From: Delftia sp. PS-11
Lineage (GTDB): Bacteria; Pseudomonadota; Gammaproteobacteria; Burkholderiales; Burkholderiaceae_C
DNA length: 55,000 bases
Assembly (NCBI RefSeq): GCF_029870285.1
Contig: NZ_JACSYA010000025.1
Location: 1-55,000 of the forward strand
Direction: 5' to 3'
Part shown: in pieces, positions 1 through 55,000 of the stretch
Layout: every line of letters begins with the position of its first letter
Numbering within the stretch: position 1 is the first letter of the stretch
Position numbers and translations under genes: made by a program
Notes under the pieces: generated by a model
Database searches by the model: none
What the model was told of the DNA's origin: nothing
Seen by the model: the letters and a program-made list of their open reading frames with translations, nothing else

Positions 1-8
1 TAAAAAAA

Positions 9-24
9 GCGTCCCGAAGGACGC
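9..24 (-). terminator. Rho-independent terminator of the hydrolase gene
   Basis: Read on the minus strand, a 6-bp GC stem closes on a TTCG tetraloop and is followed by seven T (plus-strand A run at 2-8). It lies about 35 bp past the stop of the minus-strand hydrolase gene, so it ends that transcript. Confidence 0.85.
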
Positions 25-58
25 CCTGGCGCAATCAGCGGGAGACCCGCACACGGCC

Positions 59-661
59 TTACTTGACCAGTGCCAGCAAATCCTTGAACGCGGGATGCTC
101 GCAGCTGCGCAGCCACTCGAAGGCGACCATTTCCGTGGTCACCAGCTCGGCGCCGGCACCCGCCAGGCGGTCAAAGGCGGCATCGCGGTTGCGCTCGGTG
201 CGGGAGCTGCAGGCATCGGTGACGACCCAGACGTCGAACTCCTCTTCCAGCAGTTCCAGAGCGGTCTGCAGCAGGCAGACATGGGCTTCGCAGCCGGCAA
301 TGACCACCATGCTGCGCTCGGGCGCCTGCTGCTGGGGCTTTTGCAGATGCTTGGGCAGGCTGCGCGCATTGCCGCCCTGCGGGCGGGCGGGCGGGCGCAG
401 CCACTCGCCCAGGCCTTCGGCCACGGCGCTGAAGTGCATCTTGGACAGCGTCTTGCTGCACAGCGCGCGCAGCTGTGCATCGTTGGCACCCAGGCGCGAG
501 GGGTTTTGCTCGGTGCCGAAGACCGGCACCTCCAGCAACCGGGCCAGGCGCGCCAGCTTCACGGCATTGGCCAAGACCGCAGGCCCCTCGAAGATGGCTG
601 GCATCAGGCGCTCCTGGTAGTCAACGAGTACGAGCTGGGATTCGGAGGCTTCAAGCAGCAT
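59..661 (-). CDS. isochorismatase-family cysteine hydrolase
   Basis: A 200-residue cysteine hydrolase of the isochorismatase superfamily, predicted cytosolic. The family triad is visible: Asp14 in VLVDYQ, Lys74 in SKMHFS, and Cys129 in GCEAHVC. Members cleave isochorismate, nicotinamide, N-carbamoyl amines or similar compounds, and the sequence does not identify the substrate. The closest general type is the YcaC/hydrolase group rather than a siderophore-pathway isochorismatase, because no siderophore genes adjoin it. A proline- and glutamine-rich insert at about residues 90-116 is unusual for the fold. The gene stands alone, with its own terminator downstream and a divergent peptidase gene upstream. 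Confidence 0.8.
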   Translation of the reverse strand: MLLEASESQLVLVDYQERLMPAIFEGPAVLANAVKLARLARLLEVPVFGTEQNPSRLGANDAQLRALCSKTLSKMHFSAVAEGLGEWLRPPARPQGGNARSLPKHLQKPQQQAPERSMVVIAGCEAHVCLLQTALELLEEEFDVWVVTDACSSRTERNRDAAFDRLAGAGAELVTTEMVAFEWLRSCEHPAFKDLLALVK

Positions 662-864
662 GGCGGTTCTTTCTGTGGATCTGGGGCAGCGCGGAGCACC
701 CCTGTCCAGGGGGTTCTAGGGAAAGCAGGGAAAAGCCCGCTATTGTCGCAGCTTGTCCGTGCAGGCGGCAAAGCAGCCCGTTTTGCTGCGGTACAGCAAA
801 AACCAGTGCTTCCAGGGGTTTTATCGGCTTTATCCTACGTTTTGACGTGGTAATCTCGCGCCCC

Positions 865-1500
865 ATGTCCCGATGGCTTATCGCACTCCTTTTCGTCAGC
901 GTCACTGCACACGCAGCCCCCGCCGATTCGCGCGACGATGACCTGAACCAGCTGCTGGTCAACCGCAGCCTGATCTCCCAGCTGCGCGAAGCCCGCCACC
1001 ATATGGCGGAACGCACCTCCGACTTCGTCAAGGAGGCACGCCAGAGCGTGGCTGCCAGGACGTCGGACCTGGTCGTGACCGCCATGGGCTTCATCGGCGT
1101 GCCCTACCGCCGTGGCGGCAACAACGCCGAGACCGGCTTCGACTGCAGCGGCTTCGTGCGCGCGATCTACTCCGAGACCCTGGGCAAGATGCTGCCCCGC
1201 CGCGCGGACCAGCAGGCCAGCGCCACCGAGAAGATCGACAAGAACGAACTCAAGCCCGGCGATCTGGTGTTCTTCAACACCATGCGCCGCGCCTTCAGTC
1301 ACGTGGGCATCTACGTCGGCGATGGAAACTTCATCCACGCACCGCGCACTGGCGCCCAGGTCCGTGTGGAAAGCATGCAAAGTGACTACTGGCTGCGCCG
1401 CTTCGACGGTGCCCGCCGTGTCCAGGGCACTGACGGCCTGGATGCCGCCACTGCCGCGCTGGCAGCGCAGCTGCAGCTGCCTGGCGCCCAGCTGCAGTAA
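865..1500 (+). CDS. NlpC/P60 family secreted peptidase
   Basis: A 211-residue cell-wall peptidase. Residues 1-18 form a signal peptide (MSRWLIALLFVSVTAHAA), then about 50 residues that look helical, then an NlpC/P60 domain from about residue 72. Catalytic Cys94 (GFDCSGFV), His146 (AFSHVGIY) and the third polar residue His158 (FIHAPRTG) are all present. The family hydrolyses peptide stems of peptidoglycan, so it should act in the periplasm. The reading frame is open further upstream, but only the ATG at 865 gives a signal peptide. It is monocistronic, with a strong terminator just downstream. Confidence 0.88.
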   Translation: MSRWLIALLFVSVTAHAAPADSRDDDLNQLLVNRSLISQLREARHHMAERTSDFVKEARQSVAARTSDLVVTAMGFIGVPYRRGGNNAETGFDCSGFVRAIYSETLGKMLPRRADQQASATEKIDKNELKPGDLVFFNTMRRAFSHVGIYVGDGNFIHAPRTGAQVRVESMQSDYWLRRFDGARRVQGTDGLDAATAALAAQLQLPGAQLQ

Positions 1501-1522
1501 AGCCTGCAGCCAGACAACAGCC

Positions 1523-1553
1523 AACGCCTGCCCTCGCAGGCGTTTTGTTTTTC
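1523..1553 (+). terminator. Rho-independent terminator after the NlpC/P60 gene
   Basis: A 9-bp stem (AACGCCTGC / GCAGGCGTT) with a CCTC loop is followed by TTGTTTTT, 23 bp after the stop codon. Confidence 0.85.
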
Positions 1554-1670
1554 TGCGCGGCAAGCACAGTGCCTGGGCCTGCCGCCTCCGATTGGTGATG
1601 CTGTCCGACAGCCTCCCCCTGTGCACCGCCCTAGAGTCCCATGCATGGCGGCTTTCTTCTGGAGAAAAAC

Positions 1671-1928
1671 ATGATGTCCCTGATCGGTACCCTGTTCGTC
1701 GGCCTCGTTGTCGGCCTGATAGCGCGGGCCATCAAGCCCGGCGATGACAGCCTGGGCTGGATCATGACGGCCCTGCTCGGCGTGGCAGGATCTTTTCTGG
1801 CAAGCTACGTGGGCGTGGCACTGGGCTGGTACGAAACCGGCCAGACAGCGGGATGGATCGCATCCATCCTGGGCGCCATCGTCATCCTGTTCATCTACAA
1901 CCTGCTGCGCGGCAGGAACAGCAGCTGA
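1671..1928 (+). CDS. GlsB/YeaQ/YmgE family stress membrane protein
   Basis: A small integral membrane protein of 85 residues with three hydrophobic segments (about 5-22, 30-50, 60-80) and the glycine-rich pattern of the transglycosylase-associated (GlsB/YeaQ/YmgE) family. Members are often induced by stress, but their biochemical role is unknown. A GGAGA ribosome site at 1661-1665 lies 5 bp before the ATG at 1671 (a second ATG follows at 1674), which rules against the upstream ATG at 1641. The next gene starts 23 bp downstream on the same strand, so the two are probably cotranscribed. Confidence 0.85.
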   Translation: MMSLIGTLFVGLVVGLIARAIKPGDDSLGWIMTALLGVAGSFLASYVGVALGWYETGQTAGWIASILGAIVILFIYNLLRGRNSS

Positions 1929-1951
1929 GACGCCACACCACGGCCAGACAC

Positions 1952-2554
1952 ATGACTGACAGTGCGCCAGCCCGACCCCGTGCCGATGTGGCACATGCCG
2001 CCCGACAGGCGCGGCAGCTGCTTCGCCGCAGCGCGCTGATCGGCGCGATAGCCAGCGCGCTGCCCATTCCCGGCCTGGACTGGCTGGTGGACACGGCGCT
2101 GCTGGCGCGGCTGCTGCCGCGCATCAACCGCATCTTCGGCCTCACGCCCGAACAGATCGATGCGCTGGACCCTGGCAAGCGCGAACAGGTGCAAAAGGCA
2201 GCGGCCATGGTCAGCTCGGTGCTCATCGGCAAGCTGATCACGCGCGACATGGTCGTACGGCTGGCACGGGCCGCAGGCATGCGCCTGACCGCCACACAGG
2301 CCGCCAAGTATGTGCCGCTGGCAGGACAGGCCGCAGCAGCAGCAATAGGCTACGCTACGCTGCGCTACCTGGGCGAACGCCACATTCAGGACTGCATGCG
2401 CGTGGCACAAGAGGCTCAGTTGGATATTCCCTCGCAATTGCAGCGCACGGCCCGCAGGATCCAGCACACGGACCACGAACTGCAGCAGGGCCATACGGCC
2501 GGGCGATACCGCTGGTGGCGCCTGATGCCGCGCACATGGCGCGGCACGCGTTAG
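1952..2554 (+). CDS. uncharacterised protein with a PIPG-type amphipathic core (DUF697-like)
   Basis: A 200-residue protein that I cannot assign to a named function. Its core (about 20-150) has small-residue-rich helices with the motif LPIPGLDWLVD and a second PLAGQAAAAAIGY segment. This resembles DUF697/EcsC-type membrane-associated proteins in which a P-x-PG-x-D turn separates two hydrophobic helices. The C-terminus is basic and rich in Trp and Arg. It follows the GlsB-like gene by 23 bp and ends 7 bp from the convergent GST gene. The start at 1952 (MTDSAPA) avoids overlap with the upstream gene. Confidence 0.6.
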   Translation: MTDSAPARPRADVAHAARQARQLLRRSALIGAIASALPIPGLDWLVDTALLARLLPRINRIFGLTPEQIDALDPGKREQVQKAAAMVSSVLIGKLITRDMVVRLARAAGMRLTATQAAKYVPLAGQAAAAAIGYATLRYLGERHIQDCMRVAQEAQLDIPSQLQRTARRIQHTDHELQQGHTAGRYRWWRLMPRTWRGTR

Positions 2555-2561
2555 GGCTTGC

Positions 2562-3401
2562 TCAACCCAGGTCGCTGGCCTGATGGCGCTCAGGCACCTG
2601 GGTTGCCGCATCGCCCCAGGTACGGTTTACCCGGCGGCCCCGCACCACGGCAGGCCGCTGGGCGATCTCGCGGGCCCAGCGCTGCACATGCGTGTATTCA
2701 TGGACGGACAGGAACTCGGCTGCGCCGTACAGCTCATTGAGCACCAGGGCGCCATACCAGGGCCAGATGGCGATATCAGCGATGCTGTACTCGGCCCCTG
2801 CAATAAACCGGCTCTCAGCCAGCCTGCGGTCCAGCACATCCAGCTGGCGCTTGGCCTCCATGGCAAAGCGGTTGATGGGGTATTCGAATTTTTCCGGCGC
2901 ATACACATAAAAGTGCCCGAAACCACCTCCCAGATACGGTGCCGAGCCCATCTGCCAGAACAGCCAGTTCAAGGTTTCAGCACGCTCGGCATGACCGGAC
3001 GGCAGCAGCGCACCGAATTTTTCCGCCAGGTACAGCAAAATGGCGCCCGACTCAAAGACACGCACGGGCGGCTGCACGCTGCGGTCGAGCAGCGCCGGGA
3101 TCTTGGAATTCGGATTGACTTCGACAAAGCCGCTGGAGAACTGATCGCCCTCGCTGATGCGGATCAGCCAGGCGTCGTATTCGGCGCCGGCATGGCCCAG
3201 CGCCAGCAGTTCCTCCAGCATGATGGTGATCTTTACACCGTTGGGCGTTGCCAGCGAATACAACTGCAGCGGATGCTGACCCACAGGCAGCGCCTTGTCG
3301 TGCGTAGGACCCGCCACAGGCCGGTTGATGCTGGCAAAGTTTCCGCCCGAAGGCGCTGGCTGCCATACGGCGGGAGGAACGTAGGAGGAACGGTCGGACA
3401 T
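2562..3401 (-). CDS. yghU: YghU-type glutathione S-transferase / disulfide-bond oxidoreductase
   Basis: A 279-residue GST-fold enzyme of the Nu class. An N-terminal extension of about 40 residues precedes a thioredoxin-like domain (LQLYSLATPNGVKITIMLEELLALG) with the active-site Thr/Asn region at about 52-56. A cis-Pro follows in NSKIPAL, then the helical C-terminal domain with the N-cap motif in SIADIAIWPW. The E. coli homologue binds two glutathiones and reduces disulfide bonds in model substrates. Length fits the family (about 280-290). It converges on the upstream gene and is divergent from the EVE-domain gene. Confidence 0.88.
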   Translation of the reverse strand: MSDRSSYVPPAVWQPAPSGGNFASINRPVAGPTHDKALPVGQHPLQLYSLATPNGVKITIMLEELLALGHAGAEYDAWLIRISEGDQFSSGFVEVNPNSKIPALLDRSVQPPVRVFESGAILLYLAEKFGALLPSGHAERAETLNWLFWQMGSAPYLGGGFGHFYVYAPEKFEYPINRFAMEAKRQLDVLDRRLAESRFIAGAEYSIADIAIWPWYGALVLNELYGAAEFLSVHEYTHVQRWAREIAQRPAVVRGRRVNRTWGDAATQVPERHQASDLG

Positions 3402-3534
3402 TCAGAGTTTCCTTGGAGTTCACGGACAGTCGCAGCGTATCCGCTTGCCGGCCATTGTGCGGCTGCTGTGGTCAATCCATGGAGTCGCGCCACCTTCGCA
3501 CCACGGCCTGGCGGGGATTTGCCACAATCGCCAC

Positions 3535-4038
3535 ATGACTACCGATGCCCCCGCAAGCCGCCAGTTCTGGCTCATGAAGAACGAGCCCGATGAAGGCTCG
3601 ATAGACCACGCACTGGCGGCACCTCAGGCCACGATTGCGTGGGATGGTGTACGCAATTACCAGGCACGCAATTTCATGCGCGATGCCATGCGCCCCGGCG
3701 ACGGCGTACTCTACTGGCACTCCAGCTGCGCCGAGCCGGGCATCTACGGCATCGCGCGCATCGCCAGCGGACCGCGCACCGACACCTCGCAATTCGATCC
3801 GCACAGCCCCTACCACGACCCTCGCGCTTCCAGCGCCGCGCCGCGCTGGCTCACGATCGATGTGCAGGCGCTGTGCAAAGTCAGGCCATTGCTCATTGCC
3901 GACCTGCGTGCACATCCCCAGCTCGCGCAGATGCAGGTACTGCAAAAAGGCAGCCGGCTGTCCATCACGCCAGTCACGCCGCAGCAGTGGGATTTCATCC
4001 ATGACCTGCTGCAGGCGCCCGCGCACAGGGCCTTCTAG
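3535..4038 (+). CDS. EVE domain-containing protein
   Basis: A 167-residue protein formed almost wholly by an EVE (PUA-like) domain. The hallmark N-terminal FWLMKNEPDEGS and WDGVRNYQARNFMRDAMRPGD segments and the later GIYGIARI strand are present. EVE domains bind modified bases in DNA or RNA (5-methyl- and 5-hydroxymethylcytosine in some members). The role of stand-alone bacterial copies is unproven. The ATG at 3535 is chosen because family similarity begins within ten residues. It stands alone between two minus-strand genes. Confidence 0.85.
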   Translation: MTTDAPASRQFWLMKNEPDEGSIDHALAAPQATIAWDGVRNYQARNFMRDAMRPGDGVLYWHSSCAEPGIYGIARIASGPRTDTSQFDPHSPYHDPRASSAAPRWLTIDVQALCKVRPLLIADLRAHPQLAQMQVLQKGSRLSITPVTPQQWDFIHDLLQAPAHRAF

Positions 4039-4086
4039 CGTTCTCAAAAGGGGCGCAGCACGCCTGCGAGCATGCCATGTTCGCGA

Positions 4087-5436
4087 TCAGGGAATGTGAC
4101 GCAGCACACCATCCTCGAACTCGAAGCGGGCATCGCACTGCACACCAGGGCGCTCCAGGGCATAGGTCTTGCTCGCATCGACGAAATAGGCAAATGCATC
4201 GCCAAACCCCACAAGCCACCACTCCAGGGGAGCGGGCGCTTGAGCGCCGTCATCCGCGGCCTTCTTCTGGCCTGCAGGCCAGAAGCAATAGTGCATGGCC
4301 TGCGGATGTGCACGGTTGAATTGCTTCAGAAACGACACCTGCTGGCGCTGCTCCGCGCCCCAGGGATGCTCCAGGAAATACCGGACGGGTTTGCCCAGCG
4401 AAGCCAGAAAACCGATAAACACTATCAGACAGACTGAGGCAGCAAGCACCCGAGGCGCCCTGTGCTTGAGCCAATCGGCCAGCAAGGCAAATATTCCAAG
4501 GAAGAAAAACAGATAGCACAGAGACCCGTACTGCAGATATCTTTGCTGCACAAAGAAGGCAAATGGCATGAAAAATGCCACAGATGCCAGGAACAGCCAG
4601 GCATTGAAATATTGCTTCCTGCGGATAGAGACCAGCGCGCCAGCCGCGACGGCGATCAACCACAGCAACCCATTCCAAGACGACTGCCAGTAAAAGCGAA
4701 TATTCTCCAGCAGCACATCCCAGGAAATTTTCGTGGAATAGGATCCGGCTGCAGCCTTGGACAATTTGACAAAGAAAAACACCGACAGCAATCCTGAGAT
4801 TGCCAGCACAGCATAGGAAATTCTCTTTTTCCTTTGCACGGGATCAGTGATCAAATCCCAGGCGACCAGGCTCAACGCCATGCTCATGAAAATATTGGAT
4901 GACAGTCCCAGCAGAAAGACTGTACACAGTGCAATCACATTCCGCACCGAATCCTGCGCCCGGGAAAGTCGCTGGTACAGGCAGACGAATAGCAGCACGA
5001 AGAAATGACCCAGAAGATGCTGGGAATTGGATATCCATATGTAGGACATGACCGTTGCCGGCATGGTGAAATAGACCATGCCGGCCGCCGTGCCAATGAA
5101 AGCATCATGCTCTCTGCGAAAAAGGAAAAATGCCAGGAAGGAAGTGGCAACAACGCAGGAAAAATTGAAAAAATAGAAAAACAGCGCGTTGGGCGAAAAA
5201 AACTCGTTACCCAAATACCAGTACAAATTTCTACTGAAGAATCTTCCAAAATTTTCAAAACTCAATATATCCCACCAGTATATTGCGTGATTATATCGCC
5301 TCAAGAAGGTGAAATCATCCTGATAAAACCATCCTATTTGGGCATAATTCATGTAGAAAAATGCCATATAGGCAGCAGGAATCATCAACACAACATAGAA
5401 TGAACCGCTTATTCCTCTTGTACTATTGATATTCAT
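4087..5436 (-). CDS. multi-pass membrane protein, GT-C glycosyltransferase-like
   Basis: A 449-residue protein with roughly ten hydrophobic segments. The N-terminal topology has one transmembrane segment (about 12-30) and then an external loop containing QDDF at about 39-42. This resembles GT-C-fold membrane glycosyltransferases, whose first loop carries a catalytic acidic residue. There is no firm family match, so the activity is inference. The gene is much richer in A, T, Phe, Tyr and Lys than its neighbours, which suggests acquisition from elsewhere. It has no partners in an operon. An alternative is a polymer flippase or an O-antigen-related membrane protein. Confidence 0.5.
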   Translation of the reverse strand: MNINSTRGISGSFYVVLMIPAAYMAFFYMNYAQIGWFYQDDFTFLRRYNHAIYWWDILSFENFGRFFSRNLYWYLGNEFFSPNALFFYFFNFSCVVATSFLAFFLFRREHDAFIGTAAGMVYFTMPATVMSYIWISNSQHLLGHFFVLLFVCLYQRLSRAQDSVRNVIALCTVFLLGLSSNIFMSMALSLVAWDLITDPVQRKKRISYAVLAISGLLSVFFFVKLSKAAAGSYSTKISWDVLLENIRFYWQSSWNGLLWLIAVAAGALVSIRRKQYFNAWLFLASVAFFMPFAFFVQQRYLQYGSLCYLFFFLGIFALLADWLKHRAPRVLAASVCLIVFIGFLASLGKPVRYFLEHPWGAEQRQQVSFLKQFNRAHPQAMHYCFWPAGQKKAADDGAQAPAPLEWWLVGFGDAFAYFVDASKTYALERPGVQCDARFEFEDGVLRHIP

Positions 5437-5579
5437 TACTCACACACGGTTGGGATAGACTTGCACAGAAAACTTTCAGTCTGCAGGCTGCTGAAAACAG
5501 ACAACAGACACAAGTCTACCCAAGCCGGGTCAACCCAGGATGGTTGCGGGCAATCCAATCGCCCCGCTCTGCCTTTTTC

Positions 5580-6197
5580 TCAGAGCATCACCTTGGCTCC
5601 CGCCAGCAGCAGGCCGAATCCCACCAGCATGCAGCCAAAGGCACGGTCTATCCAGTGACGCACCGCCAGCAGCCGCTGACGTACGCGCTGCGCGGAAAAA
5701 CACAGTGCCACTATGCAAAACCAGAGCACATGGGCCAGGGAAATAAATCCGCCATAGGCCAGTTGCGTGGCCAATGGCGTGTCGGGTTGCACGATCTGCA
5801 GGAACAGACTGACCACAAACACTGTGGTCTTGGGGTTGAGCGCATTGGTCAGGAAGCCCACGCGCAGCGCGGCCAGATCGGACAGTACGGCCTGGGCCTG
5901 CTGTGCCGGCGCGCCTGACGACCGGCTGCGCAGCATGCTCACGCCGAGATAGACCAGATAGGCAGCGCCCAGCATCTTGACCACATCGAACAGCCACGGG
6001 GACTGGCGCATCAGCAGGCCAACGCCCAGCAGGGTATAGCCCACATGGACCAGAACCCCCAGCCCGATACCCAAGGCCGTGAGCATGCCAGCCCGGCGCG
6101 ACAGCAGCAGGCTGTTGCGTGTGACCATGGCGAAATCCGCCCCGGGACTGATCACTGCCAGCAAGGTGATTGTGATTACAGCTATCCATTCAGTCAT
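5580..6197 (-). CDS. LysE/RhtB family amino-acid exporter
   Basis: A 205-residue inner-membrane exporter with about six hydrophobic segments. The family motif SPGADFAMVTRNSLL near the N-terminus and the GAAYLVYLGVSMLR segment around residue 70 identify LysE/RhtB. Members export amino acids such as lysine, threonine or homoserine lactone; the substrate here is not known. I start at the ATG at 6197 rather than the in-frame GTG at 6206. It is divergent from a LysR regulator 65 bp away, the usual arrangement in which the regulator controls the exporter. Confidence 0.85.
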   Translation of the reverse strand: MTEWIAVITITLLAVISPGADFAMVTRNSLLLSRRAGMLTALGIGLGVLVHVGYTLLGVGLLMRQSPWLFDVVKMLGAAYLVYLGVSMLRSRSSGAPAQQAQAVLSDLAALRVGFLTNALNPKTTVFVVSLFLQIVQPDTPLATQLAYGGFISLAHVLWFCIVALCFSAQRVRQRLLAVRHWIDRAFGCMLVGFGLLLAGAKVML

Positions 6198-6262
6198 ATG
6201 CACCACTACGCTTTTGTCAAGATGAAGCGCATACTAGAAGGATTGAAGCCAAAGGCATAACG

Positions 6263-7192
6263 ATGTTTTCTGACGATTTTCGTGAATTTGACTCACAAAA
6301 AAATCCTCATCGGCTGCCTTCTCTGCAGGCCTTGCGCTGCTTTGATGCCGCAGCCAGGCTGGAGAACTTCAGTCTGGCTGCGCAGGAACTGCACCTGACC
6401 CATGGCGCCATCAGCCGCGCAGTGCGCCTGCTGGAAGACGAGCTGGGCCTGGCCCTGTTCGAGCGCCGCAGCCGCCGCGTCTTTCTGACCGATGCCGGGC
6501 GCCATCTGGCCCAGGCCGTGCACGAAGGACTGGAACGCATGCGCCAGGCCACGCTGGAGTTGCGGGCACGCGCGCGGCAGGCCCGGCGCTGGGTGCTATC
6601 CTGCGAACCCACGCTGCTGATGCGCTGGCTGATTCCCCGCTGGCCCAGATTCCAGGAGCAGCACCCCGAGCTGCAACTGCATCTGGTGGCTGGCGGCGGT
6701 CCGTTTTCGTTTTCGGATGGCATCGACCTGGCGATACGGCGCGACGATTTCCCTCTGCCGCACGGCTGCCATGCCGAGCCGCTGTTTGCCGAGCGCGTGG
6801 GCCCGGTGTGCCGGCCTGACCGGCTGCAGCAATGGTTCACTCACGCTGCTGACGGCACGCTGCGCCTGCATTCCCAGGCGCCCTTGCTTCATAGCCGCAC
6901 CCGCCCCGAGGCCTGGGCTACCTGGGCGGCACGGACCAATGCACCAGCCCTTGCGCATTCGGCAGGGCAGCAATTCGATCATTTCTATTTCAGCCTGCAG
7001 GCCGCTGTGGCCGGCATGGGCGTGGCCGTGGGCCCCTGGCAGCAGGTGCGGGACGATGTGGCCAGCGGCGTGCTGGCGGCCCCCATGGGTTTCGTGGAAG
7101 ACGGCTCGCGCTACTGCCTGCTGTCGCCTGTTGCGCCCGCTGCGGACAGCGTCCCCGCGCAGCTGCTCGACTGGCTGCGCGCTCAGAACTGA
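6263..7192 (+). CDS. LysR-type transcriptional regulator (GcvA-like)
   Basis: A 309-residue LysR regulator. The winged helix-turn-helix is at about residues 20-80 (LPSLQALRCFDAAARLENFSLAAQELHLTHGAISRAVRLLEDELG), followed by a linker helix and a periplasmic-binding-protein-like effector domain. The N-terminal pattern matches the GcvA subgroup. It is divergent from the lysE-like gene and probably regulates that gene and itself; the effector is unknown. It is followed by the convergent pyruvate dehydrogenase operon. Confidence 0.88.
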   Translation: MFSDDFREFDSQKNPHRLPSLQALRCFDAAARLENFSLAAQELHLTHGAISRAVRLLEDELGLALFERRSRRVFLTDAGRHLAQAVHEGLERMRQATLELRARARQARRWVLSCEPTLLMRWLIPRWPRFQEQHPELQLHLVAGGGPFSFSDGIDLAIRRDDFPLPHGCHAEPLFAERVGPVCRPDRLQQWFTHAADGTLRLHSQAPLLHSRTRPEAWATWAARTNAPALAHSAGQQFDHFYFSLQAAVAGMGVAVGPWQQVRDDVASGVLAAPMGFVEDGSRYCLLSPVAPAADSVPAQLLDWLRAQN

Positions 7193-7216
7193 CGCGGCGC
7201 CCGCAGCCCAGAGCAG

Positions 7217-7243
7217 AAAAAAAGGCCCCGCAGCTGCGGGGCC
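7217..7243 (-). terminator. Rho-independent terminator of the pyruvate dehydrogenase operon
   Basis: A perfect 20-bp palindrome (7224-7243, arms GGCCCCGCAG / CTGCGGGGCC) is followed, on the minus strand, by seven T. It lies 36 bp past the lpdA stop, between convergent transcripts. Confidence 0.85.
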
Positions 7244-7279
7244 CTGCACATGAGGCCAGCGCCTCAGGAGCAGCTTTGC

Positions 7280-9154
7280 TTACTTGCGCTGCGGAGGCAC
7301 GTCCGTGCAGGAGCCGTGCGCCACCTCGGCCGCCATGCCCAGGCTTTCGCCCAGCGTGGGGTGGGGGTGGATAGTCTTGCCGATGTCCACGGCATCCGCA
7401 CCCATTTCGATGGCCAGCGCGATCTCGCCGATCATGTCGCCCGCATGCGTGCCGACGATGCCACCACCCAGAATGCGGCCATGGCCGTGCGCCTCGGGGC
7501 TGTCATCGAACAGCAGCTTGGTGAAGCCTTCGTCGCGGCCATTGGCGATGGCACGACCGGAAGCTGCCCAGGGGAACAGGCCCTTCTTGACCTTAATGCC
7601 CTGCGCCTTGGCCTGGTCCTCGGTCAGGCCCACCCATGCGACCTCGGGGTCGGTGTAGGCCACGCTGGGGATCACACGGGCATTGAAGGCGGCAGCTGCC
7701 AGCTCCTTGTTGCCCTGCAGTTCGCCAGCGATGACCTCAGCGGCCACATGGGCCTCGTGCACGGCCTTGTGTGCCAGCATGGGCTGACCCACCACGTCGC
7801 CAATGGCGAAGATGTGGGGCACATTGGTGCGCATCTGGATATCGACCTCGATGAAGCCCCGGTCCGTGACGGCCACGCCGGCCTTCTCGGCGGAGATCTT
7901 CTTGCCATTGGGCGTGCGGCCCACGGCCTGCAGCACCAGGTCATAGACCTGGGGCTCGGGCACGGTGACGCCGTCCTTGGCAGGCGCGAAGCTGACCTTG
8001 ATGCCTTCGGGCGTGGCTTCGGCTCCCACGGTCTTGGTGTTGACCATGATGTTGTCGAAGCGCGGCGCGTTCATCTTCTGCCAGACCTTGACCAGATCGC
8101 GGTCGGCGCCCTGCATCAGGCCATCCATCATTTCCACCACGTCCAGGCGTGCGCCCAGCGTGGAGTAGACGGTGCCCATTTCCAGGCCGATGATGCCGCC
8201 GCCCAGGATCAGCATGCGCTTGGGCACGCTCTTGAGATCCAGCGCGCCGGTGGAGTCCACCACGCGCGGGTCCTTGGGCATGAAAGGCAGGTGCACCGCC
8301 TGGCTGCCGGCGGCGATGATGGCGCGCTTGAACTGCACCACCTTCTTGCTGCCGGTCTTGTCCTGGCCGTCGCCTGTGGTCTCTTCGACCTCCAGGTGGT
8401 TGGCGCCGGCGAAATTGCCATAGCCGCGCACCACGGTGACCTTGCGCATCTTGGCCATCTGGCCCAGGCCGCCGGTCAGCTTGCCGATGACCTTGTCCTT
8501 GTGGCCGCGCAGCTGGTCGATATTGACTTCGGGGGCGCCGAATTTGACACCAGCCACTTCCAGATGCTTGACCTCGTCCACGACAGCTGCCACGTGCAGC
8601 AGCGCCTTGGAGGGAATGCAGCCCACGTTCAGGCAGACGCCGCCCAGGGTCTTGTAGCGCTCGACCAGCACCACGCTCAGGCCCAGATCGGCCGCGCGGA
8701 AGGCTGCCGAGTAGCCGCCGGGGCCGCCGCCGATCACGACCACATCGCAGTCGTAGTCCGCCGCGCCGCCTGTGTAGCTGGCCGCCACGGGAGCGGGAAC
8801 CGCTGCCACGGGCGCGGCAGCAGCAACGGGAGCCGGGGCAGCGGCTGCGGCAGGCGCTGCTGCGGCAGGCGCTCCTGCGGCAGGCGCTCCTGCCTGGGGC
8901 GCCGCGCCCGCCTCGCCGGCCACTTCCAGCGACAGGATGACAGAGCCTTCGGCGACCTTGCCGCCGATCTGGACCTTCAGTTCCTTGACCACGCCGGCAT
9001 GGCTGGACGGAATCTCCATGGAGGCCTTGTCGGACTCCACGGTGATCAGGGACTGGTCCTTGGCCACGGTGTCACCGGGCTGGACCAGCAGTTCGATCAC
9101 ACCCACTTCGGCGAAATCGCCAATATCGGGCACTTTGATGTCGATGATTGCCAT
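7280..9154 (-). CDS. lpdA: dihydrolipoyl dehydrogenase (E3) with N-terminal lipoyl domain
   Basis: A 624-residue E3 subunit that reoxidises dihydrolipoamide with NAD+ for the pyruvate dehydrogenase complex. A lipoyl domain occupies residues 1-80 with the lipoylated Lys43 in ESDKASME. An Ala/Pro linker runs from about 81 to 128. A flavin disulfide reductase follows with GGGPGG at 142-147, redox Cys174 and Cys179 (GGVCLNVGC), and a C-terminal HPHPTLGE carrying the catalytic His-Glu pair. Most E3 enzymes (about 470 residues) lack the lipoyl domain, but the fusion is known in betaproteobacteria and Neisseria. It is the last gene of the aceE-aceF-lpdA operon, 15 bp after aceF. Confidence 0.96.
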
Positions 9155-9169
9155 GTGTGCAGCCTCCGT

Positions 9170-10882
9170 TTACAGCAGGATGCGGCGGTAGTCCGCCAGC
9201 ACCTGGCCCAGATAGGCGTTGAAGCGCGCGGCGGCAGCGCCGTCGATGACGCGGTGGTCATAGGACAGAGACAGCGGCAGCGTCAGGCGCGGCACGAACT
9301 GCTTGCCGTCCCAGACAGGCTTCATCTGGCCCTTGGACAGGCCCAGGATGGCCACTTCAGGCGCATTGATGATGGGCGTGAAGTGCGTGCCGCCGATGCC
9401 GCCCAGGGACGAGATCGAGAAGCAGCCGCCTTGCATGTCGGCTGCGCCGAGCTTGCCGTCGCGGGCCTTCTTGGCCAGCTCGCCCATTTCCTGGCTGATC
9501 TGCAGGATGCCCTTCTTGTCGGCATCGCGCAGCACGGGCACCACCAGGCCATTGGGCGTGTCCGCCGCGAAGCCGATGTGGAAGTACTGCTTGTAGACCA
9601 GGGTGTCGCCGTCCAGCGAGGCGTTGAACTCGGGGAACTTCTTGAGCGCAGCGACCACAGCCTTGATGACAAAGGCCAGCATCGTCACCTTGACGCCGCT
9701 CTTTTCGTTCTCCTTGTTGGTGGAGACGCGGAAGGCTTCCAGGTCGGTGATGTCCGCTTCGTCATTGTTGGTGACGTGGGGAATCATCACCCAGTTGCGC
9801 CACAGGTTGGCGCCACTGATCTTCTTGATGCGCGACAGGTCCTTGCGATCGACCGGGCCGAACTTGGCAAAGTCCACCTTGGGCCAGGGCAGCAGATCCA
9901 GCCCGGCGCCGCCGGAGCCGCCTGCGGCAGCCTTGGGTGCGACAGCAGCCTGAGCCTTGGTCTGCACGGCGCCAGCCATGACGGACTTGGTGAAGGACTG
10001 GATGTCCTCGGCCGTGATGCGGCCCTTGTTGCCAGAGCCCTTGACCTCATCGAGGGGCACGCCAAGTTCGCGGGCGAACTTGCGCACCGAGGGCGATGCG
10101 TGGGGCAGCTTGCCCGTGGGCGCCACCGTGGGATTGTGCGCAGGCACAGCCGCAGCAGGCACGGCAGCAGCCACTGGCGCGGGTGCCGCAGCAGCCACCA
10201 CCGGCGCGGGTGCGGCAGCCACGGGAGCAGCTGCTGCAGGAGCCGCAGCCACAGGTGCCTGTGCGGCGGCAGCGGCGCCCTGAGCGCTCATCTGGCCGAC
10301 CACGTCGCCCACATTGACCTTGTCGCCGATCTTGATCGTCAGCGCCGAGATGGTGCCGGCTGCGGGCGACGGGATCTCCATCGAGGCCTTGTCCGATTCC
10401 ACGGTGAACAGCGATTGCTCGGCTGTCACGGTGTCACCGGCCTTGACCAGGATCTCGATCACGGCCACATCCTTGAAGTCACCGATGTCGGGTACCTTGA
10501 TATCGATCTGCGCGGAAGCGCCTGCAGCGGCAGGCGCTGCAGCCGGCGCAGCCACCGGGGCCGGCGCGGCAACGGGCGCCGCAGCGACGGCTGCCGCAGC
10601 GACGGCTGCCGGGGCGGTGGCCGCAGGGGCGGCCACAGCTGCATCAGCCGTTTCGACCACGGCGATGATGCTGCCCTGCCGAACCTTGTCGCCCATGCTC
10701 ACGCGCAACTCCTTGAGTACGCCGGCGTGGCTGGAGGGGATCTCCATCGAAGCCTTGTCGGATTCGACCGTGATCAGCGATTGCTCTGCCTTGATCTGGT
10801 CGCCGGCCTTGACCAGCACTTCGATCACGGCCACTTCGTCAAAGTCGCCGATATCGGGGACTTGAATTTCTACCAATGCCAT
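9170..10882 (-). CDS. aceF: pyruvate dehydrogenase E2, dihydrolipoamide acetyltransferase
   Basis: A 570-residue E2 core of the pyruvate dehydrogenase complex, transferring acetyl groups from lipoamide to CoA. Two lipoyl domains are visible, with lipoyl-lysines at residues 43 and 165 (both [10 protein letters not shown]), joined by flexible Ala/Pro linkers. A peripheral-subunit-binding domain follows (PSVRKFARELGV...GRITAEDI, about 270-305), then the acetyltransferase domain ending in SYDHRVIDGA with the catalytic His. The first gene, aceE, ends 20 bp upstream. The repeated lipoyl coding sequences resemble each other and that in lpdA closely, which makes them possible recombination substrates. 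Confidence 0.96.
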   Translation of the reverse strand: MALVEIQVPDIGDFDEVAVIEVLVKAGDQIKAEQSLITVESDKASMEIPSSHAGVLKELRVSMGDKVRQGSIIAVVETADAAVAAPAATAPAAVAAAAVAAAPVAAPAPVAAPAAAPAAAGASAQIDIKVPDIGDFKDVAVIEILVKAGDTVTAEQSLFTVESDKASMEIPSPAAGTISALTIKIGDKVNVGDVVGQMSAQGAAAAAQAPVAAAPAAAAPVAAAPAPVVAAAAPAPVAAAVPAAAVPAHNPTVAPTGKLPHASPSVRKFARELGVPLDEVKGSGNKGRITAEDIQSFTKSVMAGAVQTKAQAAVAPKAAAGGSGGAGLDLLPWPKVDFAKFGPVDRKDLSRIKKISGANLWRNWVMIPHVTNNDEADITDLEAFRVSTNKENEKSGVKVTMLAFVIKAVVAALKKFPEFNASLDGDTLVYKQYFHIGFAADTPNGLVVPVLRDADKKGILQISQEMGELAKKARDGKLGAADMQGGCFSISSLGGIGGTHFTPIINAPEVAILGLSKGQMKPVWDGKQFVPRLTLPLSLSYDHRVIDGAAAARFNAYLGQVLADYRRILL

Positions 10883-10902
10883 ATTGTGTCTCCCGGTTTG
10901 AC

Positions 10903-13620
<2,718 letters not shown>

Positions 13621-13767
13621 GGGAATGTCTCCTTGCGAAGGAAAGTGTTGGGGGAGCGAGCCGGCGGGTGGCAAAACACACCACCTCGAACAGCAAGGAC
13701 CCAGGTATGACGCACGAAACAACCGGTTCATTGCCTCATTGCCAGTCGAGTGTCGCATACTTTTTTC

Positions 13768-13808
13768 AAATTTCAAATTATGCTTTTTGATTTCGCTATT
13801 TGAAATTT
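13768..13808. promoter_or_regulatory. AT-rich inverted repeat upstream of aceE
   Basis: Two perfect 11-bp inverted arms, AAATTTCAAAT (13768-13778) and ATTTGAAATTT (13798-13808), have centres 30 bp apart, about three helical turns. They sit in the 285-bp gap between aceE and the divergent sensor kinase gene, inside an AT-rich stretch unlike its surroundings. A regulator site or curved promoter DNA is inferred. It does not match the enterobacterial PdhR operator. Confidence 0.45.
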
Positions 13809-13905
13809 TGCTGCAATCGCACATACAGGGAAAAGGCCTGAAACCGGCACCGGAACGGTCTCAATAGTCCCCAAAAACAGTCAGACTCTCCCCTACACTG
13901 AGCGC

Positions 13906-16479
13906 ATGCAAACATCCCCCCCCGAGCACGGCGGCAAGACCGTGCCGCCCGCCGTGGGCGTGGCCCCTCCCGTGCGCTGGTGGCGCAGTTGGTGGCGCAG
14001 CCTGTCGCCCACGCATCAGGACCGTTTCGCCGCCCTGGCACCGCTGGCAGCCGTGCTGATGTTCATGGCCGCCATCGTGGCGTCCTTCTGGTATCTGCGC
14101 ACGGAAGAAATCGAGCGCGAGAAGGAAGCGCTGCACCGAGACCTCGACTATGCCCAGCAGCGCGTGCGCCTGCGCCTGCTGGAGCGCCAGGAGCAGTTGA
14201 TGCGCATGGCGCGCGACATCGGCAACCACGAGCTGACCGAGTCCGACTTCACCAGCCGTGCCGAAGCGCTGATCAGCCAGTATCCCGAGCTGCAGTCCAT
14301 CGCCTGGATCGATGCGCAGCGGCGCATCCTGGCCAGCCAATCGGCGCCCACCATCAGCAGTGAACAGCTGCGCGTGCCGCGTGACATCCTGCGCACTGGC
14401 GACACCCTGGAGGCTTACCAGCTCGCACGCGAAATGCAGCAGCCGATCTATCTGCAAGGCCAGGCCCGCCCGGGCGAGGCTGCGCCACTGCTGCAACTGC
14501 ACGTACCCTTGTCGCAGGATGGGCGCTACGTCGGCGAACTGCTGGGCGAATACTCGATCGACAGCCTGCTGCGCTATGGCACCCCCACCGAGATCATGGC
14601 GCGCTACGCCGTGACCATGCTCGACAGCCGTGGGCAGGTGCTGGCCGGCACCCCCCTGACGCCGCGCAAGCGCACGGCCTCCGAACTGCTGCGCTGGCGC
14701 GCCGTGGCCAACGAGGAGGAGCTGGCTGTGCCTCCCGTGGGCAACAGCCTCATTCTTCGCGCCCAGGCGTACCGCACTTCGCTGGGACTGGTTGGCAGCG
14801 GCCTGTTCTGGCTGGTCGGCACGCTCAGCGCCATGACGGCCTGGCTGCTGCTGGCCACCTGGCGCCATACCCGCCGGCGCCAGCGTACCCAGGAAGCGCT
14901 GGTGGCCGAGACCAACTTCCGCCGCGCCATGGAAAACTCCGTGCTCACCGGCATGCGCGCGCTGGACCTGCAGGGCCGCATCACCTACGTGAACGCGGCC
15001 TTCTGCCAGATGACTGGCTGGAGCGAAGCCGAACTGGTCGGCCAGATGCCACCCTACTCCTACTGGCCGGACAACGACTACGACAACCTGCACTCCAAGC
15101 TGCGCGAAGAGCTGTCGGGCAAGACCATCGTCGGCGGCTTCCAGGTCCGGGTGCAGCGCAAGAACGGCACGCAGTTCGACGCGCGCCTGTACGTCTCGCC
15201 GCTGATCGATGCCCACGGCCAGCACACGGGCTGGATGTCGTCCATGACCGACATCACCGAGCCCAACCGCATCCGCGAGCAGCTGTCAGCCTCCTACGAG
15301 CGCTTCACGATCGTGCTTGAGGCGCTGGATGCCTCGGTGTCCGTGGCGCCGCTGGGCAGCGCCGAACTGCTGTTTGCCAACAAGCTCTACCGCCAGTGGT
15401 TCGGCTCGCAGACCGACGGTCACCTTCAGCTGGTGGCCCAGGCTGGCGTGCTGCCTGCGCGCTCCCAGCCGCAGGACATGGATGACGAAGACGGCCTCAT
15501 GGGTCTGCCGACCGACTCGCTGACCAGCGCCCGCAGCGAGAATGCAGAAATCTATCTGCCCGAACTGGGCAAGTGGCTGGAGGTGCGCTCGCGCTACCTG
15601 AGCTGGGTGGATGGGCGCCTGGCACAGATGGTCATCGCCACCGACATCACGCCGCGCCGCCTGGCCGAGGAACAGGCCGCTCGCCAGGCAGAGCACGCGC
15701 AGTCCGTGAGCCGCCTGATCACCATGGGCGAGATGGCCTCCAGCGTGGCCCACGAGCTCAACCAGCCGCTGACTGCCATCAGCAACTACTGCAACGGCAT
15801 GCTGTCACGTCTGGAAAAAGGCACGCTCAGCGAGGAACAGATGAAATCCGCGCTGGAAAAAACGGCCCACCAGGCACAGCGCGCAGGACAGATCATTTTG
15901 CGCATCCGCTCCTTCGTCAAGCGCAGCGAACCCAACCGCACGCTGTCCGAAGTCAGCAGCATGGTCACAGAAGCCGTGGAACTGGCCGGCATCGAGCTGC
16001 GCCGGCGCAATGTACAGCTGACCTACCATGTAGCCGAGCGCATGCCGCCCGTGATGGCCGACACCATCCTCATCGAGCAGGTGCTGGTCAATCTCATGAA
16101 AAATGGCGCCGAGTCCATAGAGCAATCGGGCCGGCCCAATCACCAGCGCAATGTGGAATTGCGCGTGGTGCCGCGCACCATCGAAGAGCAGCGCGTCATC
16201 GAATTCAGCGTGCAGGACACCGGCAAAGGCCTGCCGCCCGAAGTGCTGGAGAGGCTGTTCGAAGCCTTTTTCACCACCAAGAGCGAAGGCATGGGCATGG
16301 GACTGAACCTTTGCCGCAGCATTGTCGAGTCTCACCAGGGCCGGATGCGCGCCGAGAACCTCTACAATGGTTCCGAGGTCATTGGCTGCCGGTTTTCATT
16401 CTGGCTGCCACTGGCATCGCCAGGCGATGCGACAGCGCCGGCAACGACAACCGAACCAACGACGAGGACGATTGCATGA
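13906..16479 (+). CDS. membrane PAS-domain sensor histidine kinase (FixL/DctB type)
   Basis: An 857-residue sensor kinase. Transmembrane segments at about 44-64 and 285-308 enclose a periplasmic sensing region of about 220 residues. Two PAS domains follow (about 335-460 and 465-600; the first has NAAFCQMTGWSEAELVG). The HisKA helix carries phospho-acceptor His616 in SVAHELNQPLTA. The HATPase domain has the N box (VLVNLMKNGAES) and G boxes (DTGKGLP, GMGMGLNLC). Its stop overlaps the start of the regulator gene by ATGA, so the two form a coupled pair. The signal is unknown. The divergent pyruvate dehydrogenase operon is a possible target, by inference only. Confidence 0.9.
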   Translation: MQTSPPEHGGKTVPPAVGVAPPVRWWRSWWRSLSPTHQDRFAALAPLAAVLMFMAAIVASFWYLRTEEIEREKEALHRDLDYAQQRVRLRLLERQEQLMRMARDIGNHELTESDFTSRAEALISQYPELQSIAWIDAQRRILASQSAPTISSEQLRVPRDILRTGDTLEAYQLAREMQQPIYLQGQARPGEAAPLLQLHVPLSQDGRYVGELLGEYSIDSLLRYGTPTEIMARYAVTMLDSRGQVLAGTPLTPRKRTASELLRWRAVANEEELAVPPVGNSLILRAQAYRTSLGLVGSGLFWLVGTLSAMTAWLLLATWRHTRRRQRTQEALVAETNFRRAMENSVLTGMRALDLQGRITYVNAAFCQMTGWSEAELVGQMPPYSYWPDNDYDNLHSKLREELSGKTIVGGFQVRVQRKNGTQFDARLYVSPLIDAHGQHTGWMSSMTDITEPNRIREQLSASYERFTIVLEALDASVSVAPLGSAELLFANKLYRQWFGSQTDGHLQLVAQAGVLPARSQPQDMDDEDGLMGLPTDSLTSARSENAEIYLPELGKWLEVRSRYLSWVDGRLAQMVIATDITPRRLAEEQAARQAEHAQSVSRLITMGEMASSVAHELNQPLTAISNYCNGMLSRLEKGTLSEEQMKSALEKTAHQAQRAGQIILRIRSFVKRSEPNRTLSEVSSMVTEAVELAGIELRRRNVQLTYHVAERMPPVMADTILIEQVLVNLMKNGAESIEQSGRPNHQRNVELRVVPRTIEEQRVIEFSVQDTGKGLPPEVLERLFEAFFTTKSEGMGMGLNLCRSIVESHQGRMRAENLYNGSEVIGCRFSFWLPLASPGDATAPATTTEPTTRTIA

Positions 16480-17123
16480 GCTTGATCCCCAAAAAAGGCA
16501 CTGTGTATGTGGTGGATGACGACGAAGCGGTTCGTGACTCGTTGCAATGGCTGCTGGAAGGCAAGGATTACCGGGTACGCTGCTTCGACTCCGCAGAAAC
16601 ATTCCTGTCGCGCTACGACCCGCGCGAAATCGCCTGCCTGATTGTCGATATCCGAATGGGCGGCATGACAGGCCTGGAATTGCAGGACCGCCTGATTGAG
16701 CGCAAATCGCCCTTGCCCATCGTGTTCATCACTGGTCATGGCGATGTGCCCATGGCCGTCAACACCATGAAGAAAGGCGCACTGGACTTCATCCAGAAGC
16801 CCTTCAACGAGGAAGACCTTCTCAACCTGGTCGAGCGCATGCTGGACCATGCCCGCGAAGCCTTCGCGGGCCACCAGCAGGCAGCCAGCCGCGACGCCCT
16901 GCTGTCCAAGCTCACCAGCCGCGAGGCCCAGGTGCTTGAGCGCATTGTTGCCGGCCGTCTCAACAAGCAGATTGCCGACGACCTGGGCATCAGCATCAAG
17001 ACCGTGGAGGCGCACCGCGCCAACATCATGGAAAAGCTCAACGCCAACACCGTGGCCGACCTGCTCAAGATCGCGCTGGGCCAGGGCCAGGCCAGCGCTG
17101 CAAAAACCACGGTCGCAGGCTAG
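16476..17123 (+). CDS. FixJ/NarL-type response regulator
   Basis: A 215-residue two-component regulator. The receiver domain (8-125) has the acidic pocket DDD at 14-16, phospho-acceptor Asp58 (LIVDIRM) and conserved Lys108 (IQKPF). A LuxR-type helix-turn-helix follows at about 148-208 (LTSREAQVLERIVAGRLNKQIADDLGISIKTVEAHRANIMEKL). The overall type matches FixJ, TodT and StyR. The start codon overlaps the kinase stop (ATGA at 16476-16479), giving translational coupling. A hairpin terminator follows 24 bp after the stop, so the pair forms a two-gene operon. Confidence 0.93.
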   Translation: MSLIPKKGTVYVVDDDEAVRDSLQWLLEGKDYRVRCFDSAETFLSRYDPREIACLIVDIRMGGMTGLELQDRLIERKSPLPIVFITGHGDVPMAVNTMKKGALDFIQKPFNEEDLLNLVERMLDHAREAFAGHQQAASRDALLSKLTSREAQVLERIVAGRLNKQIADDLGISIKTVEAHRANIMEKLNANTVADLLKIALGQGQASAAKTTVAG

Positions 17124-17147
17124 GCGACGGCACCTTTTCCCCTGATA

Positions 17148-17188
17148 GCTGCTAGCGCTTGGAATGCAAGCCCTAGCAGCATTTTTTT
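17148..17188 (+). terminator. long bulged hairpin terminator, Comamonadaceae type
   Basis: An 8-bp outer stem (GCTGCTAG / CTAGCAGC) and a 5-bp inner stem (GCTTG / CAAGC) are separated by single unpaired C residues, with a 5-nt loop and then seven T (17182-17188). It ends the kinase-regulator operon. I recall AGCTGCTAGCGCTT-type hairpins as frequent between genes in this bacterial family. Confidence 0.8.
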
Positions 17189-17204
17189 ATTCGCACCCAC
17201 TGCA

Positions 17205-18059
17205 ATGACAGCCCAACTCATCGACGGCAACGCCCTCTCCCGCCAACTGCGCTCCGAAGTCGCCCAGCGCGCCGCTGCACTCAAGACCCGGGGCACCACG
17301 CCGGGCCTGGCCGTGATCCTGGTCGGAGACAACCCTGCCTCCCAGGTCTACGTACGCAACAAGGTCAAGGCCTGTGAAGACGTGGGCTTTCACTCGGTGC
17401 TGGAAAAGTACGATGCCTCCATGACCGAGGCCGAACTGCTGGCACGCGTCGAGGCGCTGAACAACGACCCCAGCATCCATGGCATCCTGGTCCAGTTGCC
17501 GCTGCCGGGCCACATCGACGATCACAAGGTCATCGAAACCATCTCTCCTCTCAAAGACGTGGACGGCTTTCATGTGGCCAGCGCAGGCGCGCTGATGGTG
17601 GGAGAAATCGGCTTCAAGGCCTGCACGCCCTATGGCTGCATGAAGATGCTCGAATCCATCGGCATGAAGGATCTGCGCGGCAAGCACGCCGTCGTCATCG
17701 GCCGCTCCAACATCGTCGGCAAGCCCATGGCCATGATGCTTCTGGCCGCCAATGCCACCGTCACCGTCTGCCACAGCGGCACGGCCGATCTCGCCGCCAT
17801 GACACGCCAGGCAGACATCGTGGTGGCCGCCGTCGGCAAGCGCAATGTGCTGACAGCCGACATGTGCAAGAGCGGCGCCGTGGTCATCGATGTGGGCATG
17901 AACCGCAACGACGAAGGCAAGCTCTGCGGCGATGTGGACTTCGATGGCGTCAAGGAGGTTGCCGGCTTCATCACGCCCGTGCCCGGTGGCGTGGGCCCGA
18001 TGACCATTACCATGCTGCTGGTCAACACCATGGAAGCGGCCGAGCGCTCCGCCGGCTGA
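17205..18059 (+). CDS. folD: bifunctional methylenetetrahydrofolate dehydrogenase / cyclohydrolase
   Basis: A 284-residue FolD that interconverts 5,10-methylene-, methenyl- and 10-formyl-tetrahydrofolate with NADP+. The catalytic Tyr/Lys region reads [15 protein letters not shown]. The substrate motif [14 protein letters not shown], the Rossmann motif [14 protein letters not shown] and the C-terminal [12 protein letters not shown] are all present. Length is exactly typical. It stands alone between two terminators, so it has its own promoter, probably in the short gap after 17188. Confidence 0.97.
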
Positions 18060-18080
18060 CCAACAGCTGACAACCCTCGG

Positions 18081-18107
18081 GCGGCCCCTGCGGGGCCGCT
18101 TGATTTC
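18081..18107 (+). terminator. terminator after folD
   Basis: An 8-bp GC stem (GCGGCCCC / GGGGCCGC) with a TGC loop is followed by TTGATTT, 22 bp after the folD stop. Confidence 0.75.
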
Positions 18108-18134
18108 AACGCATCCGCCGGCATCTGTCCCCGC

Positions 18135-20186
18135 ATGAGCAATCCACTTCTCGAACCTTCCGACCTGCCCCTGTTCGATCGCATCCGGCCCACTGATGTC
18201 GGCCCCGCCATCGACATCTTGCTGACCCAGGCCGACGAGGCACTGGAGACCGTCACCGCACCCGATTTCCCGGCACGCTGGGATGCCATGTCCGCTGTGC
18301 TCGATGTCGCCACCGAGAAGCTCGGCACGGCATGGGGAGCCGTCAGCCACCTCAACAGCGTGGCCGACACGCCAGAACTGCGGGCGGCATACAACGACGT
18401 TCTGCCCAAAGTCACCGAATTCTGGACACGCCTGGGCGCGGACGAGCGCCTCTACGCGAAATACAAGGCCATCGACCCCGCCACGCTGAACGTGGAGCAG
18501 CGCGCTGCCTGGGACCATGCCATGCGCAATTTCGTGCTCTCTGGCGCCGAATTGCAGGGCGAAGCCAAGCAGCGCTTTGCCAGAATCCAGGAACGCTCGG
18601 CGGAACTGGCCCAGAAATTCAGTGAAAACGCACTGGACGCCACCGACGCCTTCGCCTACTACGCCACGGCCGATGAACTGCAGGGCGTCCCCCAGGACGT
18701 GCAGCAGGCCGCACGCGCCGCCGCCGAAGCCGAAGGCAAGCCTGGTTTCAAGCTCACGCTCAAGATGCCCTGCTACCTGCCAGTGATGCAGTTTGCCGCC
18801 AGCAGCGCACTGCGCGAAAAGCTCTATCGCGCCTACGTGACACGGGCCTCCGACCAGGCCGAAGGCGATGCCAGGCGCTTTGACAATTCGGCCCATATCG
18901 CCGAGATCCTCGCATTGCGCCAGGAAGAAGCCCGGCTGCTGGGCTACCGCAACTTCGGCGAAGTCTCCCTGGTGCCCAAGATGGCGCATTCGCCGCAGCA
19001 AGTCATCGACTTCCTGCGCGACCTTGCCCAGCGCGCACGCCCTTATGCCGAAAAGGACGTGGCCGACCTGCGGGCTTTCGCGGCCAGCGAACTCGGCCTG
19101 GCCGATCCTCAGCCCTGGGACTGGCCCTACATCTCCGAAAAACTCAAGGAGGCGCGCTACGCCTTCAGCGAGCAGGAGGTCAAGCAATACTTCCCTGCAC
19201 CCAAGGTGCTGGCGGGTCTGTTCAAGATTGTGGAGACGCTGTTCGACGTGGCCATCCGCCGCGACGTGGCGCCGGTCTGGAACCCTGCCGTGGAGTTCTA
19301 TCGCATCGAGCGCAGCACACCGCAGGGCCCCGAGCTGGTGGGACAGTTCTATCTGGACCAGCCTGCGCGCGTCGGCAAGCGTGGCGGCGCATGGATGGAC
19401 GATGTGCGCACCCGCTGGCTGCGCCCCGACAGCCAGAAGCTGCAGACCCCGGTGGCGCATCTGGTCTGCAACTTCGCAGCGGGCGTCGATGGCAAGCCCG
19501 CACTGCTCACGCATGATGACGTGATCACGCTGTTCCATGAAACCGGCCACGGCCTGCACCACATGCTGACACAGGTCAACGAGCGCGACGTCTCGGGCAT
19601 CGCTGGTGTGGAATGGGATGCCGTGGAGCTGCCCAGCCAGTTCATGGAAAACTTCTGCTGGGAATGGGATGTGCTCAAGCACATGACAGCCCATGTGGAC
19701 ACTGGCGAGCCGCTGCCGCGTGCGCTGTACGACAAGATGATCGCCGCCAAGAACTTCCAGTCTGGCATGCAGACACTGCGCCAGATCGAGTTCGCTCTGT
19801 TCGACATGCTGCTGCATACCGAGCACGACCCCAGCCAGGACATCATGCCGCTGCTGGCGAAGGTGCGCGCCGAAGTGGCCGTGCTGCCCTCGCCCGCCTA
19901 CAGCCGCACGGCGCACACCTTCAGCCACATCTTTGCGGGCGGCTATGCAGCTGGCTACTACAGCTACAAGTGGGCCGAGGTGCTCTCGGCAGATGCCTAC
20001 GCCGCCTTCGAGGAAACCGTGCTGCCCGACGGCTCGCCCAACCCCGAAACCGGTCGCCGCTACCGCGAAGCCATCCTGGAAGCAGGCGGCTCGCGTCCTG
20101 CCATGGAATCGTTCAAGGCCTTCCGGGGCCGCGAGCCCCAGCTGGACGCGCTGCTGCGCCATCAGGGCATGGCCCAGCAGGCATGA
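18135..20186 (+). CDS. prlC: oligopeptidase A (M3 family zinc metallopeptidase)
   Basis: A 683-residue cytosolic M3 oligopeptidase that degrades short peptides, including cleaved signal peptides. The zinc motif HETGHGLHHML (HExxH type) is present with a downstream glutamate in the GVEWDAVELPSQFMENFCWE segment. The C-terminal SHIFAGGYAAGYYSYKWAEVLSAD stretch is typical of the family. Length matches OpdA/PrlC (about 680). It lies between terminators and appears monocistronic. Confidence 0.95.
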   Translation: MSNPLLEPSDLPLFDRIRPTDVGPAIDILLTQADEALETVTAPDFPARWDAMSAVLDVATEKLGTAWGAVSHLNSVADTPELRAAYNDVLPKVTEFWTRLGADERLYAKYKAIDPATLNVEQRAAWDHAMRNFVLSGAELQGEAKQRFARIQERSAELAQKFSENALDATDAFAYYATADELQGVPQDVQQAARAAAEAEGKPGFKLTLKMPCYLPVMQFAASSALREKLYRAYVTRASDQAEGDARRFDNSAHIAEILALRQEEARLLGYRNFGEVSLVPKMAHSPQQVIDFLRDLAQRARPYAEKDVADLRAFAASELGLADPQPWDWPYISEKLKEARYAFSEQEVKQYFPAPKVLAGLFKIVETLFDVAIRRDVAPVWNPAVEFYRIERSTPQGPELVGQFYLDQPARVGKRGGAWMDDVRTRWLRPDSQKLQTPVAHLVCNFAAGVDGKPALLTHDDVITLFHETGHGLHHMLTQVNERDVSGIAGVEWDAVELPSQFMENFCWEWDVLKHMTAHVDTGEPLPRALYDKMIAAKNFQSGMQTLRQIEFALFDMLLHTEHDPSQDIMPLLAKVRAEVAVLPSPAYSRTAHTFSHIFAGGYAAGYYSYKWAEVLSADAYAAFEETVLPDGSPNPETGRRYREAILEAGGSRPAMESFKAFRGREPQLDALLRHQGMAQQA

Positions 20187-20207
20187 CACGCCTTCGCACC
20201 CTTGTGC

Positions 20208-20230
20208 AGCGCCCCTTGCGGGGCGCTTTT
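20208..20230 (+). terminator. terminator after prlC
   Basis: An 8-bp stem (AGCGCCCC / GGGGCGCT) with a TTGC loop is followed by a short T run, 21 bp after the prlC stop. Confidence 0.75.
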
Positions 20231-20245
20231 CCAGAGAAATAGCCC

Positions 20246-20986
20246 ATGCAGACTTTGCCAAGCCCCTGGCGTGGCGCAACACGCCACCCTACGCCTCATC
20301 TCATGGCCGCCCTGCTGCTGGCCGTGGCCAGCCTGCCCGCCACAGATCCAGCAGTGGCACAGACGGTGTACCGCAACGTCGGCCCCGACGGACGCGTGAC
20401 CTTCTCCGACCGCCCGTCAAACCAGGCTGCGGCGGCTTCCGGCACGGGGGATGCGGCACCGGCAGCATCGGCTCAGACATCCGGCGACACGGCCTCCTCC
20501 CAGACAGGCAACGCCGCCAGCAGCGCACTGCCCTACGCACTGCGCCAGACCGTCAGCCGCTTTCCTGTCGTGGTCTACACCGCCAAGGAATGCACACCCT
20601 GCGAAAGCGCGCGCCAGTTGCTGCAGTCCCGCGGCATCCCCTATTCGGAGCGCACCGTGCAGACAGATGCCGATGCCGCCGCGCTGCGCAAGATCAGCGG
20701 GCAGGACAGCCTGCCCTTTGCCACGGTGGGCAAGCAGCATCTCGTTGGCTTTTCGGCCAGCGAATGGACGCAGTACCTGAATGCTGCAGGCTACCCGGCC
20801 AACTCCCAACTGCCAGCCCAGTACACCAGACCCGCGCCCCAGCCGCTGACCACACCCAAGCCAGCAGAAACCGCACCCGCAGCGGCGGACACAGCCCGCG
20901 AACAGCGCAGCGCACCGGCCCCTGCCGCCAGGCCGGCGCCGGCAGGCCGGCGCACCAGCGACAACCCGGCCGGCCTGACCTTCTGA
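20246..20986 (+). CDS. exported DUF4124-glutaredoxin fusion protein
   Basis: A 246-residue protein. A signal-like hydrophobic segment (about 19-39, ending AVAQ) leads to a DUF4124 strand motif (VYRNVGPDGRVTFSDRP, 41-57), a low-complexity Ala/Ser linker, and then a glutaredoxin-like domain (about 105-180). Its active site reads KECTPCESA (Cys116, Cys119), with the cis-Pro in DSLPFATV. The tail after 185 is Pro/Ala-rich. The signal implies a periplasmic thiol-disulfide role, unusual for a glutaredoxin fold. It converges on rpiA with 4 bp between stops. Confidence 0.75.
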   Translation: MQTLPSPWRGATRHPTPHLMAALLLAVASLPATDPAVAQTVYRNVGPDGRVTFSDRPSNQAAAASGTGDAAPAASAQTSGDTASSQTGNAASSALPYALRQTVSRFPVVVYTAKECTPCESARQLLQSRGIPYSERTVQTDADAAALRKISGQDSLPFATVGKQHLVGFSASEWTQYLNAAGYPANSQLPAQYTRPAPQPLTTPKPAETAPAAADTAREQRSAPAPAARPAPAGRRTSDNPAGLTF

Positions 20987-20990
20987 TGCC

Positions 20991-21683
20991 TCAATACGTG
21001 AGGGTCTGAACGCCTTCGGGCGTTCCCAGCAGGCACACGGCGGCCTTCTGGTGCGCAAACACGCCCACGGTGACCACACCGGGCCACTGGTTGACCTCGG
21101 ACTCGAACGCCAGCGGGTCGGCAATCTTCAGGCCGCGCACATCCAGGATGTGCTGCCCGTTGTCCGTCACCAGAGGGGCTCCATCCTTCATGCGCACCTG
21201 AGCCTGTCCGCCCAGTGCCTCGAAACGGCGTGCAATCTGGCCTGCGGCCATGGGGATCACCTCCACCGGCAGCGGAAAGGCGCCCAGCACATCGACACGC
21301 TTGGACGCATCGGCAATGCAGATGAAACGGTCGGCCAGGGCCGCGACGATCTTCTCGCGCGTCAGCGCCGCGCCGCCGCCCTTGACCATGTAGCCAGCAC
21401 CATCGATCTCGTCGGCGCCGTCGATATAGACGGACAGGCGAGTGACCTCATTGGCATCCAGCACCTGGATGCCCAGGGCTTTCAGGCGCTCGGTGCTGGC
21501 CACGGAGCTGGAGACGGCACCGGCGATGCGGTCCTTGACCGTGGCCAGCGCATCGATGAATTTATTGACCGTCGAGCCCGTGCCGACGCCGACGATTTCG
21601 CCGGGCACCACATAGGCCAGGGCAGCTTGCCCGACCAGGGCTTTGAGTTCATCTTGGGAAAAAGAGGCAGCAGGTGTCGTCAT
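20991..21683 (-). CDS. rpiA: ribose-5-phosphate isomerase A
   Basis: A 230-residue enzyme of the non-oxidative pentose phosphate pathway that interconverts ribose-5-phosphate and ribulose-5-phosphate. RpiA motifs are [20 protein letters not shown] (catalytic Asp) and [12 protein letters not shown] (phosphate and catalytic Lys/Glu). I choose the ATG at 21683 (MTTPAASF); the ATG at 21719 in the same frame would overlap the divergent pyrD start. The two starts lie only 34 bp apart, so rpiA and pyrD share a very compact promoter region. Confidence 0.96.
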
Positions 21684-21717
21684 GAGGGAAAATCCAGGTA
21701 ATTCTTCGATTATCCCC

Positions 21718-22764
21718 ATGTCTTTGATCCCCTACGCCCTGACCCGTCCCTTTCTCTTCGGCATGGACCCCGAAGCCGCTCACGACTTCACCATGAACCT
21801 CATGGCCAAGGGGCAGAACACGCTTGTGCAGCAGGCCTGGGCTCAGCCGCTGGTCAAGGACCCCATTGAACTTGCCGGCCTGAAATTTCCCAACCGCGTC
21901 GGCATGGCCGCAGGCCTGGACAAGAACGCGCGCTGCATCGATGCGCTGGCCGCCATGGGCTTCGGCTTCGTCGAGGTAGGCACTGTCACGCCGCGCCCGC
22001 AGCCTGGCAACCCCAAGCCGCGCATGTTCCGCATCCCGGAGCGCAATGCGCTGATCAACCGCCTGGGCTTCAACAACGAGGGCCTTGACGCCTTCCTGAG
22101 CAACGTCAAACGCTCCCGGGCACGCGCCCAGGGCGCGCCCATGCTGCTGGGGCTGAACATCGGCAAGAATGCCACCACGCCCATCGAGGACGCCACCAGC
22201 GACTACCTCAAGGCTCTGGATGGCGTCTACCCTCACGCCGACTATGTGACGGTGAACATCAGCTCGCCCAACACCAAGAACCTGCGCGCACTGCAAAGCG
22301 ACGAGGCTCTCGACGCCCTGCTCGGCGCCATTGCCCAGCGCAGGGAACAACTGGCCACCCAGCATGGCCGGCGGGTGCCGGTGTTTGTCAAGATTGCGCC
22401 CGACCTCGATGAAGAGCAGGTGGGCGTCATTGCGGCCACCCTGCAGCGCCATGGCATGGACGGCGTGATTGCCACCAACACCACGATCAGCCGCGAAGCT
22501 GTCAAGGGCCTGCAGCATGCCGAGGAAACGGGTGGCCTGTCGGGCGCCCCGGTGCTCGAAGCCAGCAACCAGGTCATCCGCCAGCTGCGCGCGGCGCTGG
22601 GCAGCCGCTTCCCCATCATCGGCGTGGGCGGCATCCTCAGCGGCGCAGACGCCGTCAGCAAGATCCGTGCGGGCGCCGATGTGGTGCAGATCTACAGCGG
22701 TCTCATTTACCGTGGTTCGGCCCTGGTGCCCGAGGCTGCGCGCGCCATCGCGCAAATGCGCTGA
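21718..22764 (+). CDS. pyrD: dihydroorotate dehydrogenase (quinone), class 2
   Basis: A 348-residue class 2 enzyme that oxidises dihydroorotate to orotate and passes electrons to quinone at the inner membrane. An N-terminal amphipathic region ([18 protein letters not shown]) fits the membrane and quinone tunnel. FMN and substrate motifs include [10 protein letters not shown], the [11 protein letters not shown] loop with the catalytic Ser, and [12 protein letters not shown] strong bidirectional terminator follows. A dihydroorotase paralogue lies separately in the zinc island near 37 kb. Confidence 0.96.
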
Positions 22765-22789
22765 AGCGCGCCCGCCAGGGCGCATATGC

Positions 22790-22820
22790 AAAACGCCCGG
22801 CATCGTGCCGGGCGTTTTTT
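22790..22820. terminator. bidirectional terminator between pyrD and the YqjK-like gene
   Basis: AAAACGCCCGGCA and TGCCGGGCGTTTTTT flank a 3-nt centre. The A run and T run allow termination on both strands between these convergent genes. Confidence 0.88.
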
Positions 22821-22830
22821 GATCAGGTGT

Positions 22831-23205
22831 TCAGCGCCGCTGCTGCTGGAGCAGGCGCAGCACCCACGGCATGGCCACGGAGCCCAGGCGCATCAGCTTG
22901 CGCGGCCCCACGGCCACAGCGGCGGCCGCAGCCACCCCCAAAGCCACGGGATGCAGGCGCGCAAACGTGGTGATGCGCTCGACCAGAGGAGCATCGGCAC
23001 GAACCTGGGCCGCATTGCGGCGCAGCACCCTGGCCTGCGCCGCCGCTGCAGAGCGGGCCTTGAGCCGCTCACGCTGCATGGCAATGCGCTGCAGCAGACG
23101 CTGCTGCTCAGGCGTGGCCTGCTGCCACAGCGGTGCATTCAGACCCGTAGGCGTGAATGGCTTGGCATCGGACTGTGCCTTCGGGGCATTTGGATGGTCT
23201 GCCAT
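22831..23205 (-). CDS. YqjK-like protein, third gene of the YqjD-YqjE-YqjK trio
   Basis: A 124-residue basic, Ala/Arg-rich protein. Residues 35-75 contain a helical stretch rich in Gln and Arg (QRLLQRIAMQRERLKARSAAAAQ), with one hydrophobic segment at about 88-104. Position and composition match the YqjK-like gene that follows yqjD and yqjE in many proteobacteria. I choose the ATG at 23205, 2 bp after the upstream stop; a longer in-frame start at 23235 overlaps the upstream gene. Function unknown. Confidence 0.65.
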   Translation of the reverse strand: MADHPNAPKAQSDAKPFTPTGLNAPLWQQATPEQQRLLQRIAMQRERLKARSAAAAQARVLRRNAAQVRADAPLVERITTFARLHPVALGVAAAAAVAVGPRKLMRLGSVAMPWVLRLLQQQRR

Positions 23206-23207
23206 GG

Positions 23208-23609
23208 CTACAGCTTCCTCTTGATCGATTGCCAATCCTGGATCAGCTCATTGCGCGTCAGCAGGAAAGGGCGCGACAGGCGGCGCATCGTGACCACCAG
23301 TTGCCAGACCAGCAGGCCCCACAGGGCCAGCCAGAGCCCGCCCAGCCCCCAGGCCGCCAGTGCACGGTACGGCGAATCCCAGAACTGCACCAGCACGGCA
23401 ACGGAAAGCATCAGCAGAACCACGACACCGAGGCCACCGACGGCGACCAGCAGCACCAGCATGGTCTGCAGGCTGCGTTTGTGCTGGGCCCATTCAAGGC
23501 GAGCGAGGTCCGTGCGATCTTCCGCGGCAATCGCCAGCTCGATCGCAGCCGCGCGCCAGCGCGCCGCCAAGGCGTCCAGACCCAGAAGGGAGATCCAGTT
23601 CACGGGCAT
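23208..23609 (-). CDS. phage-holin-like (YqjE family) membrane protein
   Basis: A 133-residue inner-membrane protein with two long hydrophobic segments (about 47-72 and 78-103) and charged termini. This is the pattern of the YqjE/phage holin superfamily III group. It is the middle gene of a three-gene operon with the DUF883 protein upstream (26 bp) and the YqjK-like gene downstream (2 bp). E. coli counterparts are stationary-phase genes; YqjD binds ribosomes at the membrane. The precise role of YqjE is unknown. Start at 23609 (MPVNWIS) avoids overlap with the upstream gene. Confidence 0.75.
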   Translation of the reverse strand: MPVNWISLLGLDALAARWRAAAIELAIAAEDRTDLARLEWAQHKRSLQTMLVLLVAVGGLGVVVLLMLSVAVLVQFWDSPYRALAAWGLGGLWLALWGLLVWQLVVTMRRLSRPFLLTRNELIQDWQSIKRKL

Positions 23610-23635
23610 CCTTTGCGCACGGGCCTTGCGACCAC

Positions 23636-23947
23636 TCAGCGGCGACCCAGCATGAAGCCCAGCAGGGCACCCACGGCCAGGGCAGCGCCAGCAACGCGCC
23701 ACGGCTCATCGTGGGCGTAGCGGTCTGCTGCATAGGCCGCATCCTTGGCCTGGCGTGCCGCCTCCTGCGCCGCACGCACGGCGGAGTCGCGCACATTCGA
23801 CATGCCATCATCGATGCGCTGGCGCAGCAGATGGATCTCGGGCACGGCATCGAGTTCCTTGGCCGACAGCAGGCCGCGCAGATCACTGACCAGTTTTTCC
23901 AGATCGGCCTGGGCGGTGGAAACGGTTTCCGAAATCGACTTCGTCAT
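23636..23947 (-). CDS. DUF883 (YqjD/ElaB family) membrane-anchored protein
   Basis: A 103-residue protein: a long amphipathic helix (about 5-75; DLEKLVSDLRGLLSAKELD...RQRIDDGMSNVRDSAVRAAQEAARQAKDAAYAADRY) then a C-terminal glycine-rich membrane anchor (VAGAALAVGALLGFMLGRR). This matches DUF883 proteins such as E. coli YqjD and ElaB, which are tail-anchored in the inner membrane and bind ribosomes in stationary phase. It is the first gene of the trio. The 178-bp gap upstream contains no gene. Confidence 0.85.
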   Translation of the reverse strand: MTKSISETVSTAQADLEKLVSDLRGLLSAKELDAVPEIHLLRQRIDDGMSNVRDSAVRAAQEAARQAKDAAYAADRYAHDEPWRVAGAALAVGALLGFMLGRR

Positions 23948-24125
23948 GATGAGCCTTTCTATTGAAGTAAAAACAAATGCAGCGGGATCCGCCAATGCGC
24001 GCCATCCGTTTTCTGCATGGCACCCGGACTGGCTGCCCGTGCGCCATGCAAGCATCTTATCCAATTGCACAGCCTGCTCCGGCAAGCCGGACAGACTCCG
24101 CGCTGTCAGACAAGGTACAAGGCGG

Positions 24126-25229
24126 TCATGGCTGCAATAGACATGCCACCCGCTTACCAATCGCCAGACAACTGGTCAGACCAGGCGACTCGATGCCCAA
24201 CAGCTGCACCAGACCCGGCACACCATGGAGATCCGGCCCCTGGATGACAAAATCCGCAGCCGGCTCGCCGGGGCCGCTGATCTTGGGCCGCATGCCCGCA
24301 TAGCCAGGCGACAGCGCGCGATCGGCCAACGCAGGCCAATAGCGGCGGATCTCGGCATAGAAACCCTCGGCACGCGCAGGATCGACCTGCAGGTCATACG
24401 GATCATCCACCCACTGCACATCGGGGCCAAACTTGGCCTGCCCACCCAGGTCCAGCGTCAGATGCACACCCAGGCCCGCAGCCTCGGGCACCGGGTAGAT
24501 CAGGCGCGAGAACGGCGCACGCCCCGACAGCGTGAAATAGCTGCCCTTGGCATAGAAGGCACGCGGCACGAACTGCGGGGCAAGCCCCTGGATGCAGGCA
24601 GCCAGTGCCGGCGCATGAAGCCCTGCCGCATTCACCACCGCCCTGGCTGTCAACGCCGTGCCATCGGATGTGCGCAGCCAGATGCCATCAGGCGCCACGG
24701 CGGCCTCCCGCACGCTGGCATGACAAACGACCATGCCACCGGCATTCTCCAGATCCCCTTGCAGGGCCAGCATCAGGCTGTGACTATCAATAATGCCCGT
24801 GCTGGGCGAGTGCAACGCGGCCACGCATTGCAGCGCAGGCTCCATCGCCATGGCCTCAGACGCCTCCAGCCAGCGCAGGTCATCGACACCATTGGCCGCC
24901 GCCCTGGCTGCAATCGCCTGGAGCTGCTCGCGCTGATCTTCGTGGGTTGCAACGATCAGTTTGCCGCAGCGCTGGTGCGCAATGCCGCGCTCTGCACAAT
25001 AGTCATAAAGCTGCTGCCTGCCCTGCACGCACAATTGCGCCTTGAGCGAGCCTTTGGGGTAATAGATGCCGGCATGGATGACCTCGCTATTGCGGGAGCT
25101 GGTGCCTGTGCCAATCGCCTCAGCGGCCTCCAGCACCATCACCTGCCTGCCGGCCAGGGCCAAAGCCCGGGCGGCTGCCAGTCCTACGACACCCGCCCCC
25201 ACGACCACGCAATCGACTTGTTCGCTCAC
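24126..25229 (-). CDS. FAD-dependent oxidoreductase, L-2-hydroxyglutarate oxidase-like
   Basis: A 367-residue flavoprotein of the DAO/LhgO group. The N-terminal dinucleotide motif is [17 protein letters not shown]. The family sequence [25 protein letters not shown] follows at about 40-65, and [14 protein letters not shown] lies near the C-terminus. LhgO oxidises L-2-hydroxyglutarate and passes electrons to the respiratory chain; the actual substrate here is inferred. I choose a GTG start at 25229 because a GGGGGGAAAG ribosome site lies just upstream. The open frame further upstream runs into the tRNA cluster terminator and is not coding. Confidence 0.85.
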
Positions 25230-25360
25230 TTTCCCCCCCTGCAGTGCGCTTACCGCGCCTTGAAACACAGAAATCCGGGGCACACAGTCGCCCAGACGTC
25301 TGGGATTATCAGAGCAGCGCAGGCTCTCGCACATCTGCAGGCGGCAATCCAGCAAAAGGC

Positions 25361-25398
25361 AACAAAAAAGCCCCTTGAACACAAAATTCAAGGGGCTT
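25361..25398 (-). terminator. Rho-independent terminator of the tRNA-Val cluster
   Basis: A 12-bp perfect stem (arms at 25368-25379 and 25387-25398) is followed on the minus strand by TTTTTTGTT. It begins 6 bp after the CCA end of the last tRNA gene. Confidence 0.9.
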
Positions 25399-25403
25399 AT
25401 GAA

Positions 25404-25478
25404 TGGTGGGTGATACATGGATCGAACATGTGACCCCTGCCGTGTGAAGGCAGTGCTCTACCGCTGAGCTAATCACCC
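25404..25478 (-). tRNA. tRNA-Val (anticodon CAC), copy 4 in transcription order
   Basis: 75 nt including an encoded CCA. The minus strand folds as a cloverleaf: acceptor GGGTGAT/ATCACCC, D arm GCTC/GAGC, anticodon stem CTGCC/GGCAG with loop TTCACAC (anticodon CAC, reading GUG), and T arm ACATG/CATGT with TTCGATC. It is identical in sequence to the other three copies. Confidence 0.95.
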
Positions 25479-25515
25479 ATGGACCCTGGCTTTCAGGCCA
25501 GACTCCTGGAAAAAC

Positions 25516-25590
25516 TGGTGGGTGATACATGGATCGAACATGTGACCCCTGCCGTGTGAAGGCAGTGCTCTACCGCTGAGCTAATCACCC
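25516..25590 (-). tRNA. tRNA-Val (anticodon CAC), copy 3
   Basis: Identical 75-nt gene with encoded CCA and anticodon CAC. A 37-bp spacer containing a small hairpin (CTGGC/GCCAG) separates it from the next copy. Confidence 0.95.
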
Positions 25591-25626
25591 ATAGACCCTG
25601 GCTTTCAGGCCAGACTCCTGGAAAAC

Positions 25627-25701
25627 TGGTGGGTGATACATGGATCGAACATGTGACCCCTGCCGTGTGAAGGCAGTGCTCTACCGCTGAGCTAATCACC
25701 C
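25627..25701 (-). tRNA. tRNA-Val (anticodon CAC), copy 2
   Basis: Identical 75-nt gene with encoded CCA and anticodon CAC. A 36-bp spacer with the same small hairpin separates it from the next copy. Confidence 0.95.
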
Positions 25702-25737
25702 ATGGACTCTGGCTGTCAGGCCAGACTCCCGGAAAAC

Positions 25738-25812
25738 TGGTGGGTGATACATGGATCGAACATGTGACCCCTGCCGTGTGAAGGCAGTGCTCTACCGCTG
25801 AGCTAATCACCC
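25738..25812 (-). tRNA. tRNA-Val (anticodon CAC), copy 1
   Basis: Identical 75-nt gene with encoded CCA and anticodon CAC; first in transcription order. It begins 32 bp after the dnaQ stop codon on the same strand. Confidence 0.95.
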
Positions 25813-25838
25813 TTTGTCGTTACTGCGACAAGACCGCG

Positions 25839-25844
25839 ATTATG
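25839..25844 (-). promoter_or_regulatory. possible -10 element for the tRNA-Val cluster
   Basis: On the minus strand CATAAT is followed by a GC-rich stretch (CGCGG) about 27 bp before the first tRNA, like a stringently controlled discriminator. No convincing -35 is visible. The tRNAs might instead be cotranscribed with dnaQ. Confidence 0.3.
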
Positions 25845-26573
25845 TCACAAGTTTTCAGTTTGATTTTCGAAACTGCGCCAAATTGTTTTGCCGCCACTCG
25901 ATTTATCCATCTGGCGCAGCACATCTTCATGTGCAGCAAGCTCCTGCTCATTGGCATGCACCACCCGCAGCTTCAGGCTGCGCAGATCAACCGCCGCTAC
26001 GGCAGGCCCGCTGCCATCGGACTGCGAAGGCTCCTCCGCCATGAGCAGCGCCTCCTGCCCACGGGTCAGGTTGATGTAGACATCGGCCAGCAACTCGGCA
26101 TCCAGCAAAGCTCCGTGCAGCGTGCGGCCCGAGTTGTCCACTTCAAGGCGGTCGCACAAGGCGTCGAGCGAGTTGCGCTTGCCGGGAAAAATCTCCTTGG
26201 CCATGGCCAGGGTGTCGATCACCCCGCTCACACACTGCCGGATGGGCGGGCGATGGGCCAGCTCCAGCTCCTTGTTCAGGAAGCCCAGGTCGAATGGCGC
26301 GTTGTGGATGATCAGCTCGGCGCCCTGCAGATAGGCCCAGATTTCCTCGACCTTTTCCTCAAAGCGCGGTTTGTCTTTCAGGAACTCGGTCGTGATGCCG
26401 TGAACACGCAGCGCGTCGGGATGGCTGTCACGGCCTGCATTGAAATACAGGTGCAGGTTGTTGCCCGTGAGCTTGCGGTTGACCAGTTCAACGCAGCCCA
26501 GCTCGATCAGGCGGTCGCCGTTTTCAGGCGACAGGCCGGTGGTTTCGGTATCGAGAATGATCTGGCGCGTCAT
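25845..26573 (-). CDS. dnaQ: DNA polymerase III epsilon subunit (3'-5' proofreading exonuclease)
   Basis: A 242-residue proofreading subunit of the replicative polymerase. Exo I motif ILDTETTGL (catalytic Asp and Glu), Exo II IIHNAPFDLGFL and Exo III-epsilon HGALLDAELLADVY are all present. The C-terminal tail that would contact the alpha subunit includes QEALLM. Length is typical (about 240). It begins 11 bp after fdx, so it looks like the last protein gene of the iron-sulfur operon, an unusual partner. Four tRNA-Val genes follow. Confidence 0.95.
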   Translation of the reverse strand: MTRQIILDTETTGLSPENGDRLIELGCVELVNRKLTGNNLHLYFNAGRDSHPDALRVHGITTEFLKDKPRFEEKVEEIWAYLQGAELIIHNAPFDLGFLNKELELAHRPPIRQCVSGVIDTLAMAKEIFPGKRNSLDALCDRLEVDNSGRTLHGALLDAELLADVYINLTRGQEALLMAEEPSQSDGSGPAVAAVDLRSLKLRVVHANEQELAAHEDVLRQMDKSSGGKTIWRSFENQTENL

Positions 26574-26584
26574 GCCGGGCCCTT

Positions 26585-26923
26585 TCAGTGGTTTTCCTTG
26601 GCGTGGTTCAGCGAGTACTTGGGTATCTCGATGGTCACGTCCTCGCGCGCCAGAATGGCCTGGCAGGACAGGCGCGACTGGGGCTGCAGGCCCCAGGCAC
26701 GGTCCAGCAGGTCTTCCTCTTCTTCTTCGGCTTCATTGAGGGAGTTGAAGCCCTGCCTGACGACGACATGGCAGGTTGTGCAGGCACAGCTCATGTCGCA
26801 GGCATGCTCGATCTTGATGTTGTTGTCCAGCAGCGCCTCGCAGATGGAGGTGCCTGCCGGGGCCTCGATCTCGGCGCCCTGAGGACAGTATTCGGCGTGG
26901 GGAAGAATTTTGATGACGGGCAT
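26585..26923 (-). CDS. fdx: ISC-type [2Fe-2S] ferredoxin
   Basis: A 112-residue adrenodoxin-type ferredoxin that donates electrons during iron-sulfur cluster assembly. Cluster ligands follow the C-x5-C-x2-C pattern in HACDMSCACTTCHVVV, with the fourth Cys in RLSCQAIL. It lies 14 bp after hscA and 11 bp before dnaQ. Length and motifs match Fdx of isc operons. Confidence 0.95.
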   Translation of the reverse strand: MPVIKILPHAEYCPQGAEIEAPAGTSICEALLDNNIKIEHACDMSCACTTCHVVVRQGFNSLNEAEEEEEDLLDRAWGLQPQSRLSCQAILAREDVTIEIPKYSLNHAKENH

Positions 26924-26937
26924 GGCGGATCAGGAGG

Positions 26938-28806
26938 TCAGGAAAGGGATTGCACGTTCTTGCCGGCCAGGGCCTGCTGAATGCTGCGGTTCATGCGCTC
27001 GGCTGCAAAGGCTTCCGTGCCTTTGGCCAGGGCTTCGGTGGCGGCCTCGATGACGGCGGCATCCTCGGCCGAGAGGCTGTCGCGCAGGGCCGCCAGCAGG
27101 GCATCGATGGCCTCGCGCTGCGCACCGGACAGCACATCGCCATCGGCATCCAGCGCGCTTTGCGTGGCCATGATCATGCGGTCGGCATCGACGCGGGCTT
27201 CCACCAGCGCGCGGGCATGCATGTCCTGCTGGGCAGTGGCAAAGCCATCCTGCAGCATGCGGGCCACTTCCTCATCCGACAGGCCATAGGAAGGCTTGAC
27301 ATGGATATGGGCTTCGACACCGCTGGTCTGCTCCCTGGCACCCACGGACAGCAGTCCATCGGCATCCACGGTAAAGGTCACGCGGATGCGTGCAGCGCCA
27401 GCGGCCATGGGCGGAATGCCGCGCAGCTCAAAGCGCGCCAGGCTGCGGCAGTCCGCCACCAGGTCACGCTCGCCCTGCACCACATGGATGGCAAGCGCAG
27501 TCTGCCCATCCTTGTAGGTGGTGAAGTCCTGGGCGCGCGCCGTGGGGATGGTTTCGTTGCGCGAGATGATGCGCTCGACCAGCCCGCCCATGGTTTCCAC
27601 ACCCAGCGACAGCGGAATCACATCCAGCAGCAGCATATCGCCGCTGGAGCTGTTGCCTGCCAGCTGGTTGGCCTGGATGGCCGCGCCCAGCGCCACCACC
27701 TCATCAGGGTTGAGATTGATCAGCGGCTCACGGCCAAAAAACCGGGCCACGGCTTCGCGTACCTGGGGCATGCGCGTGGAGCCGCCCACCATGACCACGC
27801 CCTGCACCTCGTCAGGCGACAGACCGGCATCCTTGAGGGCACGGCGCACGGCAGACAGCGAGCGCGCCGTCAGGTGGGCTGTCGCAGCCTCGAAGTCGGC
27901 ACGCCGGACTTCACGGGCCACGGCGCCGGTGGACAGGTCTGCGGCAAACGGCGCAGCCTGCGCATCGGACAGCGCCTGCTTGCAGGCACGCGCCGCCAGG
28001 CGCCAGCGCGCCTTATCCTGCGCCGTCTGCGGCGCAATACCGCACTGCTGCGCCACCCACTCGGCCAGGGCAGCGTCATAGTCATCGCCACCCAGGGCCG
28101 AATCACCGCCAGTGGCGATGACTTCGAAAACGCCCTGCGCCAGCCGCAGCACGGAAATATCAAAGGTGCCGCCACCCAGGTCATAGACCGCGTACACCCC
28201 CTCGGACGCATTGTCCAGGCCATAGGCAATGGCAGCGGCCGTGGGCTCGTTGATCAGGCGCAGCAGATGGATGCCGGCCAGCTTGGCCGCATCCTTGGTA
28301 GCCTGGCGCTGGGCATCGTCAAAATACGCGGGCACGGTAATGACGGCGCCGTACAACTCGTCGTCAAAACTGTCTTCGGCACGGTAGCGCAGCGTCGCCA
28401 GGATTTCAGCGCTGACTTCCACCGCAGTCTTGGTGCCATCGGCGGTCTCGATGCCGATCACGCCACGTCCCGCCTCCTGCGGAGCAAAACGGTAGGGCAG
28501 CTTCTCGGGCGCATCGATGTCCGCCAGCGTGCGCCCCATGAAGCGCTTGGCAGAGACGATGGTGTTGGCCGCATCCACCGAAACAGCCGCCTGGGCAGCG
28601 CGGCCAATCTCGCGCCGCCCCTGGGGCAGATAGCGCACCACGGACGGCAGCAGGACCTCGCCCTGCTCATCCGGCAGGCACTCGGCCACGCCGTTGCGCA
28701 CAGCAGCAACCAGCGAATGGGTGGTCCCCAGGTCAATGCCCACGGCAATGCGCCTCTGATGGGGATCGGGGGACTGGCCGGGTTCGGAAATCTGCAAAAG
28801 CGCCAT
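26938..28806 (-). CDS. hscA: Fe-S assembly Hsp70 chaperone HscA
   Basis: A 622-residue specialised Hsp70 that helps release clusters from IscU. The nucleotide-binding domain has [12 protein letters not shown] and [16 protein letters not shown]. The phosphate motif [13 protein letters not shown] and a substrate-binding domain follow. Its substrate motif LPPVK is present in the IscU encoded here (residues 100-104). I choose the ATG at 28806 (MALLQISEP); a second in-frame ATG lies at 28827. It is 85 bp after hscB and 14 bp before fdx. Confidence 0.95.
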
Positions 28807-28891
28807 GGAAATACTCGAAGAAGGCATGCCGCCGCAAGGGCCAGCACGCGCAGGTAGATGTCGTGGGGGAGGAAATGGAATCCGTGCCGGG

Positions 28892-29410
28892 CTATTGTCC
28901 CAGTTGATCGCGGCGGCGCTCTATGTCCTGCGCAAATCGCGCAACAAACATGAGGGCTCTGACCTGCTGCACAGCAGCCTGCGCATCGTGTGCTTCATCC
29001 AGCAGCCGCCCGCACTCGGCCAGCATGGTGCGCCGGGCCTGGGCCACTTCATCGTCCAGCGCATCAAGCGCCTGCTCGCTGCGGGCGTCATCCAGGGCTT
29101 CGCGCCACTCCATCTGCTGCATCAGGAAAGCCCTGGGCATGGCCGTATTGTCCTCGGCGCGCACGGGAGCCCCCTGCAGCTCGCACAGATAGGCGGCCCG
29201 CCTGAGGGGGTCTTTCAAGCGCTGGTAGGCCTCATTGATGCGCACCGACCATTGCATGGCCACGCGCTGCGCAGCTGCCCCCTGGGCCGCAAAGCGGTCG
29301 GGATGGGCCTCGCGCTGAAGTTCCTTCCAGCGAGTGTCGATGGCGCTGCGCTCCTGCGCGAATTGGCGCGGCAGCGCGAACAGCTCAAAATCGTCCGATT
29401 GCAGATTCAT
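28892..29410 (-). CDS. hscB: Fe-S assembly J-domain co-chaperone HscB
   Basis: A 172-residue J-protein that brings IscU to HscA and stimulates its ATPase. The N-terminal J domain contains [10 protein letters not shown], the HPDRF motif and a helix ending in [20 protein letters not shown]; the C-terminal helical bundle binds IscU. Length matches the family (about 170). A terminator-like hairpin lies between iscA and this gene, so hscB-hscA-fdx may be expressed at a different level from iscRSUA. Confidence 0.94.
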
Positions 29411-29416
29411 GTCGAT

Positions 29417-29447
29417 AAAAAACCGCCAGCACCGAAGCAGTGGCGGT
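29417..29447 (-). terminator. intra-operon terminator or attenuator between iscA and hscB
   Basis: On the minus strand ACCGCCA pairs with TGGCGGT around a TTCG-containing loop, followed by TTTTTTA. It sits in the 66-bp gap after iscA, inside the operon, and its last bases are 7 bp before the hscB start. Partial read-through is inferred, since hscB needs a transcript. Confidence 0.65.
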
Positions 29448-29476
29448 CTCTTCAGGGAGTGGAGATCAGTGCCGCT

Positions 29477-29800
29477 TCAGATGCGGAAGCTCTCGCCGCA
29501 GCCGCAGCGGTCACGCTCATTGGGATTGAGGAACTTGAAGCCCTCGTTCAGGCCCTCGCGCACGAAGTCCAACTGCGTGCCGTCGATATAGGCCAGGCTC
29601 TTGGGATCGACCAGCACCTTGATGCCGTGGTCCTCGAAGACCACGTCCTCGGGCGACTGCTCGTCCACGTACTCGAGCTTGTAGGCCAGGCCCGAGCAGC
29701 CCGTGGTCTTGACGCCCAGGCGCACGCCAATGCCCTTGCCGCGGCGCGACAGGTAGCGGCTCACATGGCGGGCCGCTGCGTCGGTCATCGAGATCGCCAT
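29477..29800 (-). CDS. iscA: A-type Fe-S carrier IscA
   Basis: A 107-residue A-type carrier, the standard IscA length. The three conserved cysteines are Cys35 in TTGCSGLAY and the C-terminal CGCGESF pair. It passes [4Fe-4S] or [2Fe-2S] clusters, or iron, to target proteins. The start at 29800 (MAISMTD) follows the iscU stop by 1 bp, giving translational coupling. Confidence 0.95.
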
Positions 29801-29801
29801 A

Positions 29802-30200
29802 TCAGGCAGCCGCCACCACAGTGCGCTTGGCACGGTAGTCGTCCACCGCCGCCTTGATGGCGTCTTCCGCCAGGATGGAGCAGTGCACCTTGACGGGCGG
29901 CAGGGCCAGTTCCTCGGCGATCTGGCTGTTTTTGAGCGCAGCAGCCTCGTCCAGCGTCTTGCCCTTGACCCATTCGGTCACCAGCGACGAAGAGGCGATG
30001 GCCGAGCCGCAGCCATAGGTCTTGAAGCGTGCATCCTCGATGACGCCAGTTTCGGGGTTGACCTTGATCTGCAGCTTCATCACGTCGCCGCAGGCAGGCG
30101 CGCCCACCATGCCGGTGCCCACGGACTCGTCGTTCTTGTCGAACGAGCCCACGTTGCGGGGGTTTTCGTAGTGGTCCACCACTTTGTCCGAATAAGCCAT
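29802..30200 (-). CDS. iscU: Fe-S cluster scaffold IscU
   Basis: A 132-residue scaffold on which new clusters form. Ligands are Cys37, Asp39, Cys64 and Cys107, with His106 next to the last. The HscA recognition motif LPPVK is at 100-104. Length is typical (about 128-132). It sits between iscS (42 bp upstream) and iscA (1 bp downstream). Confidence 0.97.
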
Positions 30201-30242
30201 ATGTCTACCTCTTCAATTCCTGATGCCTGATGCCTGAAAACC

Positions 30243-31463
30243 TCAGTGTGCTGCCCACTGGATGGTGCTGAGATCGATGCCGTCCTTGTACATCTCCCAC
30301 AGCGGGCTGAGCTCGCGCAGCTTGACCACGTTGGCGCGGATGGTGCTGATCGCGTAGTCGATCTCTTCCTCGGTCGTGAAACGGCCAATCGTCATGCGCA
30401 GGCTGCTGTGTGCAAGCTCGTCGCTGCGTCCCAGGGCACGCAGCACATAGCTGGGCTCCAGGCTGGCCGACGTGCAGGCCGAACCCGAAGAAACCGCCAG
30501 CCCCTTGATGCCCATGATCAGCGACTCGCCCTCAACAAAGTTGAAGCTCATGTTCAGGTTCTGCGGCACGCGGCGCTCCATGCTGCCGTTGATGAACACC
30601 TGCTCCAGATCCTTGAGACCGTTGAGCAGGCGCTGCTGCAGCGCATAGGCCTTGGCATTGCTTTCAGCCATCTCTTCCTTGGCAATGCGGAAAGCCTCGC
30701 CCATGCCGACGATCTGATGGGTGGGCAGCGTGCCCGAACGCATGCCGCGCTCATGGCCGCCACCGTGGATCTGCGCCTCCAGGCGCACACGCGGCTTGCG
30801 GCGCACGTACAGCGCGCCCACGCCCTTGGGGCCATAGGTCTTGTGAGCCGTCATGCTCATCAGGTCGATGGGCATAGTGGCCATATCGATCTCGACGCGG
30901 CCCGTGGCCTGCGCGGCATCCACATGGAACAGAATGCCCTTTTCACGGCACAGGGCGCCAATCGCGGGGATGTCCTGGATCACGCCGATTTCATTGTTCA
31001 CGAACAGCACGCTGACCAGAATGGTGTCGGGACGCAGCGCGGCCTTGAAGGCTTGCATGTCGAGCAGGCCGTCAGGCTGCACATCCATGTAGGTCACCTC
31101 GAAGCCCTGGCGCTCGAGTTCGCGCATGGTGTCGAGCACCGCCTTGTGCTCGGTCTTGAGCGTGATCAGGTGCTTGCCCTTGCCCTGGTAGAAATGTGCC
31201 GCGCCCTTGATCGCCAGATTGATGGACTCCGTGGCGCCACTGGTCCAGACGATCTCGCGCGGATCGGCGCCGATCAGATCGGCCACCTGGCCGCGCGCCT
31301 TTTCGATCGCCTCCTCGGCTTCCCAACCCCAGGCATGGCTGCGCGATGCTGCGTTGCCGAAATGCTCACGCAGCCAGGGGATCATGGCGTCCACCACGCG
31401 GGGGTCTACCGGAGTGGTGGCACCATAGTCGAGATAGATAGGAAAATGCGGGGTCATGTCCAT
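30243..31463 (-). CDS. iscS: cysteine desulfurase IscS
   Basis: A 406-residue pyridoxal-phosphate enzyme that takes sulfur from cysteine for Fe-S clusters and tRNA thiolation. The PLP lysine is in [12 protein letters not shown]. The mobile-loop persulfide cysteine is in [21 protein letters not shown]. The C-terminus [21 protein letters not shown] is the IscU-contact tail typical of IscS. The start may be 31463 or the Met two codons on. A 128-bp gap separates it from iscR. Confidence 0.97.
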
Positions 31464-31591
31464 GACTGGCTCTTGTCAAAATTGCGGCTGGCAAATAACG
31501 GGTAGGCGATGGACCTGCGAATCCATCCGGGCAGGCGATGCCGCGCCACACAGCCATGCGCGGCGGCGCCCTGCCCTGAGGGCGTCGTCAA

Positions 31592-32128
31592 TCAGGATTT
31601 GGCGAACGCGTTGCCCAGAGCGAACACCGAGTTCGGCGCATTCACACGGATGGGCTTGACCACGGGCGCTGTCGAAATGGCGCGGCGCACCACGGGCTTG
31701 TCCTCGATCTGGATGCCCTTGGCCAGTTGTTCATCCACCAGCTTCTGCAGTGTCACGGAGTCGAGGAACTCGACCATGCGCTGGTTCAGCGCAGCCCACA
31801 GCTCATGGGTCATGCAGCGGCCAGCTTCGCCCAGACAGTTTTCCTTGCCGCCGCACTGGGTGGCATCGATGGGCTCGTCCACGGAGACGATGATGTCGGC
31901 CACGGTGATATCGCCGGCCTTGCGTGCCAGCGTATAGCCGCCGCCGGGTCCACGTGTGGACTCGACCAGTTCATGGCGGCGCAGCTTGCCAAACAGCTGC
32001 TCCAGGTACGACAGGGAAATCTGCTGCCGCTGGCTGATGGCTGCCAGCGTGACAGGGCCATTGTTCTGGCGCAGGGCCAGATCGATCATGGCAGTGACCG
32101 CAAAACGGCCTTTGGTGGTGAGACGCAT
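31592..32128 (-). CDS. iscR: Rrf2-family Fe-S regulator IscR
   Basis: A 178-residue [2Fe-2S] repressor that senses cluster supply and controls the isc operon. The winged helix is at about 10-70 (ISQRQQISLSYLEQLFGKLRRHELV). The cluster ligands fall in CGGKENCLGEAGRCMTHELW (three Cys and a His). It is the first gene of the operon. An IscR type 1-like site covers its promoter upstream. Confidence 0.95.
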   Translation of the reverse strand: MRLTTKGRFAVTAMIDLALRQNNGPVTLAAISQRQQISLSYLEQLFGKLRRHELVESTRGPGGGYTLARKAGDITVADIIVSVDEPIDATQCGGKENCLGEAGRCMTHELWAALNQRMVEFLDSVTLQKLVDEQLAKGIQIEDKPVVRRAISTAPVVKPIRVNAPNSVFALGNAFAKS

Positions 32129-32262
32129 TACGAGCTCCTTCAGTCAGGCTTGAACGTTACAGAAACACCCGCTCCAGCAGGAGGCCAGAGCCGGGCACAG
32201 TCTCCGCCCTTACTCCGCCTTGTTCAAAAGGTTCAGAGCCCTTCTTTTCATCGAAGTTTGTT

Positions 32263-32288
32263 GTTCTTGAGTGTTTAACCCAAGTATA
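32263..32288 (-). promoter_or_regulatory. iscR promoter with IscR type 1-like operator
   Basis: On the minus strand an extended -10 (TGG then TATACT, plus-strand 32283-32288) overlaps a 25-bp site at 32263-32287. By my count it matches 19 of 25 positions of the IscR type 1 consensus (ATASYYGACT-RWWW-YAGTCRRSTAT). The site overlaps the -10, so cluster-loaded IscR would block initiation. Confidence 0.65.
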
Positions 32289-32349
32289 CCACATTCCCCA
32301 TCAAATTGGTCGGGTAACAAAACGAGACAGCTCCAAACCTCGCCGGTCC

Positions 32350-34437
32350 TCAGGCAGCTGGGGGGCAAGAGGCGCCGAACAACTGCTCCTTGAGCAGCGC
32401 CAGCTGATCGCGCACCCGCGCAGCCTGTTCAAACTCCAGGTTGCGCGCGTGTTCGAGCATCTGCTTTTCCAGACGCTTGATTTCCTTGGCCACATCTTTT
32501 TCCGACATGTCCTCGACGCGCGCCTTTTGGATTCGCATCGCATCCAGGCGTTCCGCTTCCTTGCCACTTTTTTCGCTGTAAACCCCATCAATCAGGTCTT
32601 TCACCCGCTTGACAATCTGTTTTGGCTCTATGCTGTTTTCAGCATTGAAGGCCATCTGCCGGGCACGGCGGCGCTCGGTTTCGCCGATCGCCTTCTTCAT
32701 GGACTCCGTGATCCGGTCCGCATACAGAATGGCCTTGCCATGCAGGTTGCGGGCCGCACGGCCGATGGTCTGGATCAGGCTGCGCTCGGCGCGCAGAAAG
32801 CCCTCCTTGTCGGCATCGAGAATGGCCACCAGCGAGACCTCGGGAATGTCCAGCCCTTCGCGCAGCAGGTTGATGCCCACCAGCACATCAAAAGCCCCCA
32901 GGCGCAGGTCACGGATGATTTCCACGCGCTCCACCGTGTCCACATCGGAGTGCAGATAGCGCACCTTGACGCCGTTGTCGCCCAGATACTCGGTCAGCTG
33001 CTCGGCCATGCGCTTGGTCAGCGTGGTAATCAGCACACGCTCGCCGCGCTCCACGCGCAGCCGGATCTCCTGCAGCACATCATCGACCTGGTGCGAGGCG
33101 GGACGCACCTCGATCTCGGGATCGATCAGCCCGGTCGGCCGCACCACCTGGTCCACCACCTGGCCCGCATGCGCCTTTTCATAGTCCGCCGGGGTCGCAG
33201 ACACAAAGATGACCTGGCGCATGCGCTGCTCGAACTCCTCGAATTTGAGCGGGCGGTTGTCCAGCGCCGAAGGCAGCCGGAAACCATATTCGACCAGCGT
33301 GGTCTTGCGCGAGCGGTCGCCGCTGTACATGGCGTTGAGCTGACCGATCATCTGGTGGCTCTCGTCAAGGAACATGAGGGCGTCGCGCGGCAGGTAGTCG
33401 GTCAGCGTGCTCGGCGGCTCGCCAGGCGCAGCCCCCGACAGATGGCGCGTGTAGTTCTCAATGCCCTTGCAGTGGCCGACCTCGGTGAGCATTTCCAGAT
33501 CGAAGCGCGTGCGCTGCTCCAGCCGCTGCGCCTCGACCAGCTTGCCGTGCGCAACCAATTCCTTGAGCCGGTCGGCCAGCTCCAGCTTGATGCTCTCCAC
33601 AGCTGCCAGCACCTTGTCGCGCGGCGTGACGTAGTGGCTGCTGGGATAGACCGTGAAGCGCGGGATGCTCTGGCGCACACGGCCCGTGAGCGGATCGAAC
33701 AGCTGCAGGCTCTCGACTTCGTCATCGAAGAGCTCGATGCGGATGGCCAGCTCGGAATGCTCTGCAGGAAACACATCGATGGTGTCGCCACGCACACGAA
33801 ACCGGCCCCGGCCGAAGTCCTGATCGTTGCGCTGGTACTGCATGCGGATCAGTTGGGCAATCGCGTCGCGCTGGTTGATGCGGTCGCCCGTGCGCAGCGT
33901 CATGATCATGCGGTGATAGCTTTCAGGCTCACCGATGCCGTAGATGGCGGACACCGTGGCCACGATGACCACATCGCGCCGCTCCATCAGACTCTTGGTG
34001 CACGACAGGCGCATCTGTTCGATGTGCTCGTTGATGGCGCTGTCCTTTTCGATGAACAGGTCGCGCTGCGGCACATAGGCCTCAGGCTGGTAGTAGTCGT
34101 AGTAGCTGACAAAGTATTCGACGGCGTTCCTGGGGAAGAACTCGCGGAATTCGCTGTACAGCTGTGCAGCCAGCGTCTTGTTGGGCGCAAAGACGATGGC
34201 CGGGCGGCCCAGGCGCGCAATCACGTTGGCCATGGTGAAGGTCTTGCCAGAGCCCGTCACGCCCAGCAGCGTCTGGAAAGATTCGCCATCCAGGATGCCT
34301 TCAACCAGGCTGTCGATGGCTGCGGGCTGGTCGCCAGCCGGCGCATAGGGCTGGAACAGCTCGAAAGGCGAGCCATCGAAGCGCACAAAGCGGCCGTCAG
34401 CCGCTGGTGCAGGAGAAAGATCGGAAGTTTCGTGCAT
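32350..34437 (-). CDS. uvrB: excinuclease ABC subunit B
   Basis: A 695-residue UvrB of nucleotide excision repair, which verifies damage after UvrA loading and recruits UvrC. Walker A is GVTGSGKT. The beta-hairpin segment [20 protein letters not shown], helicase motifs ([27 protein letters not shown]) and a C-terminal UVR motif ([27 protein letters not shown]) are all present. The start is uncertain: an ATG at 34437 (chosen) or the in-frame ATG at 34464. I saw no CTGT-N8-ACAG LexA box upstream. Confidence 0.96.
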
Positions 34438-34573
34438 GGCGTGGTTTTGCGATGGTGGCCGCATGCCACCTACATAGCTAGAATTCGTGGGTTAACCCGA
34501 AAGCCTACCGCAGCTTGGGGCTAGCCGCGTTTTTTCACCCCCAGTTCTTCCAAGACCTCCCAAGGACGTTTTC

Positions 34574-35770
34574 ATGTCTCTGTTTACCGCCGTCGAAATG
34601 GCCCCCCGCGACCCCATCCTGGGTCTGAACGAGCAGTTCGCTGCCGACACCAACCCCAGCAAGGTGAACCTGGGCGTGGGCGTGTACTTCGACGACAACG
34701 GCAAGCTGCCCCTGCTCGAATGCGTGCAGGCTGCCGAAAAGGCCATGATGGACAAGCCCGCAGCGCGCGGCTACCTGCCCATCGACGGTATCGCTGCCTA
34801 TGACGCCGCTGTCAAGGGCTTGGTGTTCGGAGCCGACTCCGACGTCGTCAAGGCTGGCCGCGTGTCCACCGTGCAGGCCATCGGCGGCACCGGCGGCCTG
34901 AAGATCGGCGCTGACTTCCTCAAGAAGATCAGCCCCAGCGCCAAGGTGCTGATCTCCGACCCGAGCTGGGAAAACCACAAGGCCATCTTCACCAACGCAG
35001 GCTTTGAAGTGGGCACCTATGCCTACTACGACGCTGCCAACCGCAAGGTGAACTTCGAGGGCATGCTGGCCGACCTGAACGCTGCAGCCCCCGGCACCAT
35101 CGTCGTGCTGCACGCCTGCTGCCACAACCCCACCGGCTATGACATCACGCCCGAGCAGTGGGATCAGGTGATCGCCGCCGTCCAGGCCAAGGGCCTGGTG
35201 GCCTTCCTGGACATGGCCTACCAGGGCTTTGGCCACGGCATCGCCGAAGACGGCGCCGTGATCGGCAAGTTCGTGGCTGCCGGCCTGAACATCTTCGTCT
35301 CGACCTCCTTCTCCAAGAGCTTCAGCCTCTACGGCGAACGCGTTGGCGCACTGTCGGTGGTGGCCAACGACAAGGAAGAAGCAGCCCGCGTGCTGAGCCA
35401 GCTCAAGATCGTCATCCGCACCAACTACTCCAACCCGCCCACCCATGGCGGTGCCGTGGTGGCTGCCGTGCTGAACAACCCCGAGCTGCGCACTCTGTGG
35501 GAAAAGGAACTGGGCGAGATGCGCGTGCGCATCAAGGCCATGCGCCAGAAGCTGGTGGACGGCCTCAAGGCTGCCGGCGTGCAGCAGGACATGAGCTTCA
35601 TCACCACCCAGATCGGCATGTTCAGCTACTCCGGCCTGTCCAAGGACCAGATGGTGCGCCTGCGCTCCGAATTCGGCGTTTACGGCACCGACACCGGCCG
35701 CATGTGCGTTGCCGCGCTCAACAGCAAGAACATCGACTACGTCTGCCAGGCCATCGCCAAGGTCATCTAA
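34574..35770 (+). CDS. tyrB: aromatic/aspartate aminotransferase, class I
   Basis: A 398-residue PLP aminotransferase of the AspC/TyrB subfamily. PLP Lys248 is in STSFSKSFSLYGERVG. The HACCHNPTGYD motif (cofactor Asn) is at 180-190, and substrate-binding Arg lies in the C-terminal domain (ALNSKNIDYVCQAI end). It transaminates aromatic amino acids or aspartate with 2-oxoglutarate; which it prefers cannot be read from sequence. A palindrome GGGTTAACCC lies at 34489-34498 in the gap from uvrB. Confidence 0.9.
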   Translation: MSLFTAVEMAPRDPILGLNEQFAADTNPSKVNLGVGVYFDDNGKLPLLECVQAAEKAMMDKPAARGYLPIDGIAAYDAAVKGLVFGADSDVVKAGRVSTVQAIGGTGGLKIGADFLKKISPSAKVLISDPSWENHKAIFTNAGFEVGTYAYYDAANRKVNFEGMLADLNAAAPGTIVVLHACCHNPTGYDITPEQWDQVIAAVQAKGLVAFLDMAYQGFGHGIAEDGAVIGKFVAAGLNIFVSTSFSKSFSLYGERVGALSVVANDKEEAARVLSQLKIVIRTNYSNPPTHGGAVVAAVLNNPELRTLWEKELGEMRVRIKAMRQKLVDGLKAAGVQQDMSFITTQIGMFSYSGLSKDQMVRLRSEFGVYGTDTGRMCVAALNSKNIDYVCQAIAKVI

Positions 35771-35829
35771 GACCTGCGCCCCGATCCATGCCGGTGCATC
35801 CCGGCATGCCGGGCACGCCGCACACATCC

Positions 35830-35866
35830 AGCCGCCAGGGCCATCGTGCTGCTGGCGGCTTTTTCA
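35830..35866 (+). terminator. terminator after tyrB-like gene
   Basis: A 9-bp stem (AGCCGCCAG / CTGGCGGCT) with a 13-nt loop is followed by TTTTCATTT, about 60 bp past the stop. Confidence 0.75.
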
Positions 35867-35927
35867 TTTCACGATGACTCCAGCCCGACATTTCGCTGGA
35901 CTGCGCTGTAGCCCGATACGGCTTTGC

Positions 35928-36164
35928 ACGCGAGGCTGCCTGGACGCCATTGCACAGCGGCAAGCGATGGCGGTGATCGCACCGCGCAAGAACGCCCGCT
36001 ATTGGAAGAAGTCGAGTCCGGGCTCGGCGCATCGCAACGAGGCCATTCGCGCGTGCCAACGTTTGGGCCGCAGCATCTGCAAGAACCGTACCGGTGGCTG
36101 CCGTGGCATAGGTCCGTCTGGGGTGGGGTCATGCCGTCTGCAACTCGATTTGTGCAACAAAGCC
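35928..36164 (+). mobile_element. IS5-family insertion sequence remnant (3' end)
   Basis: Plus-strand translation from about 35928 to 36098 (TRGCLDAIAQRQAMAVIAPR, then RKNARYWKKSSPGSAHRNEA and RACQRLGRSICKNRTG) matches the C-terminal part of IS5-family DDE transposases. No intact transposase exists: the 5' part is missing and the tail after NRTG is garbled. A terminal-inverted-repeat-like sequence, GATTTGTGCAACAAAGCC, ends the element at 36147-36164. The element truncates the fur-like gene on its right. The 60 bp to its left, back to the tyrB terminator, show nothing recognisable. Confidence 0.75.
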
Positions 36165-36446
36165 TTCGTACACACGAGATGGTCATGGTGCATCCCGTCA
36201 TCCAGCTCATAAACAGCTCGTCCTGCCTCGAAGTGCGCCTGCTTGAGCAGGCCCGTCTTGCTGCAATTGTGTGAGCACGCGGTACACGATAGCCAGACCG
36301 ACCTCGTGGCCTTGCTTGCACAGCAGGCGATACACCTCTTCGGCTGTCAAATGACACACATCTGCTTTCTGAAACATTTCCAGGATTTGCAGCCGAGGCA
36401 GCGTGGCCTTCAAGCCTCAGTTTCTGAGTTCGGTTCAATCAGGCAT
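36165..36446 (-). pseudogene. decayed fur paralogue, truncated by IS5-like element
   Basis: Minus-strand translation gives a clear Fur N-terminus ([19 protein letters not shown], then [11 protein letters not shown], then [18 protein letters not shown]). After a frameshift at about 36252-36254 (one extra G in the coding strand) it continues as [19 protein letters not shown] and MHHDHLVCT. Two TGA codons (36435-36437 and 36417-36419) interrupt the first 10 codons. Homology stops right after HHDHLVCT at the IS end, so the C-terminal metal-binding half is lost. The ATG at 36446 overlaps the dihydroorotase stop, so this was once the last gene of the zinc operon. Confidence 0.85.
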
Positions 36447-37836
36447 CAGACTCTCCTCTGGTTTCCTGTGACCACGATTCCAGGAACCGAACCGCCGTGC
36501 CTTGCGGCTCTCCGGTCAGGGCTTCATCCCGAACGACACAGCACCCTCGCACCACCGTGTGAATGGGCCAGCCCGTGACAGCCTGACCGTCATACGGCGT
36601 CCAGCCACTGACGCTGGCGATCCAGCCATTGCGGATGACGCGACGTGCCCGTAAATCGACGATGCTGAAATCCGCGTCGTAGCCCAGCGCGATGCGCCCC
36701 TTGCCCTCGATGCCGAAGATGCGGGCCGGCCCTGCGCTGGTCAAATCCACCAGCCGTTGCAGGCTCAGGCGCCCGGCATGCACATGGTCTAGCATCACGG
36801 GCAGCAGCGTCTGCACGCCTGTCATCCCACTGGGAGATTCGGGGTAAGGCCGTGCTTTCTCAACCAGCGTGTGGGGCGCATGGTCGCTGCCGATGACATC
36901 GACAAGACCATTGCGGATCGCCTGCCATAGCGCATCCGTATGGCGCTGTTCACGCACGGGCGGATTCATCTGCGCCAGACTGCTCAGGCGCTCATAGCAG
37001 TCCGGTGCTTGCAAGCTCAGGTGGTGCGGCGTGACTTCCACCGTGACGCGATGCTTGTGACCCGCCAGGAACGCCATTTCCTCGGCGGTGGAGACATGCA
37101 GGACATGCAGGCGCCGACCAGATTCTTCTGCCAGCCGCACGATGCGCTGCGTCGCCATCAACGCGCTGTCAACATCGCGCCAGACAGGGTGCTGGCGCAC
37201 GTCCGCGCTGTCCACGGCGATGTGCCTGCGCTCGCGCAGCCGGGCCTCGTCCTCGGCATGCACGGCCAGCCGCCTGCGCCCACGACACAGGATGCGGCGC
37301 AGCACTTCATCGTCATCCGCCAGCAGGTCGCCGAAGGAGCTGCCCATGAAGACCTTGACGCCTGCGCAGCCCGGCAGGTTCTCCAGTTCGGCCAGTTGCT
37401 CCGCATTTACGGCAGAGCCGCCGACATAGAAAGCGTGATCGCACCACGCACGGCCACGGGCGGCATCCAACTTGGCTTGCAGGTCAGCGGCGTTCAAGGT
37501 CAGCGGGGCCGTGTTCGGCATCTCGAAAATGGCGGTGATGCCGCCCAGCACCGCCCCGCGCGTGCCAGCCTCCAGGTTCTCCTTGTGCATCAAGCCCGGT
37601 TCGCGGAAATGCACCTGACTGTCGATGACGCCGGGCAGCACATGCAGGCCGGTGGCGTCCAGTGTGCTCTCGGCGCTCCATGTGCCGCAAAGATCGCCCA
37701 GCGCAACGATCTGGCCGTGCGCGCAGGCCACGTCAATGTGCTCGGCCCCGCTGGGCGTCATGACGGTCGCACCCCGCACCAGAAGATCAGCGTGCCGGCC
37801 CGCCGCTGGCGTGATGACGTTGCCGGTGACATTCAT
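36439..37836 (-). CDS. pyrC: dihydroorotase paralogue (pyrC-like) of the zinc operon
   Basis: A 465-residue amidohydrolase that should cyclise N-carbamoyl-aspartate to dihydroorotate in pyrimidine synthesis. Family motifs: the carboxylated-lysine position Lys161 in KVFMGSS, His193 (AVHAED), His247 (HVLHVST) and Asp318 (GSDHAPH). The usual first HxH zinc motif reads SQVHFREPG, so the first His is Gln74 while His76 remains. This suggests a changed metal centre. I recall such Gln variants in some bacterial dihydroorotases. The start overlaps the TGS gene stop (ATGA), and a zinc-limitation role fits the context. Confidence 0.85.
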
Positions 37837-38120
37837 GAGGCAGTCTCCAGTGCGTCAACCACAGCTTCGCCGGAGGTGTGCTGGCGGTGCAGACGAACGC
37901 ACAGGCGGCGTTGCGCCTTGCTGCGTGCAGCGGCGTCCGGCGCTTGCGATGCCCGCGCATCAACGAGCTGCTCGTCGAATTTGCCTGCCACCGTGTTCCG
38001 GGCCAGCCCTGCGCCAATCGTGGCAGCGACCTCGGCCACGGTGACAGGATGGTCGAAATGGCGCTGCGATCCATCCGGCAAGGTCAGCGTAATGGCTTGT
38101 TGAGGGAGTGTGATGTCCAT
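37833..38120 (-). CDS. stand-alone TGS domain protein (threonyl-tRNA synthetase N-terminus-like)
   Basis: A 95-residue protein. Residues 8-57 ([21 protein letters not shown]...[18 protein letters not shown]) match the N-terminal TGS domain of threonyl-tRNA synthetase. After residue 58 the match ends, and the remaining Arg/Ala-rich tail resembles nothing I know. No catalytic domain exists here. Zinc-regulated second copies of thrS occur in similar clusters, so this may be the remnant of one. It might instead be a functional stand-alone TGS protein, since the frame is intact and its stop overlaps the next start (ATGA). It lies 2 bp after the carbonic anhydrase-like gene. Confidence 0.65.
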
Positions 38121-38122
38121 GT

Positions 38123-38683
38123 TCAGAACTCGTTTTGAATGGCCTTGTAGCCAAGCACCAGCTCGTTATTGGTGCGCGCCACGTCTTCGGAAAACTCGCT
38201 GGCGGCAGCAGGCACTTGCGGCAGCGAGGCAAGATCAGTGTCCGGGCCGATGCGCTCGGTGGAGCGCACGTAGAACCCCGCAGGCAGATGCACGCCATCG
38301 ACCACGGCGTTGTAGCGAACCACGCAACCGTCATCGACCCTGCAGTTGAACAGCACGCTGTTGAAGCCGACGAAGACGCCGTTGCCGATAGCGCAGGGGC
38401 CATGCACGATGGCGCGATGGGCAATGGAAGTGCGCTGCCCGACCCGCACGCTAGCGCCGGACTTGGAATGGATCACCACGCCGTCCTGGATGTTGGAGTG
38501 GGCGCCGATCACGATGGGGGCGATGTGTCCATCGGCATCCATCTCATCCGCACGGATGACCGCATAGGGGCCGATGAACACGTTTTCCTCGACGACCACG
38601 AGGCCGCACAGGATGGCCGTCGGATCGACAAAGGCGCTGGGATGAATATGTGGCAGGTCGCCGCGTGGGTTTTTGCGGATCAT
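38123..38683 (-). CDS. gamma-carbonic anhydrase-like hexapeptide protein
   Basis: A 186-residue left-handed beta-helix protein of the gamma-carbonic anhydrase/YrdA group. Hexapeptide turns run through residues 15-140 (for example [18 protein letters not shown]). The three metal histidines are His72 (VVIHSK), His89 (SIAHR) and His94 (AIVHG), with the family five-residue step between the last two. Gamma enzymes can use iron or cobalt as well as zinc, which would suit a zinc-starvation operon. Its start overlaps the stop of the broken yidD (ATGA). Confidence 0.82.
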
Positions 38684-39087
38684 GGTGGGTTGGGCAGTGA
38701 TGTTGTGGTTTTGGCGGGTGGCACGGGGTCATGCCCGCCTGGGTGCAGCGGATGGCAGCGCAGAAGGCTCCGCAGTGCCAGCCTGCCTCCCTTGAGAACC
38801 GCTAACACGACCCAGCAAATCGAAGATTTGCGGTTGAGACGAGGCGCGAAGCCGCAGGCAGTACAAACGGTACGACAAGGCGAAGCAACGACGTATCAAG
38901 GGTTGTGTTAGCGGTTCCGAAGGCCCCATGCGTTTGCAAGGCTTCGACGGCGTACTGCGAGCAAGTCGGGTGGAACCGGCAGCGCGGGCCGAACATCGGG
39001 CTGATGAACAACTGGTAGCTGCGCATCGACGTGGAAGCCAGTCAGCAAAGTGACCGGGATCAGACGGGATAGGGATTCGGTGGTCAT
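38680..39087 (-). pseudogene. yidD: yidD, broken by a frameshift and a 122-bp insertion
   Basis: YidD is a small membrane-associated protein linked to inner-membrane insertion. Here the N-terminal part reads [20 protein letters not shown], then [15 protein letters not shown]. The C-terminal part reads KGGRLALRSLLRCHPLHPGG, then HDPVPPAK. Between them sits a foreign 122-bp element. A good ribosome site (AAGGAG) precedes the ATG at 39087, but that frame must lose one base near 39042 to join the YidD frame. Two independent lesions make a non-functional gene likely. The stop overlaps the next start, so the original operon coupling is still visible. Confidence 0.85.
38796..38917. mobile_element. 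122-bp MITE-like element inserted in yidD
   Basis: The element is bounded by 18-bp terminal inverted repeats (GAACCGCTAACACGACCC at 38796-38813 and its near-perfect complement at 38900-38917, one mismatch). It has no coding capacity and splits yidD cleanly between codons for THGAF and KGGRLAL. A target duplication is at most 2-3 bp (a shared TC/TTC). This fits a non-autonomous miniature transposon; the parent family is unknown. Confidence 0.75.
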
Positions 39088-39099
39088 GCGCACACTCCT

Positions 39100-39999
39100 T
39101 CAGGCATGGGAGCCCGCCCACGCCACCGCGTCATGCGGGTGCAGGCTCTCCAGGTGCCGGACATGGACGCTGGGGCTGGCGTAGCCACTCAATGCCGCCT
39201 CGATGCGCCGGGCTGCGTCCTCAACGAACATCAGGTTCTGGCCGTTGAGCGCCGCGAACGCCTGTTCATCGGCGCGCTTGACCGCCGTTTGCACCGGCGT
39301 GCCCACGGCCTGCTCGATGCAGTCGATCAGCGCCAGCAACCCGAGCGTGTCGGCGTCGCTGGGCACGTCCACCGTGACCTGCGCCTCGCTGCGCTGGCTA
39401 TGCGGCGTCGCCAGCGTCGCATGCTGATGCAGCCAGGCAGCCACGTCTGTCGGCTCCACCGGGGACTGCTGACCGAAGGCTTTCAGGAAACCCTGTTCGA
39501 TGATCTGCCGTGACAGCGCGGCCGAACAGGGGCAGGTCGAGGAATAGGCAGCAGTGACCCGCACGCGGCACCTGAATACGCCATTAATGAGGGAAACATC
39601 CAAGCAGACGGGATAGGACTTCCAGCCGGACAGTCCCTGCGTGACCAGCGCCGGACGCCGCACAAGCAGCGCAAAGTTCAAGCGCAGCCGTGCGCAACGA
39701 CTGTCACAGTCCTGATGACTAGCGATCATGGCCTGGAGCAGATGGCGCAGGCCAGCGGGCGACAGCGTCTCTCCCTGGCCCAGTGCATCCAGCAGCCGGT
39801 ACAGCCGGGACATGTGGATGCCCTTGACATGCGGGGCGGGCAAATCGACCTGCACGTCGGCGTGCGCATGCAGTTCGCGCCGGTAGCCAGGCTCGGCCAC
39901 GGTGATGGGCAGGTCGATACCCTGCATACCGACCCACGCCAGCGGACTGAGGCGGGGAGCGATGTCGGTCAGTGAAACGTCGGGAAGTGCGGCATTCAT
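39100..39999 (-). CDS. folE2: GTP cyclohydrolase FolE2 (zinc-independent type IB)
   Basis: A 299-residue GTP cyclohydrolase of the FolE2 (COG1469) family, which makes dihydroneopterin triphosphate for folate. Family motifs are [11 protein letters not shown], the catalytic Cys region [14 protein letters not shown] (Cys156, Cys158) and [12 protein letters not shown]. Unlike zinc-dependent FolE, FolE2 works with manganese or other metals and replaces FolE under zinc starvation, which fits this operon. It lies 61 bp after the COG0523 GTPase gene and 12 bp before the broken yidD. Confidence 0.93.
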
Positions 40000-40060
40000 G
40001 CTCTAAATCCAGTAGGGGGTGCGCCCCCACCCGGTTCAGAGCACGGGGAGCACGGTCAAA

Positions 40061-41272
40061 TCAGGACCAATCGGGGAACGGGTTGTGCCAGGTTGTCCAC
40101 GTCTTGGGGCCTTGGGCCATTTCTTCATCCGTCAGCAGACAGGCATCGAAGCGCGCACGCAGCGCGGCCTCGTCCATGTCCATACCGATCAGCACCAGTT
40201 CCTGGCGGGCGTCGCCGACGTGTTCGTCCCATTTCTCGCGGATCAGCGCCACGGCTTCAGGGTCTTGCGGCCAGCGCTCCTGTGGCACGGCGGCCCACCA
40301 GTAGCCCGCTACGTTATGCCGGGCCACCGCGCCTGCCTGCGACCAATTGCCCGCCAGCGTCGGATGGCAGGCAAGCCAGAAGAAGCCTTTGGAGCGCACT
40401 ACGCCGGGCCATTCGCTTCGCACCCAGTCGAAGAAGCGTTGCGGATGGAAGGGCCGTCGCGCGCGATAGACGAAGTTGCGGATGCCGTATTCCTCAGTTT
40501 CTGGCGTGTGTGTACCGCGCAGCTCTTGCAACCAGCCCGGCGCCCTGGAGGCTTCGTCGAAATCGAACAGACCGGTATCCAGTACGCGGTCGAGCGGCAC
40601 CTTGCCGAACTCGGCGATCTCGATACGGGCACGCGGATTGAGGCTGCGCAAAATCGCCATCAACCGCTCGCGCTCCTCGTCGCTGACCAGGTCAACCTTG
40701 TTCAGCACGATCACGTCGCAGAACTCGATCTGCTCGATCAACAGGTCCACCACCGTGCGCTGGTCTTCATCGCCCAGGGACTCGCCGCGCGACTGGATGC
40801 TGTCGCGCGAGCTGTAGTCGCGCAGGAAGTTGAAGGCATCGACCACCGTCACCATCGTGTCGAGCCGGGCCACTGCACCCAGGCTGCGGCCGTCCTCGCC
40901 CTCGAAGGTGAAGGTTTCCGCCACTGGCAGCGGCTCTGAAATCCCCGTGGATTCGATCACGAGCTGGTCGAAGCGGCCTTCTTTGGCAAGGCGATCCACT
41001 TCAAGCAGCAAATCCTCGCGCAGCGTGCAGCAGATACAACCATTGCTCATCTCCACCAGCTTCTCGTCTGTGCGCGACAGCTCGGCCCCGCCTTCGCGCA
41101 CCAGCGCGGCGTCGATGTTGACCTCGCTCATGTCGTTGACGATGACCGCGACGCGCCGGCTCTCACGGTTGTTGAGGATGTGGTTGAGCAGCGTGGTCTT
41201 ACCCGCGCCCAGAAAGCCGGACAGGACAGTGACGGGGAGCTTCTTCGTGGGATCTAGGGTTGCGGTTTTCAT
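40061..41272 (-). CDS. zigA: COG0523 GTPase, ZigA/YciC-like zinc metallochaperone
   Basis: A 403-residue G3E GTPase proposed to deliver zinc to client enzymes when zinc is scarce. Walker A is GFLGAGKTT (19-27), the metal motif CICC includes Cys79, Cys81 and Cys82, Walker B lies in ESTGISEP (107-114), and the guanine motif NKVD is at 191-194. A C-terminal CobW_C domain follows. It sits between zur (42 bp upstream) and folE2. Context with Zur-type regulators supports zinc rather than cobalt or nitrile-hydratase use. Confidence 0.9.
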
Positions 41273-41314
41273 GTTGATTTCTTCATCTTCATGGGCAATC
41301 AGCTTGACGAGGCG

Positions 41315-41728
41315 TCACTGCGGCCCTGCGCAAGCTGCACATTTGCCGTGCAATTCGATGGTCGAACTGCGCAGCGCGAAGGATTTGCTCTTTGTCCAAC
41401 GGCCAATGGAGCGCCCCAAATCACGACCAGAAAACTCGTCAACATGGCCGCACTGATCGCAGATGGCGAAGGCCCTGAGGCCGTACTGGCAGTCCACTGC
41501 GTGATTGCATGGCACGTACGCATTCAAGGTCGCAAGACGGTGTACCAACCCATCGTTGGCCAAACGCTCCAGAGCCCGATAGACCTGCATGGGCGCACTG
41601 AAACCGTGCTCCCGCAACCGATCAAGAAGCGCATATGCGCCGAGCGGCTCGCTGGCTTGCCGAAGGGCCGTAAGGACTCGTTGCTGGTTGGTGGTGAGTT
41701 GCACAGAACGCTCCGTGGATCGCGACAT
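41315..41728 (-). CDS. zur: Zur-type Fur-family zinc regulator (first copy)
   Basis: A 137-residue Fur-family repressor. The winged helix lies at about 10-70 (APMQVYRALERLANDGLVHRL). Structural zinc cysteines are in CDQCGHVDEF (Cys90, Cys93) and HGKCAAC (Cys130, Cys133). The pattern LATLNAYVPCNH and the spacing fit Zur better than Fur. As first gene of the zinc operon it should be autoregulated. A palindrome of Zur-box type lies 26-45 bp upstream of its start. Confidence 0.88.
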   Translation of the reverse strand: MSRSTERSVQLTTNQQRVLTALRQASEPLGAYALLDRLREHGFSAPMQVYRALERLANDGLVHRLATLNAYVPCNHAVDCQYGLRAFAICDQCGHVDEFSGRDLGRSIGRWTKSKSFALRSSTIELHGKCAACAGPQ

Positions 41729-41753
41729 GCGTTTGCACAGTCATTGGACGCTT

Positions 41754-41773
41754 TGTTACGTTATAACATAACA
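41754..41773. promoter_or_regulatory. Zur-box-like palindrome upstream of zur
   Basis: The sequence TGTTAC-GTTATAAC-ATAACA is a near-perfect 20-bp palindrome. Its 15-bp core at 41759-41773 matches 12 of 14 fixed positions of the enterobacterial Zur half-site pattern TGTTATA-N-TATAACA. It lies just upstream of the minus-strand zur operon. Confidence 0.75.
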
Positions 41774-41942
41774 TTCTTGAAGCAAAAATACCCACAGAGT
41801 CTGATTTGAGCAGCGAGCCGATCAAATCAAGTCATGTAGATGAGTTTGGGGGCACCCTAGGCAGGAGCATGGGTGCGATGGGATGCAGACCTGGGCAAGG
41901 TTTGTGATTTCCTCCGCGCGCCAGAAGGACTAGACTGCCGAT

Positions 41943-41957
41943 TGTTACAACATAACC
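41943..41957. promoter_or_regulatory. second Zur-box-like site, upstream of the zur paralogue
   Basis: TGTTACA-A-CATAACC matches 12 of 14 fixed positions of the Zur pattern TGTTATA-N-TATAACA. It ends 9 bp before the ATG of the second zur-like gene, so a bound repressor would block transcription or initiation there. Confidence 0.6.
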
Positions 41958-41966
41958 ATCGAACCA

Positions 41967-42401
41967 ATGTCATCCGCTTCCAAGCTGAGTGCTCGTGAGC
42001 TGACCAAGCACCAATCACTCGTGCTCAACGCACTTGCACATATGGAGAATCCTGCGAGCGCTTACACGCTACTCGACCACCTGAAGGCGGATGGATTGCG
42101 TGCACCGCAACAGGTGTACCGTGCACTGGACAAGCTGATCGAGTACGGGCTCGTGCACCGTGTGGAAACGTTGAATTCGTTCGTTGCATGCGCTCACCCC
42201 CATGGCCATCGACATGGCCTGGTTGTGTTTGCTATTTGCGATCAGTGCGGCCATGCGGAGGAGTTCTTGGACCCAACGATCGAACGCCGCCTCAGAGGCT
42301 GGTCGAAAGACAACACTTTTCGCATGAGCACGGCCTCCGTCGAGATGCATGGCACATGTGTTCGTTGCGAACCTTCCCCAGCAATGGAACAGGCGCTATA
42401 G
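41967..42401 (+). CDS. Zur-type Fur-family zinc regulator (second copy)
   Basis: A 144-residue Fur-family protein related to the divergent zur copy. Shared features include APQQVYRALDKLIEYGLVHRVETLNS, CDQCGHAEEF (Cys91, Cys94) and HGTCVRC (Cys131, Cys134). A His-rich loop AHPHGHRHG at about 76-84 is longer than in the first copy and may change metal affinity. It is divergent from the zinc operon across a 238-bp gap holding both Zur-box-like sites. Nothing follows it on the same strand, so it forms the right edge of the island. Confidence 0.85.
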   Translation: MSSASKLSARELTKHQSLVLNALAHMENPASAYTLLDHLKADGLRAPQQVYRALDKLIEYGLVHRVETLNSFVACAHPHGHRHGLVVFAICDQCGHAEEFLDPTIERRLRGWSKDNTFRMSTASVEMHGTCVRCEPSPAMEQAL

Positions 42402-42410
42402 CCGCGCAGC

Positions 42411-42426
42411 GGCTTTGTTACACAAA
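42411..42426 (+). repeat. IS5-like terminal inverted repeat at the right edge of the zinc island
   Basis: GGCTTTGTTACACAAA matches, with one difference, the reverse complement of the IS end at 36147-36164 (GGCTTTGTTGCACAAA). No transposase coding is visible beyond it. Confidence 0.45.
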
Positions 42427-42457
42427 AAGAGCTAACCTACTGTCCCGTATAAGGTTT

Positions 42458-42488
42458 CAAGCCTCACGTGTTTTGCACGAAAGGCTTG
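42458..42488 (+). terminator. hairpin after the second zur-like gene
   Basis: CAAGCCT pairs with AGGCTTG, with a nested CGTG/CACG stem and a TTTTG loop. A T run (42501-42507) follows 12 bp later, too far for a classic terminator. It may still end transcription between convergent genes. Confidence 0.4.
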
Positions 42489-42535
42489 ATACCAGCCATT
42501 TTTTGTTGCAGGACATCGGCGACCGGATCAGTAAA

Positions 42536-44005
42536 TCAGCCACCCCGATGGCGCTGCAGCAGATGGCCCAGCATCTTGCAGGCCTGGGGCTGATCCACCA
42601 TGGGCACAGGGATGCGCAGCATGCTGCCCGCAGCCTGGCGCGGGGAAAACAGCAGGCCCGGCGCCAGCAGCAGGCCCTGGGCAGCGGCGTGGCGGGCCAG
42701 CACTTCGGAGTCCATGCCGCAATCGACCCAGGCGAACATACCGGCCTGCGGTTCATGGGGGGCGCGGCAGCCCATGCCTTCGAGCATGCGCAGGCAACGT
42801 CCGCGTGCCCGGTCCACACGCTCACGCAGCCGCTCCACATGCTTGCGGTACTGGCCGTCAGCCAGCACCCGGTGCACGACCTGCTCTCCGGGCAAGGCTG
42901 TCGTCAGGCCGCCCAGCAGTTTGAGGTCGGTGAGACGCCGGATCAGGTCGGCCTGCGCTGCCACGTAGCCAACACGCAGGCTGGCAGCCAGCGTCTTGGA
43001 ATAGCCGCCCACCAGCAGCACGCGCTGCAGCCGGTCCAGCGCAGCCAGCCGCACTGGCGTGCCGGGCAGGAAGTCCGAATACGTGTCGTCCTCGACCAGC
43101 AGGAAATCATGGCGTTCGGCAATGCGCAGCATTTCATGCGCGGTGCCGGCAGACAGCGTCTGCCCCGTGGGATTGTGCACCGCCGTGTTCAGGATGAACA
43201 GCCGGGGAGAGTGCTGGCGCGCCAGCCGCTCCAGCGCCTCCACGTCGGGGCCTCCAGGCAGCCTCGGCACACCGACCACATTCACACCCAACGCCGTGAG
43301 CAGGCCAAAGATCAGGAACCAGCCGGGGTCTTCGACCAGCACGGTATCGCCCGCCTGCACGAAACTGCGCACGATCAGGTCCAGCCCCTGGGTGACGCCG
43401 GCCACGGTCATCAGGTTGGACTCTGGGTGGGCCGGCACGTCCTGGGACTGCAGCACCGATGCAATCTGCTGGCGAAGCGGCGCATAGCCCTGGGGCGCAC
43501 CATACGTCAGCAGGCTGACGCCAGTGCTGCGCCCCACGGCACGCAGGGCAGAAGCCAGCATGTCCCGGTCCAGCCATTCGGGCGGGAGCATGCCGGCGCC
43601 TCCCGAATGCTCCATGCCCTCGCGGAACATGTTGCGCAGCAGGAAGGCCGTATCGAAAGCAGTGCCCTGCTCCAGCACAGCCGGCCCGCTGGGCTGCGTG
43701 CTGAGCTGCGCAGTCCTCAGGGCGCTGACAAAAAAGCCCGCGCCGCGCCGTGAATGTATCAGTCCCTGGGCGGCCAGCCGGTCATAGGCCTGGACCACAG
43801 TATCCCGGCTGACGCCGGCCTCTTCGGCCAGCGCACGCACCGAGGGCAGGCGGGCACCAGCGCGCAGCCCATGGTTGCGGATCAGCCCGCCATAGTGCGC
43901 AACCAGTTGCTCCACCAGCGACAGGTCCGAGGAGCGCAAGGGGCGCCAATGGCCGGCAGCGCCAGAAGAGCTTGCCTGGTTCGCAGAATCAAGTGTCAGG
44001 GTCAT
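42536..44005 (-). CDS. MocR-type GntR/aminotransferase fusion regulator
   Basis: A 489-residue MocR regulator. A GntR winged helix occupies about 28-95 (LPSVRALAEEAGVSRDTVVQAYDRLAAQGLIHSRRGAGFFV). A long linker leads to an aminotransferase-fold domain with NPTGQTLS, EDDTYSDF and the PLP lysine in YSKTLAASLRVGY. Such proteins use PLP as effector and often control a neighbouring transporter. It is divergent from a LysE-family gene, its likely target. Two inverted repeats lie in the shared gap. Confidence 0.9.
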   Translation of the reverse strand: MTLTLDSANQASSSGAAGHWRPLRSSDLSLVEQLVAHYGGLIRNHGLRAGARLPSVRALAEEAGVSRDTVVQAYDRLAAQGLIHSRRGAGFFVSALRTAQLSTQPSGPAVLEQGTAFDTAFLLRNMFREGMEHSGGAGMLPPEWLDRDMLASALRAVGRSTGVSLLTYGAPQGYAPLRQQIASVLQSQDVPAHPESNLMTVAGVTQGLDLIVRSFVQAGDTVLVEDPGWFLIFGLLTALGVNVVGVPRLPGGPDVEALERLARQHSPRLFILNTAVHNPTGQTLSAGTAHEMLRIAERHDFLLVEDDTYSDFLPGTPVRLAALDRLQRVLLVGGYSKTLAASLRVGYVAAQADLIRRLTDLKLLGGLTTALPGEQVVHRVLADGQYRKHVERLRERVDRARGRCLRMLEGMGCRAPHEPQAGMFAWVDCGMDSEVLARHAAAQGLLLAPGLLFSPRQAAGSMLRIPVPMVDQPQACKMLGHLLQRHRGG

Positions 44006-44040
44006 ATGAGCAGGCCAGTTGGTAAATCGTCATGGAAAAG

Positions 44041-44057
44041 TGTACTGCTACTGTACA
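44041..44057. promoter_or_regulatory. candidate MocR operator
   Basis: TGTAC and GTACA arms flank 7 bp (TGCTACT) in the mocR-lysE gap; TACTG is also repeated directly. A regulator site is inferred from position. Confidence 0.4.
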
Positions 44058-44077
44058 GATGGCAAGGCTTAGTATGA

Positions 44078-44108
44078 CTGCATGGCACATCGCACATGTG
44101 CCATGCAG
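44078..44108. promoter_or_regulatory. 12-bp perfect inverted repeat in the lysE leader
   Basis: CTGCATGGCACA (44078-44089) and TGTGCCATGCAG (44097-44108) flank a 7-bp centre. It includes two in-frame ATGs upstream of the chosen lysE start, which argues that the real start is the ATG at 44133 and that this element is an operator or an mRNA hairpin. Confidence 0.5.
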
Positions 44109-44132
44109 ATCCCAACACTCAATGCAGACGCC

Positions 44133-44747
44133 ATGTCCCCTGATTCCTTGCAAACCTCTTTCCTGCTGCCGCTGGCCATGTTTGCCTTCGTCAGCTCTGT
44201 CACGCCCGGCCCCAACAATGTGATGCTCACGGCGTCGGGCGCCAGCTTTGGCTACCGCCGCAGCGTACCCCACATGCTGGGCATCACCATCGGCGTGGTG
44301 GTCATGGTGCTTCTGGTGGGGGCCGGATTGGGTGCCATCTTCGAGCGCATGCCCATCATCTATTCCGTACTCAAGTACCTGGGCGCAGCCTATCTGGTCT
44401 GGCTGGCGTGGAAGATTGCAGGAAGTGCGGGCATCGACCGGGGCAGCGCAGGCGCCAGGCCCTTCAGTTTCTGGCAGGCCGCAGCCTTTCAGTGGGTCAA
44501 CCCCAAGGCCTGGATCATGGCCATCGGCGTGATTGCCACCTACACGCCACGTGAGGATTTTTTCACCAACCTGATCCTGTCCGCGCTGGTGCTCGGAGTG
44601 GTCAACTACCCCAGCGTCAGCGTCTGGACGCTGTTCGGCAGCGCCGTAGGGCGGGCGCTGCGCTCGGCACAGGCGCTCAGGCGTTTCAACTGGTGCATGG
44701 CGGGCCTGCTGCTGTTGTCCCTGTATCCCGTTCTGGCCGATGCCTGA
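44133..44747 (+). CDS. LysE/RhtB family exporter
   Basis: A 204-residue membrane exporter with about six hydrophobic segments and the family motif SVTPGPNNVMLTASGASFGYRRS. The segment KYLGAAYLVWLAWKIA and FQWVNPKAWIMAIG are also typical. It exports amino acids or related metabolites; the substrate is unknown. Starts at 44082 and 44103 in the same frame lie inside a 12-bp inverted repeat, so I prefer 44133, which gives the usual length. The gene is divergent from the MocR regulator and converges on selU with 4 bp between stops. Confidence 0.85.
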   Translation: MSPDSLQTSFLLPLAMFAFVSSVTPGPNNVMLTASGASFGYRRSVPHMLGITIGVVVMVLLVGAGLGAIFERMPIIYSVLKYLGAAYLVWLAWKIAGSAGIDRGSAGARPFSFWQAAAFQWVNPKAWIMAIGVIATYTPREDFFTNLILSALVLGVVNYPSVSVWTLFGSAVGRALRSAQALRRFNWCMAGLLLLSLYPVLADA

Positions 44748-44751
44748 GCCT

Positions 44752-45804
44752 TCAGCCGCCGAGGCTGGCAACCTGGCGTGCCGCCTCGGCAATGTCCGCC
44801 TCGCCAAGGCCATCCGCCTGCACGGTGCGGCGCGACTGCCACTGCGAGAAATGCCGCGACTGTGAGCGCTCGTAGTGCGGGTCGTAGTGCAGTTCCATCA
44901 GCTCCGAGAACAACAGCGGCAGATTGCGCTGGCCGGCCCAGGCCTGCCAGCGCGAAACGACTTCCTTGCCCTGCAGTTCCTTGAGCAGGCCCAGCCGCCC
45001 GGCCAGCGCCTGAGGGTCGTCACCCAGGTAGGCGTAGTCGCGCAGCAGGTAATCCAGGCGCGCCTGCTGGCTGGCACGCAGTTCGATCACAGGGGCATGG
45101 CGCATGCGCTCGACCAGCACCAGCGGCAGCGATATGCGCCCGATCTTGACGCTCTCTCCCTCCACATAGACGGGCCTGGAGAGATCGAAGGTCTCCAGTT
45201 GCCGGGCAAGCAGCGTTTCAAAGTATTTCTGGCTGGGCTGCTCCACGCCGGGCAGGCTGCCCAGCAACGATCCCTTGTGGCTGGCATAGCCCTCCAGGTC
45301 CAGCACCTGCGCTCCGTCCTGCGCCAGCGCATGCAGCACACGGGTCTTGGCGCTGCCCGTGGCACCGCACAGCACCTGCAGGCGCAGCTGCGGCACCAGC
45401 GTATCGATCAGGGAAATCACATGGCCGCGATAGGCCTTGTAGCCATTGGCCAGCTGCTGCGCATCCCAGCCCACCAGGCGCAGCCAGGTCACCATCGAGC
45501 CGCTGCGCAGCCCGCCGCGCCAGCAATAGACCAGCGGCTTCCAGTTGGCAGGCTTGTCGGTAAAGGTTTCCCGCAAATGCCGGGCCAGATTGGCTGACAC
45601 CATGGCGGCGCCCAGGCGCTTGGCTTCGAAGGGGCTGACCTGCTTGTAGATGGTGCCGATCTGCGCGCGCTCTTCGTTGTCGAGCACGGGACAGTTGATG
45701 GCGCCGGGAATATGGTCGAGCGCGAACTCGGCAGGCGAGCGGGCGTCGATCAAGGTGTCGAACTGGTGGAGGTCGGCGATACGGACAGGCTGGCGGTGGG
45801 ACAC
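44752..45804 (-). CDS. selU: tRNA 2-selenouridine synthase
   Basis: A 350-residue SelU (MnmH), which replaces sulfur by selenium in 2-thiouridine at the tRNA wobble position, through a geranylated intermediate. The N-terminal rhodanese domain has DARSPAEFALDHIPGAIN and active Cys94 in VYCWRGGLRSGSM. The C-terminal P-loop domain reads GATGSAKT at 147-154, with Ala where Gly is usual. No ATG gives the right N-terminus. I use the GTG at 45804, and a TTG two codons upstream is also possible. No selenophosphate synthase gene lies in this window. Confidence 0.9.
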   Translation of the reverse strand: MSHRQPVRIADLHQFDTLIDARSPAEFALDHIPGAINCPVLDNEERAQIGTIYKQVSPFEAKRLGAAMVSANLARHLRETFTDKPANWKPLVYCWRGGLRSGSMVTWLRLVGWDAQQLANGYKAYRGHVISLIDTLVPQLRLQVLCGATGSAKTRVLHALAQDGAQVLDLEGYASHKGSLLGSLPGVEQPSQKYFETLLARQLETFDLSRPVYVEGESVKIGRISLPLVLVERMRHAPVIELRASQQARLDYLLRDYAYLGDDPQALAGRLGLLKELQGKEVVSRWQAWAGQRNLPLLFSELMELHYDPHYERSQSRHFSQWQSRRTVQADGLGEADIAEAARQVASLGG

Positions 45805-46001
45805 GGGCAATCGGCAGGTGTGAGGCAGAAACAGCCAGCCCCATCGGGCCGGCAACGGCACCAGGAAAGTGGATCGAGCCTCGACACGCACCGGCCAGCC
45901 CCGCTTGCGCGATTCAACGCGCGCACCGGGCATGCAGCCGACCTTGGATGGATTGATTTTCGCATGCCGCGCCCCGGATGCAGGCATGCGCCACGCGCCA
46001 T

Positions 46002-46535
46002 TCAACGCGGATGGATCAGCATGCGGTCGCCGCGTATTTCGACATCGAACTGGCGCAGGAAGTTCTGGCCCAGCAGTGCGTCCTGCTCCGTCGCGCCGGT
46101 GTAGCCGGTGCCCACGCGCAGGCCGCTGACCACCAGAGAGGCGGCGCGCACCTGGCTGGCCACCACCATGCGGCCCTCGCGCTCGCCATTGGCCGTGCGA
46201 AAGCGAACGGGCTCGCCGCCGTGCAGGCCCGCGCGCGCAGCCAGCGGATCGGTCACGCTGACCGTGCTGGCGCCCGTATCCACCAGAAAATTCACCGGCT
46301 GCCCGTTGATGGCGCCCTCCACACGAAAATGGCCGTCGCGCCCGCGTGCGATGACCACGGTGCCATCGGCCTGGACCTTCACGCCTGCCGGCTTCAGGTA
46401 CAGCTGCATGGCCCAGTACAGCGCGCCCATGACCACCAGCCAGAACAGCAGAAAACCCAGCATGCCGCGACGGGCCACGGATTGGGGGCTGGGGCCTGAG
46501 GCGGTGGTCGGACGCGGTGTGGACTTGAGACGCAT
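46002..46535 (-). CDS. membrane-anchored retropepsin-like aspartic protease
   Basis: A 177-residue protein with one N-terminal transmembrane segment (about 25-46) and a retropepsin-like domain. The catalytic motif is FLVDTGASTVSV (Asp86), and the second conserved region is ALLGQNFLRQFDVEI. It fits the single-domain, membrane-anchored aspartic proteases of the clan AA family common in proteobacteria, which would dimerise in the periplasm. Its substrate is unknown. It lies 197 bp upstream of selU on the same strand, so cotranscription is possible but not shown. Confidence 0.82.
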   Translation of the reverse strand: MRLKSTPRPTTASGPSPQSVARRGMLGFLLFWLVVMGALYWAMQLYLKPAGVKVQADGTVVIARGRDGHFRVEGAINGQPVNFLVDTGASTVSVTDPLAARAGLHGGEPVRFRTANGEREGRMVVASQVRAASLVVSGLRVGTGYTGATEQDALLGQNFLRQFDVEIRGDRMLIHPR

Positions 46536-46681
46536 GGCGATGCTGCAGGCAAAAAAGGCGGCAAAGCCATTGTGACGGCATCCACGCGCCTGCCCTGCTG
46601 CCGCGCAGCGGCCCTGTGCCTTCACAGACAAGACCTTGCCGCTACAGTGAAGCCCTTTTTCATCGCCTCCTGCCTGCTGCC

Positions 46682-47446
46682 ATGACCGTGACCGCGTCCC
46701 AGCCCCCGTTTGTTCTTCATTACATCTTCGACCCGCTGTGCGGCTGGTGCTATGCCGCAGCACCGCTGGTCCAGGCTGCGCGCCATGTGCCGGGCGTCTC
46801 GCTGCAGTGGCATGGCGGCGGCATGCTCACGGGCTCCCATGTCCGTACCATCACGGCAGACTGGCGCGGCTATGTCATGCCCCATGACCAGCGGATCGCA
46901 GAACTGACGGGGCAGCCCTTCGGCACGGCCTACTTTGACGGCCTGCTCAATAACCTGGGCGCTGTGCTCGACTCCGAGCCCCCCACCACGGCACTGCTGG
47001 CCGCAGAGCAGGTGGCGCAACGGGGCCTGGACATGCTGGCGCGCCAGCAGCAGGCCCATTACGTGCAAGGCCGCCGCATCAGCGACCCGCAGGTGCTGCT
47101 GTCGCTGGCTGAAGACATGGGCCTGGATCGCCAGGCATTCTCCAGCGCCTTCCAGCACCTGTCTGGCACGGCCACGCACCAGCATATCGCCCAGGCGCGC
47201 CAATGGCTGCAACTGGCCCAGGGCCAGGGCTTTCCGACTTTCGCACTCGAATTCGACCACCCCGAGCCGGAGCAGCCCGGCCAGCGCGCTGTCCAGCGCA
47301 TCGACATCGGACCCTGGCTGGGCGATGTACAAGGCTGGGTACAGCAGCTTGGTGAATGGGTCACCCAAGTGGCGGCCTTGAGGGACAGCACAGCAGCGGC
47401 TGCGCAAGCGCATGGGTGTGCGGACGGAAGCTGCAGCCTGCCTTGA
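46682..47446 (+). CDS. DsbA-family (FrnE-like) thiol oxidoreductase
   Basis: A 254-residue thioredoxin-superfamily protein with a DsbA-like helical insert. The active site is FDPLCGWCYAAAPL (Cys20, Cys23). No signal peptide precedes it, so it should be cytosolic, like FrnE-type proteins. A cis-Pro lies in QGFPTFALEF. The C-terminus carries a Cys pair (HGCADGSCSLP), possibly a second redox or metal site. The ATG at 46682 gives the family N-terminus. The 270-bp gap to the next gene is AT-rich and holds two palindromes. Confidence 0.8.
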   Translation: MTVTASQPPFVLHYIFDPLCGWCYAAAPLVQAARHVPGVSLQWHGGGMLTGSHVRTITADWRGYVMPHDQRIAELTGQPFGTAYFDGLLNNLGAVLDSEPPTTALLAAEQVAQRGLDMLARQQQAHYVQGRRISDPQVLLSLAEDMGLDRQAFSSAFQHLSGTATHQHIAQARQWLQLAQGQGFPTFALEFDHPEPEQPGQRAVQRIDIGPWLGDVQGWVQQLGEWVTQVAALRDSTAAAAQAHGCADGSCSLP

Positions 47447-47493
47447 TATGATTAATTCAGCCATCCATCATGACATAATATTTGACAAAAACG

Positions 47494-47540
47494 ATATTTG
47501 CGAAATATTTTCATTCACATTAACGATATTTTCGTAATAT
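47494..47540. promoter_or_regulatory. two matched AT-rich palindromes upstream of the S53 peptidase gene
   Basis: ATATTTGCGAAATAT (47494-47508) and ATATTTTCGTAATAT (47526-47540) are 15-bp dyads with the same layout, their centres 32 bp apart (three helical turns). A further ATATTTG lies at 47478-47484. They sit in the gap between the DsbA-family gene and the peptidase gene, about 180 bp before the peptidase start. A cooperative operator is inferred. Confidence 0.55.
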
Positions 47541-47716
47541 TTGATATAAATAGTAAATTCCACTAAGATGGCTGCATGAGCACACCCGCGCACACGCCGG
47601 GGGCGCAGAACATGCAGTCTGCCTCTGCCACAGGCTGCCGGGCCCATGGTCCCTGACCAACGCCCGCATGCGTCTCCGCCCAGCGCCGTGCAATGCACCA
47701 CCTGATGGAGACTTTC

Positions 47717-50131
47717 ATGGCCGAATGCCGCATCGCACCATTGACAGCCCCTTTTGCGGCATCCCGCTGGTGGGCCAGCGCAGCATGCTGTGCGGCACTG
47801 GCAGCCTGCGGGGGAGGCAGCGGCACACCGGCAGCCGCATTGCCCCAGGCAGCAGCGCCGCAGGACGCAGCCCCTTTGGCATCAGGCATCACCACGCTGC
47901 CGGAAATCGCTGTGCTCGATGAGGCTGTGGCCACGGCGGTGGCGCAGCCGCAATTCCATCTGGCACCAATGTTTGTGGAGCCGCCAGACAGCCAGGGCAT
48001 GCCCCAATACGGCGTGGCAGCCCAATCCGCCCCCCTGCCCCAGGCCTTGCCGGCGCAGACGCGCTTTCTGTCCACCCGAAGGCTGACGCCGGACCAGTTG
48101 CTGGCTGCACAAAATGGACTGCTGCCGCCTGCACCTCCTGCGCAGGCAGGCAGCCCTCCCAGCCCCCTGGCCGCTGGCGCGCTCGTGACCACCTATACGC
48201 CAGCGCAAGTGCGGGCGGCCTACGGCTTCACAGCATTGCCGTCCTCCACCGGCGCACTCTCGGCTGCGCAAGCCGCACAACTGGGAGCCGGTCAGACGAT
48301 CTATATCGTCAATGCTTATCACAACCCGAATGTCGTCACTGAACTGGCCAGCTTCAACCAGCGCTTCGGCCTGCCTGGCTGCACCAGCAAAATCCTGCCG
48401 GCCTCCACCGCCCTGCCCTTGCCAGCCGCCAGCTACACAGGGTGCGAGCTGGTCGTCGCCTATACCAACACCGCTGGCACACTGACCGCCACAGCCCCGG
48501 CCTACGATGCAGGTTGGGCTACGGAAATCGCTCTGGACGTGCAGTGGGCGCATGCAATTGCGCCTTATGCGCGCATCGTGCTGATCGAGGCGCCCGATGC
48601 CTCCACCAACAGCCTGCTGCGGGCGGTGCAACTGGCCAACACCATGGGGCCCGGCGTGCTGTCCATGAGCTTTGGCGCTGCCGAGGGCAGCTGGGTCAGC
48701 TCGGTGGATTCCGCCTTCAGCTCCAGTCAGATGACCTATCTGGCAGCCACCGGCGACTGGGGTGCGGGCGTGATGTGGCCCTCCGTATCTTCAAAGGTGA
48801 TCGGCGTGGGCGGCACCACGCTGACCTACAGTGGCAGCGGCAGCCGGTCCGAGGTGGCCTGGTCTGGCACGGGCGGCGGCACCAGCGCCTATGTCGCCAC
48901 CCCCAGCTACCAGCAGTCTGGCGTCCCGGGCGTGGGCAGCCTGGCACGCCGCACCGTGGCCGATGTGGCAATGAACGCAGACCCGTCCACGGGACACTAC
49001 CTGGCCGTCATTCCCTCGGGAACGTCCACCGTGAAATGGGTCAGCGCAGGGGGCACCAGCCTGTCATCGCCCATGTGGGCCGGCCTGATCGCCATCTCCA
49101 ATGCCGTGCGTGCTCAGTCGGCACAGGCACCGCTGGGCAGCGCCCAACCCGCGCTGTACGGCAAGGTGGCCGCCGTCCCTGGAACCTATGCCAAGGCGTT
49201 TGCCGACATCACCAGCGGGTCCCACGGCAGTTGCAGCACCTGCAGCGCACGGGCAGGCTTTGACCAGCTCACGGGCCTGGGCACGCCCAATGCCACAGAC
49301 CTGGTCAGCGCCCTGGCCAGCACCGCAGCCACGCCCGTGGCTCCCGTGGTCACAGCCGCCACCATTTCAGGCAACGCAGGCAAGGCATTGAGCTTCACGG
49401 TGTCGGCAACCGGCGCCAACCCGTTGAGCTACAGCCTGACAGGCGCGCCCGTCGGCATGGCTGTGGCTGCCACGACTGGTGTGGTGACCTGGGCTGCGCC
49501 CGTGGCAGGCACGTACAGCGTCACGGCAGTGGCCAAGGACACAAAAACCAGCCTGACCGGCCAGGCCGTCTATACGGTCAGGATCACGGCGCCGCAGCCG
49601 CCCGCCATCACGGGTGCCAGCATCAATGCAACGGCTAACTTGGCGCTGTCGTTCAGCGCGGCAGCCACGGCATCCAACCCTGTCAGCTACAGCCTGTCCG
49701 GGGCACCCTCTGGCATGGTGATCAGCAGCACAGGGCTGGTCAGCTGGCCCAAACCGGTCGCAGGGAACTACAGCGTCACGGTCACGGCCAAGGACACCGT
49801 GACGAGCCTGAGCGGCAGCGCAGTCTTTGCCGTGAAGGTCGCGGCGGCCGGCACGCCGGCCAGCACCGGACTGAGCCTGTCCGCCAGTGCCATGCAGGGC
49901 AAGGCTGGCGTGGCCCTGTCGGGCACGATCAGCCTGTCCGCGCCAGGCGCGACCGGGATCTCCGTCTCCATCTCTGGCGTGCCTCTGGGAATGGTGTTCG
50001 GAATGCAGGCCACGGCCATCAGCGTGCAATGGCCCAAACCCGTGGCGGGCAATTACTCCCTGCTGGTGGTGGCCAAGGACTCGCTGGGACGCAGCGCCCA
50101 GTTGACCGTGCCTGTGACCATCGCGCCGTGA
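47717..50131 (+). CDS. S53 (sedolisin) family serine-carboxyl peptidase lipoprotein with Ig-like repeats
   Basis: An 804-residue exported peptidase. A lipoprotein signal ends in LAAC (lipid Cys31). A prodomain-like region to about 160 leads to the S53 catalytic domain with Glu270 and Asp274 (ATEIALDVQ), Asp347 (AATGDWGAG) and nucleophile Ser448 (GGTSLSSPMWAG). A calcium-site-like region FADITSGSHGSC follows. Residues about 540-804 form three Ig-like (He_PIG type) repeats, each with GAPSGM-like and PVAGNYSVTVTAKD motifs. A GGAG site at 47707-47710 fixes the ATG at 47717. S53 enzymes act at acidic pH; a cell-surface role is inferred. Confidence 0.87.
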   Translation: MAECRIAPLTAPFAASRWWASAACCAALAACGGGSGTPAAALPQAAAPQDAAPLASGITTLPEIAVLDEAVATAVAQPQFHLAPMFVEPPDSQGMPQYGVAAQSAPLPQALPAQTRFLSTRRLTPDQLLAAQNGLLPPAPPAQAGSPPSPLAAGALVTTYTPAQVRAAYGFTALPSSTGALSAAQAAQLGAGQTIYIVNAYHNPNVVTELASFNQRFGLPGCTSKILPASTALPLPAASYTGCELVVAYTNTAGTLTATAPAYDAGWATEIALDVQWAHAIAPYARIVLIEAPDASTNSLLRAVQLANTMGPGVLSMSFGAAEGSWVSSVDSAFSSSQMTYLAATGDWGAGVMWPSVSSKVIGVGGTTLTYSGSGSRSEVAWSGTGGGTSAYVATPSYQQSGVPGVGSLARRTVADVAMNADPSTGHYLAVIPSGTSTVKWVSAGGTSLSSPMWAGLIAISNAVRAQSAQAPLGSAQPALYGKVAAVPGTYAKAFADITSGSHGSCSTCSARAGFDQLTGLGTPNATDLVSALASTAATPVAPVVTAATISGNAGKALSFTVSATGANPLSYSLTGAPVGMAVAATTGVVTWAAPVAGTYSVTAVAKDTKTSLTGQAVYTVRITAPQPPAITGASINATANLALSFSAAATASNPVSYSLSGAPSGMVISSTGLVSWPKPVAGNYSVTVTAKDTVTSLSGSAVFAVKVAAAGTPASTGLSLSASAMQGKAGVALSGTISLSAPGATGISVSISGVPLGMVFGMQATAISVQWPKPVAGNYSLLVVAKDSLGRSAQLTVPVTIAP

Positions 50132-50144
50132 GCACGCCAAAGCA

Positions 50145-50177
50145 CCGTGCCGTGCATGGGCCCCATGCACGGCACGG
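50145..50177. terminator. long perfect hairpin between S53 gene and icd
   Basis: Two perfect 16-bp arms (CCGTGCCGTGCATGGG and its complement) are separated by one base. It lies between convergent genes, 13 bp past the peptidase stop. No T run follows, so termination on either strand is inferred from the hairpin alone. Confidence 0.6.
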
Positions 50178-50187
50178 CAACCGGTGT

Positions 50188-51450
<1,263 letters not shown>

Positions 51451-51670
51451 GGGGCGGATCTCCCTTTGGCTGGTGCGCTAGGCACAAAAAATGGCACGGA
51501 TGGATGCGCCGGATAAGGCACGAATTTGGTGCGGAAAATTCTAACGACAAACCGGCGTCCGCCCTGGCCAAAGGCGGTACAGTAGCCAAGTTCAGCATCT
51601 GCGGTGCATCAAAACCACACTGCTTTCTGATCCAACCAGGCTCTTACCGCTTTTCTAGGAAATGGCACAA

Positions 51671-51901
51671 ATGAAAAAACTACTCGCTATCCTGATCGCT
51701 GGTTCGTTTGCCGCAGGCGCTTTTGCACAAGTCGCCGCGGCACCCGAAGCACCGATGTCGGCTGCCTACGCAGCCGCCCCTGCACACACTGCCAAGAAGG
51801 CAAAGAAGAACAAGGCGGCCAAACACGCCAAGCACGCTGGCCAAAAGCACGCCAAGCATGCCAAACGCGCAGGCAAGAAGTCTCACAAGGCCATTGCCTG
51901 A
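51671..51901 (+). CDS. small exported Lys/Ala/His-rich protein (acid-shock-like)
   Basis: A 76-residue protein with a signal peptide (MKKLLAILIAGSFAAGAFA) and a mature part that is Ala-rich and then a repeated Lys/His region (AKHAKHAG, KHAKHAKRAG). The composition resembles Asr-type acid-shock proteins, but homology is not shown. An AGGA ribosome site at 51657-51660 could serve the ATG at 51671 or the one at 51662; I prefer 51671 because it opens the signal peptide. A terminator follows. Confidence 0.7.
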   Translation: MKKLLAILIAGSFAAGAFAQVAAAPEAPMSAAYAAAPAHTAKKAKKNKAAKHAKHAGQKHAKHAKRAGKKSHKAIA

Positions 51902-51936
51902 ACTGACGATGCCGGCGCATGGCTGGCACCGCGACC

Positions 51937-51975
51937 AAAAGCCCGCAAAATAGCCATGCTTTGCGGGCTTTTTGC
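51937..51975 (+). terminator. terminator after the small basic protein
   Basis: A 13-bp stem (AAAAGCCCGCAAA / TTTGCGGGCTTTT) with a 10-nt loop is followed by more T. It begins 36 bp after the stop and may act on both strands. Confidence 0.88.
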
Positions 51976-52005
51976 TTTCCGCAGCCCATCACTGACCGCG
52001 ACAGA

Positions 52006-52506
52006 ATGTCCCATCTCCTCTTTCCCTCACCACTGCGCGCGCTGCAGCGCCTGATGCTGGCAGCGCTGGTCAGCGTCCCGCTGGTCAGCGCCGCACAGCC
52101 CCAGGGCCAGCCGCAAATGGACCTGCGCCGCGTGGAGATCACGGCAGGCTTTCACCGCATCGATGCCCAGGTGGCGCAGTCCCCGCGCGAGCGCGAGATC
52201 GGCCTCATGTTCCGCAAGGAAATGCCCCAGCAGGAAGGCATGGTCTTTGTCTTCGAGGCCCCGGCCGTGCAGTGCTTCTGGATGCGCAATACGCTGCTGC
52301 CCCTGACAGCAGCCTTCGTGGACGACGACGGCACCATCGTGAACCTCGCCGACATGAAGCCCATGACCGAAGACTCCCACTGCTCGCGCAAGCCCGTGCG
52401 CTACGTGCTGGAGATGAACCAGGGCTGGTTCGCCAAGCGCGGCCTGCAGGCTGGTGTCAAGCTTGGCGGCCCGCTGTTTGCCACGCGCCCTGGCGCCAAG
52501 CCATAA
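52006..52506 (+). CDS. DUF192 family exported protein
   Basis: A 166-residue protein with a signal peptide (about 1-29, ending VSAA) and a DUF192 domain. Typical motifs are QSPREREIGLMFRKEMP, MVFVFEAPAVQCFWMRNTLLPL and AVFDDGTIV-type VDDDGTIVNLADM. The family is widespread and its role unknown. It starts 30 bp past a terminator, so it may have its own promoter. The next gene begins 9 bp after its stop, so the two are probably cotranscribed. Confidence 0.85.
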   Translation: MSHLLFPSPLRALQRLMLAALVSVPLVSAAQPQGQPQMDLRRVEITAGFHRIDAQVAQSPREREIGLMFRKEMPQQEGMVFVFEAPAVQCFWMRNTLLPLTAAFVDDDGTIVNLADMKPMTEDSHCSRKPVRYVLEMNQGWFAKRGLQAGVKLGGPLFATRPGAKP

Positions 52507-52515
52507 TCACGGCCC

Positions 52516-52881
52516 ATGCAATCCCTGCGCTCAAGGTCCTGGCTGGCCCGGCTGTTTCTGGCCTGGTTTGCATTGACCCTGGGCGCTGCAGTGGCCTCGC
52601 CGCTGGTGCACCCGCAGTCCTTCGAGCTGATCTGCACGGCCAGCGGCGATATCCGGATGGTGGCGCTCGATGATGGCAGCCCCATGGGCCATCACCAGCT
52701 GGACTGCCCCATGTGCCTGAGCGCAGGCGCACCACCGCCTGCGGCAGCGCAACCGCCTGCCGCCCGCCAGCTGGCACTGGCCCATGCGCTGCGGCCACTG
52801 CAGGCAGCGCATATCGCCAGCGTCACCCGGGCGCCGCTGCCCGCGCGGGGCCCGCCCGCAAAGACTCCCCTGCCCTCTTGA
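52516..52881 (+). CDS. DUF2946 family exported protein
   Basis: A 121-residue protein with a signal-like N-terminal segment (about 10-28) and the DUF2946 pattern: LICTASGDIRMV followed by GHHQLDCPMCLSAG. The Cys, His and C-x-x-C groups suggest metal binding. In many proteobacteria DUF2946 genes stand before TonB-dependent receptors or copper genes, as here, so a metal-handling role is plausible but unproven. The Pro/Ala-rich C-terminus lacks recognisable structure. Confidence 0.75.
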   Translation: MQSLRSRSWLARLFLAWFALTLGAAVASPLVHPQSFELICTASGDIRMVALDDGSPMGHHQLDCPMCLSAGAPPPAAAQPPAARQLALAHALRPLQAAHIASVTRAPLPARGPPAKTPLPS

Positions 52882-52989
52882 ACCGCTGCCAGGCCTGCTG
52901 ACACTGCATGCCCGGCCTTTCTGCGCCATGGCGCAGACGCAGGACTGTGCCCGCGCATACAGCGCAGGCACTCCACCCGGAGTCTTTTC

Positions 52990-55000
52990 GTGCATTCTTT
53001 TACTTCCCCCGCGATGGCGGCGCTGGCGCGTCCGTCCGCACACCTTTTCCGTCCCCATCCCCTGGCCATGGCGCTGTGCTGCGCGCTGGGCGCATCAGCG
53101 GCGCCTGCGCTGCAGGCACAGACCGCAGAGCCCACGCTGGCTGCGATCGAGGTCACAGACCGCAGCGATGCCGGCGCCAACGGCACGCTGCCTCTGGACA
53201 AGCCCATGCGCACCGGCAGCCGGCTGGGCCTGACAGCGCGCGAGACACCAGCCTCGGTCTCCGTCGTGGACCGCGCCGCCATCGAAGCGCGCGGCGCGCA
53301 GGACACGCAGGAAATCCTGCGCTCCATTCCAGGCGTCACGGCCTACAGCCCGCCAGGCAATATCGGCATCAGCTACCGGGGCTTCGGCTCCAGCTCGGTC
53401 AGCCAGCTGTTCAATGGCATCAACCCACAGTACTCCATCGCTGCACGGCCCGTGGACAGCTGGATCTACGACCGCGTCGAGGCCGTCGGCGGCGCCTCCA
53501 GTTTCCTGCACGGTGCGGGCGGCGTGGGCGGAACGCTCAACTACATCACCAAGCTGGCGCAGCGCGACAGCTTCACCGAAGGCCAGCTGCGCCTGGGCAG
53601 CCATGGACTCAGGGAAGTCTCTGTCGGGGTGAACCGCCGCCTGGGCGAGACTGGCGGCGCGCAAGCCGCAGGCAACAGCCATTACCTGCGGCTGGACCTG
53701 AACCACCGCGATGCCGGCAGCTGGGTGGGCGGCATGCAGACGCGTTCCACACAGCTGGCGGCGTCGCTGCTGTCCGATCTGGGCGCAGGTCTCACGCATA
53801 CGCTGGCCTACGAAGCCCAGCATGAGCGCGTGGACCGGCCCTACTGGGGCACGCCGCTGCTCAACCCGCTGCGCGGCGAGGCCCGCGTGGACGGGCGCAC
53901 CACCGGCAGCAACTACAACAGCGCGGACGGCATGTATGCACAGCGCGTGCAATGGCTTCGCTCCATCACCGAATGGCGTGCCAGCGACCGGCTCACCCTG
54001 AGCAATACCTTCTACGCCTACGACGCGCTGCGCGACTACCGCAACGTAGAAACCTACCGCTTCACGCCCGACAACAGCGCCGTGGTCCGCTCGGCCGCAT
54101 TGCTGCAGCGCCATGACCAGCGCCTGGTGGGTGACCGCATCGAAGGCAGCTACCTGGGCGAGCTGGCTGGGCGGCGCAGCGAATGGGCATTCGGCCTGGA
54201 TGTGAGCGTGAACCGGCAAACCCGCTTTCCCAACAGCCTGCCGGGTACCGTGAGCACGGTCAACCCTTACGACTTCGCCACCGAGAACTTCTACAGCATT
54301 GCCGGCATGGCGCCGGGCTTCAGGCCCGACCGCGACAACAAGGTCACGACCACGGCCATCTATCTGGAAAACCGCACGGCCCTCGCTTCAGACCTGCACC
54401 TGCTGACGGCGCTGCGCCATGAACGCATCGACGTGGACCTGACCAACCGGCGCGAGATCACGGCCGCGCTGCCCGCCAGCTACAGCCGCAGCTACAGCCC
54501 GAGCACCGGCCGCCTGGGCCTGGTCTGGAATGCCACCCCAGAGGCCAGCCTCTATGCACAGGTCGCCACAGCGGCAGATCCGCCGTCGGGCATGCTGGTC
54601 AGCGCCTCGTTTGCGGACGCGCTCAACAACACCGGGCTGACCACGGGCAGGCAGGTCGAGGCCGGCAGCAAGCTGTCCTTCTGGCAAGGCAAAGGCACCG
54701 CCACGCTGGCGGCCTACCACATCACGCGCCGCAACATCTCCACCCAGGACCCGCTGGACAGCACACGCACAGTGCTGGTGGGCCAGCAGTCCTCGCGCGG
54801 GGTGGAACTGGCACTGGGCCTGGCGCCCACGGCACGCTGGACCGTACAAGGCAACTGGAGCCATGTCGATGCGCGCTATGACAACTACCAGCAAGGCGGC
54901 GTCTCGCTGGCCGGCAAGCGCCCGACTAACACGCCTGCCAGCGTGCTCAATCTCTGGACCAGCTACCGCGTCACCCCAGCGCTGGAAATCAATGCGGGCC
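52990..55000 (+). CDS. TonB-dependent siderophore/metal receptor (3' end outside window)
   Basis: The first 670 residues of an outer-membrane receptor; the gene continues past the window. A GTG start at 52990 has a GGAG site 7 bp upstream and opens a long signal peptide ending near ALQAQ (about 45). The plug domain follows (RETPASVSVVDRAAIEARGA, then LRSIPGVTAY, then IGISYRGFGSSSVSQLFNG and VEAVGGASSFLHGAGGVGGTLNYITK), then beta-barrel strands with aromatic alternation. The plug pattern is that of ferri-siderophore receptors, but the DUF2946 neighbour allows a copper or other metal ligand. No Fur box was recognised upstream. Confidence 0.88.
   Translation, partial: MHSFTSPAMAALARPSAHLFRPHPLAMALCCALGASAAPALQAQTAEPTLAAIEVTDRSDAGANGTLPLDKPMRTGSRLGLTARETPASVSVVDRAAIEARGAQDTQEILRSIPGVTAYSPPGNIGISYRGFGSSSVSQLFNGINPQYSIAARPVDSWIYDRVEAVGGASSFLHGAGGVGGTLNYITKLAQRDSFTEGQLRLGSHGLREVSVGVNRRLGETGGAQAAGNSHYLRLDLNHRDAGSWVGGMQTRSTQLAASLLSDLGAGLTHTLAYEAQHERVDRPYWGTPLLNPLRGEARVDGRTTGSNYNSADGMYAQRVQWLRSITEWRASDRLTLSNTFYAYDALRDYRNVETYRFTPDNSAVVRSAALLQRHDQRLVGDRIEGSYLGELAGRRSEWAFGLDVSVNRQTRFPNSLPGTVSTVNPYDFATENFYSIAGMAPGFRPDRDNKVTTTAIYLENRTALASDLHLLTALRHERIDVDLTNRREITAALPASYSRSYSPSTGRLGLVWNATPEASLYAQVATAADPPSGMLVSASFADALNNTGLTTGRQVEAGSKLSFWQGKGTATLAAYHITRRNISTQDPLDSTRTVLVGQQSSRGVELALGLAPTARWTVQGNWSHVDARYDNYQQGGVSLAGKRPTNTPASVLNLWTSYRVTPALEINAG

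Follow-up and report, generated by a model that had tools for sequence, protein, structure and literature searches.

A zinc-starvation operon in Delftia sp. PS-11 that was probably acquired horizontally and pruned from a longer mobile version

The window analysed here (55,000 nt from a contig of Delftia sp. PS-11) holds an island in which zurB diverges from zurA-zigA(COG0523)-folE2-gammaCA-pyrC2; these genes are real (Table 1). In our reading, for which we give a sequence-based probability of about 0.8, the island is a self-regulated zinc-starvation operon of the COG0523/folE2 type that arrived by horizontal transfer and was pruned from a longer mobile version.

The operon, its operators and its known relatives

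All genes named in an earlier note on this DNA were found at or near the coordinates that it gave. Their placement on one strand holds for the operon but not for zurB, which lies on the opposite strand, and of the several ATGA joins described, two are present (TGS/pyrC2 at 37833-37836; yidD remnant/gammaCA at 38680-38683), with gaps of 61 nt (folE2-zigA) and 42 nt (zigA-zurA) elsewhere.

Table 1. Features of the island and its borders, in window coordinates.
Feature	Position	Strand	Basis
Truncated IS5-family element (transposase C-terminus), left limit approximate	35880..36164	+	tblastn to IS5-family transposases
fur remnant (truncated Fur-family gene with a frameshift)	36166..36425	-	PF01475 in two pieces
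pyrC2, Zur-type dihydroorotase paralogue, 465 aa	36439..37836	-	NF006559 738 bits, cut-off 482
thrS2 remnant ('lone TGS protein')	37833..38120	-	in-frame fusion of ThrS2 residues 1-56 and 638-676
gammaCA, gamma-class carbonic anhydrase-like protein, 186 aa	38123..38683	-	three metal-type His present
yidD remnant, start absent, split by 123-bp repeat	38683..39026	-	PF01809 in two pieces
123-bp miniature inverted-repeat element	38796..38918		core related to Neisseria Correia elements
First ~18 codons of COG0523b	39033..39087	-	junction vs G050; frames
folE2 (GTP cyclohydrolase IB), 299 aa	39100..39999	-	NF010200 312 bits, cut-off 215
zigA, COG0523 zinc metallochaperone GTPase, 403 aa	40061..41272	-	NF038288 707 bits, cut-off 600
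zurA, Zur-like Fur-family repressor, 137 aa	41315..41728	-	PF01475; NF008646 below cut-off
Two overlapping Zur-type boxes, 5' of zurA (GTTACGTTATAAC / GTTATGTTATAAC)	41755..41772		pattern search
Zur-type box, 5' of zurB (GTTATGTTGTAAC)	41944..41956	-	pattern search
zurB, second Zur-like protein, 144 aa	41967..42401	+	45% identical to zurA
Second IS5-family end (GGCTTTGTTACACAAA), inverted vs first	42411..42426	+	16-mer search

Both Zur-like proteins exceed the Pfam FUR cut-off, contain CxxC pairs and have the Zur model NF008646 as their best named model, with scores (88 and 85 bits) below its cut-off of 167. ZigA carries GCICC, a CxCC motif, and gammaCA is a hexapeptide protein for which all NCBIfam carbonic-anhydrase and CcmM matches were below cut-off. 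No match to the region was found in E. coli genomes, none of 23 matching plasmid records covered 80% of it, and no Rfam family exceeded its gathering score within 35500-43000.

At the level of sequence, the zinc-starvation reading of the operon is well supported. The possibility that the island holds the genome's sole housekeeping copies, which the earlier note had set against its own proposal, is ruled out for FolE, PyrC, ThrS and YidD by counterparts on other contigs: FolE1 (PF01227, a single match, on C11), a class II PyrC (C44, over cut-off), ThrS (C6, 57%, the match table counting one TGA inside the matched stretch) and YidD (C18). FolE2 (PF02649) has its single genomic match within the island. 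ZigA would route scarce metal, FolE2 would replace the zinc-dependent FolE1 at folate entry, and gammaCA and PyrC2 would back up carbonic anhydrase and dihydroorotase. With rows below 40% identity excluded, the three metal-type His of gammaCA are kept in 35/35 relatives and all but one of the checked PyrC2 metal ligands in 41/41; Gln-74 of PyrC2 replaces the first HxH histidine, and Gln occupies this position in all 41 aligned relatives. The proposal that these genes keep CO2 and pyrimidine chemistry going in the absence of zinc exceeds the sequence; gammaCA and PyrC2 may use another metal.

Zur control, also proposed earlier, is supported by the distribution of the operators. The genome has three exact matches to the Zur pattern, all at 41755-41956 between zurA and zurB, and matching boxes lie upstream in 39/80 named relatives vs 0/80 after shuffling. 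A matching box within 300 bp is absent from the other 41, including 15 of the 16 Burkholderia loci. Allowing one mismatch added one further genomic site, compared with three for a reversed control pattern, and weaker boxes are therefore indistinguishable from chance. A search of the region for sigma-70-like promoters found none (shuffle mean 1.4). When zinc is sufficient, zinc-loaded Zur (from zurA and/or zurB) would occupy the intergenic operators and switch off both directions; as zinc falls, Zur would leave and zurA-zigA-folE2-gammaCA-pyrC2 would be transcribed.

This kind of operon is already known. In their passages on Zur-regulated COG0523 clusters of beta- and gamma-proteobacteria, Haas et al. 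2009 (PMC2770081) describe COG0523, FolE2 and paralogues of PyrC, gamma-CA, CysRS and ThrRS under Zur, as in Cupriavidus metallidurans yciC-folE2-cysS-queD-cam-pyrC, and note a PyrC paralogue with incomplete zinc ligands. Unlike the clusters as outlined in those passages, the present one starts from a divergent pair of zur genes, includes yidD, closes with fur, shows erosion and has a probably ICE-borne relative. According to PMC10563805, B. cenocepacia H111 likewise keeps COG0523, FolE2, carbonic anhydrase and dihydroorotase genes together in a cluster induced by zinc depletion, which differs in containing QueD and an acyl-CoA dehydrogenase. In 15 of the 16 Burkholderia loci, ZigA (85-88%), gammaCA (86-89%) and PyrC2 (78-80%) lie near folE2, with no match to zurA, to cysS/thrS/yidD or to a box of this pattern; the one remaining locus, L077 (Candidatus B. 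verschuerenii), contains zurA, COG0523b, cysS and yidD together with a box. The gene yidD recurs in 16/80 FolE2 loci, a small lead that raises the question of why zinc shortage would call for a membrane-insertion factor.

Remnants and insertions within the island

Intact relatives share the order zurB<>zurA-zigA-folE2-COG0523b-cysS-yidD-gammaCA-thrS-pyrC2-fur. They comprise a contig named Rubrivivax sp. SCN 70-15 (L020) and the genus mates G050 and G020; L020 is metagenome-assembled and possibly misbinned, and G050 and G020 agree with it. The window is collinear with G050 apart from two stretches that it lacks (1745 bp in thrS and 2473 bp in COG0523b/cysS) and a 123-bp insert, and ThrS, CysS and YidD of G050 are intact and over cut-off. 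In the window, the rest of COG0523b and the entire cysS2 are gone at 39025/39033. The fur gene is intact in L020 (a 144-aa ORF above the Pfam cut-off) and aligns over 142/144 residues without a stop in G050 and G020; an intact 85-aa yidD is present in all three. The combination of genes that the earlier note found unusual hence owes two of its members to decay: the fur is frameshifted and truncated, and the lone TGS protein is what an internal deletion has left of a threonyl-tRNA synthetase gene (ThrS2 1-56 + 638-676), so that a new small TGS protein was rejected. The yidD was correctly located and is broken. For the most part, the odd features of the island are thus deletion and insertion scars.

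The 123-bp element occurs in 14 copies at 96-100% identity in the genome, the island copy included, and has no match in 8/53 genus genomes, which include the three closest in MocR. Its core is identical in 62/74 columns to an N. gonorrhoeae Correia copy, and it shares the inverted-repeat design of Correia repeat enclosed elements and a length within the 69-151 bp given in a passage of PMC5039591. The core alone is common, however: the 26-bp terminal repeat of Correia elements starts TATAGTGGATTAA, whereas the 123-bp element ends GAACCGCTAACAC and, unlike them, has 3-bp TNA flanking repeats. The beta-proteobacterial repeat BRE is outlined in part of PMC3110155 as 75-91 bp long, often in tandem, with 13 copies in a Delftia genome; that description, rather than the letters, sets our element apart, and the two may still be related. 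MITEs in Polaromonas are mentioned in a passage of PMC10969869.

The loss of COG0523b, cysS2, yidD, fur and the greater part of thrS2 would postdate the import and have come about through two deletions, the 123-bp mobile repeat and an IS5-family end. Given that 6 kb hold two deletions and a mobile insertion besides a truncated fur and a broken yidD, the whole operon could be a decaying relic whose function is gone, which we consider improbable: six ORFs are undamaged, as are the operator matches and every catalytic residue that was checked, and in comparison with G050, G020 and L020 the six intact genes give dN/dS values of 0.06-0.25. The low ratios are common to the relatives and may predate the transfer. 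The frame of the thrS2 stub survives the loss of 581 codons and its ATGA overlap is retained, so translation could still reach pyrC2. The kept frame and overlap would also suit an addition to the main reading, in which the stub is itself under selection, either for its TGS domain or as a leader coupled to pyrC2; about one deletion in three leaves the frame intact by chance alone, however, and selection on the stub seems unlikely to us.

Origin of the island

The range singled out by the earlier note, 36165-42410, fills precisely the space between two inverted 16-bp IS5-family ends. The left one (GGCTTTGTTGCACAAA, 36149-36164), the outer end of the truncated IS5-family element, borders the island and cuts fur. 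A search for this end with up to two mismatches gave two matches in the window (shuffle mean 0.05). The adjoining transposase fragment matches IS5-family transposases, among them an ISAte1-family one (tblastn, 61% over 59 aa), and the IS that encodes it (in L211) has the same 16-mer at both its ends. No IS body was recognised past the right 16-mer, where alignment was no better than for shuffles.

The island was probably imported, as judged from incongruent identities: ZigA is 95% identical to that of G050 and 93% to that of G020, genus mates whose MocR, encoded in the window by the next gene after the island, is only 67% and 69% identical. The three genomes nearest by MocR (86-87%) have ZigA at 82-83%. 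Descent of a native operon within the lineage, merely rearranged, would fit the finding that zinc operons are no rarity in the genus (ZigA at least 76% in 16/53 genomes) and that Delftia loci L032 and L038 have zurA-zigA-folE2-gammaCA-fur just past genes syntenic with 46.6-55 kb of the window. Identity to that Delftia operon is low, however (FolE2 74%, ZigA 82-83%), whereas ZigA and FolE2 reach 91-96% in MocR-distant genus mates and the Rubrivivax contig, and donor-type homology ends at or near both IS ends. The genome's single FolE2 match and single ZigA match above 50% identity both point to absence of the Delftia-type operon, the syntenic site for which partly reads N in this genome. The zurB gene, only 80-82% identical to donor-type copies (dS ~0.5 vs 0.02-0.06 among those copies), is a further point in favour of vertical descent and suggests that the island is a mosaic or that the true donor is unsampled. 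Taken together, we regard vertical descent as improbable. A composite transposon, in which two flanking IS5-family copies carried the 6.2 kb to its place between aspC and MocR, would be a route for the import rather than an alternative to it; the inverted ends lie just beyond the limits of homology, by 2 nt at 36166 and by ~5 to 22 nt at 42388-42406, but a recognisable IS body accompanies only the left of the two 16-bp ends, and we hold this route to be possible though doubtful.

A probably conjugative relative and its possible meaning for low-zinc survival

The G050 module sits between trb/traG conjugation genes and parA, where TrbG, TrbL, TrbJ, TrbB, TraG and ParA exceed their cut-offs and a TrbI-like protein falls short, a setting like that in Tn4371-type ICEs. 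Members of that family have trb/tra genes around cargo, as in the G050 locus; the window itself is without those genes, and the comparison applies to the donor-type locus only. Of 17 G050 proteins compared with the window, only LysR (60 aa), thrS2, yidD and COG0523b (to zigA) gave a match; Trb, TraG, ParA and RepA gave none. One integrase-looking G050 ORF had no NCBIfam match at E 1e-6, three further G050 proteins had none, and the fetched G050 flanks contained no tRNA.

We lean slightly towards a reading in which a zinc-scarcity kit, complete and self-regulated, travels between genera on a Tn4371-like conjugative element, the window holding a domesticated, pruned copy. The kit would comprise two Zur repressors; a TonB receptor accompanied by CobN/ExbB/DUF2149, next to a further Zur-like box; and ZigA, FolE2, COG0523b, CysRS, YidD, gamma-CA, ThrRS, PyrC2 and Fur. 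The pruned copy would have brought its own regulators, and with them the only exact Zur-box matches of its present genome. Mobile elements usually carry metal-resistance genes, and a mobile scarcity kit would thus be the reverse; our literature search turned up no description of a mobile regulon for zinc scarcity.

Import followed by erosion would explain the odd-looking cluster, the host having kept the Zur pair, ZigA, FolE2, gammaCA and PyrC2 and lost the tRNA synthetases, YidD, the second COG0523 and Fur. If the conjugative reading is true, low-zinc survival could be gained by conjugation, its own regulators included.

Gene content and second copies

The genes that the earlier note had assembled into a zinc-starvation island are present, namely zurA, zigA, folE2, gammaCA, pyrC2 and, on the opposite strand, zurB. 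The zigA product is a COG0523 protein with GCICC, gammaCA encodes a gamma-class carbonic anhydrase-like protein, and the fifth gene, pyrC2, encodes a dihydroorotase paralogue. ZigA, FolE2 and PyrC2 pass the curated NCBIfam cut-offs; ZurA and ZurB (45% identical to each other) have Zur as their best NCBIfam model with scores under its cut-off, and both retain the CxxC pairs.

Features of the island and its border
Feature	Position	Strand	Remark
zurA-zigA-folE2-gammaCA-pyrC2	41728 to 36439	minus
zurB	41967-42401	plus	divergent from zurA
Zur-type boxes, overlapping pair	41755-41772		exact pattern match
Zur-type box, single	41944-41956		exact pattern match
123-bp hairpin-forming miniature element	38796-38918		ends GAACCGCTAACAC/GTGTTAGCGGTTC
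MocR gene	42536-44005		next after island

FolE1, a class II PyrC, a ThrS (57% identity to ThrS2) and an intact YidD are encoded elsewhere in the genome; the island counterparts are therefore present or former second copies, as the zinc-sparing proposal requires. A PyrC homologue adjoining a pyrB-like ORF (locus L003 of this genome) reads VDLAVRLREPG at the HxH site, which we take to be as expected for the inactive PyrC' type.

With matches below 40% identity excluded, the first His of HxH in PyrC2 is Gln in all 41 aligned relatives, the remaining checked ligands being retained; gamma-CA keeps its three His in 35/35 relatives, FolE2 its two Cys in 82/82, and ZigA its CxCC in 50/51 (the remaining one is unaligned at that site). 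The nearest solved chain to PyrC2 by sequence, 2gwn, likewise has QVHFREPG, so this Gln is not confined to the zinc operon. Incomplete zinc ligands in Zur-linked PyrC, and CysRS and ThrRS paralogues that retain theirs, appear in excerpts from Haas et al. (PMC2770081). Metal use of the island enzymes is therefore not readable from sequence.

A longer operon in relatives

In L020, a metagenome-assembled contig named Rubrivivax sp. SCN 70-15, zurB diverges from zurA-zigA-folE2-COG0523b-cysS-yidD-gammaCA-PIG-L-thrS-pyrC2-fur, with fur an intact ORF of 144 aa. The genus mate G050 has this gene set minus the PIG-L ORF (ThrS, CysS and YidD score over cut-off, COG0523b under every COG0523 cut-off), and a second genus mate, G020, aligns to COG0523b, cysS, yidD, thrS and fur. 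The window is collinear with G050 over 36166-42388 with three interruptions and a fourth change at the end: 1745 bp of thrS2 are gone, a 2473-bp stretch carrying COG0523b and cysS2 is gone at 39025/39033, yidD is split by a 123-bp insert, and fur is cut at 36164. The lone TGS protein, odd yidD and fur remnant, earlier regarded as part of an unusual combination, are therefore scars. A separate TGS protein is ruled out, since the product consists of ThrS2 residues 1-56 fused to 638-676. The stub is in frame despite the loss of 581 codons and retains an ATGA overlap with pyrC2 (37833-37836), features by which it could be a translated leader for pyrC2.

Companion genes were counted in 80 named FolE2 loci at ≥45% identity over half length and ≤10 kb from folE2. 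yidD is a regular companion in zinc operons, present in 16 loci, 14 of which also have cysS2; cysS2, thrS2 and COG0523b occur in 17, 19 and 14 loci, respectively. Among the literature matches listed on YidD, zinc and Zur, none was relevant by title to a second YidD in zinc shortage.

The insert in yidD belongs to a miniature element of which this genome has 14 copies at 96-100%, a further 9 at 77-81%, and 3 fragments. Of the 53 genus genomes, 45 contain matches to it; the 80 named FolE2 loci contain none at E 1e-3. Exact TNA-type 3-bp repeats flank six of the seven copies compared (an eighth locus was unmatched), while the window copy differs (TGA/CGA). The element has its core in common with the Correia element of Neisseria: alignment to one N. 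gonorrhoeae copy gives 62 identical columns out of 74, and 34 places in that N. gonorrhoeae record match. Correia elements are termed unique to Neisseria in an excerpt of PMC5039591. No report of the 123-bp element in Comamonadaceae was among the literature matches listed; the BRE repeat (PMC3110155) may be a relative.

Probable import and the donor-type module

ZigA at ≥76% identity was found in 16 of the 53 genus genomes. The closest copies are in G050 (95%) and G020 (93%), whose MocR orthologues are only 67% and 69% identical; the three genomes nearest by MocR (86-87%) have ZigA at 82-83%. Named Delftia loci have their own operon adjoining genes syntenic with 46.6-55 kb of the window. Two inverted 16-bp ends border the probably imported stretch, one identical to ISAte1-family IS5 element ends and the other one base off; a recognisable IS body lies on the left side of the island only. 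Not every gene fits this pattern: zurB is only 80-82% identical to the donor-type copies (G050, G020 and L020), with dS ~0.5 versus 0.17-0.35 for zurA, so either the island is a mosaic or the actual donor has not been sampled.

In G050, the module sits between TrbB/TraG and ParA. Farther out, TrbJ, TrbL and TrbG score over cut-off and a TrbI-like protein under it; three other proteins (two near ParA, one integrase-looking) have no NCBIfam match at E 1e-6. Beyond zurB, the donor-type loci encode a TonB-dependent receptor, a CobN homologue of 1610 aa, an ExbB-type protein and DUF2149. The receptor was assigned by Pfam from the L020 copy, which is 99% identical, and all three loci have a Zur-like box with one mismatch where cobN begins. 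This set of genes, absent from the window, may form an arm for the uptake of zinc or cobalt; L020 is alone among the 80 named loci in having receptor and CobN no more than 10 kb from folE2. G050 and G020 have at least 26 kb in common at 89-95% identity. Judged by its gene neighbourhood, the G050 locus looks like a conjugative element, presumably of the Tn4371 type, carrying zinc-scarcity cargo. Literature matches listed for Tn4371, ICEs, zinc starvation, Zur and folE2 included no mobile zinc-scarcity cargo.

Predicted Zur control and retention

The Zur-type box GTTAYGTTRTAAC has three exact matches in the whole 5.44-Mb genome, all between zurA and zurB; allowing one mismatch adds a single place, and the reversed pattern, used as control, gives three places at ≤1 mismatch. 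Such a box lies within 300 bp upstream of zurA, zigA or folE2 in 39 of the 80 named relatives, versus 0/80 shuffled sets; the 41 with no matching box there include 15 of the 16 Burkholderia loci.

All six island ORFs are unbroken, as are the operator matches, and pairwise dN/dS between the window copy and G050, G020 and L020 is 0.06-0.25 (0 to 0.32 among those relatives), which argues against long neutral decay but is no proof of present use. Excerpts of two reports describe comparable clusters: one in Burkholderia cenocepacia is induced by zinc depletion (PMC10563805), and an operon in C. metallidurans with two Zur sites is switched on only when zinc starvation is extreme (PMC11340326). The island is read as a true zinc-starvation operon of known kind, and its interest lies in its likely mobile origin and pruning; we consider this reading as a whole, acquisition and later pruning included, quite probable (about 0.8, reduced because zurB diverges from the donor-type copies).
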